Positions 1-52,313 of a stretch of DNA of 52,313 nucleotides are shown piece after piece. How positions within the stretch are numbered: the stretch's first letter is position 1; each line of letters opens with the position of its first letter. The notes below the pieces were generated by a model. The model ran no database searches. It was given only the letters and a program-made list of their open reading frames with translations, and was not told the DNA's origin. Source of the DNA: an uncultured Pelagibacteraceae bacterium (GTDB lineage Bacteria; Pseudomonadota; Alphaproteobacteria; Pelagibacterales; AG-422-B15). The position numbers and the translations under genes are program-made. The stretch lies in NCBI GenBank assembly GCA_902610585.1, contig CACLWE010000003.1:1-52313 (forward strand), given 5' to 3'.

Positions 1-2793
1 AAATTTCCTGATGACGCTAAGGAACCAATTGTCAGAGAAGTATCGTTGTCTGATGATCCATCAATTATTGTTGCAATTTCATCAGATATTGCACAAGAAA
101 GAGATCTTCTTAATATCATGAGAGATATTAAAAATGAAATAGAGCTTCTTCCTGAAATATTTGAGGTAGATCTGATTGGAAACAGAGATGAACAATTAGA
201 AGCCATACTTAATCGTAACCAAATTGAAAACTATAACATTTCCCTCTATGAAATAATCAGAGCAATTAACAACAACAATCAAGCTGTCATGGCAGGTGAG
301 ATAGAAACCGGACAAGGACAATTCTCGGTAGATGTGCCAGGCTTATTTGAAGATGAAAGCGAGATCAATTCAATACCAATAAGATCTTCTTCTAATGGCG
401 TTGTATTGTTGTCAGATATTTCTGAAGTGAAAAGAAATTTCAAAGAGCGAACCTTTTTTGCAAGCATAAATCAAAATCAAAGTATTTGCTTGGGAGTTAA
501 AAAAGCCCGTGGGGCAAACCTAATAAGTACGATTAATAAGGTAGAAAACATTGTAGAAAAATATCAATCTAAGATTTCTTCTGATATTCGCCTAGGCTAT
601 GTATTGAACACCAAGGATACAATGCTTGAGCAAGTTAATTCACTTCAAGGAAACATTATAATGGCTACTATGTTTGTTCTAATCGTAGCTATGATTACAT
701 TTGGAATTAGATCATCTTTAATAGTTGGCTCAGGTATTCCAGTATCAATCATTATTGCAATTTTCATTTTATATGCTCTTGGGTTTACATATAATTTTAT
801 GGTTATTTTTGGTATGCTTGTGGCCTTAGGAATGTTAATAGACGGCTCAATCGTCGTTGTGGAATTAGCTGACAGAAAGATGGTAGAAGGATATGATAAA
901 AAGACTGCTTTTATCTATGCTGCAAAAAGAATGTTCTGGCCCGTTACGGCATCAGCAGCGACAACATTAGCTGTTTTTATACCCCTATTTTTTTGGCCCG
1001 GCGTAAGTGGACAGTTCATGAGAGTCCTCCCTATTACGATATTTATTATATTAACAGTTGCTTTAATTTACAGCCTTATGATTGTACCTGTAATCGGAAG
1101 TATATTTGGAAAAGCTTCGGAGATGAGCAAAAAAACCGTGCAATCAATTAGTTCTGAACATACATATGACCTTACTAAAGTTGAAGGGGTTGTTGGTAAG
1201 TATATAAATTTTTTAAGTATAGTTCTTAAAAGACCATTACTAATCAGCGGATCGATTATTGCATTTTCGTTTATTGTTATTTCAACTTATTCGTCGGTAG
1301 GCCAAGGTGTAGTTTTAGTTTCCCAGAGTGATCCATTCGCAGGCTACGGTAAAATACAAGCTCGTGGGAATCTTACAATTGAACAAATTGATGAACTCTC
1401 AGAATCTGTTGAGGAAATTGTATACAATACAAAAGGAATAAAGAATTTATTTTTACAAACTGGAAGATTCAATAATTTTAGAACTGGTGGAAGCAGTTCT
1501 GATGATACGATCGCATCATTTTTCTTCGAATTTACTGACAGAAAAGAGAGGGAGAATGGGAGAGTTGTAATTGAAAACATGAGAAAAGAATTGGATAAAA
1601 TACCAGGTATTAAAACTGAAATCAAAGCACAAGAAGGTGGACCTCCTACTGGTAAAGATATCGAAATAAGAGTTCTTGGGCCAAGTAGAGACTCCACAAT
1701 GAATGTTGCTCAAGAGATAAAAAATTATTTGAGTGAAATAGATGGAATTGTCAACCTAGAAAGTACTCTTCCTGTTCCCGGAGTTGAATGGGAACTTTTT
1801 GTTGATAAACCTAAAGCTGCTAAATTTGGGGCTGATATACCTACAATTGGAAATTCTATTGGTCTTATTACTAGCGGACTTACTATAGGTTCTTATAGAC
1901 CAAAAGATATTGATGAAGAGTTAGATATTGTCTTAAGGTATCCAAAAAAAGAGAGATATATTGATGAGCTTGATAATATTTTAATAAATACAGAATCTGG
2001 CTTGGTTCCTATTTCAAATTTTGTTGAAAAAAAACCTCAACAAAAAGTAAATTATGTAAGAAAATTTGACTCAAAGCATGTCACAATAATTAAAGCAGAT
2101 GTGTCTTCAGGATTTACACCTGAGTCAAGATTAAAGCTTTTTGAAACATGGATCAAAGACCAGAGTATTCCCGCAAATATTGATATCGAATTTGGGGGTG
2201 ATAACGAAGAACAGGTGAATTCCCTTAATTTTGTTACGCAGGCATTTATTATATCAATCATGTTAATGGCTGCATTGCTGGTTACTCAATTTAATAATTT
2301 TTATCAGATGACAATAATTTTAAGTGCAGTCGTACTAAGTACAGCTGGAGTTATGTTAGGCTTACTTATATTTGATCAAGTGTTTAGTGCACTTTTAACT
2401 GGCATTGGAATTGTATCTTTGGCAGGAATAGTTGTAAATAACAATATAATACTCATTGATAGTTTCAATGTTATTTCCTCGAAGTCCAATGAAGATGTAA
2501 GAACTAGAATAATTAAGGCATGCGCGCAAAGATTGCGTCCTATCTTTCTGACATCATTAACAACAATGTTAGGCTTAATCCCTTTAGCGCTCAACTATTC
2601 CATTGATCCCATTGCAAGAGAGATTGCCTATGACTCAAACGCTTCTACATCTTGGGCACCATTGGCGCAATGCATCATTTATGGGATTTCTTTTTCAGCA
2701 ATTTTAACACTAGTACTAACTCCTTGTCTTTTAGTTCTACCAGATCATATTAAAGAAATTATTAGCAAGTATAGAAAACCATCCTTTGCATAA
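1..2793 (+). CDS. RND efflux transporter permease subunit, 5' end cut by the window edge
   Basis: This is an inner-membrane RND (AcrB/HAE1-type) proton-driven exporter subunit. The reading frame is open from base 1, so roughly the first 100 residues lie outside the window; an internal TTG at 46 is not the start. What remains has the usual order: periplasmic porter part, a first helix bundle (about 655-1110), a second periplasmic part, and a C-terminal helix bundle (about 2230-2750). The helix-4 motif at 835-850 reads IDGSI, so only the first Asp of the AcrB Asp pair is kept. The helix-10 motif at 2431-2445 reads VVNNN, without the AcrB Lys. The stop codon directly abuts the ATG of a second RND subunit, so the two are cotranscribed and may form a heteromeric pump like MdtBC. 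The adaptor protein is presumably upstream. The substrate cannot be told. Confidence 0.93.
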   Translation, partial: KFPDDAKEPIVREVSLSDDPSIIVAISSDIAQERDLLNIMRDIKNEIELLPEIFEVDLIGNRDEQLEAILNRNQIENYNISLYEIIRAINNNNQAVMAGEIETGQGQFSVDVPGLFEDESEINSIPIRSSSNGVVLLSDISEVKRNFKERTFFASINQNQSICLGVKKARGANLISTINKVENIVEKYQSKISSDIRLGYVLNTKDTMLEQVNSLQGNIIMATMFVLIVAMITFGIRSSLIVGSGIPVSIIIAIFILYALGFTYNFMVIFGMLVALGMLIDGSIVVVELADRKMVEGYDKKTAFIYAAKRMFWPVTASAATTLAVFIPLFFWPGVSGQFMRVLPITIFIILTVALIYSLMIVPVIGSIFGKASEMSKKTVQSISSEHTYDLTKVEGVVGKYINFLSIVLKRPLLISGSIIAFSFIVISTYSSVGQGVVLVSQSDPFAGYGKIQARGNLTIEQIDELSESVEEIVYNTKGIKNLFLQTGRFNNFRTGGSSSDDTIASFFFEFTDRKERENGRVVIENMRKELDKIPGIKTEIKAQEGGPPTGKDIEIRVLGPSRDSTMNVAQEIKNYLSEIDGIVNLESTLPVPGVEWELFVDKPKAAKFGADIPTIGNSIGLITSGLTIGSYRPKDIDEELDIVLRYPKKERYIDELDNILINTESGLVPISNFVEKKPQQKVNYVRKFDSKHVTIIKADVSSGFTPESRLKLFETWIKDQSIPANIDIEFGGDNEEQVNSLNFVTQAFIISIMLMAALLVTQFNNFYQMTIILSAVVLSTAGVMLGLLIFDQVFSALLTGIGIVSLAGIVVNNNIILIDSFNVISSKSNEDVRTRIIKACAQRLRPIFLTSLTTMLGLIPLALNYSIDPIAREIAYDSNASTSWAPLAQCIIYGISFSAILTLVLTPCLLVLPDHIKEIISKYRKPSFA

Positions 2794-5700
2794 ATGCTAA
2801 AAAAAATACTTGATACAATTTTTCTTAGAAAAAAAACTATTAATACTATTTTGGTAGGGATATTTTTAGTTGGTATCTTATCTTATACCAGTTTTCCAAG
2901 ACATGAATGGCCTAATGTAGATTTGAAGTCGGTATCAGTAATAATTTATTACGACGGAGCATCTTCAACAGATGTGGAAAGATTAATTACAACTCCAATT
3001 GAAAAAGAAATGATGACAATGAAAGATTCTAAAGAAGTTATTTCTATTACGAAAGATGGACTTGTATCATTTCTTGTTGCTTTTGAATTAAATACTGAAA
3101 TTCCAAATATTGCAAAAGAAGTAAGAAATAAAATTCTCAATATCGAAGAGCTTCCTCAGGGTTATGATCTTCGAGAAGTAGTTGAACATAAATCATCAAA
3201 CTATCAATTTGTACTAGTTGGTATTCATGGTGACATGGGCTATCGAGAATTAGTTAAAGTGGCTGAAAAATATGAAGATGAATTTGAAAAGTTATATGAT
3301 GTTACAGATATTGAATTTAAGGGAAAGAAAGAAGAGATAATAGACATAAATATCAATGCATCCGCCATGGAAAAATATGGCCTAGGAATAAATGATGTAC
3401 TCAATTCTTTTCGAAAATATAACAACCTTATCTCTGCAGGAAAAATTACAAATAACAATTCAGACTACTCAGTAAAAATCAAATCTTTATATAAATCAGC
3501 AACAGAGCTTAGGAGATTACCTATAAAATCCTCAACAAATAAGACAATCTATTTAAGTGATATTGCAAACGTAAAACAAACATTTGATAAAAATAAGGAC
3601 TACGTCAACATAAATGGTAACCCGGGTATTTTACTACAAATAAACAAAAAAGAAAATTCAAGCACTATTACGCTTTATGAGAGCATAAAGAAGAAACTTG
3701 CAGAGTTAGATGGAACTATTAGCCCTATTGCATCTGCTGTTCTAATAGCCGACGAATCTAAGGACATCAATGATAGAATCTCAGCGTCTGAGAATACAGT
3801 AATAACTGCCGTTATAATTGTAATGACTATTATAGTAGCTATTCTTGGGTGGCGAGTAGGACTTCTCGTTGGCATTTCAATACCCACAACTTACTTACTA
3901 TCAATAACAATACTTAATTTTATGGGCATGTCCTATAATTTAATGAGCATAATGGGCCTTGTGTTATCTGTGGGTCTGCTTGTTGATGGTCCAATTGTAA
4001 TTACAGAGTATGCAAGAAGAGAACAAGAAAAGGGAATAAGAAGATCTGTTTCTTATCTTAATGCAGCACATGATATGTTTTATCCAATATTTGCGTCAAC
4101 ACTCACAACTGTTTTAGCGTTCTTGCCATTAGCATTTTGGCCAGATTTTTTTGGTGTGTGGATACGTGTAATACCAAGAACCGTTCTAGTGGTTTTATTA
4201 TGCTCTTTCTTTGTTACAATGATTATAATTCCTGTACTTGGGTCATCTTTTGGAATGAAGACTGCAGGAATGGCGACCAAAAAAGATCCTTACGATAGTT
4301 TGTTATATACATATTATGGTATGGTCGTTAACTACATAATTTTTAATCCTATAAAAGTTTCTCTTTTTGGTATCTTAATATTTTTTGCAATTGTATACGG
4401 GACAATAAAGTCAAATACTGAATATGTTTTTTTTGCTGAAGATAAAGCAAACAGTCTTGAAATCGAGATTTTGGCGAAAGGCAATTTATCACCAGCTGAG
4501 TCTAAAGGTTATTTAGAGGAAACAATTGATGTAATCGTCGGACATCCTCATATCAAAAATTTTTATGGAAATACAATCTACAGAGATAGAATATGGTTAT
4601 TTGATAATAATCCAACTGACATGGTTGCGGATATTTGGGTAGATTTAATTGATTTCAAAGACAGACCAGATACTGATTTAGTTATTAAGAACCTTGAAGA
4701 AAGGTTGTCAGTAATACAAGGCTTAAATATTTCTGTTAGTGCAAATGATTATAGTGGATCACAATGGGCCAAAGATCTTACTATTGAAGTACAGTCATCA
4801 GATTCTACAAAAATTCGACAATTTGCTGAAATTGTGCTTCAAAAATTATTGAAAGATGACTCTTATACTGACCAAAATATCAAAAATCCAATTACGGGTA
4901 TTGAGTGGATTTATAATATTAATTCAAATGAAACAAAAAAATATGACCTATCAAAAAATACCATCGGAGACAGTATTAAAATTGCTACTTCAGGTCTAAC
5001 AATAGGTAACATTATTCCAGACAATGCTGAGGAGAGAATACCTGTAAAAATTTATCTGCCCTCTGATGAAAAAACATTCTCCTCAATTGAGCGAACAAAT
5101 ATTTCTACATCTCAAGGACTGGTTCCTCTTTCTAACTTTGTAGATAAACAAAAAAGAGAAAAAATTTTTACAATTGGAAAACAACAAGGAATGAGAACCC
5201 TTGTAATTGACGCAAATATAAAGGAGGAATTAAACGCATCAGCCGTAAAACAGGATCTAGCAAATTGGGTAAATGAATTAAATTTGCCATCAAATGTATT
5301 TATAAAGTTCGCGGGTGAAGCAGAGGACTCAGCTAGCTCAATGAGTTTTTTGATAATAGCATTTTTAGGTGCTTTGGTTGCTATTTTTATTGTATTGATC
5401 ACTCTGTTTAATAGCTTTTATCATACCTTTATTATTTTGTTTTCTGTAATTCTGTCAATTGGAGGAATCTTACTCGGAACTCTATTACTTGGATTAAAAT
5501 TTAGTATTGTGTTTTCAGGACTTGGGGTTGTTGCTTGCATGGGAATTGTAGTTAATAATAACATTATTTTAATTGACAGTTATCGTAAAGAACTTAGCAA
5601 GAATGATAATAATATCTATGATGCTATTTTAATTGCATGCAAAAACAGAATTCGGCCAATTTTTTTAACTACTATTACAACAATCACAGGATTGCTTCCA

Positions 5701-5925
5701 TCCGCGCTTCAAATAAGTTTAGATATTTTTGATAGAACAATTGCATATAAGAGTGAAGAAACATATTTCTTTGTTCTGCTTGCTTGGTCACTTATATGGG
5801 GCATCGGATTTGCATCATTTGCTACATTATTTGTTACTCCGGCCCTTCTTGCTTTGCCTAAAAGTCTAAGTAATATATTTTATAATAAATCAAAAATTCT
5901 AAATGATAAGGTCTTAATAGATTGA
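2794..5925 (+). CDS. RND efflux transporter permease subunit (second of a tandem pair)
   Basis: At 1043 residues this is a complete RND exporter subunit of normal AcrB-family length. It starts with a basic N-terminus and one membrane helix, then a periplasmic porter domain, helices 2-6 (about residues 340-500), a second periplasmic domain and the final helix bundle (about 850-1025). Helix 4 carries VDGPIV (3982-3999) and helix 10 carries VVNNN (about 5548-5562), the same departures from the AcrB Asp-Asp and Lys proton relay as in the preceding subunit. The ATG follows the preceding TAA with no gap, so translation is probably coupled. The two proteins resemble each other in motifs but clearly differ in sequence, so they are old paralogues and not a recent duplication. 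The transported substrate is unknown. Confidence 0.93.
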   Translation: MLKKILDTIFLRKKTINTILVGIFLVGILSYTSFPRHEWPNVDLKSVSVIIYYDGASSTDVERLITTPIEKEMMTMKDSKEVISITKDGLVSFLVAFELNTEIPNIAKEVRNKILNIEELPQGYDLREVVEHKSSNYQFVLVGIHGDMGYRELVKVAEKYEDEFEKLYDVTDIEFKGKKEEIIDININASAMEKYGLGINDVLNSFRKYNNLISAGKITNNNSDYSVKIKSLYKSATELRRLPIKSSTNKTIYLSDIANVKQTFDKNKDYVNINGNPGILLQINKKENSSTITLYESIKKKLAELDGTISPIASAVLIADESKDINDRISASENTVITAVIIVMTIIVAILGWRVGLLVGISIPTTYLLSITILNFMGMSYNLMSIMGLVLSVGLLVDGPIVITEYARREQEKGIRRSVSYLNAAHDMFYPIFASTLTTVLAFLPLAFWPDFFGVWIRVIPRTVLVVLLCSFFVTMIIIPVLGSSFGMKTAGMATKKDPYDSLLYTYYGMVVNYIIFNPIKVSLFGILIFFAIVYGTIKSNTEYVFFAEDKANSLEIEILAKGNLSPAESKGYLEETIDVIVGHPHIKNFYGNTIYRDRIWLFDNNPTDMVADIWVDLIDFKDRPDTDLVIKNLEERLSVIQGLNISVSANDYSGSQWAKDLTIEVQSSDSTKIRQFAEIVLQKLLKDDSYTDQNIKNPITGIEWIYNINSNETKKYDLSKNTIGDSIKIATSGLTIGNIIPDNAEERIPVKIYLPSDEKTFSSIERTNISTSQGLVPLSNFVDKQKREKIFTIGKQQGMRTLVIDANIKEELNASAVKQDLANWVNELNLPSNVFIKFAGEAEDSASSMSFLIIAFLGALVAIFIVLITLFNSFYHTFIILFSVILSIGGILLGTLLLGLKFSIVFSGLGVVACMGIVVNNNIILIDSYRKELSKNDNNIYDAILIACKNRIRPIFLTTITTITGLLPSALQISLDIFDRTIAYKSEETYFFVLLAWSLIWGIGFASFATLFVTPALLALPKSLSNIFYNKSKILNDKVLID

Positions 5926-6473
5926 TAAAGTCTGTAGCTATTTACTGTGGTTCCTCAAATCACGTAAGCAGCATTTATAAAAATGAAGCCGAGAAAGTTG
6001 GATCACTTTTAGCAAAACATAAAATTAAGCTTATTTATGGCGGTGGAAATATGGGTTTGATGGGAATATTAGCTAACAGTGCACTTGATAACGGAGGGGA
6101 TGTATATGGTGTAATTACTGAACACTTAATTGATATAGAAAAGAAAAATAAAAGTCTCAATAATCTTAAAATAGTCAAAACAATGCATCAAAGAAAAATG
6201 GAAATGTTTAATCAAGCTGACTGTTTTATCATTTTTCCTGGAGGAATAGGAACTTTAGAAGAATTCTTTGAAGTTTACTCTTGGAAACAGCTTCGACTGC
6301 ATAGAAAGCCTATTTATATTTATAATCTAAATAATTTTTGGAATGAACTTCTTAGTCTTATAGATCGACTAATAGATGAGGATTTTGCTGGCGAAAATAT
6401 GAAAGAAGCATATAAAGTAATCAACAATTATGATGACCTCACAAAACTATTAGAAAACAATGGGCAAAATTAA
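5922..6473 (+). CDS. LOG family protein (TIGR00730; nucleotide 5'-monophosphate phosphoribohydrolase-like)
   Basis: A 183-residue Rossmann-fold protein of the LOG/YgdH family, once annotated as lysine decarboxylase. Characterised members cleave the N-glycosidic bond of (cytokinin) riboside 5'-monophosphates. The family signature PGGIGTLEE is at residues 106-114, and the phosphate-binding GGGNMGLMG is at about 40-48. The start is TTG at 5922, overlapping the preceding TGA by four bases; an AAGG about ten bases upstream supports it, and no ATG is available nearby upstream. It is coupled to the RND pair before it and overlaps icd by 14 bases. A role in purine nucleotide salvage is more likely in a marine bacterium than hormone synthesis, but that is an inference. 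Confidence 0.88.
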
Positions 6474-7689
6474 AGTAAAAACACCACTCGTCGAAATTGA
6501 TGGTGATGAAATGACAAGAATTATATGGCAATTCATTAAGGATAAATTAATACTTCCCTACCTTGATATAGAACTAGATTATTATGATCTAGGCGTAGAG
6601 AACAGAGATAAAACTAATGATAAAGTTACTGTAGACTCAGCTAATGCAATAAAAAAATATGGTGTAGGAGTTAAATGCGCAACTATCACACCAGATGAAG
6701 ATAGGGTAAAGGAATTTAAGCTAAAAGAAATGTGGCGTTCCCCAAACGGTACAATAAGAAATATCCTTGGTGGTACAGTTTTTAGAGAGCCAATAGTTTG
6801 CGAAAATGTTCCAAGGCTTGTACCCGGTTGGACAGATCCAATTGTAGTAGGACGACACGCATTTGGCGATCAATATAGAGCGACAGATTTTAAAGTTCCT
6901 GGTAAAGGAAAATTAAGTATTAAGTGGACGCCTGATGACCCAAACCAGGAACCGATTGAAAAAGAGGTTTATGAGTTTCAATCTAGTGGCGTTGCAATGG
7001 CAATGTACAATACCGATGAATCCATACGTGATTTTGCTAGATCGTGTATGAATTACGCTCTTATGAGAGAGTGGCCAGTCTATTTATCGACAAAAAATAC
7101 TATTCTCAAAAAATATGATGGACGATTTAAAGATTTATTTCAGGAAATTTATGATAAAGAATTTGCTGATCAATTCAAATCTTTAGAACTTGATTATGAA
7201 CATAGATTAATTGACGACATGGTCGCATCTGCATTAAAATGGAATGGAAAATTTGTTTGGGCATGTAAGAATTATGATGGAGATGTTCAATCAGATACTG
7301 TCGCTCAAGGTTTTGGCTCTCTTGGATTAATGACAAGCGTGTTGATGACACCTGATGGAAAAACAATTGAGGCTGAAGCTGCTCACGGAACTGTAACGAG
7401 GCACTATAGACTTCATCAAGAAGGAAAACAAACATCTACAAATCCAATAGCATCAATTTTTGCATGGTCAAGAGGTCTAAAGTATAGAGGAAAACTTGAC
7501 GATAATGATGAACTAATTAAGTTTGCTGATACTCTTGAGAAAGTCTGTGTAAAAACAGTTGAACGCGGCTCAATGACAAAGGATTTAGCGCTCCTTATGC
7601 CCCATGAGCAAGATTGGCACAGTACTGAAGATTTTCTTGAAATCATTGAACGAAATTTAGATAAAGCGCTTAATCCAACTTATCAGTAA
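6460..7689 (+). CDS. icd: NADP-dependent isocitrate dehydrogenase
   Basis: This cytoplasmic TCA-cycle enzyme oxidatively decarboxylates isocitrate to 2-oxoglutarate. Its 409 residues and motifs are those of the eukaryote-like homodimeric NADP type common in alphaproteobacteria. The isocitrate-binding residues are visible as S94, N96, R100 and R109, within a block beginning RSPNGTIRN. The metal-binding aspartates and the NADP-binding GTVTRHYR block are also present. It starts inside the end of the LOG-family gene (14-base overlap). Its 3' end overlaps the end of the convergent alaS by 20 bases, so no intergenic terminator exists between them. The icd-alaS-recA neighbourhood is common in alphaproteobacteria. 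Confidence 0.97.
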
Positions 7690-10246
7690 TAAATTTCAGT
7701 ATTTTGTTTTTTTGGTCAGTTTCATCAATTAAATCGCCACCGGACTGAGCAAAATCTTTTCTGCCACCACCTCCTTTTCCGTTAGAAACTGAAGAAGCGT
7801 ACAAAGCAATATCATCTGCGCCAATGACCTTTATAAGGTTGTCTGTTACACCAACTAGATAGCTGATTTTATTGTCTTTTTTTGAACCTAGAACAATAAT
7901 ACCACCATTTTTGAATTTTCTTTTGGCATTATCAATTACAGGTCTTAACGCAGAGCTTTTAGAATTTTCACAAAAGATAATGATAGTGTTTTTATTATTT
8001 GAAATTTCATCATTAACTTCTTTGATTAAATTATTAACTTCCTCTTTTGATTTTGATTTATCTTTTTCGGAAATTAATTTCTTTTCTTCTATTTTCTTAT
8101 TCTCTGCAGCTTTATTCATTTGATAAACTTTCAGGTCTTCACCACGCAGAGCTTCTATCCTTCTAACTCCTGAGGCAACCGATGATTCATTAACTATTTT
8201 TAATTTCCCAATTTGACTTGTGTTCTCAACATGTGTACCGCCACATAATTCAATGCTGAAAGTTTTGTTTCTCATCTTTCCTATTTTTAACACTCTTACC
8301 TCATCAGAATATTTCTCTCCAAATAGAGCAAGTGCTCCAGCATTTACAGCGTCATCTGGTGTCATAATTTGAGTTTCAACATCTGATCCTTCCTCAATAA
8401 CCGTATTCGCAATCTGTTCTATTTTAGATATCTCACTTTCTGAAAGAGATTTATGGTGACTAAAATCAAATCTTAATTTGTCAAACGAAACTAAAGAACC
8501 TTTCTGGGTCACATGATCTCCCAAAACTTCTCTTAATGCTTGATGTAAAATATGTGTAGCAGAATGATAAGTCTTACATGAGCTTCTTCTAGCAGAATTA
8601 ATTAACAAATGTGCGCCTGTACCTTTATTGATATCTCCTTTAATTACTTTACCGTGATGCACAAATAGGTTTCCTTTTTTTTGTGTGTCTGAAACTTCAA
8701 ATTCGAAATTATCAGCTTGTATTGTACCTGTATCACCAATTTGTCCACCAGACTCAGCATAAAATACCGTTTGATTGAGTATTAGCGATCCGTTATCACC
8801 GTTATATAAACTATCAACTAATACACCTTCTTTTATTATAGAAATAATACTTCCTTCTGTTTTTTCAGATGTGTATCCTAAAAACTCTGTAGGGGATAAA
8901 CTTTTATTTAACTCAAACCAAATTTTATCTGTAGCTGTGCCACCAGATCCAGTCCAATTGCTTCTTGCTTTTTCTTTTTGATCCTCCAAACATTTCTTAA
9001 AATCATCAATATCCACCTCAATTTTCTTATTTCTCAAAATATCTTGTGTTAAATCAATTGGGAAGCCATATGTGTCATATAGCTTAAAAGCTGACTGCCC
9101 ATTTAGAATAGTTTTTCCATTCAAATTATCGATCATTGTATCAAGTTGCTTAATTCCTCTGGACAATAAATCTCTGAACCTTTGTTCTTCATATTTCAAT
9201 GTTTCATTTATTAAAGACTCTGCTCTTTCAAGCTCAGGATAGGACATTTTCATATTTGAAATCAGAGTTGGTGCCAGTTTGTGCATCAGTAAATCATTGT
9301 AATTTAGAATGTGTACGTGCCTCATTGCTCTTCTCATAATTCTCCTTAAGACATAACCTCTGCCTTCATTGGATGGAAGGACGCCGTCAGCAATTAAAAA
9401 ACATGAAGATCTGAGATGATCAGCTATTACTCTATGGCTTGATAATAAATTTTCGTTATCATTTTTAGTTAATTCTTTAGAATGATTAATAATTTCTAAT
9501 ATACTATCAACTTGATAATTATCATTAGTGCCTTGCATAACTGCAGCTATTCTCTCAATGCCCATACCTGTATCTATTGAGGGTCGTGGTAAATCTATAC
9601 GATTTTCTGAATCGACTTGCTCATACTGCATAAAAACGAGATTCCATATTTCTACAAATCGATCGCCCGTTTCATCAGCTTCACTAGGAGGTTTACCAAT
9701 ATAATTTTCACCATGATCATAAAATATTTCTGAGCAAGGTCCGCATGGCCCTGTTTCTCCCATTGACCAGAAATTATCTTTTGTAGAAATTCTTATTATT
9801 TTATCATCACTGAAACCGGTAATTTTCTTCCAAGCATTGTATGCCTGCTCATCATCGTGATAAATAGTTACACAAAGCTTATCTTTATTTATTCCTAGTT
9901 CAGAGGTTATAAATCTCCATGCGTAATCTATCGCATCATCTTTAAAATAATCTCCAAATGAGAAATTACCCAACATTTCAAAAAAAGTGTGATGCCTTAA
10001 AGTATAGCCTACATTTTCTAAATCATTGTGTTTTCCCCCTGCCCTAATGCATTTCTGAGCCGTTACGGCACGGTTGAAATCTGTTTTCTCTAGTCCTGTG
10101 AATACATTTTTAAATTGAACCATTCCTGAATTAGCGAACATTAGAGTAGGATCATTTTGAGGCACAAGGGGACTTGAATGAACATGTTTATGTCCATTTT
10201 TAACAAAGTAAGATATGAATGAGTCCCTTAAACTATTAATCTTCAT
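7670..10246 (-). CDS. alaS: alanine-tRNA ligase
   Basis: This enzyme charges tRNA-Ala and hydrolyses mischarged Ser/Gly-tRNA-Ala. The 858-residue protein has the class II catalytic domain ([17 protein letters not shown] near residue 85), the editing domain zinc/active-site motifs HSATH (about 560) and CGGTH (about 670), and the C-terminal glycine-rich [10 protein letters not shown] motif (about 825). It is slightly shorter than the E. coli enzyme (876 residues), with no key motif missing. It lies downstream of recA, separated by a hairpin that fits a recA terminator, so it is likely expressed from its own short promoter or by readthrough. Its end overlaps icd on the other strand. Confidence 0.97.
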
Positions 10247-10277
10247 AGTTAAGGTATAACATCGAGATGACTAAAAC

Positions 10278-10306
10278 GCAAAAAGACGCTTCAAGCGCCT
10301 TTTTGC
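10278..10306 (-). terminator. probable rho-independent terminator of recA
   Basis: Reading leftwards, a near-perfect inverted repeat (arms joined at the CGC/GCG core, one A-C mismatch, loop of about five bases) is flanked by an A-run and ends in a T-run. It sits 24 bases beyond the recA stop and about 30 bases before alaS. The flanking A/T runs are also complementary, so the hairpin is nearly symmetrical. A folding calculation would confirm its stability. Confidence 0.7.
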
Positions 10307-10329
10307 TATGATCAATTTATATGAATTTC

Positions 10330-11409
10330 TTATTCTTCTGGAGTATCTTCGACTTCTTCATTTTCTCCAATTTGCTCAGGTATTTCCTCAGATTGTCCTC
10401 TAATTATTGATTCAATTTCACTAGCTACTGCAGGATTATCCTTTAAAAAGATCTTGGAGTTTTCTCGTCCTTGGCCAATCTTATTTCCTTTATAAGAAAA
10501 CCATGCACCTGACTTTTCAATGGTGCCGACTTTAACACCCAAATCAATGAGCTCACCCAATTTTGAGATTCCTTCACCGTACATAATGTCAAACTCCACT
10601 ACGCGGAACGGTGGGGCAACTTTATTTTTTACAACCTTTACTCTTGTTTGGTTTCCAATAATTTCGTCTTTATCTTTTATTGCTCCTATTCTTCTTATAT
10701 CTAATCTGCACGATGAGTAAAACTTCAAAGCATTACCACCAGCTGTTGTTTCAGGACTACCAAACATCACACCAATTTTCATTCGAATTTGGTTGATGAA
10801 TATTACCATACAATTAGATTTAGAAACGGAGCCTGTAAGTTTTCTTAATGCTTGACTCATTAATCTTGCTTGAAGACCCATGTGCGCATCTCCCATTTCA
10901 CCCTCAATTTCTGCTTTAGGGGTTAATGCTGCAACTGAGTCGACAACTAGAACTGATATTGCTTTCGATCTAACAAGTGAGTCAGTTATTTCAAGAGCTT
11001 GCTCACCTGTATCTGGCTGCGAAATGATAAGTTCATCAATGTTTACGCCGAGTTTTTTTGCATAAACAGGATCCAATGCATGCTCAGCATCAATAAATGC
11101 ACAATTCTCACCTTTTTTCTGCGCTTCGGCAATAACATGTAATGCAAGAGTTGTTTTACCCGATGACTCTGGTCCATAAATTTCTACTATTCTACCTTTT
11201 GGCAGTCCACCTATGCCTAAAGCTACATCTAAAGATAACGACCCAGTTGAAATAGCCTCAACATCCATAACGGTCCTTTGGCCAAGTTTCATAATTGAGC
11301 CTTTTCCGTAAGTTTGCTCAATTTGTGACATTGCTACGTCTAAAGCTTTTGCTTTTTCTGAGTTATCCATCTTTTTATCGTCTACCACTTTTAAATTTGC
11401 TTTTGTCAT
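10330..11409 (-). CDS. recA: recombinase RecA
   Basis: This ATP-dependent DNA strand-exchange protein is also the co-protease that triggers LexA self-cleavage. The Walker A motif GPESSGKT is at residues 79-86, and the DNA-binding L1/L2 region (SQALRKLTG through [16 protein letters not shown]) is intact. The acidic C-terminal tail typical of RecA is present. The length of 359 is normal. The start ATG is preceded by TTGGAGAAAG, a good ribosome-binding site. A perfect alphaproteobacterial SOS box lies about 107 bases upstream, so LexA control is expected. The gene stands alone between dksA and alaS with a terminator after it. Confidence 0.99.
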
Positions 11410-11515
11410 GTGCTTTCTCCAAACTTAGTTTTAATATATGTTCCATTTGTACACATTTTGTTCTCATTTTACAATACCTTATAAACTATTGTTAAATAAC
11501 GATAAAATATAATTT

Positions 11516-11530
11516 GTTCAATTAATGTTC
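11516..11530. promoter_or_regulatory. LexA operator (SOS box, GTTC-N7-GTTC) upstream of recA
   Basis: The sequence is GTTCAATTAATGTTC, an exact match to the direct-repeat LexA box of alphaproteobacteria (GTTC, seven bases, GTTC). It lies in the 232-base recA leader, 107 bases before the start codon. On the recA strand its inner half (TTGAAC) could double as a -35 element, which would let LexA block RNA polymerase. A second, imperfect copy (GTAC-N7-GTTC) lies nearer to recA, near 11450-11465. The rest of the 11410-11641 gap shows nothing else I can support. Confidence 0.8.
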
Positions 11531-11641
11531 TTAAATTTTATAGTTTTTATCAACAGGTGATTCTATATCTAATGATATAACTCAATTAGATTAACTTAAA
11601 TATATATCTAAAATTGGCTGATTTTCGCTGTTAATAACTAT

Positions 11642-12052
11642 TTAATCGTCAGAATGAAGCTTTTCGTCTCTCTCGTGCATTTCTTGAGCTTCAATACTAA
11701 GAGTAGTTACTGGCCTAGCGTCCAATCTTTCGATATTTATGGGTTCTCCAGTAACTTCGCAATAGCCATAGCTTCCATTTTCTATCCTAGCAAGCGCAGC
11801 ATCTATCTTGGCGATTAATTTACGTTGCCTATCTCGAGACTTTAACTCAAGGGATTTCTCTGACTCTTGGGTAGCTCTATCAGACATGTCAGCTGGAGCA
11901 ATTGAGTCTTGTAGATTTTCGACTGTTTCTCTACTTTCTCTGTAAATCTCATCCTTCCAATTTTTAAGCTTGGTTCTAAAATATTCTTTTTGCTTTGCAT
12001 TCATGAATTTTTCAGATTTTGTTGGCTTGTAGGTTTTTGGAAGTTTGACCAT
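11642..12052 (-). CDS. dksA: RNA polymerase-binding transcription factor DksA (single-Cys alphaproteobacterial form)
   Basis: DksA enters the secondary channel of RNA polymerase and, with ppGpp, adjusts rRNA and amino-acid promoters. The 136-residue protein has the coiled coil with the acidic tip region (DSIAPADMSDRATQE) and the globular part around YGYCEVTGEPI. Of the four zinc-binding cysteines of E. coli DksA, only the first remains. This is the usual alphaproteobacterial state and fits a zinc-independent fold. The start is fixed by AAGGAG at 12058-12063. It is transcribed towards recA with no convincing terminator in between. Confidence 0.93.
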   Translation of the reverse strand: MVKLPKTYKPTKSEKFMNAKQKEYFRTKLKNWKDEIYRESRETVENLQDSIAPADMSDRATQESEKSLELKSRDRQRKLIAKIDAALARIENGSYGYCEVTGEPINIERLDARPVTTLSIEAQEMHERDEKLHSDD

Positions 12053-12057
12053 ATTTA

Positions 12058-12063
12058 CTCCTT
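12058..12063 (-). promoter_or_regulatory. ribosome-binding site of dksA
   Basis: AAGGAG lies five bases before the dksA ATG. It is one of the few full Shine-Dalgarno sequences in this window and fixes the start. Confidence 0.8.
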
Positions 12064-12159
12064 GAGAATTAAGATTAAAAACAGTTGGGTGCTTTTAGTG
12101 GTTTTTATTATTTAAGTCAACGGATCATTACAATTTTTATGATTGATAAATCACTGAAA

Positions 12160-12165
12160 TATAAT
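12160..12165 (+). promoter_or_regulatory. candidate -10 element for the MoxR/VWA operon
   Basis: An exact TATAAT lies 28 bases before the ATG at 12194, in the divergent gap with dksA. No good -35 is visible at the right spacing. In AT-rich DNA an isolated TATAAT is weak evidence; its position supports it more than its sequence. Confidence 0.35.
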
Positions 12166-12193
12166 ATGTTTCTCTAAAATTAATCTTAATTAT

Positions 12194-13048
12194 ATGAAGT
12201 TTGAAGGAACCAGCTCCTATATTGCAACAGAGGATCTTAAAGTAGCAGTTAATGCCGCTATTACTCTTGAAAGACCAATAATAGTTAAAGGTGAGCCAGG
12301 CACTGGTAAAACAATGCTAGCTCATGAGGTAGCAAAATCTCTAGATGCTGAAATAATCACTTGGCATATTAAGTCCACAACTAAAGCTCAACAGGGTCTC
12401 TACGAATATGATGCTGTTACAAGATTGCGAGATTCGCAGCTTGGAGATGAAAAAGTTAAGGATATCAAAAATTATATTAGCAAAGGCAAGTTATGGAATG
12501 CTTTTGAGAGCGATAAAAGGCCGGTTCTACTAATTGATGAAATTGACAAGGCTGATATCGAATTTCCCAACGATCTGCTACTAGAACTAGATAAAATGGA
12601 ATTTTTTGTTTACGAAACTGGTGAGACAATTAAGGCGCAAAATAGGCCAATAGTAATTATAACATCAAACAATGAAAAGGAATTACCAGACGCGTTTCTT
12701 AGAAGGTGCTTTTTTCATTATATTAAGTTTCCTGATCCAAATACGATGGAAGAGATCGTTGAAGTACATTATCCAGATATAAAAAAAGATCTAATTCAAG
12801 AAGCATTTAAAATATTTTACGATATTAGAGAGGTTCCAGGAATTAAAAAGAAGCCATCTACATCTGAACTAATTGATTGGCTAAAGTTGCTCATGACGGA
12901 TGATGTAGATGCTAAAATCCTCAGAGAAAAGGATCCGAAAAAGCTAATACCGCCTCTTCATGGGGCTTTGCTAAAGAATGAACAAGATGTTCATTTATTT
13001 GAGCGTTTAGCTTTCATATCTCGTAGAGAAAATGAGAATGTTGAGTAG
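12194..13048 (+). CDS. MoxR family AAA+ ATPase
   Basis: A 284-residue MoxR-type AAA+ ATPase, a class that usually works as a chaperone with a von Willebrand A partner to mature or insert cofactors into target enzymes. Walker A GEPGTGKT is at residues 33-40, Walker B VLLIDEIDKA at 111-120, and a sensor-1 region with ITSNNEKELPDAFLRRC near 152-168 contains an arginine-finger-like pair. The next gene encodes a VWA protein 28 bases downstream, the usual partner. The target enzyme complex is not obvious here. No strong Shine-Dalgarno is visible, which is common in this genome. Confidence 0.92.
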   Translation: MKFEGTSSYIATEDLKVAVNAAITLERPIIVKGEPGTGKTMLAHEVAKSLDAEIITWHIKSTTKAQQGLYEYDAVTRLRDSQLGDEKVKDIKNYISKGKLWNAFESDKRPVLLIDEIDKADIEFPNDLLLELDKMEFFVYETGETIKAQNRPIVIITSNNEKELPDAFLRRCFFHYIKFPDPNTMEEIVEVHYPDIKKDLIQEAFKIFYDIREVPGIKKKPSTSELIDWLKLLMTDDVDAKILREKDPKKLIPPLHGALLKNEQDVHLFERLAFISRRENENVE

Positions 13049-13076
13049 AGTAAGAATCTCTATAAAATAATATTAT

Positions 13077-14255
13077 ATGTTTATTAATTTCTTTTTTGAC
13101 CTCAAACAAGCGAGCTTACCCGTATCATTAAAAGAATACTTGATGTTGATGGAAGCGATGAATAAGCGTGTTGTTGACTCATTCAATGTTAACGACTTTT
13201 ATTATCTAAGCCGCTCGGCATTAGTCAAAGATGAGAGATATTTAGATAAATTTGATCGAGTTTTTGGCCATTCATTTAAGGGGTTAGAGAACCCTCAAGG
13301 TGAAACAGCAAAAGAAATACCAGAAGAATGGTTAAAATTGATGGGGCAAAAGTATTTAACTGATGAAGAAAAAAAGATGATTGAGTCCTTGGGTGGCTGG
13401 GACAAATTAATGGAAACGCTCAAACAGAGGTTGGAAGAGCAAAAAAAGAGGCACCAAGGTGGAAGCAAATGGATTGGAACAGGTGGAACATCTCCATTTG
13501 GAGCATACGGCTATAACCCTGAAGGAATAAGAATTGGTCAGAAAGAAGGAAAAAACAAAAAGGCAGTAAAAGTTTGGGATAAAAGAGAATTTAGCAACTT
13601 AGATGGCGACGTAGAACTTGGTACTAGAAATATAAAGATTGCTCTTAGAAGGCTGAGAAAGTTTGCACGTGAAGGAGCTGAAACTGAGTTAGATTTAGAT
13701 AATACAATTAAATCTACTGCTCATAAAGGTTACATTGACGTTAAAATGATGCCTGAACGAAGAAATAAAATCAAAGTATTACTTTTTTTTGATGTTGGTG
13801 GATCAATGGATGCGCATGTTAAAATCTGTGAGGAGCTATTTTCTGCAGCAAGAACAGAATTTAAACACATGGAATATTTCTACTACCACAATTGCTTGTA
13901 TGATGCGGTTTGGAAAGATAATAATCGCAGATACAATGACAATATCAAAACATGGGACGTTCTGCACACATATCCATCTGATTATAAAGTAATATTTGTT
14001 GGAGACGCTGAAATGAGCCCGTATGAAATAACCTACCCTGGCGGAAGTGTAGAGTTCTGGAACGAAGAGTCTGGTGAAACGTGGCTAACTAGAATGTTAA
14101 ACGTATACGAAAATGCGATTTGGCTTAATCCGATACCTGAACGATATTGGGATAGAATTGCATCAACTTCCATTATAAAGCAGATCTTTTCTGATCGGAT
14201 GTTTCCTCTCACAATTGAGGGAATTGATCAGGCCATGCGTGAACTAAATAAATAA
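13077..14255 (+). CDS. VWA domain-containing CoxE-like protein
   Basis: A 392-residue partner of the MoxR ATPase, similar to the VWA-containing CoxE-like family. The N-terminal half is helical and charged, with a glycine-rich linker (about 127-160). The C-terminal half is a VWA fold. The metal-ion-dependent adhesion site at residues 239-245 reads DVGGSMD, so the middle Ser of the canonical DxSxS is Gly. It is cotranscribed with the MoxR gene and followed at three bases by an EamA transporter. Its client is unknown. CoxD/CoxE act on CO dehydrogenase in other bacteria, but no such enzyme is encoded in the window. Confidence 0.88.
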   Translation: MFINFFFDLKQASLPVSLKEYLMLMEAMNKRVVDSFNVNDFYYLSRSALVKDERYLDKFDRVFGHSFKGLENPQGETAKEIPEEWLKLMGQKYLTDEEKKMIESLGGWDKLMETLKQRLEEQKKRHQGGSKWIGTGGTSPFGAYGYNPEGIRIGQKEGKNKKAVKVWDKREFSNLDGDVELGTRNIKIALRRLRKFAREGAETELDLDNTIKSTAHKGYIDVKMMPERRNKIKVLLFFDVGGSMDAHVKICEELFSAARTEFKHMEYFYYHNCLYDAVWKDNNRRYNDNIKTWDVLHTYPSDYKVIFVGDAEMSPYEITYPGGSVEFWNEESGETWLTRMLNVYENAIWLNPIPERYWDRIASTSIIKQIFSDRMFPLTIEGIDQAMRELNK

Positions 14256-14258
14256 ACT

Positions 14259-15128
14259 ATGCTTAAAGAGCAGAACGTTATTTTGGGCATATCTTTGTTA
14301 TGCCTTGGATTATTAATAGCTCCTTTATATGATGCGCTTGCTAAGTACTTAAGCGAGGACATTGGTATACTTGAAATAATTTGGGGACGTTTTTTCAGCC
14401 ATTTTATTTTCTTAGTGCCACTTGTTTATTTTTTAAAAGGAAAAAAGGAATTCATTAATCAATCAACAAAGCATCAATTAATTAGAGGTACTTTTATATT
14501 TCTTGCGACGGCATTCTTTTATGCATCAATTTCACAAATCCCTCTTGCAAATGCATTAAGCATAATGCTCATTGCTCCCATTGTGGTTGTATTCGTGTCT
14601 TCATTTATTTTGGGAGAAAAATTAAATTCACTAAAGATCTTTTGTACATTTTTTGGTTTTTTTGGAACTCTTTTAGTAATACAGCCAGGGTTTAGTGAGT
14701 TTAATTATTTTTCTTTATTTGCTTTATTTTCAGGATTCTTTTATGCAATGTATCTTGTTTACACGCGCCGCGTAAACTTTACTTCTGATCCATGGGTAAG
14801 CCTGTGTTATACCGCTATTCCTGGGGCACTAATAATGACTATCTTTCTACCTTTTTATTGGGACAGTGATCCTAAATTTAGTCAGATTATTTTGATGGGC
14901 TCAATTGGTTTAGTTGTGATTCTGGTGCATTTTATATTTATAAAAGCTTATCAAAATGCTGAAGCAAGCATTTTGGCTCCATTTCACTATTTTGAAATCG
15001 TCAGTAATATGCTAATAAGCGTCTTATTTTTTAGAGATATTCCAAACATAATAGTGTGCTTTGGAATTCTTTGTATTGTGAGTAGCGGAGTACTTATAAC
15101 TGTTAGGCAAAAACTAAATTATGAATAA
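14259..15128 (+). CDS. EamA/DMT family transporter
   Basis: A 289-residue inner-membrane protein with about ten hydrophobic segments arranged as two five-helix EamA repeats, typical of the drug/metabolite transporter superfamily. Family members export amino acids or other metabolites or take up small solutes; the substrate cannot be told from sequence. It starts three bases after the VWA gene and overlaps dusA by eight bases, so it is part of the same transcript. Confidence 0.87.
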   Translation: MLKEQNVILGISLLCLGLLIAPLYDALAKYLSEDIGILEIIWGRFFSHFIFLVPLVYFLKGKKEFINQSTKHQLIRGTFIFLATAFFYASISQIPLANALSIMLIAPIVVVFVSSFILGEKLNSLKIFCTFFGFFGTLLVIQPGFSEFNYFSLFALFSGFFYAMYLVYTRRVNFTSDPWVSLCYTAIPGALIMTIFLPFYWDSDPKFSQIILMGSIGLVVILVHFIFIKAYQNAEASILAPFHYFEIVSNMLISVLFFRDIPNIIVCFGILCIVSSGVLITVRQKLNYE

Positions 15129-16092
15129 TTTGAAGGTTGACTATCGCTTTTCTGTAGCACCAATGATGGGAGTGACAACCCCAAGCGCAAGGTACATGTA
15201 CCGTCTTATTTCAAAAGAGGCTGTTTTATTTACTGAAATGCTAGCCAGTCAAGCTTTACACAGAGGCGATTGCAAAAAACTTCTTAGAAAAGAAAATATC
15301 GAAAAACCTGTCATCCTGCAAGTTGGCGGTTCTGATATAAGCTTATTAAAATATTCAACAAATTTAGCAAATAAGTTTGATTATCAGGGTATCAATTTAA
15401 ATGTTGGCTGCCCCTCTAAAAAAGTCTCTCAAGGGAAAATGGGGGCGTGTTTAATGAAAGAAGCAGAATTGGTTAGAGATTGCTTAAGTGGTATGAGAGA
15501 AGAGACTTCAATGGACGTTTCATTAAAATGTAGAATTGGTGTTGATGAATTTGACTCTTATGATTTTTTTAGAAACTTCATCTCTACAGTTCTCGAGAGT
15601 GAGGTAAAAATTATTTTTATTCATGCCCGAAAAGCTTTTCTAAAAGGTCTTGATCCTAAAAAAAATCGCACATTGCCCGAACTTAAATATGAATTTGTTT
15701 ACAATATCAAAAAGGAGTTTCCTGACATTAAATTTATAATGAATGGAGGTTTGACAAATATTGATGACTGTATTGAGCAATTAAAATATTTAGATGGAGT
15801 GATGGTAGGTCGAGCAGTACAGGCAAACCCTTTCTTTATAAAAGATGTGGATAATATTTTTTATGGTCAAAGTAATATTGAAGTTAACAAGTCCGATGTT
15901 GTGAAAAAGTATTTTGATTATATTAAAATGAATATTGAAATTGTATCTACCTACGAATTGCTCAGTCCATTGCTTGCACTTTGTTTTGGAGTTCCAGGAT
16001 CTAAAAAATTTAAACAAGAAGTGAATGAATTAATAAGGGCGAGAGATATCAATAAGTTAGAAGAAACTTATCTAAGTTTGATTGCCGCTTAA
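15121..16092 (+). CDS. dusA: tRNA-dihydrouridine synthase A
   Basis: This FMN-dependent enzyme reduces uridines 20/20a in the D-loop of tRNA. The 323-residue protein shows the DusA hallmarks: VAPMMGVT at the N-terminus, NVGCPS with the catalytic Cys (about residue 99), the DusA-specific HARKAFLKGLDPKKNR block (about 174-189), and GRAVQANPF near the FMN phosphate site. The start overlaps the end of the EamA gene by eight bases. The stop overlaps the stop of the convergent nitroreductase within a TTAA. Confidence 0.95.
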   Translation: MNNLKVDYRFSVAPMMGVTTPSARYMYRLISKEAVLFTEMLASQALHRGDCKKLLRKENIEKPVILQVGGSDISLLKYSTNLANKFDYQGINLNVGCPSKKVSQGKMGACLMKEAELVRDCLSGMREETSMDVSLKCRIGVDEFDSYDFFRNFISTVLESEVKIIFIHARKAFLKGLDPKKNRTLPELKYEFVYNIKKEFPDIKFIMNGGLTNIDDCIEQLKYLDGVMVGRAVQANPFFIKDVDNIFYGQSNIEVNKSDVVKKYFDYIKMNIEIVSTYELLSPLLALCFGVPGSKKFKQEVNELIRARDINKLEETYLSLIAA

Positions 16093-16664
16093 ATTATTTC
16101 AGCAATATCAGAAAAGTCATACCTCGGCGCTCTCTCATAAAAACCGCCCTCAGCAGCGTATCCCAAATTACATAAAAAATTGCTTTTAATTGTCGTGCCA
16201 TTAAAAAATTCCTTATCAACCAGATCATTTGAGAAGCCTGACATTGGTCCAACTGATAAACCAAGAAAATTTGCTGCCTTTATAAAGTAACCTCCTTGAA
16301 TTGATGAGTTTCTAAAAGCTGTAACCTCAGACTTGGTTGTATCATTTTCAAAATATTGCTTAGCATCCTCACGTAAATAGTTCTTGGGAAGATCACGCCA
16401 AAATTCTATATCCATTCCAATAATTGTGCATACAGGTGCGTTGATAACTTTGCTAATATTATCATCACTCACTAATTTTGATAGCTTTTCCTTTGAGGTA
16501 CTGCTTTTAAGAAACTTTAATCTCATTGGACTAGAGTTAAACGAAGTTGGGCCCCACTTAACAAGATTATAAAGTTCATTGAGCGTGTCGTTTGCAACTT
16601 CCTTTTCAGTAAATTTATAGCAAGTCTGTGGTTCAACAAATATTTTTTTAATTTTGTCAGACAT
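16089..16664 (-). CDS. RutE-like malonic semialdehyde reductase (nitroreductase family)
   Basis: A 191-residue FMN-dependent nitroreductase-fold protein closest in motifs to RutE/HadB: KWGPTSFNSSP near residue 33, AFRNSS near 116, GPMSGF near 138 and a C-terminal LGYA region. RutE reduces the toxic malonic semialdehyde formed in pyrimidine degradation to 3-hydroxypropionate. No other rut genes are present, so the role may be general aldehyde or quinone detoxification. It lies two bases downstream of a glutathione peroxidase gene in the same direction, which hints at a stress-related operon. Confidence 0.82.
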   Translation of the reverse strand: MSDKIKKIFVEPQTCYKFTEKEVANDTLNELYNLVKWGPTSFNSSPMRLKFLKSSTSKEKLSKLVSDDNISKVINAPVCTIIGMDIEFWRDLPKNYLREDAKQYFENDTTKSEVTAFRNSSIQGGYFIKAANFLGLSVGPMSGFSNDLVDKEFFNGTTIKSNFLCNLGYAAEGGFYERAPRYDFSDIAEII

Positions 16665-16665
16665 C

Positions 16666-17127
16666 TTAGATTATAGCTTGAATGTGTTCCTCAATCTCTT
16701 CAGGTTTTTTTTGTGTACCAAAACCTCTAACAAATTCACCTTCTTTATTGATTAAAAACTTTGTAAAATTCCACTTTATCTCTCTGCCTGCTTCTTCAGT
16801 AAGCTTTACAAAAAGAGGTGATGCATTTTCTCCATTTACATCAATCTTATCAAACAGGCGAAAGGATACATTATACTTTGTGCCGCAAAAATCTTTTATT
16901 TCTTCATTCGTCCCTTTTTCTTGAGCGCCAAATTGATTACAGGGAAATGCTAAAATTTCTAACCCGTTGTCTTTATATTTTTCATAGAGATTTTGTAAGC
17001 CAGTATATTGTGGCGTAAAACCACAAGCACTTGCAACGTTTACAATTAATAGAGTTTTTCCCTTGAATTCTTCCATTTTGATAGAGTTCATATCAATGTC
17101 TTTTACTTCAATGTCATAAATACTCAT
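16666..17127 (-). CDS. glutathione peroxidase family thiol peroxidase
   Basis: A 153-residue cytoplasmic peroxidase that reduces hydrogen and lipid peroxides. The catalytic set is complete: Cys35 (in NVASACGFT), Gln65 (in FPCNQFG) and Trp119-Asn120 (in WNFTKF). The active residue is an ordinary Cys, not selenocysteine. Cys81 is the likely resolving residue of the thioredoxin-dependent type, so the electron donor may be thioredoxin and not glutathione. It is cotranscribed with pirin upstream (eight-base gap) and the RutE-like gene downstream. Confidence 0.93.
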   Translation of the reverse strand: MSIYDIEVKDIDMNSIKMEEFKGKTLLIVNVASACGFTPQYTGLQNLYEKYKDNGLEILAFPCNQFGAQEKGTNEEIKDFCGTKYNVSFRLFDKIDVNGENASPLFVKLTEEAGREIKWNFTKFLINKEGEFVRGFGTQKKPEEIEEHIQAII

Positions 17128-17135
17128 ATTTTTCC

Positions 17136-17972
17136 TTATCTTACAAATGTTCCATTATTATAGTCATTAATCGCTTGAATAATCTCACTTTTGGTATTCA
17201 TTACAAATGGTCCACCACGAGCAATGCTTTCACCAATTGGTTCACCTGCGATTAATAAAAACTTAGCATTGGTTTCAGCGGATACTTTCAAATTATTGCC
17301 ATTTGTCAACAATACTAGTTTAGATCCCTCAATATTATCATGAGATAGGTTCCCGATTTTTATTCTGCCATCAACCAAGTAAATAAAACTGTTATGCGAT
17401 TTGGGTATTGAAAAACTAAACTGTTTATTTTGCTTAAGTTCAACATCAAAGAATATTGGCTCAACATTATGCTTTTTAATCGGCCCTTCAGCGTTCTCAA
17501 ATTTTCCAGCAATTACTTTAACTTTTTTATCTTCATCATGATGCACAGTCATCTCATTGGCATCAATATAATGATATTCGGGCTTACTCATTTTTAAGCT
17601 AGCAGGCATATTAATCCATAACTGAAAACCGTGAAGCTTGCCCTCCTTCATAGCGGGCATTTCGGAGTGAATAATTCCACTGCCAGTTTTCATCCACTGC
17701 ACATCACCTGCTGTCATTCTTCCTTCTCCACCAGTACTATCTTTATGCTCAAATTCTCCAGCCAGCATATAAGTCACCGTCTCTATTCCTCTATGAGGAT
17801 GTGATGGAAAACCAGCTATATAGTCCTTGCTGTCTTCAGAACCAAATTCATCCAACATTAAAAAAGGATCAAAATAATTTGGCTCTACGCCTATACTTCT
17901 TTTTAATTTTACTCCAGCACCGTCTGTTGCGGGAACAGGATTAATAATATTTTTAACCTCAATGTCAGACAT
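17136..17972 (-). CDS. pirin family protein (cupin)
   Basis: A 278-residue bicupin. The N-terminal metal site is complete: His58, His60, His102 and Glu104, in SHPHRGIETVTY and SGIIHSEMP. Bacterial pirins act as quercetin 2,3-dioxygenases or as redox-sensing regulators of central enzymes; which applies here is unknown. It is followed by the peroxidase gene and preceded by the MDR oxidoreductase, all in one direction, consistent with an oxidative or electrophile stress operon. Confidence 0.92.
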   Translation of the reverse strand: MSDIEVKNIINPVPATDGAGVKLKRSIGVEPNYFDPFLMLDEFGSEDSKDYIAGFPSHPHRGIETVTYMLAGEFEHKDSTGGEGRMTAGDVQWMKTGSGIIHSEMPAMKEGKLHGFQLWINMPASLKMSKPEYHYIDANEMTVHHDEDKKVKVIAGKFENAEGPIKKHNVEPIFFDVELKQNKQFSFSIPKSHNSFIYLVDGRIKIGNLSHDNIEGSKLVLLTNGNNLKVSAETNAKFLLIAGEPIGESIARGGPFVMNTKSEIIQAINDYNNGTFVR

Positions 17973-17975
17973 ATT

Positions 17976-18926
17976 TTAATTAAAGGTTAAAAGTATTTTG
18001 CCTTTTGCGCGACCACTTTTGAGATGATTATAAGCATCAAGATATTGATCAAAAGAAAATATTTTTTCGATGACGGGCTTAATCTTTCCATCTTCAATCC
18101 ACATTCTAAATAAATCTAAATTTGCAGTTGATGTTCTACCAGATAATACAACTCTTGATTTTTTTCTTTGAAACAATTGTTTTGCCACATCTATATTATT
18201 GTAGATATTATTTTTTGTAGTCACATATATTCCGTTAGCTGACAAGATTTTTGATGCGTTAGGAAAAGATAGATTTCCATTTGCGTCAAAAACGATATCA
18301 TATTTTTTTGATGAGGATAAAATATCTTCTTTTGTATAATCAACAACGTCATCTATCTTAAAATCATTTTTAATCCATTCGTAATTTCTATCACTTGTTA
18401 CCGCAGTTATTTCTGTTTCATATATTTTAGCCATTTGAATTGCAAAAGATCCCACTCCTCCGGATGCACCATTAATTAAGATCTTGTGTCCCTTTCGAAT
18501 TGAAGCAATATTTCTCAATGCTAGCAACGATGTATTTGCTACTTGGGGAATAGCGGCCGCTTCGTGTAACTTGATATTTTTTGGTACAAGTGAAATTAAC
18601 TTTTGAGAAATTTTAATTTTTTCTGCGGCACTTCCATTGAATAATATATCTGTCATGCCAAATACTTTATCACCAACTTTGAAAGCTCCTACATCTCTTC
18701 CAATTTCAGTAATTTCACCACTGAAATCACAAGCAGTGAATATAGGAAATTTATTCAGATTGGTTATGGGCTTAAACCCACCTTGCATTTTTTTGATATC
18801 AACTGGATTAAGCGATACGGCCTCGATCTTTACAATTACTTCTGATCTTTTAGGTCTTGGCTCAGCAACCTCCAAAATTTCAAGATTATCAATATCTCCA
18901 TATGAGTTGTATCCTATTGCTTTCAT
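17976..18926 (-). CDS. NAD(P)-dependent MDR oxidoreductase (quinone oxidoreductase-like)
   Basis: A 316-residue medium-chain dehydrogenase/reductase. The N-terminal GroES-like domain lacks the structural zinc cysteines, as in quinone and enone reductases. The Rossmann domain carries INGASGGVGSFAIQMAK (about residues 151-167), which binds NADPH. It probably reduces quinones or alpha,beta-unsaturated carbonyls. It opens the four-gene minus-strand set with pirin, peroxidase and nitroreductase. The 64-base gap upstream is a divergent promoter region shared with the PAP2 gene. Confidence 0.88.
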   Translation of the reverse strand: MKAIGYNSYGDIDNLEILEVAEPRPKRSEVIVKIEAVSLNPVDIKKMQGGFKPITNLNKFPIFTACDFSGEITEIGRDVGAFKVGDKVFGMTDILFNGSAAEKIKISQKLISLVPKNIKLHEAAAIPQVANTSLLALRNIASIRKGHKILINGASGGVGSFAIQMAKIYETEITAVTSDRNYEWIKNDFKIDDVVDYTKEDILSSSKKYDIVFDANGNLSFPNASKILSANGIYVTTKNNIYNNIDVAKQLFQRKKSRVVLSGRTSTANLDLFRMWIEDGKIKPVIEKIFSFDQYLDAYNHLKSGRAKGKILLTFN

Positions 18927-18990
18927 TTAAATATCTAATTAATGATTTTTTGATATATAATTAATAAAACCACAAATACAACAGATATTC

Positions 18991-19881
18991 ATGATTTATA
19001 GTTTACTTAATGACATTAGTTGGGTAGTCAACATTCGAACACCCTATTTAACTCCTATATTTGAATTTTTTACATGGTTGGGATATCGAGATTTTTTATT
19101 CATGTTTATCCCATTTATTTATTGGTGTTATGACCGAAAAGTTTTTGGCAAACTTCTTGTAATAGTTTTCTTTTCCGCAATTATAAATTCATTTCTGAAA
19201 GATATTTTTCAAGATCCTAGGCCGGATTTTGCTCTTAATATTGATCCATGGCTTCAAACTGAAACTTCCTTCGGGTTCCCAAGTGGTCACACTCAAATTG
19301 CAGTCGTGATTTGGCTTTACATAGCCTTAAATGTGAAGAATTTATTTGTGAAATCACTTTCAATAATTTTTCTCTTTGGAGTGCCTCTAAGTCGAGTTTA
19401 CTTGGGAGTTCATGACATTGGAGATATTTTAGGAGGCTTGGTTGTTGGATTAGTTACTCTTTACATTGCAGACCTTATCTACAAAAACATTGAAAGAGAA
19501 AATGTCAAATTCAATACCTTTACAAAATATTTATCATTAGTTGTAATCTTTCTTTTATTTTATCTTACATGGCCGACTGCGCATGGAAATGAAGCAGCAA
19601 TTGCAATCGGAGGTCTAATGATTGGTTTCTTTATCGGCAAAGATATTGACTACAAACAATTTAAATTTGCTCGTACTTCAAATGTATTTGCTCACTACAC
19701 ATCATGCTTTTTGGCATTAGTTTTATTTCTTTTGTTTAATGAATTTCTAAATTTAGCTTTTGAAAAAGTGAACTTACTTATAAAACTTGAAACGGCTTTA
19801 AGTTCATTAATATTAGGCTTTTTTATTTCTTTTTTGTCTCTTTACTTACTTTCAAAAATTAAACTTCAATTATCTAAGTAA
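18991..19881 (+). CDS. PAP2 family phosphatase (membrane)
   Basis: A 296-residue integral membrane lipid phosphatase. All three PAP2 signatures are intact: K-x6-RP (starting KDIFQDPRP near residue 70), PSGH (about 95), and SR-x5-H-x3-D (about 135-146). Several membrane helices follow, extending beyond the minimal domain. Likely substrates are undecaprenyl pyrophosphate, phosphatidic acid or phosphatidylglycerol phosphate. The 3' end overlaps the convergent metallo-hydrolase gene by 16 bases. Confidence 0.92.
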   Translation: MIYSLLNDISWVVNIRTPYLTPIFEFFTWLGYRDFLFMFIPFIYWCYDRKVFGKLLVIVFFSAIINSFLKDIFQDPRPDFALNIDPWLQTETSFGFPSGHTQIAVVIWLYIALNVKNLFVKSLSIIFLFGVPLSRVYLGVHDIGDILGGLVVGLVTLYIADLIYKNIERENVKFNTFTKYLSLVVIFLLFYLTWPTAHGNEAAIAIGGLMIGFFIGKDIDYKQFKFARTSNVFAHYTSCFLALVLFLLFNEFLNLAFEKVNLLIKLETALSSLILGFFISFLSLYLLSKIKLQLSK

Positions 19882-20888
19882 GTTTCTCCATGCTTTAATG
19901 TGAAAAATCTATCTTGAGAAATATTATATTTTGAGACGACTTCAATTAACTTTTGAGGCGGCTCTCTTGCAGGCTCATCGGTCAAAATAAATGTTCCCCA
20001 AGACATGCCAATGGCTTTAGAAGCTTCTAAATCCAAGAAAGACATAACTGCCTCTTCAGGATTCATGTGTGAAACTTCCATGATCCATCTTGGCTCGTAA
20101 GCACCGATTGGAATAGCAGCTAAATCAACTGACCCTAATCTTTTTCTGATTTCTTTAAAATCATCAGAATAGCCTGTATCACCTAAATGAATAAAGCTAT
20201 GATAATAGTTTTTAAAATGCCAAGCTCCCCATAAAGTTTCATTTCTATCAAATAAGCCCCTTGCCGACCAATGCTGTACAGGAGCAAAAGTAATTTCTGT
20301 ATCACTTACTTTAATTGAGTCCCACCAATCAAGTTCTCTCACATTTTTTATACCTTTATTTATGAACCATTCTTCGAGACCCAGAGGGACCAAAAAAAGT
20401 ACATCTTCGTATTTTTCCGAGATTAATTTCACGCTTCTATAATCAAGGTGGTCATAATGACTATGAGAAATTGTTACGACATCAATGTTTGGTAAATCTT
20501 CAATTTCCATGCCGGGTGGCATATATCTCTTTGGTCCGGCAAAACTTAATGGTGAGGCTCGATCAGTAAAATGTGGATCTGTAAGCACATTTATATCCTT
20601 GTTTTGATATAAAAAAGTTTCATGCCCAATCCATGTAGTAACAATTTTATCATTGTTATATATTTCTTTGTAATTTGGTTTCTCCATTTCAAATTTAAAT
20701 GTCGATAAATCCTTACTTCTTCTCTCCCAACTCCATTGCATTAGTTTTTTAAAACTACTTTCATATGGTACTCCATTAGTGTTTGCATAAGTTCCATCCG
20801 ATAAATGATGTGCGGGGGTTTGTGGTAGGTCTTCAGTATTTGCTGATGCTGCATAAAATAAAAATAAGAACATTAAAACTAATCTCAC
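19866..20888 (-). CDS. NAPE-PLD-like MBL-fold metallo-hydrolase, secreted
   Basis: A 340-residue metallo-beta-lactamase-fold hydrolase with an N-terminal signal peptide (hydrophobic to about residue 16, cut after ASA), so it acts in the periplasm. The zinc motif HSHYDHLD gives His142, His144, Asp146 and His147; later ligands lie in VQHWSARG and HLGDTGYSDD. The TWIGHETFL and GPKRYMPPG blocks match N-acyl-phosphatidylethanolamine phospholipase D-like proteins, so a phospholipid or acyl-phosphoester substrate is plausible. It is the last gene of the long minus-strand run, three bases after the DUF983 gene. Confidence 0.85.
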   Translation of the reverse strand: MRLVLMFLFLFYAASANTEDLPQTPAHHLSDGTYANTNGVPYESSFKKLMQWSWERRSKDLSTFKFEMEKPNYKEIYNNDKIVTTWIGHETFLYQNKDINVLTDPHFTDRASPLSFAGPKRYMPPGMEIEDLPNIDVVTISHSHYDHLDYRSVKLISEKYEDVLFLVPLGLEEWFINKGIKNVRELDWWDSIKVSDTEITFAPVQHWSARGLFDRNETLWGAWHFKNYYHSFIHLGDTGYSDDFKEIRKRLGSVDLAAIPIGAYEPRWIMEVSHMNPEEAVMSFLDLEASKAIGMSWGTFILTDEPAREPPQKLIEVVSKYNISQDRFFTLKHGETYLDN

Positions 20889-20890
20889 AA

Positions 20891-21238
20891 TTATTTATCC
20901 TTTAAGCTCCACAATATAGCCAGGCATATACTTTTTGATATTGGAAGCATATAAAGTACGGTCAGTATTGTAATTGGTATCCATGTAATTGCCTGCAACC
21001 ATAACTGAGGTGAATAGTTTTGTTCTATATATAAAACTAAAGGAACAATGATGTGTCCAACAATAATAATTGTAAGCCAAGGACCAAAATCGTCCGTTCT
21101 GTAAATTGAGAGCTTTTCATTACAATTATTGCAATAAGGCTTCAGTTTCAAATATTGCTTATAAATTTTTTCTTCTCCGCATTGTGGGCATTTTTTAAAA
21201 ACTGATCGAGATAAGGCAAGTAATAATGATACTCTCAC
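20891..21238 (-). CDS. DUF983 family membrane protein
   Basis: A 115-residue protein with two CxxC pairs near the N-terminus (CPQCGEE and CNNCNEK, residues about 18-40), resembling a zinc ribbon, then two membrane helices. This is the DUF983 pattern found in alphaproteobacteria, often near cytochrome oxidase assembly genes. No function is established. It sits eight bases after soxG and three before the metallo-hydrolase, so it belongs to the same transcript. Confidence 0.85.
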   Translation of the reverse strand: MRVSLLLALSRSVFKKCPQCGEEKIYKQYLKLKPYCNNCNEKLSIYRTDDFGPWLTIIIVGHIIVPLVLYIEQNYSPQLWLQAITWIPITILTVLYMLPISKSICLAILWSLKDK

Positions 21239-21246
21239 AATAATTA

Positions 21247-21828
21247 CTATTCGCTTAAAATAAATTCATTGCTTGAATCCTCTAACCAATCCCATAAATA
21301 ATCAGCAAAACTCCATCTAACTGATATATCAAAAACTAGGTCATCTGATAATCTGTCAATTAGGACAGTTGCCTTACTAATATATGATTGAGCGCAAGAA
21401 TTCCCTTTTGTGAGATATTGATCAAAATTAAGAGGGCAAGCTTTTGTTAAGACTTCAATACTTTTTGGGCCACTAAGCCTCATCGTCAAATAATAATCAG
21501 ATACATCGGTAATTGCGCAAAATAAATCTGAAAGTATTTCTCTTAATCCATTGATAACATTGTCTTTTTTTTCATCTTCACTTAATAACAAATATTCATT
21601 TGGTCCTAACCACAAAACTCTAGTCTCATTATTTCCAGTGACTTCACCAGCACTTTTTGGAAGGCTATATGTAAGGTATTTTTCTACTGCATCCCTTGCT
21701 TGCACATCATCTTCCTTTAATCTCACATTAATTTTTCCTAAAAAATCAATTAACTCTAATGAAATATTATCCGAAGCGATTTTTTCTTTTTGTGTAAGAG
21801 GGGAAAAAAATTGCGGTTGATTACTCAT
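21247..21828 (-). CDS. soxG: sarcosine oxidase subunit gamma
   Basis: This is the small structural subunit of heterotetrameric sarcosine oxidase. The 193-residue protein has the GcvT-like fold of the family, with LWLGPNEYLLL (about 69-79) and MRLSGPKSIEVLTKACPL (about 115-133) recognisable. It starts within the last codons of soxA: ATGAGTAA overlaps the soxA stop by eight bases. Its place at the end of a B-D-A-G order matches known sox operons. Confidence 0.93.
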   Translation of the reverse strand: MSNQPQFFSPLTQKEKIASDNISLELIDFLGKINVRLKEDDVQARDAVEKYLTYSLPKSAGEVTGNNETRVLWLGPNEYLLLSEDEKKDNVINGLREILSDLFCAITDVSDYYLTMRLSGPKSIEVLTKACPLNFDQYLTKGNSCAQSYISKATVLIDRLSDDLVFDISVRWSFADYLWDWLEDSSNEFILSE

Positions 21829-24826
21829 TATTTCTCTTACCTTCTTTGTCGTAGAATATTGTATCTGTCACAGTAGCTTCAATAATCTTGCCATTCATAA
21901 GTGGTACAACTACTTGTTCACCCATTTTACTAATGCCATCTTTTAACATCGCTAGAGCGATTGGATAACCTAAAGTAGGACTGTAATAACTAGATGTAAT
22001 ATGTCCTAACATTTTCATCGGTGGCTGTTTTAATGCCTTTTCAACGATATGTGATCCTTCTGGAAGAATTGTTTTTTTGTCATTAACTAAGAGTCCAACA
22101 AATTTTTTTCTATCATGTCTAATGGTATCAGATCTCGTATAGGATCTCTTTCCAAGAAAATCTTCTTTCTTCTTTGAAACGATCCAATCCATATTCATAT
22201 CACTTGGTGTGACACTTCCATCTGTATCTTGTCCAACGATTATAAATCCTTTCTCAGCTCGCAATACATGCATTGTCTCTGTACCATATGGAGTAATATT
22301 ATATTTTTTCCCATGTTCCATAAATTTTTCCCAAACATAACGTCCATAACGTGCAGGAACATTAACCTCATAGCTTAACTCTCCAGTAAAGCTAATTCTG
22401 AATATTCTTGCTTTAACTCCGCAAACTTCCCCTTCTCTAAATTTCATGAATGGAAAATTTTCTTTTGATAAATCAATATTTGTTAAATCTTCTAAAAATT
22501 TTCTTGAATTTGGTCCCGATATAGACAGCACAGCCCACTGTTCAGTAACTGAGGTGCAAAACACTTTCATATCAAGCCATTCTGTTTGTAGAAATTCTTC
22601 TAACCAGGACATTACTCTCGCAGCGCCACCAGTTGTCGTTGTCATGTGATAATGATTTTCACCCAACCTACTTGTAACCCCATCATCAAATATCATGCCA
22701 TGCTCATTGCACATTAATCCGTATCTGCATGAACCAATTTCAAGTTTTGACCAAGCGTTTGTATAAATCATATTGAGGAATTTGGCGGCATCAGGCCCTT
22801 GTAGATCAATCTTTCCAAGGGTTGATGCATCTAATATGCCCAGACTGTTCCTTACTGCTAAACATTCTCTTTTGACTGCTTGGTGAATATCCTCTTTATT
22901 TTGAGGAAAATAATATGGTCTTTTCCATTGCCCAACATCCTCAAATACAGCTTTATTTTCAACATGCCATTCATGTATTGATGTTTTTCGTACAGGGTCA
23001 AAAAGCTTGTCAACGCTTCTTCCGGCTATAGCTCCAATCGTCTGAGGAGCATAAGGCGGTCTAAAGGTTGTGTGACCTATTTCGTCGACAGGTTTATTAT
23101 GAATATGAGACATTAAAGCCAATGCATTAACATTGGATGTTTTTCCTTGGTCAGTGCCCATTCCAGTTGTTGTATATCTTTTTGTATGTTCTACACTTAT
23201 ATAACCCTCTCTTTGCGCTAGAAAAATATCTGCAGCAGTTACATCGTTTTGAAAATCAATGAAATGTTTAGATCCTTTTGTAACTTTTTTCTTACCTAAC
23301 ATATATGGCTCAACATCAGAATGTGTGAACTCTATCTCTTCTTTTCCAGTCCAATTAACTTTTTCAACGCTATTGAAATTAAGTTCATTAGCTGCTGCTA
23401 TTCCTGCCTCAAATGATTCATTTAGATTTTCTTGCAGATTAAACTGACCATTATTCGAACCAATTATTTTTTGGTTTTCGATGATTTTATCGGGAATAAA
23501 AGTATTTATCTTTAGATCATATTTTAGTTTACCTCTTGATTGGCTAAACAGTTGGACTGCTGGATTCCAACCACCAGACATTAATACGCAATCAGTATGA
23601 ATATTTTCAACCTCTCCTGTTAGTTGATTTTGATTTTTATCAACTTGCTGTATTTCTATTCTGTTTACTTTCTTATCGCCATAGGTCTTAATGACTGAAT
23701 ACGACTTAAATACTTTTATGTTAAGTAATTTACATTTTTCACTAATTCTTGCATTTAAAAGATCTCTTGTATCTACGACTGTTACTTTAGCCCCCTTTTC
23801 AACAAACTCAAAAGCGGTTAAATAAGCATGGTCATTGTTTGTAAAAAGTACAACTGACTTACCTGGTAATACTCCGTACCTAGAGAGATACTTTTGGCCT
23901 GCAGATGCCATCATGATACCAGGTCTATCATTATCAGCAAAAACTAGTGGTCTTTCAAAAGCTCCTTGTGCCAAAATAACTTTTTTTGAACGTATGCGCC
24001 AATATCTCTCTCTCGGTAAAGTATTTGAAAATTCCACATGGTGATTAGTAACTTTTTCTAAAGCCGTTAAATAGTTGTAATCATAATACCCCATCGCGGT
24101 AGTTCTTTTGAGAATTGTAACATTGGCTAAACCATCTAATTCTTCAATGATTTTCTTCAGCCACTTCTTTCCATCTTTCTCATTGATGCTAAAATTATAA
24201 TCTAGGAGATATCCTCCTAATTCTGGATTTTCATCTATAAGTAAGACTTTACAGCCCGAACGTCCTGCGCCCAAAGCTGCGAGTAAACCTGAGATACCAC
24301 CACCTACAATAGTGATATCAGTGTAATAAAATTTCTGTTCATATCTATCTGGGTTTTTTGCTGTAGGCGACTGACCTAACCCAGCAGCTTTTCTAATGAA
24401 ATGCTCATAAAATAACCACATGCTTGGAGGCCATTTAAATGTTTTATAATAAAAACCTGCAGGGAATATTCTTGATAGAAAGTTGTTCATTGCTCCAATG
24501 TCAAAATTAACTGATGGCCAACAATTTTGGCTAGAAGCTTCTAGACCTTCATAAAGCTCTACTTCTGTTGCACGAATATTTGGCTCTGTTCGTGCTCCAA
24601 GTCCTAATTGAACAATTGCATTTGGCTCCTCTGAACCTGCAGTTAATATTCCTCTTGCACGATGATACTTAAAACTTCTACCTATTAAATGAACATCGTT
24701 AGCTAATAACGCAGAAGCTAACGTATCACCCTGATACCCAATATAAGACTTGCCGTTAAAAACAAAGTTAATTGGCTTTTCCCTATTTACTTTACCGCCG
24801 TAAATTGTCCTATTTTGATTACTCAT
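21821..24826 (-). CDS. soxA: sarcosine oxidase subunit alpha
   Basis: This is the large subunit of the FAD/FMN sarcosine oxidase. It has an N-terminal 2Fe-2S-like fold domain (GDTLASALLANDVHLIGRSFKYHRARGI region), an NAD-binding domain (VGGGISGLLAALGAGRSG, about 180-197), and a C-terminal GcvT-like half (from about residue 610) that loads the released methyl carbon onto tetrahydrofolate as 5,10-methylene-THF. I chose the ATG at 24826 (1001 residues) because family members begin there and it overlaps the soxD stop by eight bases. An in-frame GTG at 24850 would add eight unrelated residues. With soxB, soxD and soxG it converts sarcosine to glycine, with H2O2 as the oxidised by-product. Confidence 0.96.
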   Translation of the reverse strand: MSNQNRTIYGGKVNREKPINFVFNGKSYIGYQGDTLASALLANDVHLIGRSFKYHRARGILTAGSEEPNAIVQLGLGARTEPNIRATEVELYEGLEASSQNCWPSVNFDIGAMNNFLSRIFPAGFYYKTFKWPPSMWLFYEHFIRKAAGLGQSPTAKNPDRYEQKFYYTDITIVGGGISGLLAALGAGRSGCKVLLIDENPELGGYLLDYNFSINEKDGKKWLKKIIEELDGLANVTILKRTTAMGYYDYNYLTALEKVTNHHVEFSNTLPRERYWRIRSKKVILAQGAFERPLVFADNDRPGIMMASAGQKYLSRYGVLPGKSVVLFTNNDHAYLTAFEFVEKGAKVTVVDTRDLLNARISEKCKLLNIKVFKSYSVIKTYGDKKVNRIEIQQVDKNQNQLTGEVENIHTDCVLMSGGWNPAVQLFSQSRGKLKYDLKINTFIPDKIIENQKIIGSNNGQFNLQENLNESFEAGIAAANELNFNSVEKVNWTGKEEIEFTHSDVEPYMLGKKKVTKGSKHFIDFQNDVTAADIFLAQREGYISVEHTKRYTTTGMGTDQGKTSNVNALALMSHIHNKPVDEIGHTTFRPPYAPQTIGAIAGRSVDKLFDPVRKTSIHEWHVENKAVFEDVGQWKRPYYFPQNKEDIHQAVKRECLAVRNSLGILDASTLGKIDLQGPDAAKFLNMIYTNAWSKLEIGSCRYGLMCNEHGMIFDDGVTSRLGENHYHMTTTTGGAARVMSWLEEFLQTEWLDMKVFCTSVTEQWAVLSISGPNSRKFLEDLTNIDLSKENFPFMKFREGEVCGVKARIFRISFTGELSYEVNVPARYGRYVWEKFMEHGKKYNITPYGTETMHVLRAEKGFIIVGQDTDGSVTPSDMNMDWIVSKKKEDFLGKRSYTRSDTIRHDRKKFVGLLVNDKKTILPEGSHIVEKALKQPPMKMLGHITSSYYSPTLGYPIALAMLKDGISKMGEQVVVPLMNGKIIEATVTDTIFYDKEGKRNNE

Positions 24827-25103
24827 TTGATATCTCTGGCTTCGCTTCACCCATTTTATATGTTTTTATTATTTGATCTGTGACAGTGTCTCTCATTACA
24901 TTAAACCATCGTCTGCATCCATGATCGTGAGTCCATCTTTCAAAATGGGTTCCTTTTGGATTTTCTCTGAAAAAAAGATACCTGCCCCATTCTTCATCAC
25001 TTATTTCAGATGGGTTATCTGGCCTTGCAATATGAGCTTCGCCGTGACATGTAAATTCTGTCTGATCTCTTTCCCCACAATATGGACAATTAATTATAAA
25101 CAT
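24819..25103 (-). CDS. soxD: sarcosine oxidase subunit delta
   Basis: This is the small zinc-binding subunit of sarcosine oxidase. At 94 residues it is normal length. The zinc ligands known from the family are all in place: Cys6, Cys9, His59 and Cys63 (CPYCG and THDHGC). It lies 11 bases after soxB, and its stop overlaps the start of soxA in ATGAGTAA. Confidence 0.95.
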   Translation of the reverse strand: MFIINCPYCGERDQTEFTCHGEAHIARPDNPSEISDEEWGRYLFFRENPKGTHFERWTHDHGCRRWFNVMRDTVTDQIIKTYKMGEAKPEISNE

Positions 25104-25114
25104 AAAAAAAATTA

Positions 25115-26356
25115 TTAATGAGCAACTGCTGCCGCTGCAGCTTCATCAACTAAAGCTCCTGAGAAATGTCTTTCTAATGAAAAAGGAGCTGCAATATCAT
25201 TTGGCTCTCCTCTAAAAACTGTCTCAGCAAATACATGAGCTGACCCTGGAGTTGCTTTGAATCCCCCAGTTCCCCAACCGCAGTTAATAAATAAGTCTTT
25301 TACAGGGGTCTTGCCTATAATTGGACTTCTATCAGGAGTTACATCTACGATTCCTCCCCAACTGCGAAGCATTTTAAGTCTTGAGAATATTGGAAATAAT
25401 TCAACTAGAGGAGCCATCATATGTTCAATCATGTCAAAAGATCCTCTCTGAGAATATGAGTTATAGGCATCAGAACCTGCTCCAACAACTAGTTCACCTT
25501 TATCTGATTGACTTACATAAACATGAACGGAGTTTGACATGATGACACAATCTAGAATTGGTTTAACAGGCTCGCTTACTAAAGCCTGTAAGGGTACAGA
25601 GTTTATTGGGAGAGAAAAACCTGCCATATTAGCTAATACTGAGGAGTGTCCAGCAGGTACGAGACCAACTTTATCAACTTTAACAGAACCTTTTGTTGTT
25701 TGCAATCCAACAACCTTGCCATTTGAAATATCTATTCCTTTAACCTCACAGTTTTGAATTATATCGACACCAAGATTTTCTGCCGCTCTTGCATACCCCC
25801 ATGCTACAGCGTCATGACGCGCCGTTCCCGCTCGCCTCTGAAGTAAAGCCCCTAAAACAGGATACCTGCCATTAACATTAATATGAGGTATTTTTTTTGC
25901 CACTTGATCCTGGTTTAGAATTTCAGCGTCAATACCATTTAAATAATTAGAATAACCTCTCCTTGTAATTTCTTGCATGTCATGAACCGAATGCGCTAAG
26001 TGAAATAAACCTCTTTGTGAAAACATTACATTAAAATTAAGCTCACTAGAAAGGCCTTCCCATAAATTAACAGCATGATTATAAAGAGCTGCACTTTCAT
26101 CCCATAAGTAATTAGATCTTATTATGGTTGTGTTACGTCCAGTATTACCCCCGCCAATCCATCCCTTCTCAAGAACAGCAATATTTTTAACACCAAATTC
26201 TTTTGCTAGGTAATAGGCAGTTCCTAATCCATGACCGCCACCTCCAACTATTACGACATCATATTCAGGTTTAAGATCAGGGCTGCTCCATGCTTTTTCC
26301 CAATTCTCATGATAAGAAAATGAATTCTTAACTAAATTGTATAGTGAGTATTTCAT
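25115..26356 (-). CDS. soxB: sarcosine oxidase subunit beta
   Basis: This is the catalytic flavin subunit that oxidises sarcosine. It has 413 residues with the FAD-binding GGGGHG at 38-43. His181, in GTARHDAVAWGYAR, matches the position of the His that carries covalent FMN in this family. It starts with an ATGA overlap on the end of the DadA-like gene, so the two are translationally coupled. It heads the B-D-A-G block and probably acts on sarcosine formed by the dehydrogenase encoded upstream in the same run. Confidence 0.96.
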   Translation of the reverse strand: MKYSLYNLVKNSFSYHENWEKAWSSPDLKPEYDVVIVGGGGHGLGTAYYLAKEFGVKNIAVLEKGWIGGGNTGRNTTIIRSNYLWDESAALYNHAVNLWEGLSSELNFNVMFSQRGLFHLAHSVHDMQEITRRGYSNYLNGIDAEILNQDQVAKKIPHINVNGRYPVLGALLQRRAGTARHDAVAWGYARAAENLGVDIIQNCEVKGIDISNGKVVGLQTTKGSVKVDKVGLVPAGHSSVLANMAGFSLPINSVPLQALVSEPVKPILDCVIMSNSVHVYVSQSDKGELVVGAGSDAYNSYSQRGSFDMIEHMMAPLVELFPIFSRLKMLRSWGGIVDVTPDRSPIIGKTPVKDLFINCGWGTGGFKATPGSAHVFAETVFRGEPNDIAAPFSLERHFSGALVDEAAAAAVAH

Positions 26357-27588
26357 AACTTAAACCTCTTTACAGAATACGGTGACAAATCTAAATCTGT
26401 ATTGTTTGCGCAAATTTGTTGTGCAACCAGTTTTCCTGATATACCACCTAATGACCACCCAATATGTTGATGGCCAAAATTATAATAAATATAAGGGTTT
26501 TTTGGAGATTGTCCAATCACTGGAAGAGAGTCAGGCACCGATGGCCTGAACCCTACCCATGTTTTTTGAGGAAGGTCTGCTGAGGGAAAAACTTCCTTTA
26601 ATGCCCGGTTTAAAAAGTTAAGGACTCTTTCATTTTTTGTTTCATTTAACGCTCCAAATTCAACAATTCCACCCGTTCTTAGACCGTCAGACATAGGTGT
26701 AAAATATGTTCCTCGTTCTTGCCAGGATATTGGTCTTTTTACAATATTCTTCAATTCTGGATTGACCAAATGGTAACCCCTTTCAGCTTCCAGTGGCACT
26801 TTGTCGCCTATATGTTTAAGCAGATCATTTGACCATACTCCAGATGTAATCACGACTCTATCGTGCAGGGTCTCTCCTGAGTTTGTTTTAATATTTATTT
26901 GATTAGTTTCAGTTTTTTTGATGGATATAACTTTCTCTTTTTTGAATTTTCCTCCTTTTTTAATAAACAGTTTCATTAATGCTTCGCTTACCTTGATCGG
27001 ACTTTTTGCAAAATAACTACCTTCAAATAAGGCTCCTTTGTAAAAGATATTATTAATATTAGGTTCAAGATCAGAAATATCATCTCGACTCAGAGTTGTT
27101 ATTTTAACACCTGTTTCTTCTCTTTTGGAAAAATCTTGTTTTGCAGCATTAAAAAATAATTTTGTAGACCATCCATACATGATAGACTCTCTTGATATAT
27201 AATCTTCTGCATTTGCTTCGTTGAATAGATCTTCATAACCATCATCCATATGTGACAGCAAAGTTGTTAAATGTTGAACAGTGTGGTTAACTTTTTTATT
27301 TCTACAATTGCTCAAGTATTTAATAATCCAAGGAAATGTTTCGTTTAATCGTTTTAGGCTAATGAATAAGGGGCTGTTTTTGTTTAACAATAAATATGGA
27401 AATAAATAAAAATAGGATGATGAATTAGTTGGTATATTTGCATATTTTGCATAAGTTCCAGCATTGCCGAAACTTGCTTGTGATCCAGGATCATTCATAT
27501 CATACAAGGTCACATCTTGACCGTACTTCTTAAGCCAATTGGCTGAAGAAATGCCAACAATTCCCGCTCCTATTACTGCTATTTTCAT
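26353..27588 (-). CDS. D-amino acid dehydrogenase-like FAD oxidoreductase
   Basis: A 411-residue DadA/glycine oxidase-type flavoprotein. The dinucleotide motif VIGAGIVGISSANWL (residues 4-18) and the C-terminal WVGFRPSVPDSLPVIG and HQHIGWSLG blocks place it in the DAO family near DadA. It would deaminate D-amino acids or oxidise N-methylated amino acids, passing electrons to quinone. Its coupling to soxB (ATGA overlap) suggests a substrate related to methylated glycine, or the use of an imino product. The exact substrate is unknown. Confidence 0.85.
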   Translation of the reverse strand: MKIAVIGAGIVGISSANWLKKYGQDVTLYDMNDPGSQASFGNAGTYAKYANIPTNSSSYFYLFPYLLLNKNSPLFISLKRLNETFPWIIKYLSNCRNKKVNHTVQHLTTLLSHMDDGYEDLFNEANAEDYISRESIMYGWSTKLFFNAAKQDFSKREETGVKITTLSRDDISDLEPNINNIFYKGALFEGSYFAKSPIKVSEALMKLFIKKGGKFKKEKVISIKKTETNQINIKTNSGETLHDRVVITSGVWSNDLLKHIGDKVPLEAERGYHLVNPELKNIVKRPISWQERGTYFTPMSDGLRTGGIVEFGALNETKNERVLNFLNRALKEVFPSADLPQKTWVGFRPSVPDSLPVIGQSPKNPYIYYNFGHQHIGWSLGGISGKLVAQQICANNTDLDLSPYSVKRFKL

Positions 27589-27594
27589 TTGTAA

Positions 27595-28650
27595 CTATTG
27601 CGATTTCATTTCTAGAAGTCTGCTTATGGTTCTGTTAAATTTATCTTTCAAGTGATACGCGCTCCCAAGATCGCTTATTTCTTTTTCTGTGCTTAAATAT
27701 AATTTGATTTTATTATCATAGAGAACATCAATTAAATTAATAAATCTTTCTTGAAGATTAGAATTTGTATTTCCAAAATTTGGAACATTTTCAATGATTA
27801 ATCTATCAATTAATTTAATTAGCTCGAGGTAGTCTTCAGTGCCTCTATTATCGCCACAAATTTCATTGAACTGAAAACGAGCTATTCTGTTAGATAAATT
27901 CTTAACAATAAAATTTCTCTTCTTTACACTTATTACTTTATCCTCGACTAAAATTTTATTTGAATGGATAGAAAAAATATCATTTATTTTAAGCTTGCTT
28001 ACCGGTGAGTTTGATAAAAAAAAGTTTTTTTCTTCTTTTAATGATCTTGTTCTATAGTCAACGTCTATTGATAGATGATAAATTAGAGAATTTTTTTTAA
28101 TTAAATTAATAAATGGAATAAAAAGTTCTCTTTGCAGTCCTTCTTTGTATAAGTCTTCCGGGCTGGAATTAGAAGTTAATACAATTAAAATATTATTTTT
28201 AAAGAACTCCTCGAATAAATGCCCTAGAATCATTGCGTCAGCTATATTTGTGACCTGGAATTCATCAAAAAATATGAGACTTGATTTCGATTTAATGCCT
28301 TTTACAAGTTTTGAAATTATAAAATCTCTTGAATTTTTTTCATTTCTGAGCTGGTGTAATTGATCATGTATATCAATCATAAACTCATGAAAATGGACTC
28401 TTTGTTTTTCTTTTAAATTTACGTCATCATAGAATAAATCCATAATAAGAGTTTTTCCAATGCCCACTCCCCCGTATAAATAAAAGCATTTCTTTTGATT
28501 TAAATTATATCGAAATAGTTTTTTTATAAAATTTCTGCTCGAACCTGACAAAAATTTATCTAATTCAATAACTAGATCCTTTTGCTTAATATTATGTTCA
28601 ATATGCTTATCTTTACAGAGCTGTTCGTAAACTTTTAAAGTTTCTGACAC
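27595..28650 (-). CDS. zapE: cell division protein ZapE (AFG1-like ATPase)
   Basis: A 351-residue P-loop ATPase of the ZapE/AFG1 family. Walker A GGVGIGKT is at residues 60-67 and Walker B LIFFDEFQV at about 125-133, followed by the family's sensor TSNSSPEDLY. ZapE associates with the Z ring in E. coli, while mitochondrial AFG1/LACE1 helps turn over respiratory-chain subunits. It lies inside the demethylation operon (12 bases after the dehydrogenase, six before the DadA-like gene), an unusual position for a housekeeping gene. Confidence 0.88.
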   Translation of the reverse strand: MSETLKVYEQLCKDKHIEHNIKQKDLVIELDKFLSGSSRNFIKKLFRYNLNQKKCFYLYGGVGIGKTLIMDLFYDDVNLKEKQRVHFHEFMIDIHDQLHQLRNEKNSRDFIISKLVKGIKSKSSLIFFDEFQVTNIADAMILGHLFEEFFKNNILIVLTSNSSPEDLYKEGLQRELFIPFINLIKKNSLIYHLSIDVDYRTRSLKEEKNFFLSNSPVSKLKINDIFSIHSNKILVEDKVISVKKRNFIVKNLSNRIARFQFNEICGDNRGTEDYLELIKLIDRLIIENVPNFGNTNSNLQERFINLIDVLYDNKIKLYLSTEKEISDLGSAYHLKDKFNRTISRLLEMKSQ

Positions 28651-28662
28651 TTTTTCAAGTAG

Positions 28663-31098
28663 CTAGGATCTAAGTTTCTGATTATCAGGATCGTATGGAC
28701 TTTCGGGTATAACCGTTACATCAAACATATCTCCCAAAATATCGATCTTTAACTTTGTGCCTACTTCTGAATGAGCTGGATTGACCATAGCTAAAGCGAG
28801 AGACTTATTTACTCGAAAGCCAAAATTTCCACCTGTAGCGCGACCAATAACTTTGCCATCAGCATATATTGGATTATTGCCAAGTACATCAGCATCTTTG
28901 ACACCATGAACTTCAAGAGTTACGAAGGAATTTTCAAAACCTTTTTCTCTCCACTGAACTAATGCATCTCTGCCTATGAATTGACCTTTGTTTGGGTGAA
29001 TGAACCTGTCTATTCCTGACTCATATCCGGCGTATTCAATTGATAATTCTGTGCCAATTAGTTTGTAGGATTTCTCAATTCTCAAAGAGTCCATTGCTCT
29101 TATGCCAAAAGGCTTTAAACCCAGATCTTTTCCTGCATCCATTAATGTATCGAATATATGATTTTGTACTTCAATTGGTGAGTGGATTTCCCATCCTAAT
29201 TCGCCAACGAAATTTACTCTTATTGCAAGTGTTTCTGCAGCGCCAATTTTTACTTTTTTACCTGATAGCCATGGGAAACCCTCATTTGTGAAATCATCCT
29301 CAGATACCCTTTGAAGAAGTTCTCTCGACTTCGGACCAGCGACAACTAATACTCCAATTTGATTTGTAATATTTTCAAATTTTACACTTCTGTCATCGGG
29401 CATATGTTTTTTAACCCAATCATGGTCCAGCCGCTGCCAAGCTCCAGCAGAAACACAATAAAAACTATCATGAGACTCTCTCATTATTGTAAATTCTGAG
29501 TGTACTCCTCCTTTGGAATTCAAAGCATGACAGAGATTTGTCCTTCCTATCTTTTTCGGCAATTTATTAGCAACTAAATTATCTAGGAATTCTTCTGCTC
29601 CTGGTCCGCTTATTCTGCATTTTGCAAATGCGGTCATATCTAAAAGACCTACATTTTCTGTTACATTTTTACATTCATTTGCAATGTGCTCAAACCAAGC
29701 TGATCGCCTGAATGACCAATCGTCTTCTTGAGGAACTCCTTCAGGAGCAAACCAGTTTGCGCGCTCCCAACCAAACTTTTGACCAAAAACTGCACCTAAA
29801 TTTTTCAGCCTATCATAACAAGGAGCTTGTCTTAATGGCCGGCCTGCGGGCCTTTCTTCATCAGGATAATGGATTGTGAAAACGTTAGCATAAGCTTCTT
29901 CATTTTTTTTGATTAAATATGATTTTGATGCGTAATCGCCAAACCTTCTGGGTTCAACCCCGAGCATATCAATGGTCGGTTCGCCATCAACAATCCATTC
30001 TGCGATCTGCCAGCCTGCACCACCAGCAGCTGTTACGCCAAACGAATGACCGTCATTTAAATATAAATTTTTTCTATCCCATGCTGGACCGATAATTGGG
30101 CTTCCATCTGGAGTATAACAAATAGCACCATTATAAACTTTCTTAATTCCTGCTTCTCCAAAAATAGGAACTCTGTGAATGGCATGCTCTATATGGGGGC
30201 CAAGTCTGTCTAAGTCTTCTTGGAATAATTCATACTCACAGTCTTTGCTAGGTCCATTGACATAGCAACATGGTGCACCATTTTCATATGGTCCAAGAAT
30301 TAATCCACCAGCTTCCTCACGCATATACCATGCGCCGTCAGATCCTCTAAGTACACCCATTTCAGGAAGGCCTTCTTTTTGTCTTTCTAGAATTTTAGGA
30401 TGAGCTTCTGTAACGATATATTGATGCTCAACAGGTATCACAGGAATATCTAGTCCAACCATTTCTCCAGTTTGCCGGACAAAATTTCCCGAGCATGAAA
30501 CAACAATATCACATTTGATCTCACCTTTATCAGTTGTAACAATCCAACTATCATCTGGTAACTGTTCAAGTCCTATGACCGCTGTTTGTCTATAAATTTC
30601 AGCTCCAAGCGCTCTTGCTCCTTTGGCTAGAGCTTGAGTAAGATCATTGGGTTGTATGTATCCATCCTCAGGGTGCTGTATAGCACCCACTAAGCCCTCA
30701 GTTGAACAAAGCGGCCAGACTTTTTGAACTTCTTCGGGAGTTAAAAAATTGACTTTAACACCTATTGTTTCCGCAACACCTGCATATTGACGATACTCAT
30801 CCATTCTATCCTGGTTTTCAGCAAGTCGAATATTACTTACTTGCCTAAAGCCAACATCTTGGCCAGTTTCCTTTTCAAGTTCTTGATAAAATTTTACTGA
30901 GTATTTATGGATTTGTCCAACAGAGTAACTCATGTTGAATAAAGGCATCAAACCCGCAGCGTGCCACGTCGAACCTGATGTAAGTTCTTTGCGTTCGCAC
31001 AAAACTACATCAGACCATCCTTTTTTTGCAAGATGGTAAAGCGTACTAACTCCAACTACACCGCCACCGATGACGACAACTTTAGCTTTATTTTTCAT
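28663..31098 (-). CDS. dimethylglycine/sarcosine dehydrogenase-like FAD-GcvT fusion enzyme
   Basis: This enzyme oxidatively removes a methyl group from an N-methylglycine and transfers the carbon to tetrahydrofolate. The N-terminal half is a DAO-type flavoprotein: GGGVVG at 11-16 and TSGSTWHAAGL, whose His46 matches the covalent-FAD His of DMGDH and SARDH. The C-terminal half (from about residue 430) is a GcvT-like folate domain. I chose ATG at 31098 (811 residues), five bases after the preceding stop; a TTG at 31119 would overlap the DUF1326 gene. Because sarcosine is already covered by SoxBDAG, dimethylglycine is the likelier substrate, but sarcosine or another N-methyl compound cannot be excluded. 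Confidence 0.88.
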   Translation of the reverse strand: MKNKAKVVVIGGGVVGVSTLYHLAKKGWSDVVLCERKELTSGSTWHAAGLMPLFNMSYSVGQIHKYSVKFYQELEKETGQDVGFRQVSNIRLAENQDRMDEYRQYAGVAETIGVKVNFLTPEEVQKVWPLCSTEGLVGAIQHPEDGYIQPNDLTQALAKGARALGAEIYRQTAVIGLEQLPDDSWIVTTDKGEIKCDIVVSCSGNFVRQTGEMVGLDIPVIPVEHQYIVTEAHPKILERQKEGLPEMGVLRGSDGAWYMREEAGGLILGPYENGAPCCYVNGPSKDCEYELFQEDLDRLGPHIEHAIHRVPIFGEAGIKKVYNGAICYTPDGSPIIGPAWDRKNLYLNDGHSFGVTAAGGAGWQIAEWIVDGEPTIDMLGVEPRRFGDYASKSYLIKKNEEAYANVFTIHYPDEERPAGRPLRQAPCYDRLKNLGAVFGQKFGWERANWFAPEGVPQEDDWSFRRSAWFEHIANECKNVTENVGLLDMTAFAKCRISGPGAEEFLDNLVANKLPKKIGRTNLCHALNSKGGVHSEFTIMRESHDSFYCVSAGAWQRLDHDWVKKHMPDDRSVKFENITNQIGVLVVAGPKSRELLQRVSEDDFTNEGFPWLSGKKVKIGAAETLAIRVNFVGELGWEIHSPIEVQNHIFDTLMDAGKDLGLKPFGIRAMDSLRIEKSYKLIGTELSIEYAGYESGIDRFIHPNKGQFIGRDALVQWREKGFENSFVTLEVHGVKDADVLGNNPIYADGKVIGRATGGNFGFRVNKSLALAMVNPAHSEVGTKLKIDILGDMFDVTVIPESPYDPDNQKLRS

Positions 31099-31103
31099 AT
31101 GAA

Positions 31104-31784
31104 TTATGGTCCGGCCCAATCAACAGCACAATATTCGGCACTTCCACCTGTGAAATCCCAATTACGGCCGTGATCTCTAATCCTACTTCTTTTTGATCCT
31201 TTGCAAACAATTATTTCTGGCGCAACCCAATATTTTAAGTTTGATACTTTTACTACTTCGCCTCTCTCTTTTCCTGGCTCATGTTCAATTCGACCGTCTA
31301 AGATTTCTGGAATTGTAAACGACCATCCATCGTCGGTTTCTTTATATGATATAGAACATCTTTTTACGCCAAGGAAGTTTGCAATCATATGTCTAAACCA
31401 ACCTGTTTGTCCACCCGCTTGGCCTGAGAAAATAACTGCGAGCGCATCAGCTGCGTCATCAGATGCTTTTTCATCAATATATAATCCTGCTGTCCAACCG
31501 CCTGAACCTAAAGGGCCAGGAACTTCTAAAAGAATCGCAACATTTAAACCACTTAAATCCATTATTCCTTTTGACTCTCTTTTGATAGGGTTAAATCCAG
31601 ACCACTTTTCTTCTGCGTATCCTTCTTCGATATTAATTCCCCACCATGAAAAGCATTTACCATTTGGTGAATTTGGAACCGCTCTTCCCAGGGACATCGG
31701 ACAATTGCAAAATACATCGCAGTTACAATTCAGCAAAAAATTTCCTTTTATTTCCCAGTGTAAGTTTAGTGGATTTACAGTCAT
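31104..31784 (-). CDS. DUF1326 domain-containing protein
   Basis: A 226-residue soluble protein of unknown function. It has the DUF1326 cysteine cluster near the N-terminus: Cys20, Cys22, Cys26 and Cys28 in the pattern CxCxxxCxCP, which looks like a metal site. DUF1326 genes commonly sit next to DUF2182 membrane proteins, and that pairing is seen here (four-base gap). Its position after SCO and PCuAC genes suggests a part in copper handling, which is an inference. Confidence 0.87.
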   Translation of the reverse strand: MTVNPLNLHWEIKGNFLLNCNCDVFCNCPMSLGRAVPNSPNGKCFSWWGINIEEGYAEEKWSGFNPIKRESKGIMDLSGLNVAILLEVPGPLGSGGWTAGLYIDEKASDDAADALAVIFSGQAGGQTGWFRHMIANFLGVKRCSISYKETDDGWSFTIPEILDGRIEHEPGKERGEVVKVSNLKYWVAPEIIVCKGSKRSRIRDHGRNWDFTGGSAEYCAVDWAGP

Positions 31785-31788
31785 ATAG

Positions 31789-32670
31789 TTAAATAAATAT
31801 TAAATACGCCCCCCAACCTACTAGAAGAATGCCCAGAAATCTAGAGCTAAGTTTCTCGTAAGGCAGCATTTTTTCAGCCAATACAATTACTGTTATTGCG
31901 GCAACCCAAAGTAAATTCATAACTCCATTTACAAAAAGCAGGAGCATAATAACCCAGCAGCACCCTAAGCAAAATAAACCATGCTTTAAACCCACATAGG
32001 CAACATTTCCGTATCCTTTAATAGGACCTGACATTAGAAACGATAAGGGGTTTCTACATTTCTCAAGACATGTGTCTTTCAAACTTGTAAATTGAAATGC
32101 ACCTGCTCCAACCAGAAATAATCCTGCAAGAATATTATTTTGTAATGTTCCCATCATATCGACTACCCCGTTATTGTGAAAAATATATTGAAGAGTACAA
32201 GCAATAAGTGAAAAAATTGTCCAAATTAAAATATAAGTGAATGAAATCACTATCATCTCAATAATAATATTCGATGATATCTGCATATTCGATCTCATCA
32301 CTCTAAAAATATTTAAAAAGATAAATGTAGATGGAAGCATCATCGCAAACATCATGACGGTCCACATTACGAACATCACGATAAAATCATTTATTGTCCA
32401 CTTTCCTGTCATTGGCATCATAAGAAAATTGATTGATGAGTTTTTTTCATTCATATTCATTGAGTCCATAGTCATTTCAGTATCAGACATCGAGTTCATC
32501 GACATTTCATTTTCTGACGCGGTTTCCATTGACATTGTCATTGGATTTTTATTTTGCATCATTAATTCCATTGGATTAGATGCCATGAGGAATAAATAGT
32601 ACCAAGCTAAAGCAATTAGCAAGGTGAGAAAAAAAAGTGTAGTGATATATTCAATTTTAAATGTTTTCAT
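31789..32670 (-). CDS. DUF2182 membrane protein with Met-rich periplasmic segment
   Basis: A 293-residue integral membrane protein of the DUF2182 family (predicted metal-binding). After the first helix comes a segment (residues about 29-87) with 17 methionines, many spaced as MxM or MxxM, together with acidic residues. This resembles Cu(I)-binding Met motifs of periplasmic copper proteins. The core family motif MWTVMMFAMMLPS and a CLGCCW stretch in a later helix follow. The start codon overlaps the stop of the PCuAC gene (TAATG), so the two are coupled. A copper transport or membrane-chaperone role is likely but unproven. Confidence 0.85.
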   Translation of the reverse strand: MKTFKIEYITTLFFLTLLIALAWYYLFLMASNPMELMMQNKNPMTMSMETASENEMSMNSMSDTEMTMDSMNMNEKNSSINFLMMPMTGKWTINDFIVMFVMWTVMMFAMMLPSTFIFLNIFRVMRSNMQISSNIIIEMIVISFTYILIWTIFSLIACTLQYIFHNNGVVDMMGTLQNNILAGLFLVGAGAFQFTSLKDTCLEKCRNPLSFLMSGPIKGYGNVAYVGLKHGLFCLGCCWVIMLLLFVNGVMNLLWVAAITVIVLAEKMLPYEKLSSRFLGILLVGWGAYLIFI

Positions 32671-33125
32671 TAATGTTCTGTATGATCATCTTGACTTTTT
32701 TGAGTTTCAACCTCAAAAAGTACTTTGATCTCGCCTGCATTTTCAAATACTAAAGACCCTTCTAAACTTATTCCATGAGTTAATTCAATGCTAAAATTTG
32801 AAAACATTATATGGTGCGTGCTGGGTTTGAGCGATTTAGCTTTTTGTGGAGGGATTTCAATGAAATCAACTTTACTCATTGTAACCATTCCATTCTCCAT
32901 ACTTGAATAATGTAACTCTGTATCTGCAAAGTCAGTAACAACTTTAATTAGACGATCTGTCTCGAAACCCATGTTTACTATTTTCATATATCCGGCTGCA
33001 GGGCCTGATGAAATTACAAACTTTATGTGTGGGTGATTTATATTAATATGATCTTTTTGAAATTGATGAGCAAATCCAATTTTTGTAAAAATTAAAAACA
33101 AAACTATTATTAGTGCTTTATACAA
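32670..33125 (-). CDS. periplasmic copper chaperone PCu(A)C
   Basis: A 151-residue exported protein with an N-terminal signal (hydrophobic to about residue 19, ending GFA). It has the exact PCuAC copper motif: His72, ten residues, Met83, 21 residues, His105-x-Met107. PCuAC proteins carry Cu(I) in the periplasm and supply the CuA site of cytochrome oxidase, often with a SCO protein, and a SCO gene lies two genes upstream. The His-rich start of the mature part and the C-terminal DDHTEH could hold extra copper. Confidence 0.9.
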   Translation of the reverse strand: MYKALIIVLFLIFTKIGFAHQFQKDHININHPHIKFVISSGPAAGYMKIVNMGFETDRLIKVVTDFADTELHYSSMENGMVTMSKVDFIEIPPQKAKSLKPSTHHIMFSNFSIELTHGISLEGSLVFENAGEIKVLFEVETQKSQDDHTEH

Positions 33126-33128
33126 CCC

Positions 33129-33374
33129 TTAATCTCTCTCTGTCGAAAACATACAGACATCATTAACGCAAGTTAAAACGCATAATAAGTTTTTATCTTT
33201 GTTATGATAAGATGCCCACAATTCAGTCTTTTCATGTTTTAAAAGAAGTTCAACATTAGCATCACAATTTTTTTTTGATGCTTGTTCAGATGCCAATTCT
33301 CTATATTTATTTGTTTCTATTATTTCGGAACAAGACAATAAAACAAAAAAAATAATTATTAATATTTTATACAT
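33129..33374 (-). CDS. small Cys-rich lipoprotein, unknown function
   Basis: An 81-residue protein that I do not recognise. The N-terminus is a lipoprotein signal with lipobox LLSC (lipidated Cys15). The mature part has four more cysteines (37, 65, 69, 74), the last three in a CxxxCxxxxC spacing. It lies three bases before PCuAC and two after SCO, so it belongs to the copper module. A metal-binding or disulfide-bonded role at the membrane surface is plausible. Confidence 0.8.
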   Translation of the reverse strand: MYKILIIIFFVLLSCSEIIETNKYRELASEQASKKNCDANVELLLKHEKTELWASYHNKDKNLLCVLTCVNDVCMFSTERD

Positions 33375-33376
33375 TG

Positions 33377-34027
33377 TTATAGATTTTTTAAATCTTCAAC
33401 CATTTGTTCAATACTAGAACCAAACGGAAGTATGCTTCTTAATACATCATCATCATCAAAAATATAATAGAAAGCAGTATGCTGAACCATATAATTTTTT
33501 TCTTTATCACTTATTTCCTCAGATTGTTCAGATGTACCTAAATAATTTTGATGTTCTGAATTTGTTGCTGGCTCTACATGCACAAAAAAATCTTTCCATA
33601 TGGGCATTAGATTTTCATGTGTACCCGTCAAACCAATTAAATTATTGCTAAAGTTGCTGAGAAATTCTTTTAATCGGTCAGGGTTATCCCTAGCAGGATC
33701 AACTGTTACAAAGAAAAATTTTATATTTTCAATTGAATGGTTTTCTCTATTTAATTGATCAATGGCATTGCTCATAAGATTTGCACTGATTGGACAAATA
33801 TCTGGGCAATGTGTGAAACCAAAAAAAAATACTTTACTATATCCGCTGTAAGTTCTTTCGCTTACATCAACCCCAAAATGGTCAACAGCGGTAAATTTTA
33901 AATCAATGTTGTTTGATACCTCTGAAGTATTATCTTTAAATAATTCAGAAACTGCCCAACCGGCGACGACTGCTAATATAATAATTGAGAGGAATAAAAG
34001 TTGATTAACTTTTCTTTTTGAAATCAT
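33377..34027 (-). CDS. SCO1/SenC family copper chaperone
   Basis: A 216-residue membrane-anchored thioredoxin-fold protein. One N-terminal helix (about 10-28) holds it on the periplasmic face. The copper ligands are Cys74 and Cys78 in CPDIC, plus His183 in the MVQHTAFYY block. SCO proteins deliver copper to, or reduce, the CuA site of cytochrome c oxidase subunit II. The start overlaps the stop of the DmdA-like gene (TAATG), so it is translationally coupled to a methyltransferase gene, which is unusual. Confidence 0.93.
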   Translation of the reverse strand: MISKRKVNQLLFLSIIILAVVAGWAVSELFKDNTSEVSNNIDLKFTAVDHFGVDVSERTYSGYSKVFFFGFTHCPDICPISANLMSNAIDQLNRENHSIENIKFFFVTVDPARDNPDRLKEFLSNFSNNLIGLTGTHENLMPIWKDFFVHVEPATNSEHQNYLGTSEQSEEISDKEKNYMVQHTAFYYIFDDDDVLRSILPFGSSIEQMVEDLKNL

Positions 34028-35163
34028 TATTCCATTTTTTCAAGTCTAGAACTAAATGGTAAAGGAACAACTTCTACTTCTCGTTTTTCTCCATCATGAT
34101 CAATTTGATATACTTCTTCTGAATTAATCAAATCAATATCAATAAACCCTAAAGCAATATTGCACCCAAAGTTCGGGCTATAAATGCAGCTGGTTATAAA
34201 TCCTTTTTTTTCAGAGTTGTTATCAAACAACGGTATTCTTGTCATATTATATCCAATCTTCTTTCCTGAAATTTTAAAACCAGTGAATTGTTTTTTAATG
34301 CCTTCTTCTCTAATTTTTAAAAGAGCATCTTTTCCAACAAAATCTGCTTCTTGATCAAGATCATAAAATTTTGGTAGGTTTAGTTCTAAAGGGTTTTCAG
34401 CTAATGAGGTATCTCCTTGGTGAGAAATCATACCGGCTTCGATTCTATCAATTTGATTAGGACAACTTGGTACAATTTTAAACTCTTTTCCTGCTTCCAT
34501 TAGTGCATTCCATAATGCTGGACCATCTTCTTCTCTTGTTATATAAATTTCGTATCCAAATTGGTTACTCCAACCGCTGCGTGCAATGACGATATCTAGT
34601 CCAAATAAGTTTGTTTCGATAAATTGATAATATTTTAATCCCATAATAACTGGATCATCATTTGTAGCTTTTCTCATGAGTTCTTTTGAGCGCGGGCCTT
34701 GCAATGAAAGAGGACAAGCTTCGGGCTCTGAAATCTTAACATTAAACTTACCAGATAAAGCAACGCCTTTACACCACAGTATTGCATCAGAATCTGCAAT
34801 ACTCAGCCAGTACTTATTTTCATTAAACTTTAAAATTAATGGATCATTTATGATTCCACCATTTTCATCTGTCATAAATGCGTAACGACAAAACCCATCT
34901 TTAAAAGTTGATAGATTTCTTGGCGTCATATACTGAACAAATTTAGCAGCGTCTTCTCCAATAATTTCAATTTGTCTCTCCGCTGCCACATCCCATAATG
35001 TTACATCATTTATTAATGATTGGTATTCCTCCTCTGGAGTCGTGTAGCCAACAGGCATCGTCATATGGTTATAAGTTGTAAAATTGGTAGCGCCATATTT
35101 TAGCGTCTCTTCAAAGAAAGGTGATTTTCTAATCCTTGGGGTGTATATGATACCTTTTGGCAT
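34027..35163 (-). CDS. DmdA-like GcvT-family THF-dependent demethylase
   Basis: A 378-residue GcvT-fold protein. Motif order and length agree with DMSP demethylase DmdA of SAR11: YNHM near the N-terminus, LWDVAAERQIEI, WLSIADSDAILWCKG, ARSGWSNQFGYEIYI and CPNQIDRIEAG. DmdA moves a methyl group from dimethylsulfoniopropionate to tetrahydrofolate. The start at 35163 is set by AAGGAG eight bases upstream; an in-frame ATG at 35184 would contain that site. It leads the long minus-strand operon, opposite the homocysteine methyltransferase. Whether the substrate is DMSP or another methylated compound such as betaine is not settled by sequence, as many DmdA paralogues differ in substrate. Confidence 0.75.
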   Translation of the reverse strand: MPKGIIYTPRIRKSPFFEETLKYGATNFTTYNHMTMPVGYTTPEEEYQSLINDVTLWDVAAERQIEIIGEDAAKFVQYMTPRNLSTFKDGFCRYAFMTDENGGIINDPLILKFNENKYWLSIADSDAILWCKGVALSGKFNVKISEPEACPLSLQGPRSKELMRKATNDDPVIMGLKYYQFIETNLFGLDIVIARSGWSNQFGYEIYITREEDGPALWNALMEAGKEFKIVPSCPNQIDRIEAGMISHQGDTSLAENPLELNLPKFYDLDQEADFVGKDALLKIREEGIKKQFTGFKISGKKIGYNMTRIPLFDNNSEKKGFITSCIYSPNFGCNIALGFIDIDLINSEEVYQIDHDGEKREVEVVPLPFSSRLEKME

Positions 35164-35169
35164 TCTGTT

Positions 35170-35175
35170 CTCCTT
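35170..35175 (-). promoter_or_regulatory. ribosome-binding site of the DmdA-like gene
   Basis: AAGGAG seven to eight bases before the ATG at 35163. It decides against the upstream in-frame ATG at 35184, because that start would place the site inside the coding region. Confidence 0.75.
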
Positions 35176-35268
35176 AATGATCAAACTTTATAAACCATAA
35201 AGTCACAAAAAGTAAATCATTTTCCTACGTTTCTACTTACTAATTAAAACTATAAATGATACAAAATA

Positions 35269-36195
35269 ATGATGAGTGGAAGATATGAAAATTTAATGAA
35301 ACGTATTCATGCTGGAGAAAATATTCTTCTTGATGGGGCTACTGGTTCAGAACTTGAAAACCGTGGTATTAAAATGGATAATTCTTGGTGTGGCACAGCC
35401 TCCTTAGAAAGCGATACATTGAAGCAAATACATAAAGATTATATTGAGGCTGGATCAAGTATTATAACTACAAATACTTATGCAACAAATCGAATGATCT
35501 TAGAAACTGCGGGGGTAGATAATCAATTCAAAGAAATAAATCTAAGTGCGATAAATGCAGCTCTAGAAGCCAGGGAGGAATGTGGTAGAGATGATGTACT
35601 TATAGCTGGGTCCTTGTCTCATCAAATACCGTATGAGGATGCCTTTGAAACACAAGAGGAAAAAGAGAAATTTAAGAAAAAACTCACACCCGAATATTTT
35701 CAAAAGTCTTTTGATGAGCTTGCTTTTTTTCTAGCCGATAATGGGTGTGATTTTATTCTACTCGAGTTAATGTATCGACCAGATCGAATTGAAATAATTT
35801 TTGATTCAGCAAGTAAGGCTGGATTGCCTGTGTGGGCTGGATTCTCATCTAGAAATAAAGACGGGTTGATAGCCCTTACCACAGACTATGACTATAGTTT
35901 TAAAAAAATGATTAGTAATGTGAAACATCATAAATTGGATGCAGTAGGAATAATGCATTGTGAAATTAATGTAATAGAACAAAGTATTAAAGAACTTAAA
36001 GAAGTATATGACCTTCCTGTTATGGCGTATCCAGAAGTAGCGGTATTTAATTTTCCACACTACGACATGAGCAATGTAATTTCTCCTGATGATTATTTAA
36101 TTGAAGCAAAAAAGTGGAAGGATGCTGGAGCGCAAATTATAGGTGGATGTTGTGGCACAACAGTTGAACACATTAAAGTACTCAATCAATTATAG
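35269..36195 (+). CDS. homocysteine S-methyltransferase family protein (candidate betaine-homocysteine methyltransferase)
   Basis: A 308-residue zinc-dependent methyltransferase barrel. The zinc cysteines are visible: Cys231 (in MHCE) and the pair Cys294-Cys295 in GGCCGTT. The N-terminal LLDGATGSELENRG block is typical of the BHMT/MmuM family. The methyl donor could be glycine betaine or S-methylmethionine. Betaine is favoured by the neighbours: a betaine-type ABC transporter on one side and dimethylglycine and sarcosine oxidation on the other. It would yield methionine and dimethylglycine. It is divergent from the DmdA-like gene across an 84-base gap and abuts the stop of an EamA gene. Confidence 0.85.
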   Translation: MMSGRYENLMKRIHAGENILLDGATGSELENRGIKMDNSWCGTASLESDTLKQIHKDYIEAGSSIITTNTYATNRMILETAGVDNQFKEINLSAINAALEAREECGRDDVLIAGSLSHQIPYEDAFETQEEKEKFKKKLTPEYFQKSFDELAFFLADNGCDFILLELMYRPDRIEIIFDSASKAGLPVWAGFSSRNKDGLIALTTDYDYSFKKMISNVKHHKLDAVGIMHCEINVIEQSIKELKEVYDLPVMAYPEVAVFNFPHYDMSNVISPDDYLIEAKKWKDAGAQIIGGCCGTTVEHIKVLNQL

Positions 36196-37107
36196 TTAGC
36201 CCGTATCTTCTTCAGTCTTTGATGCAAATATTATTTCTGTTAACCCAGCAAATATAATAAAAGAGCTGCCTAATATTTCTCTCCATCCAATAAGCTCATC
36301 TGTTAATACCGCGGCACTGAAAGTGCCCACAACTATTTCAAAAAGTATAATTATAGAAAATATGCCTGCACCAATTCTACTTGGTGCACCTAAGATCACT
36401 ATATTTGTCGGTATATGAAATAAAATTGCAATTAAAATTAGCCACGGCATCATTGCAACCCATGACTCTATTGATGGAGCATCACCTAGGTAGTCGCTCA
36501 AGAAATATGATTGTACTAATGTAAATATGCCACCATAAAAAAAGAATGAAAATAAGATAGGATATATTCCCTCTGGCTTTTTTATCTCCATTCTAACTGC
36601 TGATGCGGCAATAAGAATTCCGCCTAATAAAGCAATCCAATCACCAGAATTTTGTGGTAAAGGTATCACGCCCTCTTGACCAAAAACTATCCAAACACCA
36701 GATAGTGCAAGAGCTAATGTAATGTATCTATAAAAACGTGGAATTTGTCTAAGAAATACTATTTCAAAAATAGTTGTCCAAACTGGGGTTATATAAAAGA
36801 GTATTAAAGCTCTAACTACATCTGTCAGTAAAAAACTATTAGCGTAGCAAGCAATACCTCCTCCAAACAAAAGTCCAATTAGAGGATACTCTAAGCCAAA
36901 AGACTGACCTTTATAGAGCCTCCAAAGTGATATTGGAAGCAGCATTGCAAAAGGTATAACCATTTGAGAAATCGTTGCCCATCCGCCCGTTAAACCACCA
37001 GCCTCTAACGCTCTTTGAGGGATCCAGAATAAACCCCACATACCTGCAGCGATTAATAACGCAAAGCTAATTGTATAATAGTAAGGATGTCTTGATGAGG
37101 TGATCAT
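36196..37107 (-). CDS. EamA/DMT family transporter
   Basis: A 303-residue membrane protein with about ten helices in two EamA repeats. The substrate is unknown. Its stop codon directly abuts that of the convergent homocysteine methyltransferase. A strong terminator separates it from the betaine binding-protein gene upstream, so it probably has its own promoter or relies on readthrough. Its place between betaine uptake and betaine use suggests export or import of a related metabolite, but that rests on context only. Confidence 0.87.
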   Translation of the reverse strand: MITSSRHPYYYTISFALLIAAGMWGLFWIPQRALEAGGLTGGWATISQMVIPFAMLLPISLWRLYKGQSFGLEYPLIGLLFGGGIACYANSFLLTDVVRALILFYITPVWTTIFEIVFLRQIPRFYRYITLALALSGVWIVFGQEGVIPLPQNSGDWIALLGGILIAASAVRMEIKKPEGIYPILFSFFFYGGIFTLVQSYFLSDYLGDAPSIESWVAMMPWLILIAILFHIPTNIVILGAPSRIGAGIFSIIILFEIVVGTFSAAVLTDELIGWREILGSSFIIFAGLTEIIFASKTEEDTG

Positions 37108-37118
37108 AAAAGTTAACT

Positions 37119-37153
37119 AAAAAAAAGGCCTTGCACAAAAGTAACAAGGCCTT
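37119..37153 (-). terminator. rho-independent terminator after the betaine-binding protein gene
   Basis: Nine-base perfect stem (CAAGGCCTT in the outer arms), 11-base loop, and on the minus strand a run of about eight T after the stem. It lies 26 bases beyond the stop of the binding-protein gene. This is the clearest terminator in the window and marks the end of the betaine uptake transcript. Confidence 0.88.
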
Positions 37154-37178
37154 AATTTTCTGATTTAGCTATTTAGAC

Positions 37179-38183
37179 TTACGGAAGCCAAGCTTTCCAT
37201 TCGTCTGTACTGTTTTTCCATTCAGCAACAGCTTCTTCGACAGATAATCCGTCGTCACCAACTCTTACAAGCATTTTTGCTTGATCCGTGTTAGAGAAAG
37301 CCATTTTTTTGAAGAATGCAACTGCTTCAGCGTTCTCAGGTTTAGACATAACTTCAGGATTCATATAATTCATCGTGTAGTCTTTATCCCAACCTGTAGC
37401 AGGCCATGCTGCAGTTCCACAATCTTGCCAGTTATTAGCTTCAGTAAAACTATCACAGTATTTGTATGCTGGTAGTTTTACACCAACCATTTCATTCTTA
37501 CCGAAGAAAAAGTGTGGTTCCCAAAGATACAGAAGGAATGCTTCACCTCTATCATAAGCTCCTTGAGCTTCCGCTAGAGCTGCAACCTCAGTACCTAGTT
37601 CTGATGCTTCAAAATCAATTCCTAAAAGATCTAATCTTTTTTGGTCATGACAGTTCCAACCAGCAACTGGACATCCAATCAATCTACCTTTTGAACCTGT
37701 TTCAGGTGTAGCAAATTGATCTTTGAATTTATTTAAATCTGACCAGTCTTTAAAATCTGGGTTAGCGTCAACAAAGTATTTTGGAACATAGTAATCTGAC
37801 ATTCCAATGATACCACTTGTGTACGCATCAACAGATCCATCACCAGAATACTCTTTTACAACTTCTCCGTCATAAACAAGATTCATGTTGATCATTACAT
37901 CGTCAGCCTCAGCATAACTTGGCCAACTTTCACATGCGAAGTCAATATCGCCAGCGGCAATAGCTTCCCATAGACCTGTTCCTGAAGCGAATTCTATTCT
38001 ATCAACTCTGTAGCCTAGCTCTTCTTCAAGGATAGCAACTGCAACCTGACATGTTAATTCTCCACCAGTCCAGTCAGCAACAGCAGCTGTTAAACGCTTA
38101 GCGTTGGCAGTACCTGCCGAAAGAACTAAAAAAGAAGACAAAATCAGGGCAGCAAAAGTTTTTGCAAATAATGAATTTTTCAT
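37179..38183 (-). CDS. proX: glycine betaine-type ABC transporter substrate-binding protein
   Basis: A 334-residue periplasmic binding protein of the OpuAC/ProX family. The N-terminal signal peptide ends at about residue 28 (TANA-K). Aromatic and acidic residues typical of quaternary-amine binding are in place, for example DWTGGE, ACESWPSY and YLWEPHFFF. A good ribosome-binding site (AGGGGA) precedes the ATG, and a strong terminator follows. A candidate promoter in the 121-base gap behind the permease gene suggests extra, higher expression of this subunit, as is usual for binding proteins. Betaine, choline or proline betaine are all possible ligands. Confidence 0.92.
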   Translation of the reverse strand: MKNSLFAKTFAALILSSFLVLSAGTANAKRLTAAVADWTGGELTCQVAVAILEEELGYRVDRIEFASGTGLWEAIAAGDIDFACESWPSYAEADDVMINMNLVYDGEVVKEYSGDGSVDAYTSGIIGMSDYYVPKYFVDANPDFKDWSDLNKFKDQFATPETGSKGRLIGCPVAGWNCHDQKRLDLLGIDFEASELGTEVAALAEAQGAYDRGEAFLLYLWEPHFFFGKNEMVGVKLPAYKYCDSFTEANNWQDCGTAAWPATGWDKDYTMNYMNPEVMSKPENAEAVAFFKKMAFSNTDQAKMLVRVGDDGLSVEEAVAEWKNSTDEWKAWLP

Positions 38184-38217
38184 TAATTTCCCCTTTTTAT
38201 TAATTAATCAATTAATA

Positions 38218-38247
38218 ATTCTAGACCAAAAAAGATGAATAAGTAAA
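38218..38247 (-). promoter_or_regulatory. candidate promoter of the betaine-binding protein gene
   Basis: On the minus strand: -35-like TTTACT (38242-38247), 18 bases, -10-like TAGAAT (38218-38223, five of six matches), about 35 bases before the ATG. The surrounding gap (38184-38304) shows no other feature I can support. Reasonable spacing, but AT-rich DNA gives chance matches. Confidence 0.4.
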
Positions 38248-38304
38248 CCGCTTTATCAACATTTTTTGAAGAAAAGTATCAGGAAATATGTATATAAATT
38301 AGAT

Positions 38305-40425
38305 CTATAAACCTAGGGCATCTCTTTGCTTTTTTGTCCATGCAAGACTGATACGGTCAATTATCATGGCTAATAAACAAATTCCTATGCCAGCAGCAAG
38401 AGCTCTACCAGTATCTGATCGAGCTAAACCATTAAATACCTCAAGACCGAGCCCTTTACCACCAATGAGAGGTGTGACAATCTGCATCGCAAAAGCCATC
38501 ATGACTGTTTGATTGAAACCCATAACCAAACTAGGAACTGCTAGAGGAAATTTTATCTTATTGAGAGTCTGAATTGTATTACCTCCAAATGACTTTGATA
38601 CTTCTGAATATGTAGAAGAAACTTGAGACAGGCCCAATACAGTTAAACGTATTATTGGAGGTATGGAGTATATAATTGTTGCAAGTAATGCAGAAAATGC
38701 CCCACCACCAAAAAACATTAAAACTGGAACAAGGTAACAAAAATACGGCAATGTTTGCATTGCATCTAATATTACCTCGTTGATATTTTGAAATCTCTTA
38801 CTGTAAGATGCTAAGATACCAATTGGCACACCAATTACAAAACATAAAAGAACTGAGATAAGAACTGATGAAAGAGTAATCATTGCTTCAGTCCAAATAT
38901 TGCAAGCGCCGATGAATGCTAGAAGGATGGCAGTAATAATCGCAAATCTAATTCCAACAGATTTCCAGCTGATTAGAACCAATGCCCCAATTGTAAACCA
39001 GTAAGGTAAATATGTTAGATAAAAATCAAATGGTCTTAGAAGGTAAATAACAACAGTTGATCTGATTGTTTTGGTTATTGAAATAAACGTATCATTTACA
39101 ACCAATGATTTTACACCAGCAGAAATTTCTTCTCTTATTGACAGATTCCATGCATCAGGAAATGTTCCTATTGCAGCAACGTTTGCATCATAATAAATAA
39201 TGCCAATTAATATTAATAATCCAGAGAAAAAGAAATAATGAGCATTTATAAATTGTGCAATCGCTGAGCCGTAATCCTTATTAAATAAAGAAATTACTGA
39301 ATTTAAAATGAAAGAAAATATTCGAATGACGCTTGAGAATACAAATGCAAATGCAAAATGAATTAATTGTAGAGGTTTTTCAACCTGTCTAGCAATGGGA
39401 TAAATATCCCATGTTTGCGGTAAAAGATAAAATTTTTGACTATCGGATGGCAAAGTCACTGTCTCCCGACTAGCGGCTTTACCAAATCTATCGAACATGA
39501 TTGCCATTAAAAGAACGCAAATACCTCCTTCCAAAGCAGCTCCGACTTCTAGTTTTTTTATCGATACCCAAATGTCTGAACCTAGACCTTGAGCCCCAAT
39601 AAACGTTGCTAAAACAACCAATGCCAATGCCATCATTATTGTTTGGTTAACGCCCATCATGATGCTTGGCAGAGCTAATGGAATTTGTACTTTAAATAAA
39701 ATTTGACTTTTACTAGAACCAAAAGCTGTTGCTGTTTCTACTGTTTCATTGGGGACCTGACGTATACCTAAGTTTGTGAGACGAATAATAGGAGGCATTG
39801 AATAAATCATTGTTGCAAGAATTGCAGGTGCACCTCCGATTCCAAAGAAAAACATTGCAGGGATAAGATAAACAAACGCAGGCATCACTTGCATTATATC
39901 GAGAGCTGGTTTCATATTTCTCTCAAAACGATCACTTAATGCACAGAAAATACCAAGTATCACTCCAACGGCTACAGATAAGAATACTGATAAACCCATA
40001 AGAGCAAGAGTTTCCATAGCAGAATCCCAAAGCCCAACCATTCCCCAATACATGGTGCCAAAAAGAACAAGAAAACCTAATTTAATTCCACCAAATGCAA
40101 GTGATGGAATAAGCAATAGCGCCGCTATAAATACCCAAGATGAATCTAGTAAAAAATCTTCGAGCATCCAATAAAGGTCTTTTACATAACCAGCAACCAT
40201 CCTTGTATAAACTTTAATATTATCTTTTAGAAAATCTTCACCAGCATTGACCCAAGCTGTAAAAGTAAAAGCATCTGTTATAAAGACAGGGAATTCTGAA
40301 ACATCTTCACCTTGGAATGCAAGCCAGATTGAAGCTAGAATTGCAGCAAGAATTAGCCCAGGAATGATTAGACTCTGAGTACTACTTTTAGAAGATAAAA
40401 GCGATGTATCCTGGGTTAATGCCAT
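38305..40425 (-). CDS. proW: glycine betaine-type ABC transporter permease, two permease modules fused in one chain
   Basis: At 706 residues this is about twice the usual ProW/OpuAB length. Two complete BPD_transp_1 modules are visible, one at about residues 130-320 and one at about 490-690. Each has the same landmarks: an alanine- and glycine-rich helix, LDIMQVMPAFVYLIPAMFFFG or LDAMQTLPYFCYLVPVLMFFG, IYSxPPIIRLT, and an EAA-like loop followed by PLALPSIMMGVNQT or PLAVPSLVMGFNQT. A single chain could form the whole membrane pore. It is followed by the binding-protein gene, and its ATPase partner is divergent across 86 bases. Confidence 0.92.
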   Translation of the reverse strand: MALTQDTSLLSSKSSTQSLIIPGLILAAILASIWLAFQGEDVSEFPVFITDAFTFTAWVNAGEDFLKDNIKVYTRMVAGYVKDLYWMLEDFLLDSSWVFIAALLLIPSLAFGGIKLGFLVLFGTMYWGMVGLWDSAMETLALMGLSVFLSVAVGVILGIFCALSDRFERNMKPALDIMQVMPAFVYLIPAMFFFGIGGAPAILATMIYSMPPIIRLTNLGIRQVPNETVETATAFGSSKSQILFKVQIPLALPSIMMGVNQTIMMALALVVLATFIGAQGLGSDIWVSIKKLEVGAALEGGICVLLMAIMFDRFGKAASRETVTLPSDSQKFYLLPQTWDIYPIARQVEKPLQLIHFAFAFVFSSVIRIFSFILNSVISLFNKDYGSAIAQFINAHYFFFSGLLILIGIIYYDANVAAIGTFPDAWNLSIREEISAGVKSLVVNDTFISITKTIRSTVVIYLLRPFDFYLTYLPYWFTIGALVLISWKSVGIRFAIITAILLAFIGACNIWTEAMITLSSVLISVLLCFVIGVPIGILASYSKRFQNINEVILDAMQTLPYFCYLVPVLMFFGGGAFSALLATIIYSIPPIIRLTVLGLSQVSSTYSEVSKSFGGNTIQTLNKIKFPLAVPSLVMGFNQTVMMAFAMQIVTPLIGGKGLGLEVFNGLARSDTGRALAAGIGICLLAMIIDRISLAWTKKQRDALGL

Positions 40426-40511
40426 GTAAAATAGTATTCCTCAAGGTTAAATAAATTATTCAAAAATCCTCAACATAGTATAACATTCAGCAGATAAAGC
40501 ACTCAAAAATA

Positions 40512-41552
40512 ATGGAAAAAAATGACAAAATAGTATGCACAAATATATGGAAGGTATTTGGGCCAAATGAAAAAAATGTTCTTACAAATTTAGACAAAAA
40601 TCTTTCAAGAAGTGAAGTGCAAGAAAAAACTGGACATGTGGTTGCAGTTAAAGATGTAAGTTTCTCAGTTCAAAAAGGTGAAACGTTCGTTGTAATGGGT
40701 TTATCAGGTAGTGGTAAATCCACATTAGTAAGATGTTTATCAAGACTGATTGAGCCAACAGCAGGTGAGGTAAAAATTGACAATCAAGATGTAACATTGA
40801 TGAGCAATAAGGATTTAACAGATCTGAGGCGTAATAGAATGAGTATGGTATTTCAGCACTTTGGTCTTTTCCCTCATCGAAGAGTGATAGAAAATATTGG
40901 CTATGGACTTGAAATAAGGGGAGTAAAGAAAAAAGATCGATTAGATAAGTCAATGGAAACACTTAAACTTGTAGGATTAGAAGGTTGGGATCAACATTAC
41001 CCTCGTGAATTGTCAGGTGGAATGCAACAAAGAGTTGGACTAGCTAGAGCTCTAGCAGTTGATCCAGAGATTCTAATTTTTGACGAACCTTTCTCAGCAC
41101 TGGATCCATTGATAAGAAGGGAAATGCAAGACGAGTTAATTAGTATTCAAAAAATGGTTCAAAAAACAATGGTATTCATTACACATGATTTTTCTGAAGC
41201 TATTAAAATGGGTGATCATATTGCGATTATGAAAGATGGAGAAATATCACAAGTTGGTACACCAGAGGAAATTGTTGCAAATCCCGTAGATCAATATGTA
41301 AAAGACTTCACTGAAGATGTTCCCAAATACAAAGTTTTAAGTGCGGGTAAATGTGCAAGAAAAGAATGCTGTGAGGATACAAAGACTCTGTTTGCCCAGG
41401 GCAATGAGTGTATTAAAAGTGACGTTAAAATCGATACTTTAATTAATCAGATAGCTGACACTGACAAAAAATATCCTGTAATCGATTCAGTTTCAGGAGA
41501 ACTAATTGGTGAAATTGATCGGTCAATTGTCTTAAAATCTATGACATCTTAA
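40512..41552 (+). CDS. proV: glycine betaine-type ABC transporter ATP-binding protein
   Basis: A 346-residue ATPase of the ProV/OpuAA group. Walker A GLSGSGKS is at residues 63-70, signature LSGGMQQR at 167-174, and Walker B ILIFDEP at about 187-193. It has the long N-terminal extension of this group. The C-terminal part (from about 275) is a shortened CBS-like tail that in homologues senses ionic strength or binds nucleotides. It includes an unusual cysteine cluster at 281, 286, 287 and 300. Transcription is divergent from the permease and binding-protein genes, so the two halves of the transporter are under separate promoters in one 86-base gap. Confidence 0.93.
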   Translation: MEKNDKIVCTNIWKVFGPNEKNVLTNLDKNLSRSEVQEKTGHVVAVKDVSFSVQKGETFVVMGLSGSGKSTLVRCLSRLIEPTAGEVKIDNQDVTLMSNKDLTDLRRNRMSMVFQHFGLFPHRRVIENIGYGLEIRGVKKKDRLDKSMETLKLVGLEGWDQHYPRELSGGMQQRVGLARALAVDPEILIFDEPFSALDPLIRREMQDELISIQKMVQKTMVFITHDFSEAIKMGDHIAIMKDGEISQVGTPEEIVANPVDQYVKDFTEDVPKYKVLSAGKCARKECCEDTKTLFAQGNECIKSDVKIDTLINQIADTDKKYPVIDSVSGELIGEIDRSIVLKSMTS

Positions 41553-41572
41553 TTAATTAAAACAAATAAACC

Positions 41573-42763
41573 ATGACGCTTTTCAATTTGAATAAAGAAG
41601 AAATTCTTGCCCCTCAAGATTGGGGCTTCCCTGTACCGATAGCATATGGTCCAGGTAGATTTTCCGAAATAGGAACTTATTGTTCTGAGAATGAGATAAC
41701 CAATCCACTTATTGTCACTGATAGTGGCAGTGTTGATCTTCCCTTCATTGATAACTTGGTCGAAATTTTAAAAAAATCGAAAATTAATTCAGGTATTTAC
41801 TCAAAAATTTCGCCCAACCCAAGAGATGATGAGATTGCATCAGGAAAAAAACTTTTCAATGATAATAATCACGATGCAATAATTGCTATTGGCGGCGGAA
41901 GTGCCATGGATGGTGGCAAGTCAATTTGTCTAACCGCCAATAATGATATTGAATTATTTGACTTTGAGTGGGAAAAGACACCTCAAGTCATTGGGCCAGA
42001 TAACAAATTTCCTAAACTTATTACAATTCCTACAACAGCTGGAACAGGCGCTGAAACAGAGAGCACAGCAATGGTAACAGATACCAAACAAGGAATTAAA
42101 CTTTGTATAATGCATCCTGAATTGAAGCCTTCATTGGCATTGCTCGATCCTGAACTAACGTTGGGATTGCCCTCAAACCTTACAGCATGGACAGGTGCAG
42201 ATGCAATGATTCACTCAATTGAAGGTTATTGTGTGCCAGGTTTTCACCCCTTATGTGACGGTGCTGCGCTCGAAAGTCTAAACTTAATTTCTAAATCACT
42301 TATTACAGCTGTAGAAGAGCCAAATAATCTTGAAGCAAGAGGGGCTATGCTAGTTGCCTCGTGCTTGGGAGGAGTTTCTTTTATAAAAGGGCTGGGTCTT
42401 GTGCACGCTATTGCGCATATGGTTGGAGCAGAATTTAATACGCATCACGGACTAACTAATGCTATTATTTTGCCAGCAGTTCTAAGATACAACCTCCCAG
42501 ATATGGAAGAGAAAGTGATGAGAATGGCTCAGGCAATGCAATATAAAGATCATAGTGCAAATCATTTCATCGAAAGCATGGAAAAAATACTTGATCGAAT
42601 TAAGATACCTAAGGGTTTAAATGAAATTGGTGTTCCAGAAGATTGTATTGAGAGAATATCTGAAAAGTCAATGATTGATACAGCCTTTGGCACTAATCCT
42701 CGTTCAGCCACATTGGATGATGTCAGAGAGCTCGTCAAGGTCAGTATTTTTGGAGCTCGATAA
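41573..42763 (+). CDS. iron-containing alcohol dehydrogenase
   Basis: A 396-residue group III (Fe-type) alcohol dehydrogenase. The NAD-binding GGGSAMDGGK is at about residues 105-114 and the family signature TIPTTAGTGAETESTAM at about 151-167. The metal ligands lie in WTGADAMIHSIE and in HAIAHMVGAEFNTHHG. It would interconvert an aldehyde and an alcohol with NAD(H); the substrate is unknown. It begins 20 bases after the ABC ATPase gene and may be cotranscribed with it. It leads a five-gene plus-strand catabolic run. Confidence 0.92.
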   Translation: MTLFNLNKEEILAPQDWGFPVPIAYGPGRFSEIGTYCSENEITNPLIVTDSGSVDLPFIDNLVEILKKSKINSGIYSKISPNPRDDEIASGKKLFNDNNHDAIIAIGGGSAMDGGKSICLTANNDIELFDFEWEKTPQVIGPDNKFPKLITIPTTAGTGAETESTAMVTDTKQGIKLCIMHPELKPSLALLDPELTLGLPSNLTAWTGADAMIHSIEGYCVPGFHPLCDGAALESLNLISKSLITAVEEPNNLEARGAMLVASCLGGVSFIKGLGLVHAIAHMVGAEFNTHHGLTNAIILPAVLRYNLPDMEEKVMRMAQAMQYKDHSANHFIESMEKILDRIKIPKGLNEIGVPEDCIERISEKSMIDTAFGTNPRSATLDDVRELVKVSIFGAR

Positions 42764-42775
42764 AAAACCTCGTAG

Positions 42776-44200
42776 ATGATTACTCATTTATCTGTTCGGG
42801 AACAAATTGATTTAATTTCTAAAAAAGAAATAAAAGTTGAAGAGCTTTTTCAAGAATACTTGTCCAATATTGAAAAGCTTAATCCTAAGCTTAACGCCAT
42901 TGTGTCACTGAGAGACAAAGATTGGATTATAAATAAAGCAAAGGCACAGGATGCACAAAAAGTTGATGTTACAAGAAAACAAATTTTATTTGGGCTTCCA
43001 TTTGTTTCAAAAGAATTATTCGACGTCACTGGACTGCCAACTACTTATGGAATACTTGATTATCAAAATAATTTTCCACAAAATGACTCGTTAATTGCAA
43101 AAAAAATAAAGCATCAAGGAGCCACAATTATTGGAAAATCAAATATGGCAGAACTAGCAATTGGATCTCATACAAAGAATAAATTATTTGATCCAGTTTC
43201 AAATCCTTATAACTACAATCTATCACCTGGCGGCTCAAGTGGAGGAGCGTCATCAGCTGTAGCCAGCTGCCTCATACCATTTTCTGATGGTACGGACATG
43301 ATGGGCTCTTGCAGAAACCCTGCAGCTTTCACAAATCTGTATGGTTTTAGACCATCTCCTGGGCTGATATCTGATAAAAGAGAAACCAGTAAATTTCCTG
43401 TATTGACGACTCCAGGTGGAATTGCCAGAACACCTGATGACTTAAGTATTTTTTTAGATGCCGTCGTTGGAAAAGATATGGAAGATCCCTACTCGTTTAA
43501 CTTTGAGGGTTCATTTCAGTCAATTACTAAAAATTTATCTAGTGAAATAAAAATTGGTTGGATTAACAACTTTGTTGAACACTATTCTTTTGAAGAAGGA
43601 ATTATTGAATTATGCGAAGCTTCTTTAAACAAACTCGTGGAAACAGACAAAAAAATATTTGTTGAAAAATGCAAAGTTAATATTGATCCAGATAAATTAT
43701 GGGAGACATGGTGCACTCTCAGATCAAAAATCACATTTAATGATATTTCTGCAATGCAAATTAAGGATTTTGATGAATTAAGCTTTCCAGCTAAATGGGA
43801 ATACGAAGAAGGAAGTAAAGTTACAGATGATCAAGTTTCTAATTCAATTGATTGGTATCATAATTATAAAAAGTATGTCGATAGTATATTTGAAAAATAT
43901 GATTTTATTGCTTTACCATCAGCACAATTGTTTCCATTTAACAAAGAAATAGATTTTCCAAAAAGTATTTCAAAAACCCAGATGGACACATACCATCGCT
44001 GGATGGAAGTCACGGTATTTGCAAGTATGTTTCAATTACCTACCCTCTCAATACCAGTTGGCTTTAATGATAAGGGGCTACCAATGGGTATGCAATTAAT
44101 GGGGAAAAATAAATCAGATGAAAAAGTAATACAAATTGGAAAATATTATGAAGAAATCTTTAATCATTCAAAAATAAAACCTAATATAATTAATGGTTAA
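42776..44200 (+). CDS. amidase signature family hydrolase
   Basis: A 474-residue amidase with the full Ser-cisSer-Lys triad: Lys79 (in FVSKELFD), Ser154 (in PGGSSGG) and Ser178 (in DGTDMMGSCR). It hydrolyses a carboxamide to acid plus amine or ammonia. Lack of GatCAB partners and the catabolic setting argue against a GatA role. The following gene, overlapping by eight bases, encodes a NylB-like serine hydrolase, an arrangement reminiscent of the NylA/NylB pair that degrades 6-aminohexanoate oligomers. The natural substrate is unknown. Confidence 0.9.
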   Translation: MITHLSVREQIDLISKKEIKVEELFQEYLSNIEKLNPKLNAIVSLRDKDWIINKAKAQDAQKVDVTRKQILFGLPFVSKELFDVTGLPTTYGILDYQNNFPQNDSLIAKKIKHQGATIIGKSNMAELAIGSHTKNKLFDPVSNPYNYNLSPGGSSGGASSAVASCLIPFSDGTDMMGSCRNPAAFTNLYGFRPSPGLISDKRETSKFPVLTTPGGIARTPDDLSIFLDAVVGKDMEDPYSFNFEGSFQSITKNLSSEIKIGWINNFVEHYSFEEGIIELCEASLNKLVETDKKIFVEKCKVNIDPDKLWETWCTLRSKITFNDISAMQIKDFDELSFPAKWEYEEGSKVTDDQVSNSIDWYHNYKKYVDSIFEKYDFIALPSAQLFPFNKEIDFPKSISKTQMDTYHRWMEVTVFASMFQLPTLSIPVGFNDKGLPMGMQLMGKNKSDEKVIQIGKYYEEIFNHSKIKPNIING

Positions 44201-45356
44201 TAAGTTAGTTGATACTCCAAACCCAACTCTTGTGACATTACGCGACAATAAAGCTAAATGGAACCTTCCGGAATATAGAAGAACTGGCTATAGGAATCTT
44301 CACAAAATAAACAGATATGGTCTTTTGTTAAGATCAGATTACATTCTTTTGCTTAATGAAAACAGTAAAGATGAAATAGATAAAATAAACTCAGTAAGGG
44401 AAATGACGAGCCATAAATCTTTTTGTTCTTTAGTAGTTGGGAGAGGACAAGAAATATTTTTTGAGAAATATGCAAAAGATTTCTCTCCTGAAACACCGCA
44501 TACAATAATGTCAATTTCAAAGATGTTTTTAAATCTATTTGTTGGTGAATTAGTTGAGAAAGGCAAGTTGCAACTAGAAAAGTCTATTGGCTATTATTTG
44601 CCCAATATTGGAGAAGGATATTCAAAAGCGACGGTTCAAAACGTATTAAATATGAACATTATTAATGCTTTTACCGAAGATTATACTGACCCGTATTCAA
44701 CATCATTTATGCATGAAACTGTTGGTGGCTGGCGAATACCAGATGAAGATAAAGATGAAAAGTTTCAAGAAGATTTCTTGAACAGTATTCAAACAGATGG
44801 AACTAATTCTGTAATAAACAATTCTGATAAAGCATTTTATAAGTCAGCAAACAGCGACGTAATTGCTCTACTGATTGAAAAATTAAGTGGGAGAGAGCTG
44901 CGAGAGTGGCTTCTCTCGTCAGTAGAAGCAATGGGTCTTGAAGATGGTTTGTATATGGCAACGGATAGAGGTGGGATGCCATGGCTGTCCGGTGGTGGTT
45001 GTCTTGTTGCAAGAGATTTGCTACGCATGGGACTGCTTTTCTCAAGAAAAGGTCTTGGGATCAGAAATAGAATAGCTGGCTCTCGTAAATTTATTGATGA
45101 TACAGTTTCTGAAAAAGGTCCAAAATATATGCACTTAAAAGATGAAAAATATGTTTATTATGCAAATCAAACCATGAAATCTAATAATTGGATTGGGCAT
45201 TCTGGATATGGTGGGCAATTTTTAATGATTAACTTAGAAACGAATGTTGTTGCAAGTTTTTTTTCTGTTTTAGAAACCGACTCAGCAACTGATGAAGACT
45301 ATAAAGCCAAAATGATCCTGATGCTTGAGGAAGTAACATCAAAGCAATATTCATAG
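44193..45356 (+). CDS. NylB-like serine hydrolase (class C beta-lactamase fold)
   Basis: A 387-residue penicillin-binding-protein-fold hydrolase. The nucleophile motif SISK gives Ser107 and Lys110. Tyr216 in FYKSANSDV, and the later DRGGMPWLSGGGCLVARDLLRMG block, match 6-aminohexanoate-dimer hydrolase and EstB-like proteins more than true beta-lactamases. No signal peptide is visible, so it acts in the cytoplasm, which also argues against antibiotic resistance. It is coupled to the amidase by an eight-base overlap. It likely cleaves an amide or ester of a small molecule. Confidence 0.85.
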   Translation: MVNKLVDTPNPTLVTLRDNKAKWNLPEYRRTGYRNLHKINRYGLLLRSDYILLLNENSKDEIDKINSVREMTSHKSFCSLVVGRGQEIFFEKYAKDFSPETPHTIMSISKMFLNLFVGELVEKGKLQLEKSIGYYLPNIGEGYSKATVQNVLNMNIINAFTEDYTDPYSTSFMHETVGGWRIPDEDKDEKFQEDFLNSIQTDGTNSVINNSDKAFYKSANSDVIALLIEKLSGRELREWLLSSVEAMGLEDGLYMATDRGGMPWLSGGGCLVARDLLRMGLLFSRKGLGIRNRIAGSRKFIDDTVSEKGPKYMHLKDEKYVYYANQTMKSNNWIGHSGYGGQFLMINLETNVVASFFSVLETDSATDEDYKAKMILMLEEVTSKQYS

Positions 45357-45368
45357 AAAGGATAGATA

Positions 45369-45752
45369 ATGAGAGGATACGTAATGGTTGGGTCGAGTGA
45401 TTTAAAAAAATCTAAAGCATTCTATGATGTTGTCCTTGCAGTAATGGGAATAATCTCAATTTATGAGGATGAGGTGTGTGTAGGTTATGCTCGAGAGGGG
45501 AAACAAGATGTTGAGTTCTATATAACCAAACCGGCAAATGGAAAGCCTGTTACATTTGGAAATGGTACACAGATATCCTTTTTGACCGAATCAATAGAAC
45601 AAGTTGATAAGTTTCACAAAACTGCTTTAGGACTTGGAGCACAAAATGAAGGGGATCCAGGTTTTAGACCAAGCGACAGTAATGTTTATTATGCTTACAT
45701 CAGAGACCCTGATGGTAACAAAATTTGCTCATATACAAGTGTAAATGTCTAG
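45369..45752 (+). CDS. VOC family (glyoxalase-like) protein
   Basis: A 127-residue vicinal-oxygen-chelate fold protein with the typical N-terminal SSDLKKSKAFYDVVLAVMG and C-terminal YIRDPDGNKI motifs. Family members include glyoxalases, dioxygenases and metal-binding resistance proteins, and the activity cannot be assigned. AAGGAT seven bases before the ATG supports the start. It lies 12 bases after the serine hydrolase and overlaps the next gene by eight bases. Confidence 0.88.
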   Translation: MRGYVMVGSSDLKKSKAFYDVVLAVMGIISIYEDEVCVGYAREGKQDVEFYITKPANGKPVTFGNGTQISFLTESIEQVDKFHKTALGLGAQNEGDPGFRPSDSNVYYAYIRDPDGNKICSYTSVNV

Positions 45753-46737
45753 AGCTACCAGGTTAAAATTATATCGAGCATTGTTTATAGTTGCTATTGT
45801 TTTAATAGTACCAGTCATCTTTGTTGTAGGAATTACTCTGCCCTATTTATTTAATACAATAAAAATAACTTTTCCTGATATTGTCATTGATAAAGATGTT
45901 GAAAGCTATATTGCTGAAAAAGAACTGCTTTTTGAGAATACTGATCCCCGAGCAAAGAAAAAAATCATATGGCATGATGATGAGAAAATTAAAACTGAAT
46001 ATTCAATTGTTTATCTTCATGGAAGTTTTGCGACGGGGCGTCAACAAGAAGAAGTTTTGGTAAAGATTGCCAAAAAATTAAAGGCCAATTTATTTATATC
46101 AAGACTAGCTGGCCATGGCTCTGGTTTTGAATCTACAAAATCTCTGCAAGCCAAAAATTTTCTCGAAGATGCAGCCGAAGCTGTTGCAGTAGGCAATAAA
46201 ATCGGAAACAAAGTGATATTAATGGGTTTTTCAGCTGGAGGTTCATTTGCATTAATGGCTGCAAAAGATCAGAAATTAAGTGAAAAAATTGATCATTTGG
46301 TACTTGTGGCACCATGGACTCCTAAGCTATCTCCTCCTTATTTCTTAGCGGCGACTGGGTTATTTTTTAAAAGCCAATACAAGTTTAATTTTCCTAGAAT
46401 GTTTGACTTGCCAAATGAAGAATGGGATCCTTTTTGGGTCAATGAATTTCACAGGGAACTTCCAAGACAGCTTTGGGTGGCGGCATTTTCTGGAAGGAAA
46501 CTTGAATTTCAAGAGACTAAGATTCCACTTTTAGTATTTTATGAAGAAAAAGATAAAGTAGTAAATGCTGAAGGAGTAAAAAAAATATTTGAAAAATGGA
46601 AAGGACCTAAGAAATTAATTAATAACGATACTAATTTAGGAGGCTTTAATTATCATGATATTATTGGAATTCTAAACTCCCCACAAGATGATTTCTTTGT
46701 TGAGGAAATCAACAACTGGATAGAAGTTAACTCTTAA
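45745..46737 (+). CDS. alpha/beta hydrolase, membrane-anchored
   Basis: A 330-residue hydrolase with one N-terminal membrane helix (about residues 12-35). The fold is clear from HGSFATG (oxyanion region, about 92), the nucleophile elbow GFSAGGS (Ser163), an acid candidate in FYEEKDKVV and a His in NYHDII near the C-terminus. The substrate is unknown. It closes the plus-strand run that starts with the Fe-ADH and overlaps the convergent matB end by 11 bases. Confidence 0.87.
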   Translation: MSRATRLKLYRALFIVAIVLIVPVIFVVGITLPYLFNTIKITFPDIVIDKDVESYIAEKELLFENTDPRAKKKIIWHDDEKIKTEYSIVYLHGSFATGRQQEEVLVKIAKKLKANLFISRLAGHGSGFESTKSLQAKNFLEDAAEAVAVGNKIGNKVILMGFSAGGSFALMAAKDQKLSEKIDHLVLVAPWTPKLSPPYFLAATGLFFKSQYKFNFPRMFDLPNEEWDPFWVNEFHRELPRQLWVAAFSGRKLEFQETKIPLLVFYEEKDKVVNAEGVKKIFEKWKGPKKLINNDTNLGGFNYHDIIGILNSPQDDFFVEEINNWIEVNS

Positions 46738-48238
46738 ATAAACTTTTATTATTTTCTCTCAATTTATTTTTTTGAACTTTGCCCATAGAATTTCTAGGTA
46801 AATTCGACATAAATATTATTTTTTTTGGCTGTTTATATTTAGCAATTTTATCTTTTACATAATCCAATATTTGACTACCATTATTTTTATCATCTGTTGC
46901 AACTACTGCCGCAACAACTGCTTCACCAAAATCATCATGTTGAACACCAAAAACTGCTGACTCGGTAATATTTGGCAACTCGTTTATCACATCTTCTATT
47001 TCCTTGGGATAAACATTTAGTCCACCGCTTATAATCATATCTTTATCTCTACCAACAATAGTAAAGTAGCCATTTTCATCTTTCTTTGCGAGATCACCTG
47101 TTATGAAGAAACCATCATCTTTAAATGATTCTTTGGTCTTTTCTTCCATACCCCAGTACCCCTTGAAAATATTTTCACCCTTAAGTTCAATAGTTCCTAT
47201 TTGACCCACCTCTACTTCATTACCTTCTTCATTGACTACTCTTATCTCAATGCCTGGAAGAGGTATGCCCACTGTACCTGCTTTCCGCAATCCGTCATAT
47301 GGATTTGAGATATTCATATTTGTTTCTGTCATGCCATATCTCTCAAGAATTTTTTTACCAGTTCTTTTTTCAAATTCAATGTGAGTTTCAGAAAGTAAAG
47401 GTGCTGAGCCAGAAATAAATAGCCTCATATGTTTTGCTGACTCATTATTTAATTTTTCACTTGCCAACAATCTTGTATAAAAAGTTGGCACACCCATCAT
47501 GGATGTGGCTCTTTTCATCCAAAGCAAGGCTTTTTCAGCATCAAATTTTTCCAAGAAAATCATTGATCCTCCAACAATTGCAAGAAGATTACATGCAACA
47601 AAAAGACCGTGCGTATGGTAAATAGGCAGCATATGTAAAAGCACGTCATTTTCTGTAAATTTCCAAAAATTTCTTAAAACTTCACTATTTGAAACCAAAT
47701 TTCTATGCGATAGCATCGCTCCTTTTGATTTTCCAGTAGTGCCGGATGTATATAAGATAGCAGCTAAGTCATTTTCATTTCTTTTAATAGATTGAAATTT
47801 TTTTGGATAGATTTTCATCTGCTCAATCAATGAACCAGTTTCATCTAAATTTAATGATAAAATTGAAACCGATGAATAGCTTACTAAGTTTTTTATTTCA
47901 TTTTGAATTTTGTCATCGACAATTATCACCTTAGGTTTGGCGTCATTGAAGAAATATTCGAGTTCACTTAGGGTATAGCCTGTATTAAGTGGCAGATAAA
48001 CACCTCCAGCTTTAATGGTTGCCACGTATGTAGCAAGTTGAATTACGTTCTTTTCTGCCTGTATGGCCACGCGGTCACCCGGTAATAAATTAATATCTAT
48101 TAAGTAATTAGAAATTTGATTTACAATTTCATGGAATTCTAAGTAACTTGTCTCTTTATTTTCATTGATCAAAAAAATATTTGAACTCGTTTCATTAGAT
48201 TTGAATATTTCGTCAAATAGGTAGTTTGATTCAGTCAT
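46727..48238 (-). CDS. matB: malonyl-CoA synthetase (malonate-CoA ligase)
   Basis: An acyl-adenylate-forming ligase. The P-loop-like TSGTTGKSKG is at about residues 164-173. The block RYGMTETNMNISNPYDG is characteristic of MatB and differs from acetyl- or fatty-acyl-CoA synthetases, so malonate (or methylmalonate) is the likely substrate. The C-terminal Lys of PRNSMGKVQK is the usual adenylation lysine. I chose ATG at 48238 (503 residues), overlapping the preceding stop as ATGACTGA; an ATG at 48250 is also possible. It is coupled to an enolase-superfamily gene. No malonate decarboxylase or malonyl-CoA decarboxylase is in view. Confidence 0.88.
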   Translation of the reverse strand: MTESNYLFDEIFKSNETSSNIFLINENKETSYLEFHEIVNQISNYLIDINLLPGDRVAIQAEKNVIQLATYVATIKAGGVYLPLNTGYTLSELEYFFNDAKPKVIIVDDKIQNEIKNLVSYSSVSILSLNLDETGSLIEQMKIYPKKFQSIKRNENDLAAILYTSGTTGKSKGAMLSHRNLVSNSEVLRNFWKFTENDVLLHMLPIYHTHGLFVACNLLAIVGGSMIFLEKFDAEKALLWMKRATSMMGVPTFYTRLLASEKLNNESAKHMRLFISGSAPLLSETHIEFEKRTGKKILERYGMTETNMNISNPYDGLRKAGTVGIPLPGIEIRVVNEEGNEVEVGQIGTIELKGENIFKGYWGMEEKTKESFKDDGFFITGDLAKKDENGYFTIVGRDKDMIISGGLNVYPKEIEDVINELPNITESAVFGVQHDDFGEAVVAAVVATDDKNNGSQILDYVKDKIAKYKQPKKIIFMSNLPRNSMGKVQKNKLRENNKSLFKS

Positions 48239-49376
48239 TACTCTTTTCATCAAATGAATTAATGCTCAACTCAGATAAAATATCTTCGTGAATAACTATA
48301 CCAAGCCCAGCTGATTTATTTATATGTGCTTTATTATCAATAATATCAAAAGGTAACTCACAAAATTTCTTTGAAAAATTTATATAATCTGGAAATATTT
48401 CAGCCTTTTCTGAATTAGGAATACTTGAGCAAACATGAAGCATCGCAGATGCTGAAACGGACATTGAATTCCAGCAATGCGGAGAAATAAAGATGCCATT
48501 ATTTGATGCTTCATTTGATATCTCGATAATATCAATAAGTCCGCCCATACCTGAAATATCAGGATTAAATATATCTGCTGCATTTCTGGATATTAATTCT
48601 CTGAAATGGACCAAGCCTGATTGCTTTTCGCCAGTTACAACTTTCATATTAAAAGTATTTTTGATCTCAGTAAGTAAGCTAATATTCTCACCATCTACAG
48701 GCTCTTCTATCCAGTAAGGATTAAATGACGATACTTCTTTTAAAAAAGATTTTGTCTGATCTAAATCTTCAGGTACAGCTAAATCAAGCATTAGCGGTAA
48801 TTCATCTCCCACTATTTCTCTAACTTTTTCAACAAACTGAATTGAAATTGATAAGCTATCTAGCATTGGATATATCTTTATCCCACCATATTTCTTTCCA
48901 AAAAATATTTCTATTTGTCTCAAATAATCATTTGTGTCTTTTTTTAAATCGCTCCAACACGTAGCATAAATGGGAACATTTGCTTTAGGGCTTTTTGTTA
49001 GTAAAGAATTTAAAGGAAGATTTTTTAACTTCCCTGATATGTCCCATAATGCAATTTCAATGGCGCTTGTAGCAGAGCTGAAATCTAAACCTCTGTGACC
49101 ATCACTTAACAATGAAATTTTATTATAAAATGACTTTATTGATAGATTTGGAATATTTGAGATTTCTCTAAATAACTCTTTTATAATAATCGCAATACCT
49201 TTTTCTCTAAGATAAATAGAGAATGCTTCTCCCCAACCTTCAATTCCATCTTCAGTAGTTATTTTTATGATGATAAATTTTTTTGTATTTGACCATTGAT
49301 CATCAGAAAGATGATTATTGGTTATCCAGATCTTTAACCTTGAGAGTTTACCAATGCTTATATCTTGATTATTCAT
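48231..49376 (-). CDS. mandelate racemase/muconate lactonizing enzyme family protein (enolase superfamily)
   Basis: A 381-residue enolase-superfamily enzyme. Metal ligands are visible as Asp in LMLDLAV (about 198), Glu in WIEEPV (about 224) and Glu in VTGEKQS (about 250). Catalytic candidates are Lys in GGIKIYP, Asp in NPDISGMGG and His in ISPHCW, the pattern of the mandelate racemase subgroup. Such enzymes abstract a proton next to a carboxylate, often dehydrating sugar acids or racemising. The substrate is unknown. It is translationally coupled to matB. Confidence 0.88.
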   Translation of the reverse strand: MNNQDISIGKLSRLKIWITNNHLSDDQWSNTKKFIIIKITTEDGIEGWGEAFSIYLREKGIAIIIKELFREISNIPNLSIKSFYNKISLLSDGHRGLDFSSATSAIEIALWDISGKLKNLPLNSLLTKSPKANVPIYATCWSDLKKDTNDYLRQIEIFFGKKYGGIKIYPMLDSLSISIQFVEKVREIVGDELPLMLDLAVPEDLDQTKSFLKEVSSFNPYWIEEPVDGENISLLTEIKNTFNMKVVTGEKQSGLVHFRELISRNAADIFNPDISGMGGLIDIIEISNEASNNGIFISPHCWNSMSVSASAMLHVCSSIPNSEKAEIFPDYINFSKKFCELPFDIIDNKAHINKSAGLGIVIHEDILSELSINSFDEKSND

Positions 49377-49451
49377 TATCAGTATTAATATTAGATGAAA
49401 TATAATTTAATTTGATCTTTAACATATATAAAAAAAACCTTATGTTAAGGT

Positions 49452-49946
49452 ATGATTTCAAAGTTAATACTAGGTGCAGGATGTTTTTGGGGAGTAGAAG
49501 TTCTTTTTGAAGAAATGTCTGGCGTTAAAAAAGTAATTTCAGGATATGCCGGCGGACATACAGAAAACCCTACATATGAAGAGGTCTGTACAGGCAAGTC
49601 AGGGCACATTGAAGTTGTTGAAATTGAGTATGATAATAGTGAAGTAAAGTTTGAGGAATTGTTAGACAAGTTCTTCTTTATTCATGATCCAACTCAGATG
49701 AATCGTCAAGGTCCAGACATTGGTGAACAATACAAGTCAGTTATTTTTTATAATTCTGATGAAGAAAGAAGAATATCAGAAAGCAAAATTGATGAGATTA
49801 ATAACTCAGGCGAACATCAAAACGAAGTGGCTACTGAATTAAGAGAGAATGCTAAATTTTGGCCAGCTGAAGAATACCACCAAGACTTCATAGAAAAAAA
49901 TGGTAAGGTTTGTTATCACCAACTTTACGTACAACACAAATCCTAA
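49452..49946 (+). CDS. msrA: peptide-methionine (S)-S-oxide reductase MsrA
   Basis: This enzyme repairs oxidised methionine in proteins. It has 164 residues with the catalytic GAGCFWG (Cys11) at the very N-terminus, the GYAGGHTENPTYEEVCTGKSGHIE block and YHQDFIEKN. Cys154 near the C-terminus is the probable resolving residue. It is a single-gene unit between the enolase-superfamily gene (divergent) and a GcvT-family gene (convergent), followed by a strong hairpin. Confidence 0.95.
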   Translation: MISKLILGAGCFWGVEVLFEEMSGVKKVISGYAGGHTENPTYEEVCTGKSGHIEVVEIEYDNSEVKFEELLDKFFFIHDPTQMNRQGPDIGEQYKSVIFYNSDEERRISESKIDEINNSGEHQNEVATELRENAKFWPAEEYHQDFIEKNGKVCYHQLYVQHKS

Positions 49947-49962
49947 ATTGTATTATTATTAA

Positions 49963-49990
49963 TGCTCAGCACGCTGATTTGTGCTGAGCA
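49963..49990. terminator. bidirectional hairpin between msrA and the GcvT-family gene
   Basis: A perfect ten-base inverted repeat (TGCTCAGCAC and its complement) with an eight-base loop lies between two convergent genes, 16 bases after msrA and 11 bases from the other stop. The T-runs on both sides are weak and broken by A, so it may act as a modest terminator or as an mRNA 3'-end stabiliser in both directions. Confidence 0.65.
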
Positions 49991-50001
49991 ATTAATATAA
50001 A

Positions 50002-51345
50002 CTAGCCTTTTACAACTTCTCTAGTATTCGCGTTGAAAGACTCAGTAAACGGAACATCAACTGTTACAGCGTCTACAGGTACTCCTGGCTCATCAGCATA
50101 AATATCTGGCAAATGAACTTTATATTTTTTACCTAATTCCCATTTTGGGAAACCATTTGAATTAAGGGTTCCATCATATGGTATATAGCCCATGGCTATA
50201 TTTTTTCCTTTTTCAGGATGATACCAAGGTGAAGTAATAAAACCACAAGGGTCTCCACCGTCACCAGGAGAGACAAGCCAAAAATCAGGCGCATACTCAT
50301 CAATTGGTTTGCCACCAATCTCAAATCCCACTAGCTGTAACTTGTATGGCTTATGGCCATCTTTCAGTTCAGCCTTCATCTTTTCAAGTGCTTGTTTACC
50401 AACATAATCTCCTTTTTTTGCCCACTCACCTTTTCCAGATAAAGAGACTTGATAGCCAAGATTGCATTGGAAAGGATTGTGCTCATGATCTAAGTCCTGA
50501 CCCCAAGATAAAATGCCTGCTTGTATTCTTCTGTGGTGAGCAGGCGCTATAACCATTAGATTATGTTTCTTTCCTGCTTCCAAAACAGCGTCCCACATAT
50601 CGTCGGCATAGAGTGTCGCATTTCGTAAATAAATTTCATAACCAGATTCGCCAGAGAAACCAGTTTGGGAAATCACGCAACTTCTACCACCAACCGTAAC
50701 TTCTGCTAGACCATAGAAAGGAATATTATCAAGATCAACTTGATCACCCACTAAGTCTTTCATCAAGGCAATGGCTTTTGGTCCTTGAATTTGAACAGGG
50801 CACGCATCGATCTCATCAATTTCTACATCAAATCTTTTATCAGCGTTTACGCCTTGCAAATAAAGTCCAATATCTGAATCTGACAGACTAAACCAAAACT
50901 CATCTTTCGAGATTCTTAAGAGAATAGGATCATTTAAGACTCCACCTTTATAGTTACATAATATTACGTACCTGGCTCTTAATGGTGATATCTTTGTGGC
51001 GTCTCTTGTAATTACATAGTCTGTAAATTTTTCAGCATCTGGACCAATTACACGTATTTGTCTTTCAACTGCAACATTCCACATAGTCACGTGGTTTTTA
51101 ATTGCTTCATATTCAACCATTGCTCCGCCATCTTCTGGCTTTACATAACCTCTAGGATGATAAATACGGTTATAAACTGTTGCTCTCCAGCATCCTGCTT
51201 CCATAGACTTATGCCAGTATGGTGACTTTCTTACTCTAGTTGAAATCAACATTTCAACCTTTGTTGGTCCACTTTGGCGTAAATTATAAGGAACATGTCT
51301 GTCACTTTGATCAACAGTAGTGTTATGTTCTATTTTTTTAGACAT
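50002..51345 (-). CDS. GcvT-family THF-dependent demethylase-like protein
   Basis: A 447-residue aminomethyltransferase-fold protein, longer than GcvT or DmdA and close in size to LigM/DesA O-demethylases. Landmarks are MWNVAVERQIRVIGPDA, LNDPILLRISKDEFWFSLSDSD, QTGFSGESGYEIYLR, HHRRIQAGILSWGQDLDHEHNPF and a C-terminal barrel. The family transfers a methyl group to tetrahydrofolate. The ATG overlaps the stop of the MetF-like gene by eight bases and has GGAG eight bases upstream, so the two are coupled. The methyl donor (methoxy-aromatic, sulfonium, quaternary amine or other) cannot be told. Confidence 0.8.
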   Translation of the reverse strand: MSKKIEHNTTVDQSDRHVPYNLRQSGPTKVEMLISTRVRKSPYWHKSMEAGCWRATVYNRIYHPRGYVKPEDGGAMVEYEAIKNHVTMWNVAVERQIRVIGPDAEKFTDYVITRDATKISPLRARYVILCNYKGGVLNDPILLRISKDEFWFSLSDSDIGLYLQGVNADKRFDVEIDEIDACPVQIQGPKAIALMKDLVGDQVDLDNIPFYGLAEVTVGGRSCVISQTGFSGESGYEIYLRNATLYADDMWDAVLEAGKKHNLMVIAPAHHRRIQAGILSWGQDLDHEHNPFQCNLGYQVSLSGKGEWAKKGDYVGKQALEKMKAELKDGHKPYKLQLVGFEIGGKPIDEYAPDFWLVSPGDGGDPCGFITSPWYHPEKGKNIAMGYIPYDGTLNSNGFPKWELGKKYKVHLPDIYADEPGVPVDAVTVDVPFTESFNANTREVVKG

Positions 51346-52096
51346 AGTAGTTCTCCTTTTCTAACCATTCGTTTGCTTTTTTTATTCCACCAAACGCATA
51401 AATGTGAAAGTTCTCGACATTTTCTTTTAATTCTTGAATTACATCATCAGGTGTCTGAACAGTCAATAAATCAAAAATTTTAGATGCATTTTTTTTTGCG
51501 AAATTAAGGGTATTTTTTAATCCAACAAATCCAGCGAATTTAACTAGTGTCTTCATAGAAGCTGGACCCGCAACGCCTACATGAACAGGAAGCGGTGCTA
51601 AGGAAATAAAAGATGATAATGCGTCCGTATCTTGCGTCCACTGTGTTACAATGTAGTCAGCAAACGGGGCCTTTGATTTCATTGCTTCGTCAATAGCTGT
51701 ATCGCTCATATTTGGAGATCCTTCAGGGTGACCAGCAATACCTATTCTCATTCCATCAAACAATCCAGTTTCTATAAGTTGTAGTGAACAATGATATTTT
51801 CCTAATATATCTCGATCACCACCAATTATTAAAACTTGTTTAACTCCAGCCTCTTTAACTTGCTCAACATAAGACTTTAACATATCTAAATCAGTAATTG
51901 AACGTGCTGGAAAATGAGGAATAGGATTATAGCCTGCACTAGCTAAAGCTTTTGTTTGTTCAATAACATCAAGATAACTTGTGCCAGGCAAAAGGGTAAT
52001 ATAAATATCAGTGAGTTTTGGTAAATCAGATAGATTTGTCCTCGTAGTAACTTCTAACGAAAAATTTACATTTCCCATAATACTGTAAATGAGCAT
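51338..52096 (-). CDS. MetF-like methylenetetrahydrofolate reductase family protein
   Basis: A 252-residue TIM-barrel protein of the MTHFR family, shorter than E. coli MetF (296). The catalytic Glu is visible in SLEVTTR near the start and the folate/flavin Asp in IIGGDRD. Coupled to a demethylase, it most likely runs from 5-methyl-THF to 5,10-methylene-THF, not in the biosynthetic direction. The start is uncertain: ATG at 52096 or at 52078, neither with a clear Shine-Dalgarno. The 171-base gap upstream (52097-52267) separates it from a divergent formate ligase gene and holds nothing else I can name. Confidence 0.82.
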   Translation of the reverse strand: MLIYSIMGNVNFSLEVTTRTNLSDLPKLTDIYITLLPGTSYLDVIEQTKALASAGYNPIPHFPARSITDLDMLKSYVEQVKEAGVKQVLIIGGDRDILGKYHCSLQLIETGLFDGMRIGIAGHPEGSPNMSDTAIDEAMKSKAPFADYIVTQWTQDTDALSSFISLAPLPVHVGVAGPASMKTLVKFAGFVGLKNTLNFAKKNASKIFDLLTVQTPDDVIQELKENVENFHIYAFGGIKKANEWLEKENYYV

Positions 52097-52267
52097 ATCG
52101 CTTAAGCCACGCGAATTTTAAATTGCACTGCTTGGCTTAATTTTGCAGCGCTATTTGAGTCTCCTATTTCAAAATTTATTTAAAAATTAGTTCTATAGCA
52201 ATACATTTTTGTAGACTTCAACCAGTAAAGTTCTTAAGTTGTTTAGGTTTTTAACAATTGGATCTTT

Positions 52268-52313
52268 ATGGCTGTACTCTCAGATATTGAAATTGCTAGA
52301 GAAAATAGCATGG
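52268..52313 (+). CDS. fhs: probable formate-tetrahydrofolate ligase, first 15 codons only
   Basis: An ATG at 52268 preceded by GGAT opens a frame that reads MAVLSDIEIARENSM before the window ends. The SDIEIA start is typical of the N-terminus of 10-formyl-THF synthetase, which begins with such a block before the catalytic core. The call is based on a short match but fits the context: it is divergent from the MetF-like and GcvT-like genes, with which it would complete a methyl-to-formate route. Confidence 0.65.
   Translation, partial: MAVLSDIEIARENSM

Follow-up and report, generated by a model that had tools for sequence, protein, structure and literature searches.

A GcvT-family gene coupled to metF in SAR11 bacteria is a candidate for a folate-dependent glycine betaine demethylase

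The window, i.e., the whole stretch of 52,313 nucleotides (G000:C3:1-52313), ends in a GcvT/DmdA-superfamily gene (P1), a short metF (P2) and the start of fhs (Table 1). P1 may be the enzyme which removes the first methyl of glycine betaine (GBT), using folate and no cobalamin; this is advanced tentatively, and the substrate is taken from the company of the gene only. Slightly more tentative still is the wider proposition that the quaternary ammonium methyl of GBT is passed directly to tetrahydrofolate (THF), independently of cobalamin, by an enzyme common to SAR11 and haloarchaea; we know of no case of direct methyl transfer from a quaternary ammonium group to THF. P1 would transfer a methyl of a betaine-type osmolyte, most likely GBT, to THF without cobalamin, giving dimethylglycine and 5-methyl-THF. 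The coupled MetF would act in the oxidative direction (5-methyl-THF to 5,10-methylene-THF), FolD and then Fhs would release formate and make ATP, and the remaining two methyls would be removed by dimethylglycine dehydrogenase (DMGDH) and sarcosine oxidase. Methyl transfer to THF and the directions of MetF and Fhs are predicted from the respective families; genes, order, conservation and co-location were observed. GBT is favoured because of the constant MetF linkage, a P2-type MetF which tracks P1, proximity to FAO_M, operon-like runs and the haloarchaeal loci.

Table 1. Features of the window discussed in the text.
Feature	Position	Strand	Remarks
P1, GcvT/DmdA-superfamily, 447 aa	50002..51345	minus	Pfam GCV_T, E 7e-41; matches SAR11_1265
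P2, short catabolic-type MetF, 252 aa	51338..52096	minus	Pfam MTHFR, E 2e-6; matches SAR11_1264
metF-fhs divergent intergenic region, 171 bp	52097..52267	none	
fhs (formate-THF ligase), first 46 bases	52268..52313	plus	continues to contig position 53935
DMGDH-type FAD/GcvT fusion, 818 aa	28663..31119	minus	about 19 kb from P1; may act downstream
Sarcosine oxidase alpha subunit SoxA	21821..24850	minus	over its cut-off; possible downstream step
DmdA-like paralogue	34027..35184	minus	groups with DmdA; separate enzyme, possible rival for the P1 substrate

The preliminary description of this DNA had proposed a GcvT-family protein coupled to a short MetF-like protein, and the reading frames of P1 and P2 indeed overlap by 8 bp. 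Its assignment of the divergent right-edge ORF to fhs was confirmed by reading the contig past the window edge: the full ORF (C3:52268-53935 = L002:3269-4936) encodes 555 aa and matches PF01268 over its cut-off without stops (C3:52280-53932, 860.9 bits, model positions 2-556 of 556). No sigma-70-like site was found in the metF-fhs intergenic region with a simple scan, and Rfam at gathering scores gave no matches in the window. P1 was present in 80/97 relatives (E 1e-90). Of the 80 SAR11 loci fetched, 76 extend 800 bp or more upstream, and MetF immediately precedes P1 in the same orientation in 76/76 of them. In the lineage of the window itself, fhs was divergent from metF in 10/10 loci that extend 2600 bp or more upstream. 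Thus, the arrangement of the trio is not a chance one. Among named genomes, the closest relatives belong to Pelagibacteraceae and carry a 99% identical P1, in line with the marine oligotroph suspected earlier; copies from the Pelagibacter family have 82-87% identity.

P2 is barely above the Pfam MTHFR cut-off (27.8 vs 24 bits) and was rejected as a canonical biosynthetic MetF, since TIGR00676 gave 22.8 bits (cut-off 293.7). The MetF proteins of CM4 and of the Sphingobium plasmid are likewise far below this cut-off (37 and 34). The top PDB match was 7xg9 (E 6e-32), which we take to be MetF of Sphingobium SYK-6, and homologues with motifs in common are found on plasmids of Sphingobium and M. extorquens CM4. 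Judged by this kinship and by its place beside a methyl-transfer gene, P2 is classed as a putative catabolic MetF of the SYK-6/CM4 type. A P2-type MetF was detected in 17/20 genomes with P1 vs 0/6 chosen genomes without P1, two of which carry DmdA.

From its family, P1 is likely a folate-dependent demethylase. It was compared to curated family models and placed in a tree with LigM, DmdA and GcvT, as had been suggested, where it forms a separate clade adjacent to DmdA (27 rows, support 99/97; 26 rows, 100/100). Membership in LigM/DesA was ruled out by score (37.0 bits with NF047885, cut-off 580; 46 bits with the DesA model, cut-off 800) and by the tree, in which the four LigM rows form a separate branch (100/100). 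Hence, the likeness to ligM-metF-ligH seen before holds for the gene logic (methyl to folate to formate) and for the MetF of the Sphingobium/chloromethane type, but not for P1 as a relative of LigM. An O-demethylase of methoxy-aromatics would keep similar gene company (MetF, and Fhs in some lineages); given these scores and the branch of LigM, and a LigM model without match at E 1e-60 in the genome of the window, this reading is highly improbable. The earlier expectation of a non-aromatic substrate is probably correct.

P1 was also ruled out as a member of DmdA by score (234.2 bits with NF009133, curated cut-off 410) and by the tree, as it is outside the DmdA set (14 rows, 98/98) within the same superclade. 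The closest solved structure is DmdA (PDB 3tfh). An AlphaFold model of P1 (23 rows, 84-99% identical; mean pLDDT 55.5) was set aside. In the alignment, 46 positions, including an N-terminal block, are invariant or almost invariant across 26 P1 rows but uncommon across 21 DmdA and DmdA-like rows. Position 230 is F in 26/26 P1 rows excluding L045, which has W; the 12 DmdA rows have W (9) or Y (3). The DmdA residue W171, in the numbering of the study cited next, presumably corresponds to W197 of P. ubique. W171 was reported as contacting DMSP (PMC7487153); as some DmdA rows carry Y, the tryptophan comparison is weak.

GcvT of the glycine cleavage system was excluded, since P1 is below the cut-offs of two GcvT models (148 and 126 bits; cut-offs 300 and 235.85) and neither gcvH nor gcvP was recognised by eye among the listed ORFs from 6 kb to the left to 16 kb to the right of P1. 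P1 could still have 5,10-methylene-THF as its product or substrate, in the manner of GcvT or of the DMGDH folate domain; it would then be a helper protein which catches formaldehyde or aminomethyl groups without transfer of a whole methyl. Membership in the GcvT superfamily is compatible with such a role, and F at position 230 also occurs in 2/5 DMGDH/SoxA folate domains. However, the tree places P1 among DmdA-like proteins (100/100) and apart from both GcvT and the DMGDH domains, and the tight coupling to MetF makes most sense with 5-methyl-THF as product, so we regard a helper function as unlikely.

All 19 P1-bearing genomes tested contain FAO_M, the dimethylglycine-dehydrogenase domain, and in ten of them it is no more than 8 kb from P1. 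With one genome per genus, 7/15 showed this proximity vs 0.28 expected under random placement (tail 3e-9). P1 is therefore located near dimethylglycine dehydrogenase genes across alphaproteobacteria far above chance. In the nine of these genomes with DmdA over its cut-off, DmdA was within 22 kb of FAO_M in none and P1 within 8 kb in five. Operon-like runs are formed by P1-MetF-Fhs-DMGDH (L060) and by SoxB-D-A, a 173-aa gene, DMGDH, MetF and P1 (L052 and L053). P1 orthologues with 54-57% identity reside on haloarchaeal megaplasmids, with MetF alongside in 10/10 loci read (in L011, missed by the neighbourhood clustering, P1 was taken from the annotation). An FAD oxidoreductase is encoded at nine of these loci, and the four proteins checked have the DMGDH make-up; fhs, FolD, glyA, serine/threonine lyase, formate dehydrogenase or a BCCT transporter occur at 1-4/10. 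Thus, the co-location with dimethylglycine/sarcosine steps by which a glycine betaine demethylase is classed was observed across genera and in haloarchaea.

Several observations count against GBT. The DmdA-like paralogue of the window, which we take to be of the SAR11_1303 type, is closer than P1 to DMGDH and to an apparent betaine-type transporter. In 5/19 P1 genomes, no FAO_M is found within 22 kb of P1, and DMGDH was in reach in 0/5 f1-like SAR11 loci vs 20/28 f2-like loci (9 kb on both sides required). FAO_M is missing from 7/80 P1-positive relatives, all of the family of the window and 55-93% complete, and present in 10/17 P1-negative relatives. Two haloarchaeal homologues with 49% identity lack the gene company of the ten loci above. 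The Rieske gene described below also belongs here, as does Bhmt: the genome of the window carries a SAR11-type Bhmt (L230, 46% identity), adjoining another DMGDH, so GBT already has a potential route.

Alternatively, P1 might catalyse a second DMSP demethylation step with methylmercaptopropionate (MMPA) as methyl donor, a role speculated for SAR11_1265 by Sun et al. 2011 (PMC3160333). P1 is a DmdA relative, and within the Pelagibacter family DmdA is over its cut-off in 33/33 P1-positive vs 4/11 P1-negative genomes. DMGDH is distributed there as 33/33 vs 5/11 (p 6.5e-5); because the DmdA pattern is nearly identical, P1-DMGDH co-occurrence within this family does not discriminate and was discarded as an argument. 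In the family of the window, however, P1 is found in 47/53 genomes and DmdA over cut-off in 0/53, although the DmdA-like paralogue might substitute. P1 is the sole DmdA-model match at E 1e-60 in 3/13 tested genomes (G171, G341, G380), two genomes with DmdA but without P1 yielded no P2-type MetF, and the ten haloarchaeal loci (54-57% identity) combine folate and FAD oxidoreductase genes with no sulfur gene by annotation. The MMPA role is therefore judged rather improbable, a little more so than the helper function.

Identical chemistry, with the methyl passed to THF and on to MetF, could act on another quaternary or N-methylated substrate (e.g., stachydrine, carnitine, choline, homarine or TMAO) which is broken down to dimethylglycine or a comparable amine; this is the next most probable reading after GBT, though less likely than not. 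The Bhmt present would already serve GBT, and a creatininase-family gene occurs at 6/10 haloarchaeal loci. A GbcA search yielded 0/26 genomes over cut-off and weaker Rieske relatives in 17/26. A GbcA-like Rieske gene (125 bits, cut-off 670) is within 10 kb of P1 in 51/58 Pelagibacter-type loci that extend 2600 bp or more upstream: it adjoins metF in 19, P1 is some 3 kb from it in another 12, and the distance is 3.7-9.2 kb in 20; none is in reach in 7. This gene could point to another quaternary amine, and because of its recount a very small share of probability was shifted there from GBT. Against such a substrate, the recurring DMGDH and SoxA fit the series GBT-dimethylglycine-sarcosine best, and, apart from one Rieske gene (L012), the bacterial and archaeal loci read were not seen to share a recurrent gene for a different substrate. 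The Bhmt model NF005718 matched 19/26 genomes at E 1e-15 and 0/26 over cut-off; G058 had no match, yet an apparent bhmT adjoins osmC and ordL there (L232:11332-12393). NF005718 is thus blind to SAR11-type Bhmt, and a missing Bhmt was dropped as an argument for P1; the genome of the window carries one as well.

In PMC12478193, Bhmt, described as not validated by experiment, is proposed for the first GBT demethylation in SAR11, no MtgC is reported in Pelagibacteraceae, and a MetF2 is the most induced R. pomeroyi protein on N-osmolytes including GBT, which speaks for the GBT reading. By the Bhmt route, one homocysteine would be needed for every GBT; demethylation onto folate by an enzyme with a dedicated MetF would account for a net energy gain from GBT. 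If P1 is a GBT demethylase, it would be a fourth first-step route beside GbcAB, Bhmt and MtgBCD, would overturn the proposal of Bhmt as the sole SAR11 route, and would serve as a marker gene for GBT flux which joins marine bacteria with haloarchaea.

Among known systems, DmdA, the DMSP demethylase, transfers a methyl to THF and is the nearest solved relative of P1; P1 differs by its sub-cut-off score, its separate clade and F230 vs W in 9/12 DmdA rows. In Ca. Pelagibacter ubique, the gene pair SAR11_1265/SAR11_1264, given by Sun et al. 2011 (PMC3160333) as a GcvT-like aminomethyltransferase of unknown substrate beside metF, is identical in kind to P1/P2, and fhs (SAR11_1285) is about 20 genes off, whereas it diverges from metF in the lineage of the window. 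The novelty of the cassette supposed in the preliminary description was thus not upheld, as the pair was already described in 2011; new here are the MetF linkage at 76/76 loci, the P1-only genomes (3/13), the DMGDH proximity and the haloarchaeal orthologues. LigM/DesA, MetF and LigH of Sphingobium SYK-6 share the logic of demethylase, MetF and formate-THF ligase, and P2 resembles the 7xg9 MetF, but P1 is outside the LigM family. MtgBCD with MetF2 of Ruegeria pomeroyi, for which PMC12478193 proposes the net reaction GBT + THF to dimethylglycine + 5-methyl-THF followed by MetF, is a cobalamin-dependent three-part enzyme, unlike the proposed P1, with the same proposed net reaction.

P1, a protein of the GcvT/DmdA superfamily, and the short MetF-like protein P2 are encoded by genes overlapping by 8 bp. 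The ORF crossing the right edge was identified as fhs by its match to PF01268 (860.9 bits, model positions 2-556 of 556). Thus, the preliminary description was correct in its gene geometry, including the 171 bp between metF and fhs, and in guessing fhs. The genome comprises 1.21 Mb in 25 contigs and the window's end falls within contig C3.

Positions of the features discussed (window coordinates unless a contig or locus is named)
Feature	Position	Strand	Remarks
P1	50002-51345	minus	447 aa ORF
P2, MetF-like	51338-52096	minus	252 aa ORF
fhs	C3:52268-53935, crossing the window's right edge		555 aa ORF; 171 bp from metF
Second DmdA-like protein	34027-35184		355 bits vs 410; in DmdA set (98/98); tryptophan kept
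Dimethylglycine dehydrogenase (DMGDH)	28663-31119		distance about 19 kb to P1 and 3 kb to the second DmdA-like gene
Sarcosine oxidase set	21247-26356		SoxA over its cut-off; SoxG and SoxB assigned from position and size
SAR11-type Bhmt gene of G058	L232:11332-12393		missed by NCBIfam NF005718 at E 1e-15
GbcA-like Rieske oxygenase gene	L046:11261-12490		Pelagibacter-type locus, near metF-P1

P1 matched Pfam GCV_T with 140 bits. Its NCBIfam scores were 234 bits for DmdA (cut-off 410), 148 for GcvT (300), 148 for TMAO demethylase (1100), 46 for DesA (800) and 37 for LigM (580). The best PDB match was DmdA (3tfh; E 1.3e-45 with the single sequence, E 1.5e-72 with a 14-row profile) and two LigM entries ranked last among 20 PDB matches. 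In an IQ-TREE phylogeny of 60 rows, P1 and its relatives formed a single clade (27 rows, 99/97; 26 rows, 100/100 without L045), nested in a DmdA-like superclade of 48 rows (100/100), the internal branch order of which is not settled by this tree. Separate from the P1 clade were LigM (100/100) and the DmdA set (14 rows, 98/98), the latter having the window paralogue among its members. With this position and score, the comparison to LigM was not sound, and the gene pair had been mis-filed as LigM-like. The N-terminal block VDQSDRxVPxNLRQSG is almost invariant in the P1 clade, and at 46 positions the residue that is fixed or near-fixed across 26 P1 rows is seldom seen among 21 DmdA and DmdA-like rows.

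The proposed likeness of P2 to catabolic MetF was upheld. P2 reached 27.8 bits for Pfam MTHFR (cut-off 24) and 22.8 bits for the canonical MetF model (cut-off 293.7); its sole clear PDB relative was 7xg9, a 5,10-methylene-THF reductase (E 6e-32), which we take to be the SYK-6 protein. Plasmid-borne relatives (100 records, every one below 60% identity) include metF of M. extorquens CM4 pCMU01 and a Sphingobium copy adjoining a gcvT-family gene, purU and folD. Both score far under the canonical MetF cut-off, as do one copy from haloarchaea and two from alphaproteobacteria, and motifs are common to eight copies. P2-type MetF (E 1e-8) was found in 17 of 20 P1-bearing genomes (missing from G215, G279 and G352), whereas none of six chosen genomes without P1 had it, including two with DmdA over the cut-off (G067, G090); in this small set it therefore tracks P1 rather than DmdA.

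The P1 locus was searched in 84,980 species genomes; at least 581 candidate stretches were confirmed and the best 80 were used. Since the titles of these 80 were all Pelagibacteraceae, Pelagibacter or Pelagibacterales (nearest 99%), the spread outside SAR11 was taken from other searches. P1 occurs in 80 of 97 relatives, namely 47/53 of the window's family (f1) and 33/44 of the family including Pelagibacter (f2), and in 13 of 289 genomes sampled across the class, counting the window's own and one relative. MetF lies immediately upstream on the same strand in all 76 of the 80 fetched SAR11 loci with ≥ 800 bp upstream (12 f1-like, 64 f2-like). Where ≥ 2600 bp were available, fhs was divergent from metF in 10/10 f1-like and 0/58 f2-like loci; hence, it is a lineage-specific neighbour outside the constant core. 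The same 58 loci carry a GbcA-like Rieske gene (125 bits, cut-off 670) near metF-P1 in 51 cases: divergent and adjoining metF in 19, about 3 kb from P1 in 12 and 3.7-9.2 kb away in 20, with none within reach in 7. In G341 (L060), P1, MetF and Fhs lie on one strand, followed by a DMGDH-type gene. The P1-MetF pair is real and highly conserved, with a lineage-specific third partner.

The reading of the set as a new cassette is not supported, as the pair was already noted in print. According to the accessible text of Sun et al. 2011 (PMC3160333), SAR11_1265 of Ca. Pelagibacter ubique, a gcvT-like gene next to metF (SAR11_1264), encodes an aminomethyltransferase of 'unknown substrate' that is close to DmdA in their tree, and fhs is SAR11_1285. 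In the portion available of a 2016 study (PMC5069961), stationary-phase transcripts of SAR11_1265 and SAR11_1264 were 0.10-0.20 of control and proteins about 1.3-1.5. An 'aminomethyltransferase unknown substrate', which may be either of two such genes, belongs to the SAR11 subgroup 1a core in the available part of a 2013 metagenome study (PMC3686209). No substrate assignment for a SAR11_1265-type protein was found in the literature searched, which mostly excludes subscription papers.

Sun et al. speculated that SAR11_1265 removes the second methyl group in DMSP breakdown (PMC3160333, accessible text). P1 is common in both families, but DmdA over the cut-off was found in 0/53 f1 genomes, among them near-complete ones (G040 100%, G019 99%, G043 98%), and in 37/44 f2 genomes, which argues against a DMSP role. 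This argument is weakened by the DmdA-like paralogue kept in f1 genomes, which groups with DmdA (354.9 bits in the window's genome, cut-off 410) and, because f1 shows no DmdA over the cut-off, may be the DMSP demethylase of this family. Cleaner cases are G171, G341 and G380 (3 of 13 genomes tested), in which the DmdA model matches nothing but P1 at E 1e-60. A stretch of 3.4 kb in G112 (C83:2443-5806, parts in L181 and L213) combines genes for a DmdA-like protein, a P2-type MetF and a GbcA-like Rieske protein, a putative parallel cassette with another paralogue.

Gene company points to glycine betaine, which is the best bet for the substrate of P1. The domain FAO_M, the middle domain of DMGDH and sarcosine dehydrogenase, was found in 19/19 P1-bearing genomes tested (1-4 copies each). 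It lies ≤ 22 kb from P1 in 14 genomes and ≤ 8 kb in 10 (0.37 expected); with one genome per genus, 7/15 were within 8 kb (0.28 expected), with a tail of 3e-9 under random placement, which is too small as general clustering of metabolic genes is disregarded. DmdA answers this in part: in nine P1 genomes with DmdA over the cut-off, DmdA was ≤ 22 kb from FAO_M in 0/9 and P1 ≤ 8 kb in 5/9. In L052 and L053, SoxB-size, SoxD-size and SoxA-size genes, a 173-aa gene, DMGDH, MetF and P1 follow on one strand (FAO_M checked in both, DMGDH and MetF in L052, other genes assigned by cluster and size).

Plasmid proteins were searched with P1 (72,556 records, 788 matched). The best 20 of these 788 include orthologues at 54-57% in 14 haloarchaeal megaplasmid records (H1-H14; in H14 unannotated, matching in two pieces) and two haloarchaeal homologues at 49% (H15, H16). 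Ten of the 14 and both others were examined, leaving out H8 (Har. sinaiiensis) and further records of species already covered (H6, H11, H13). An annotated methylene-THF reductase was near P1 in 10/10 loci of the 54-57% group and an annotated FAD-dependent oxidoreductase in 9/10 (exception L011); the four oxidoreductases checked have the DAO-FAO_M-GCV_T make-up of DMGDH. Also found, per 10 loci, were creatininase family (6), dihydrofolate reductase (5), serine hydroxymethyltransferase (4), fhs, FolD and threonine/serine ammonia-lyase (2 each), formate dehydrogenase and BCCT transporter (1 each). Pooled over the loci, no single one having all steps, these genes read as a putative path from glycine betaine via dimethylglycine, sarcosine and glycine to serine and pyruvate, in which C1 units are oxidised to CO2. 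A study of 2011 that compared ten genomes of haloarchaea (PMC3102087), as far as its text was available, reports dimethylglycine-oxidase-like genes near BCCT transporters and raises betaine use as a possibility, cites tests in which two haloarchaea had no benefit from betaine, and names no demethylase for the first step. Near the 49% homologues (L013, L224), neither MetF nor a DMGDH-type FAD oxidoreductase was found, and their function is probably another one. They adjoin a helix-turn-helix gene and an MFS transporter, with sulfur-type genes close by.

Several observations weaken glycine betaine. The window's genome has a SAR11-type Bhmt (46% identical to the G058 copy) directly before another DMGDH. 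The f2 genome G058 carries genes reading as ordL, osmC and bhmT, arranged as reported for Ca. P. ubique HTCC1062; as its Bhmt was missed, absence calls from NF005718 are unsafe. Where fetched SAR11 loci offered 9 kb of sequence on each side, DMGDH was within reach in 20/28 f2-like and 0/5 f1-like cases. Among the 97 relatives, FAO_M is missing in 7/80 P1-positive genomes (all f1, 55-93% complete) and present in 10/17 P1-negative ones. The Rieske gene found close to P1 in the majority of Pelagibacter-type loci may speak for a different quaternary amine. The window's own DMGDH is far closer to the DmdA-like paralogue than to P1, and this paralogue stands by genes reading as a betaine-type ABC transporter (named by eye). 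We therefore infer the substrate from gene company. The locus L230 (G000:C7:58000-70000) holds BKACE, 3HCDH, TauD/GBBH and M24 peptidase genes, then the above SAR11-type Bhmt and the DMGDH after it; this operon reads as gamma-butyrobetaine or carnitine breakdown, with adjoining genes read by eye as an ABC transporter.

In the available text on R. pomeroyi, glycine betaine is demethylated by the cobalamin-dependent MtgBCD, a MetF2 shows the strongest induction of all proteins on N-osmolytes, and for SAR11 Bhmt is proposed, with no MtgC reported in Pelagibacteraceae (PMC12478193). Deletion of fhs leads to incomplete glycine betaine degradation in R. pomeroyi (PMC4744692, available part). With P1, MetF and Fhs, SAR11 would carry out the same net chemistry; unlike MtgBCD, the proposed set would need one methyltransferase and be cobalamin-free.
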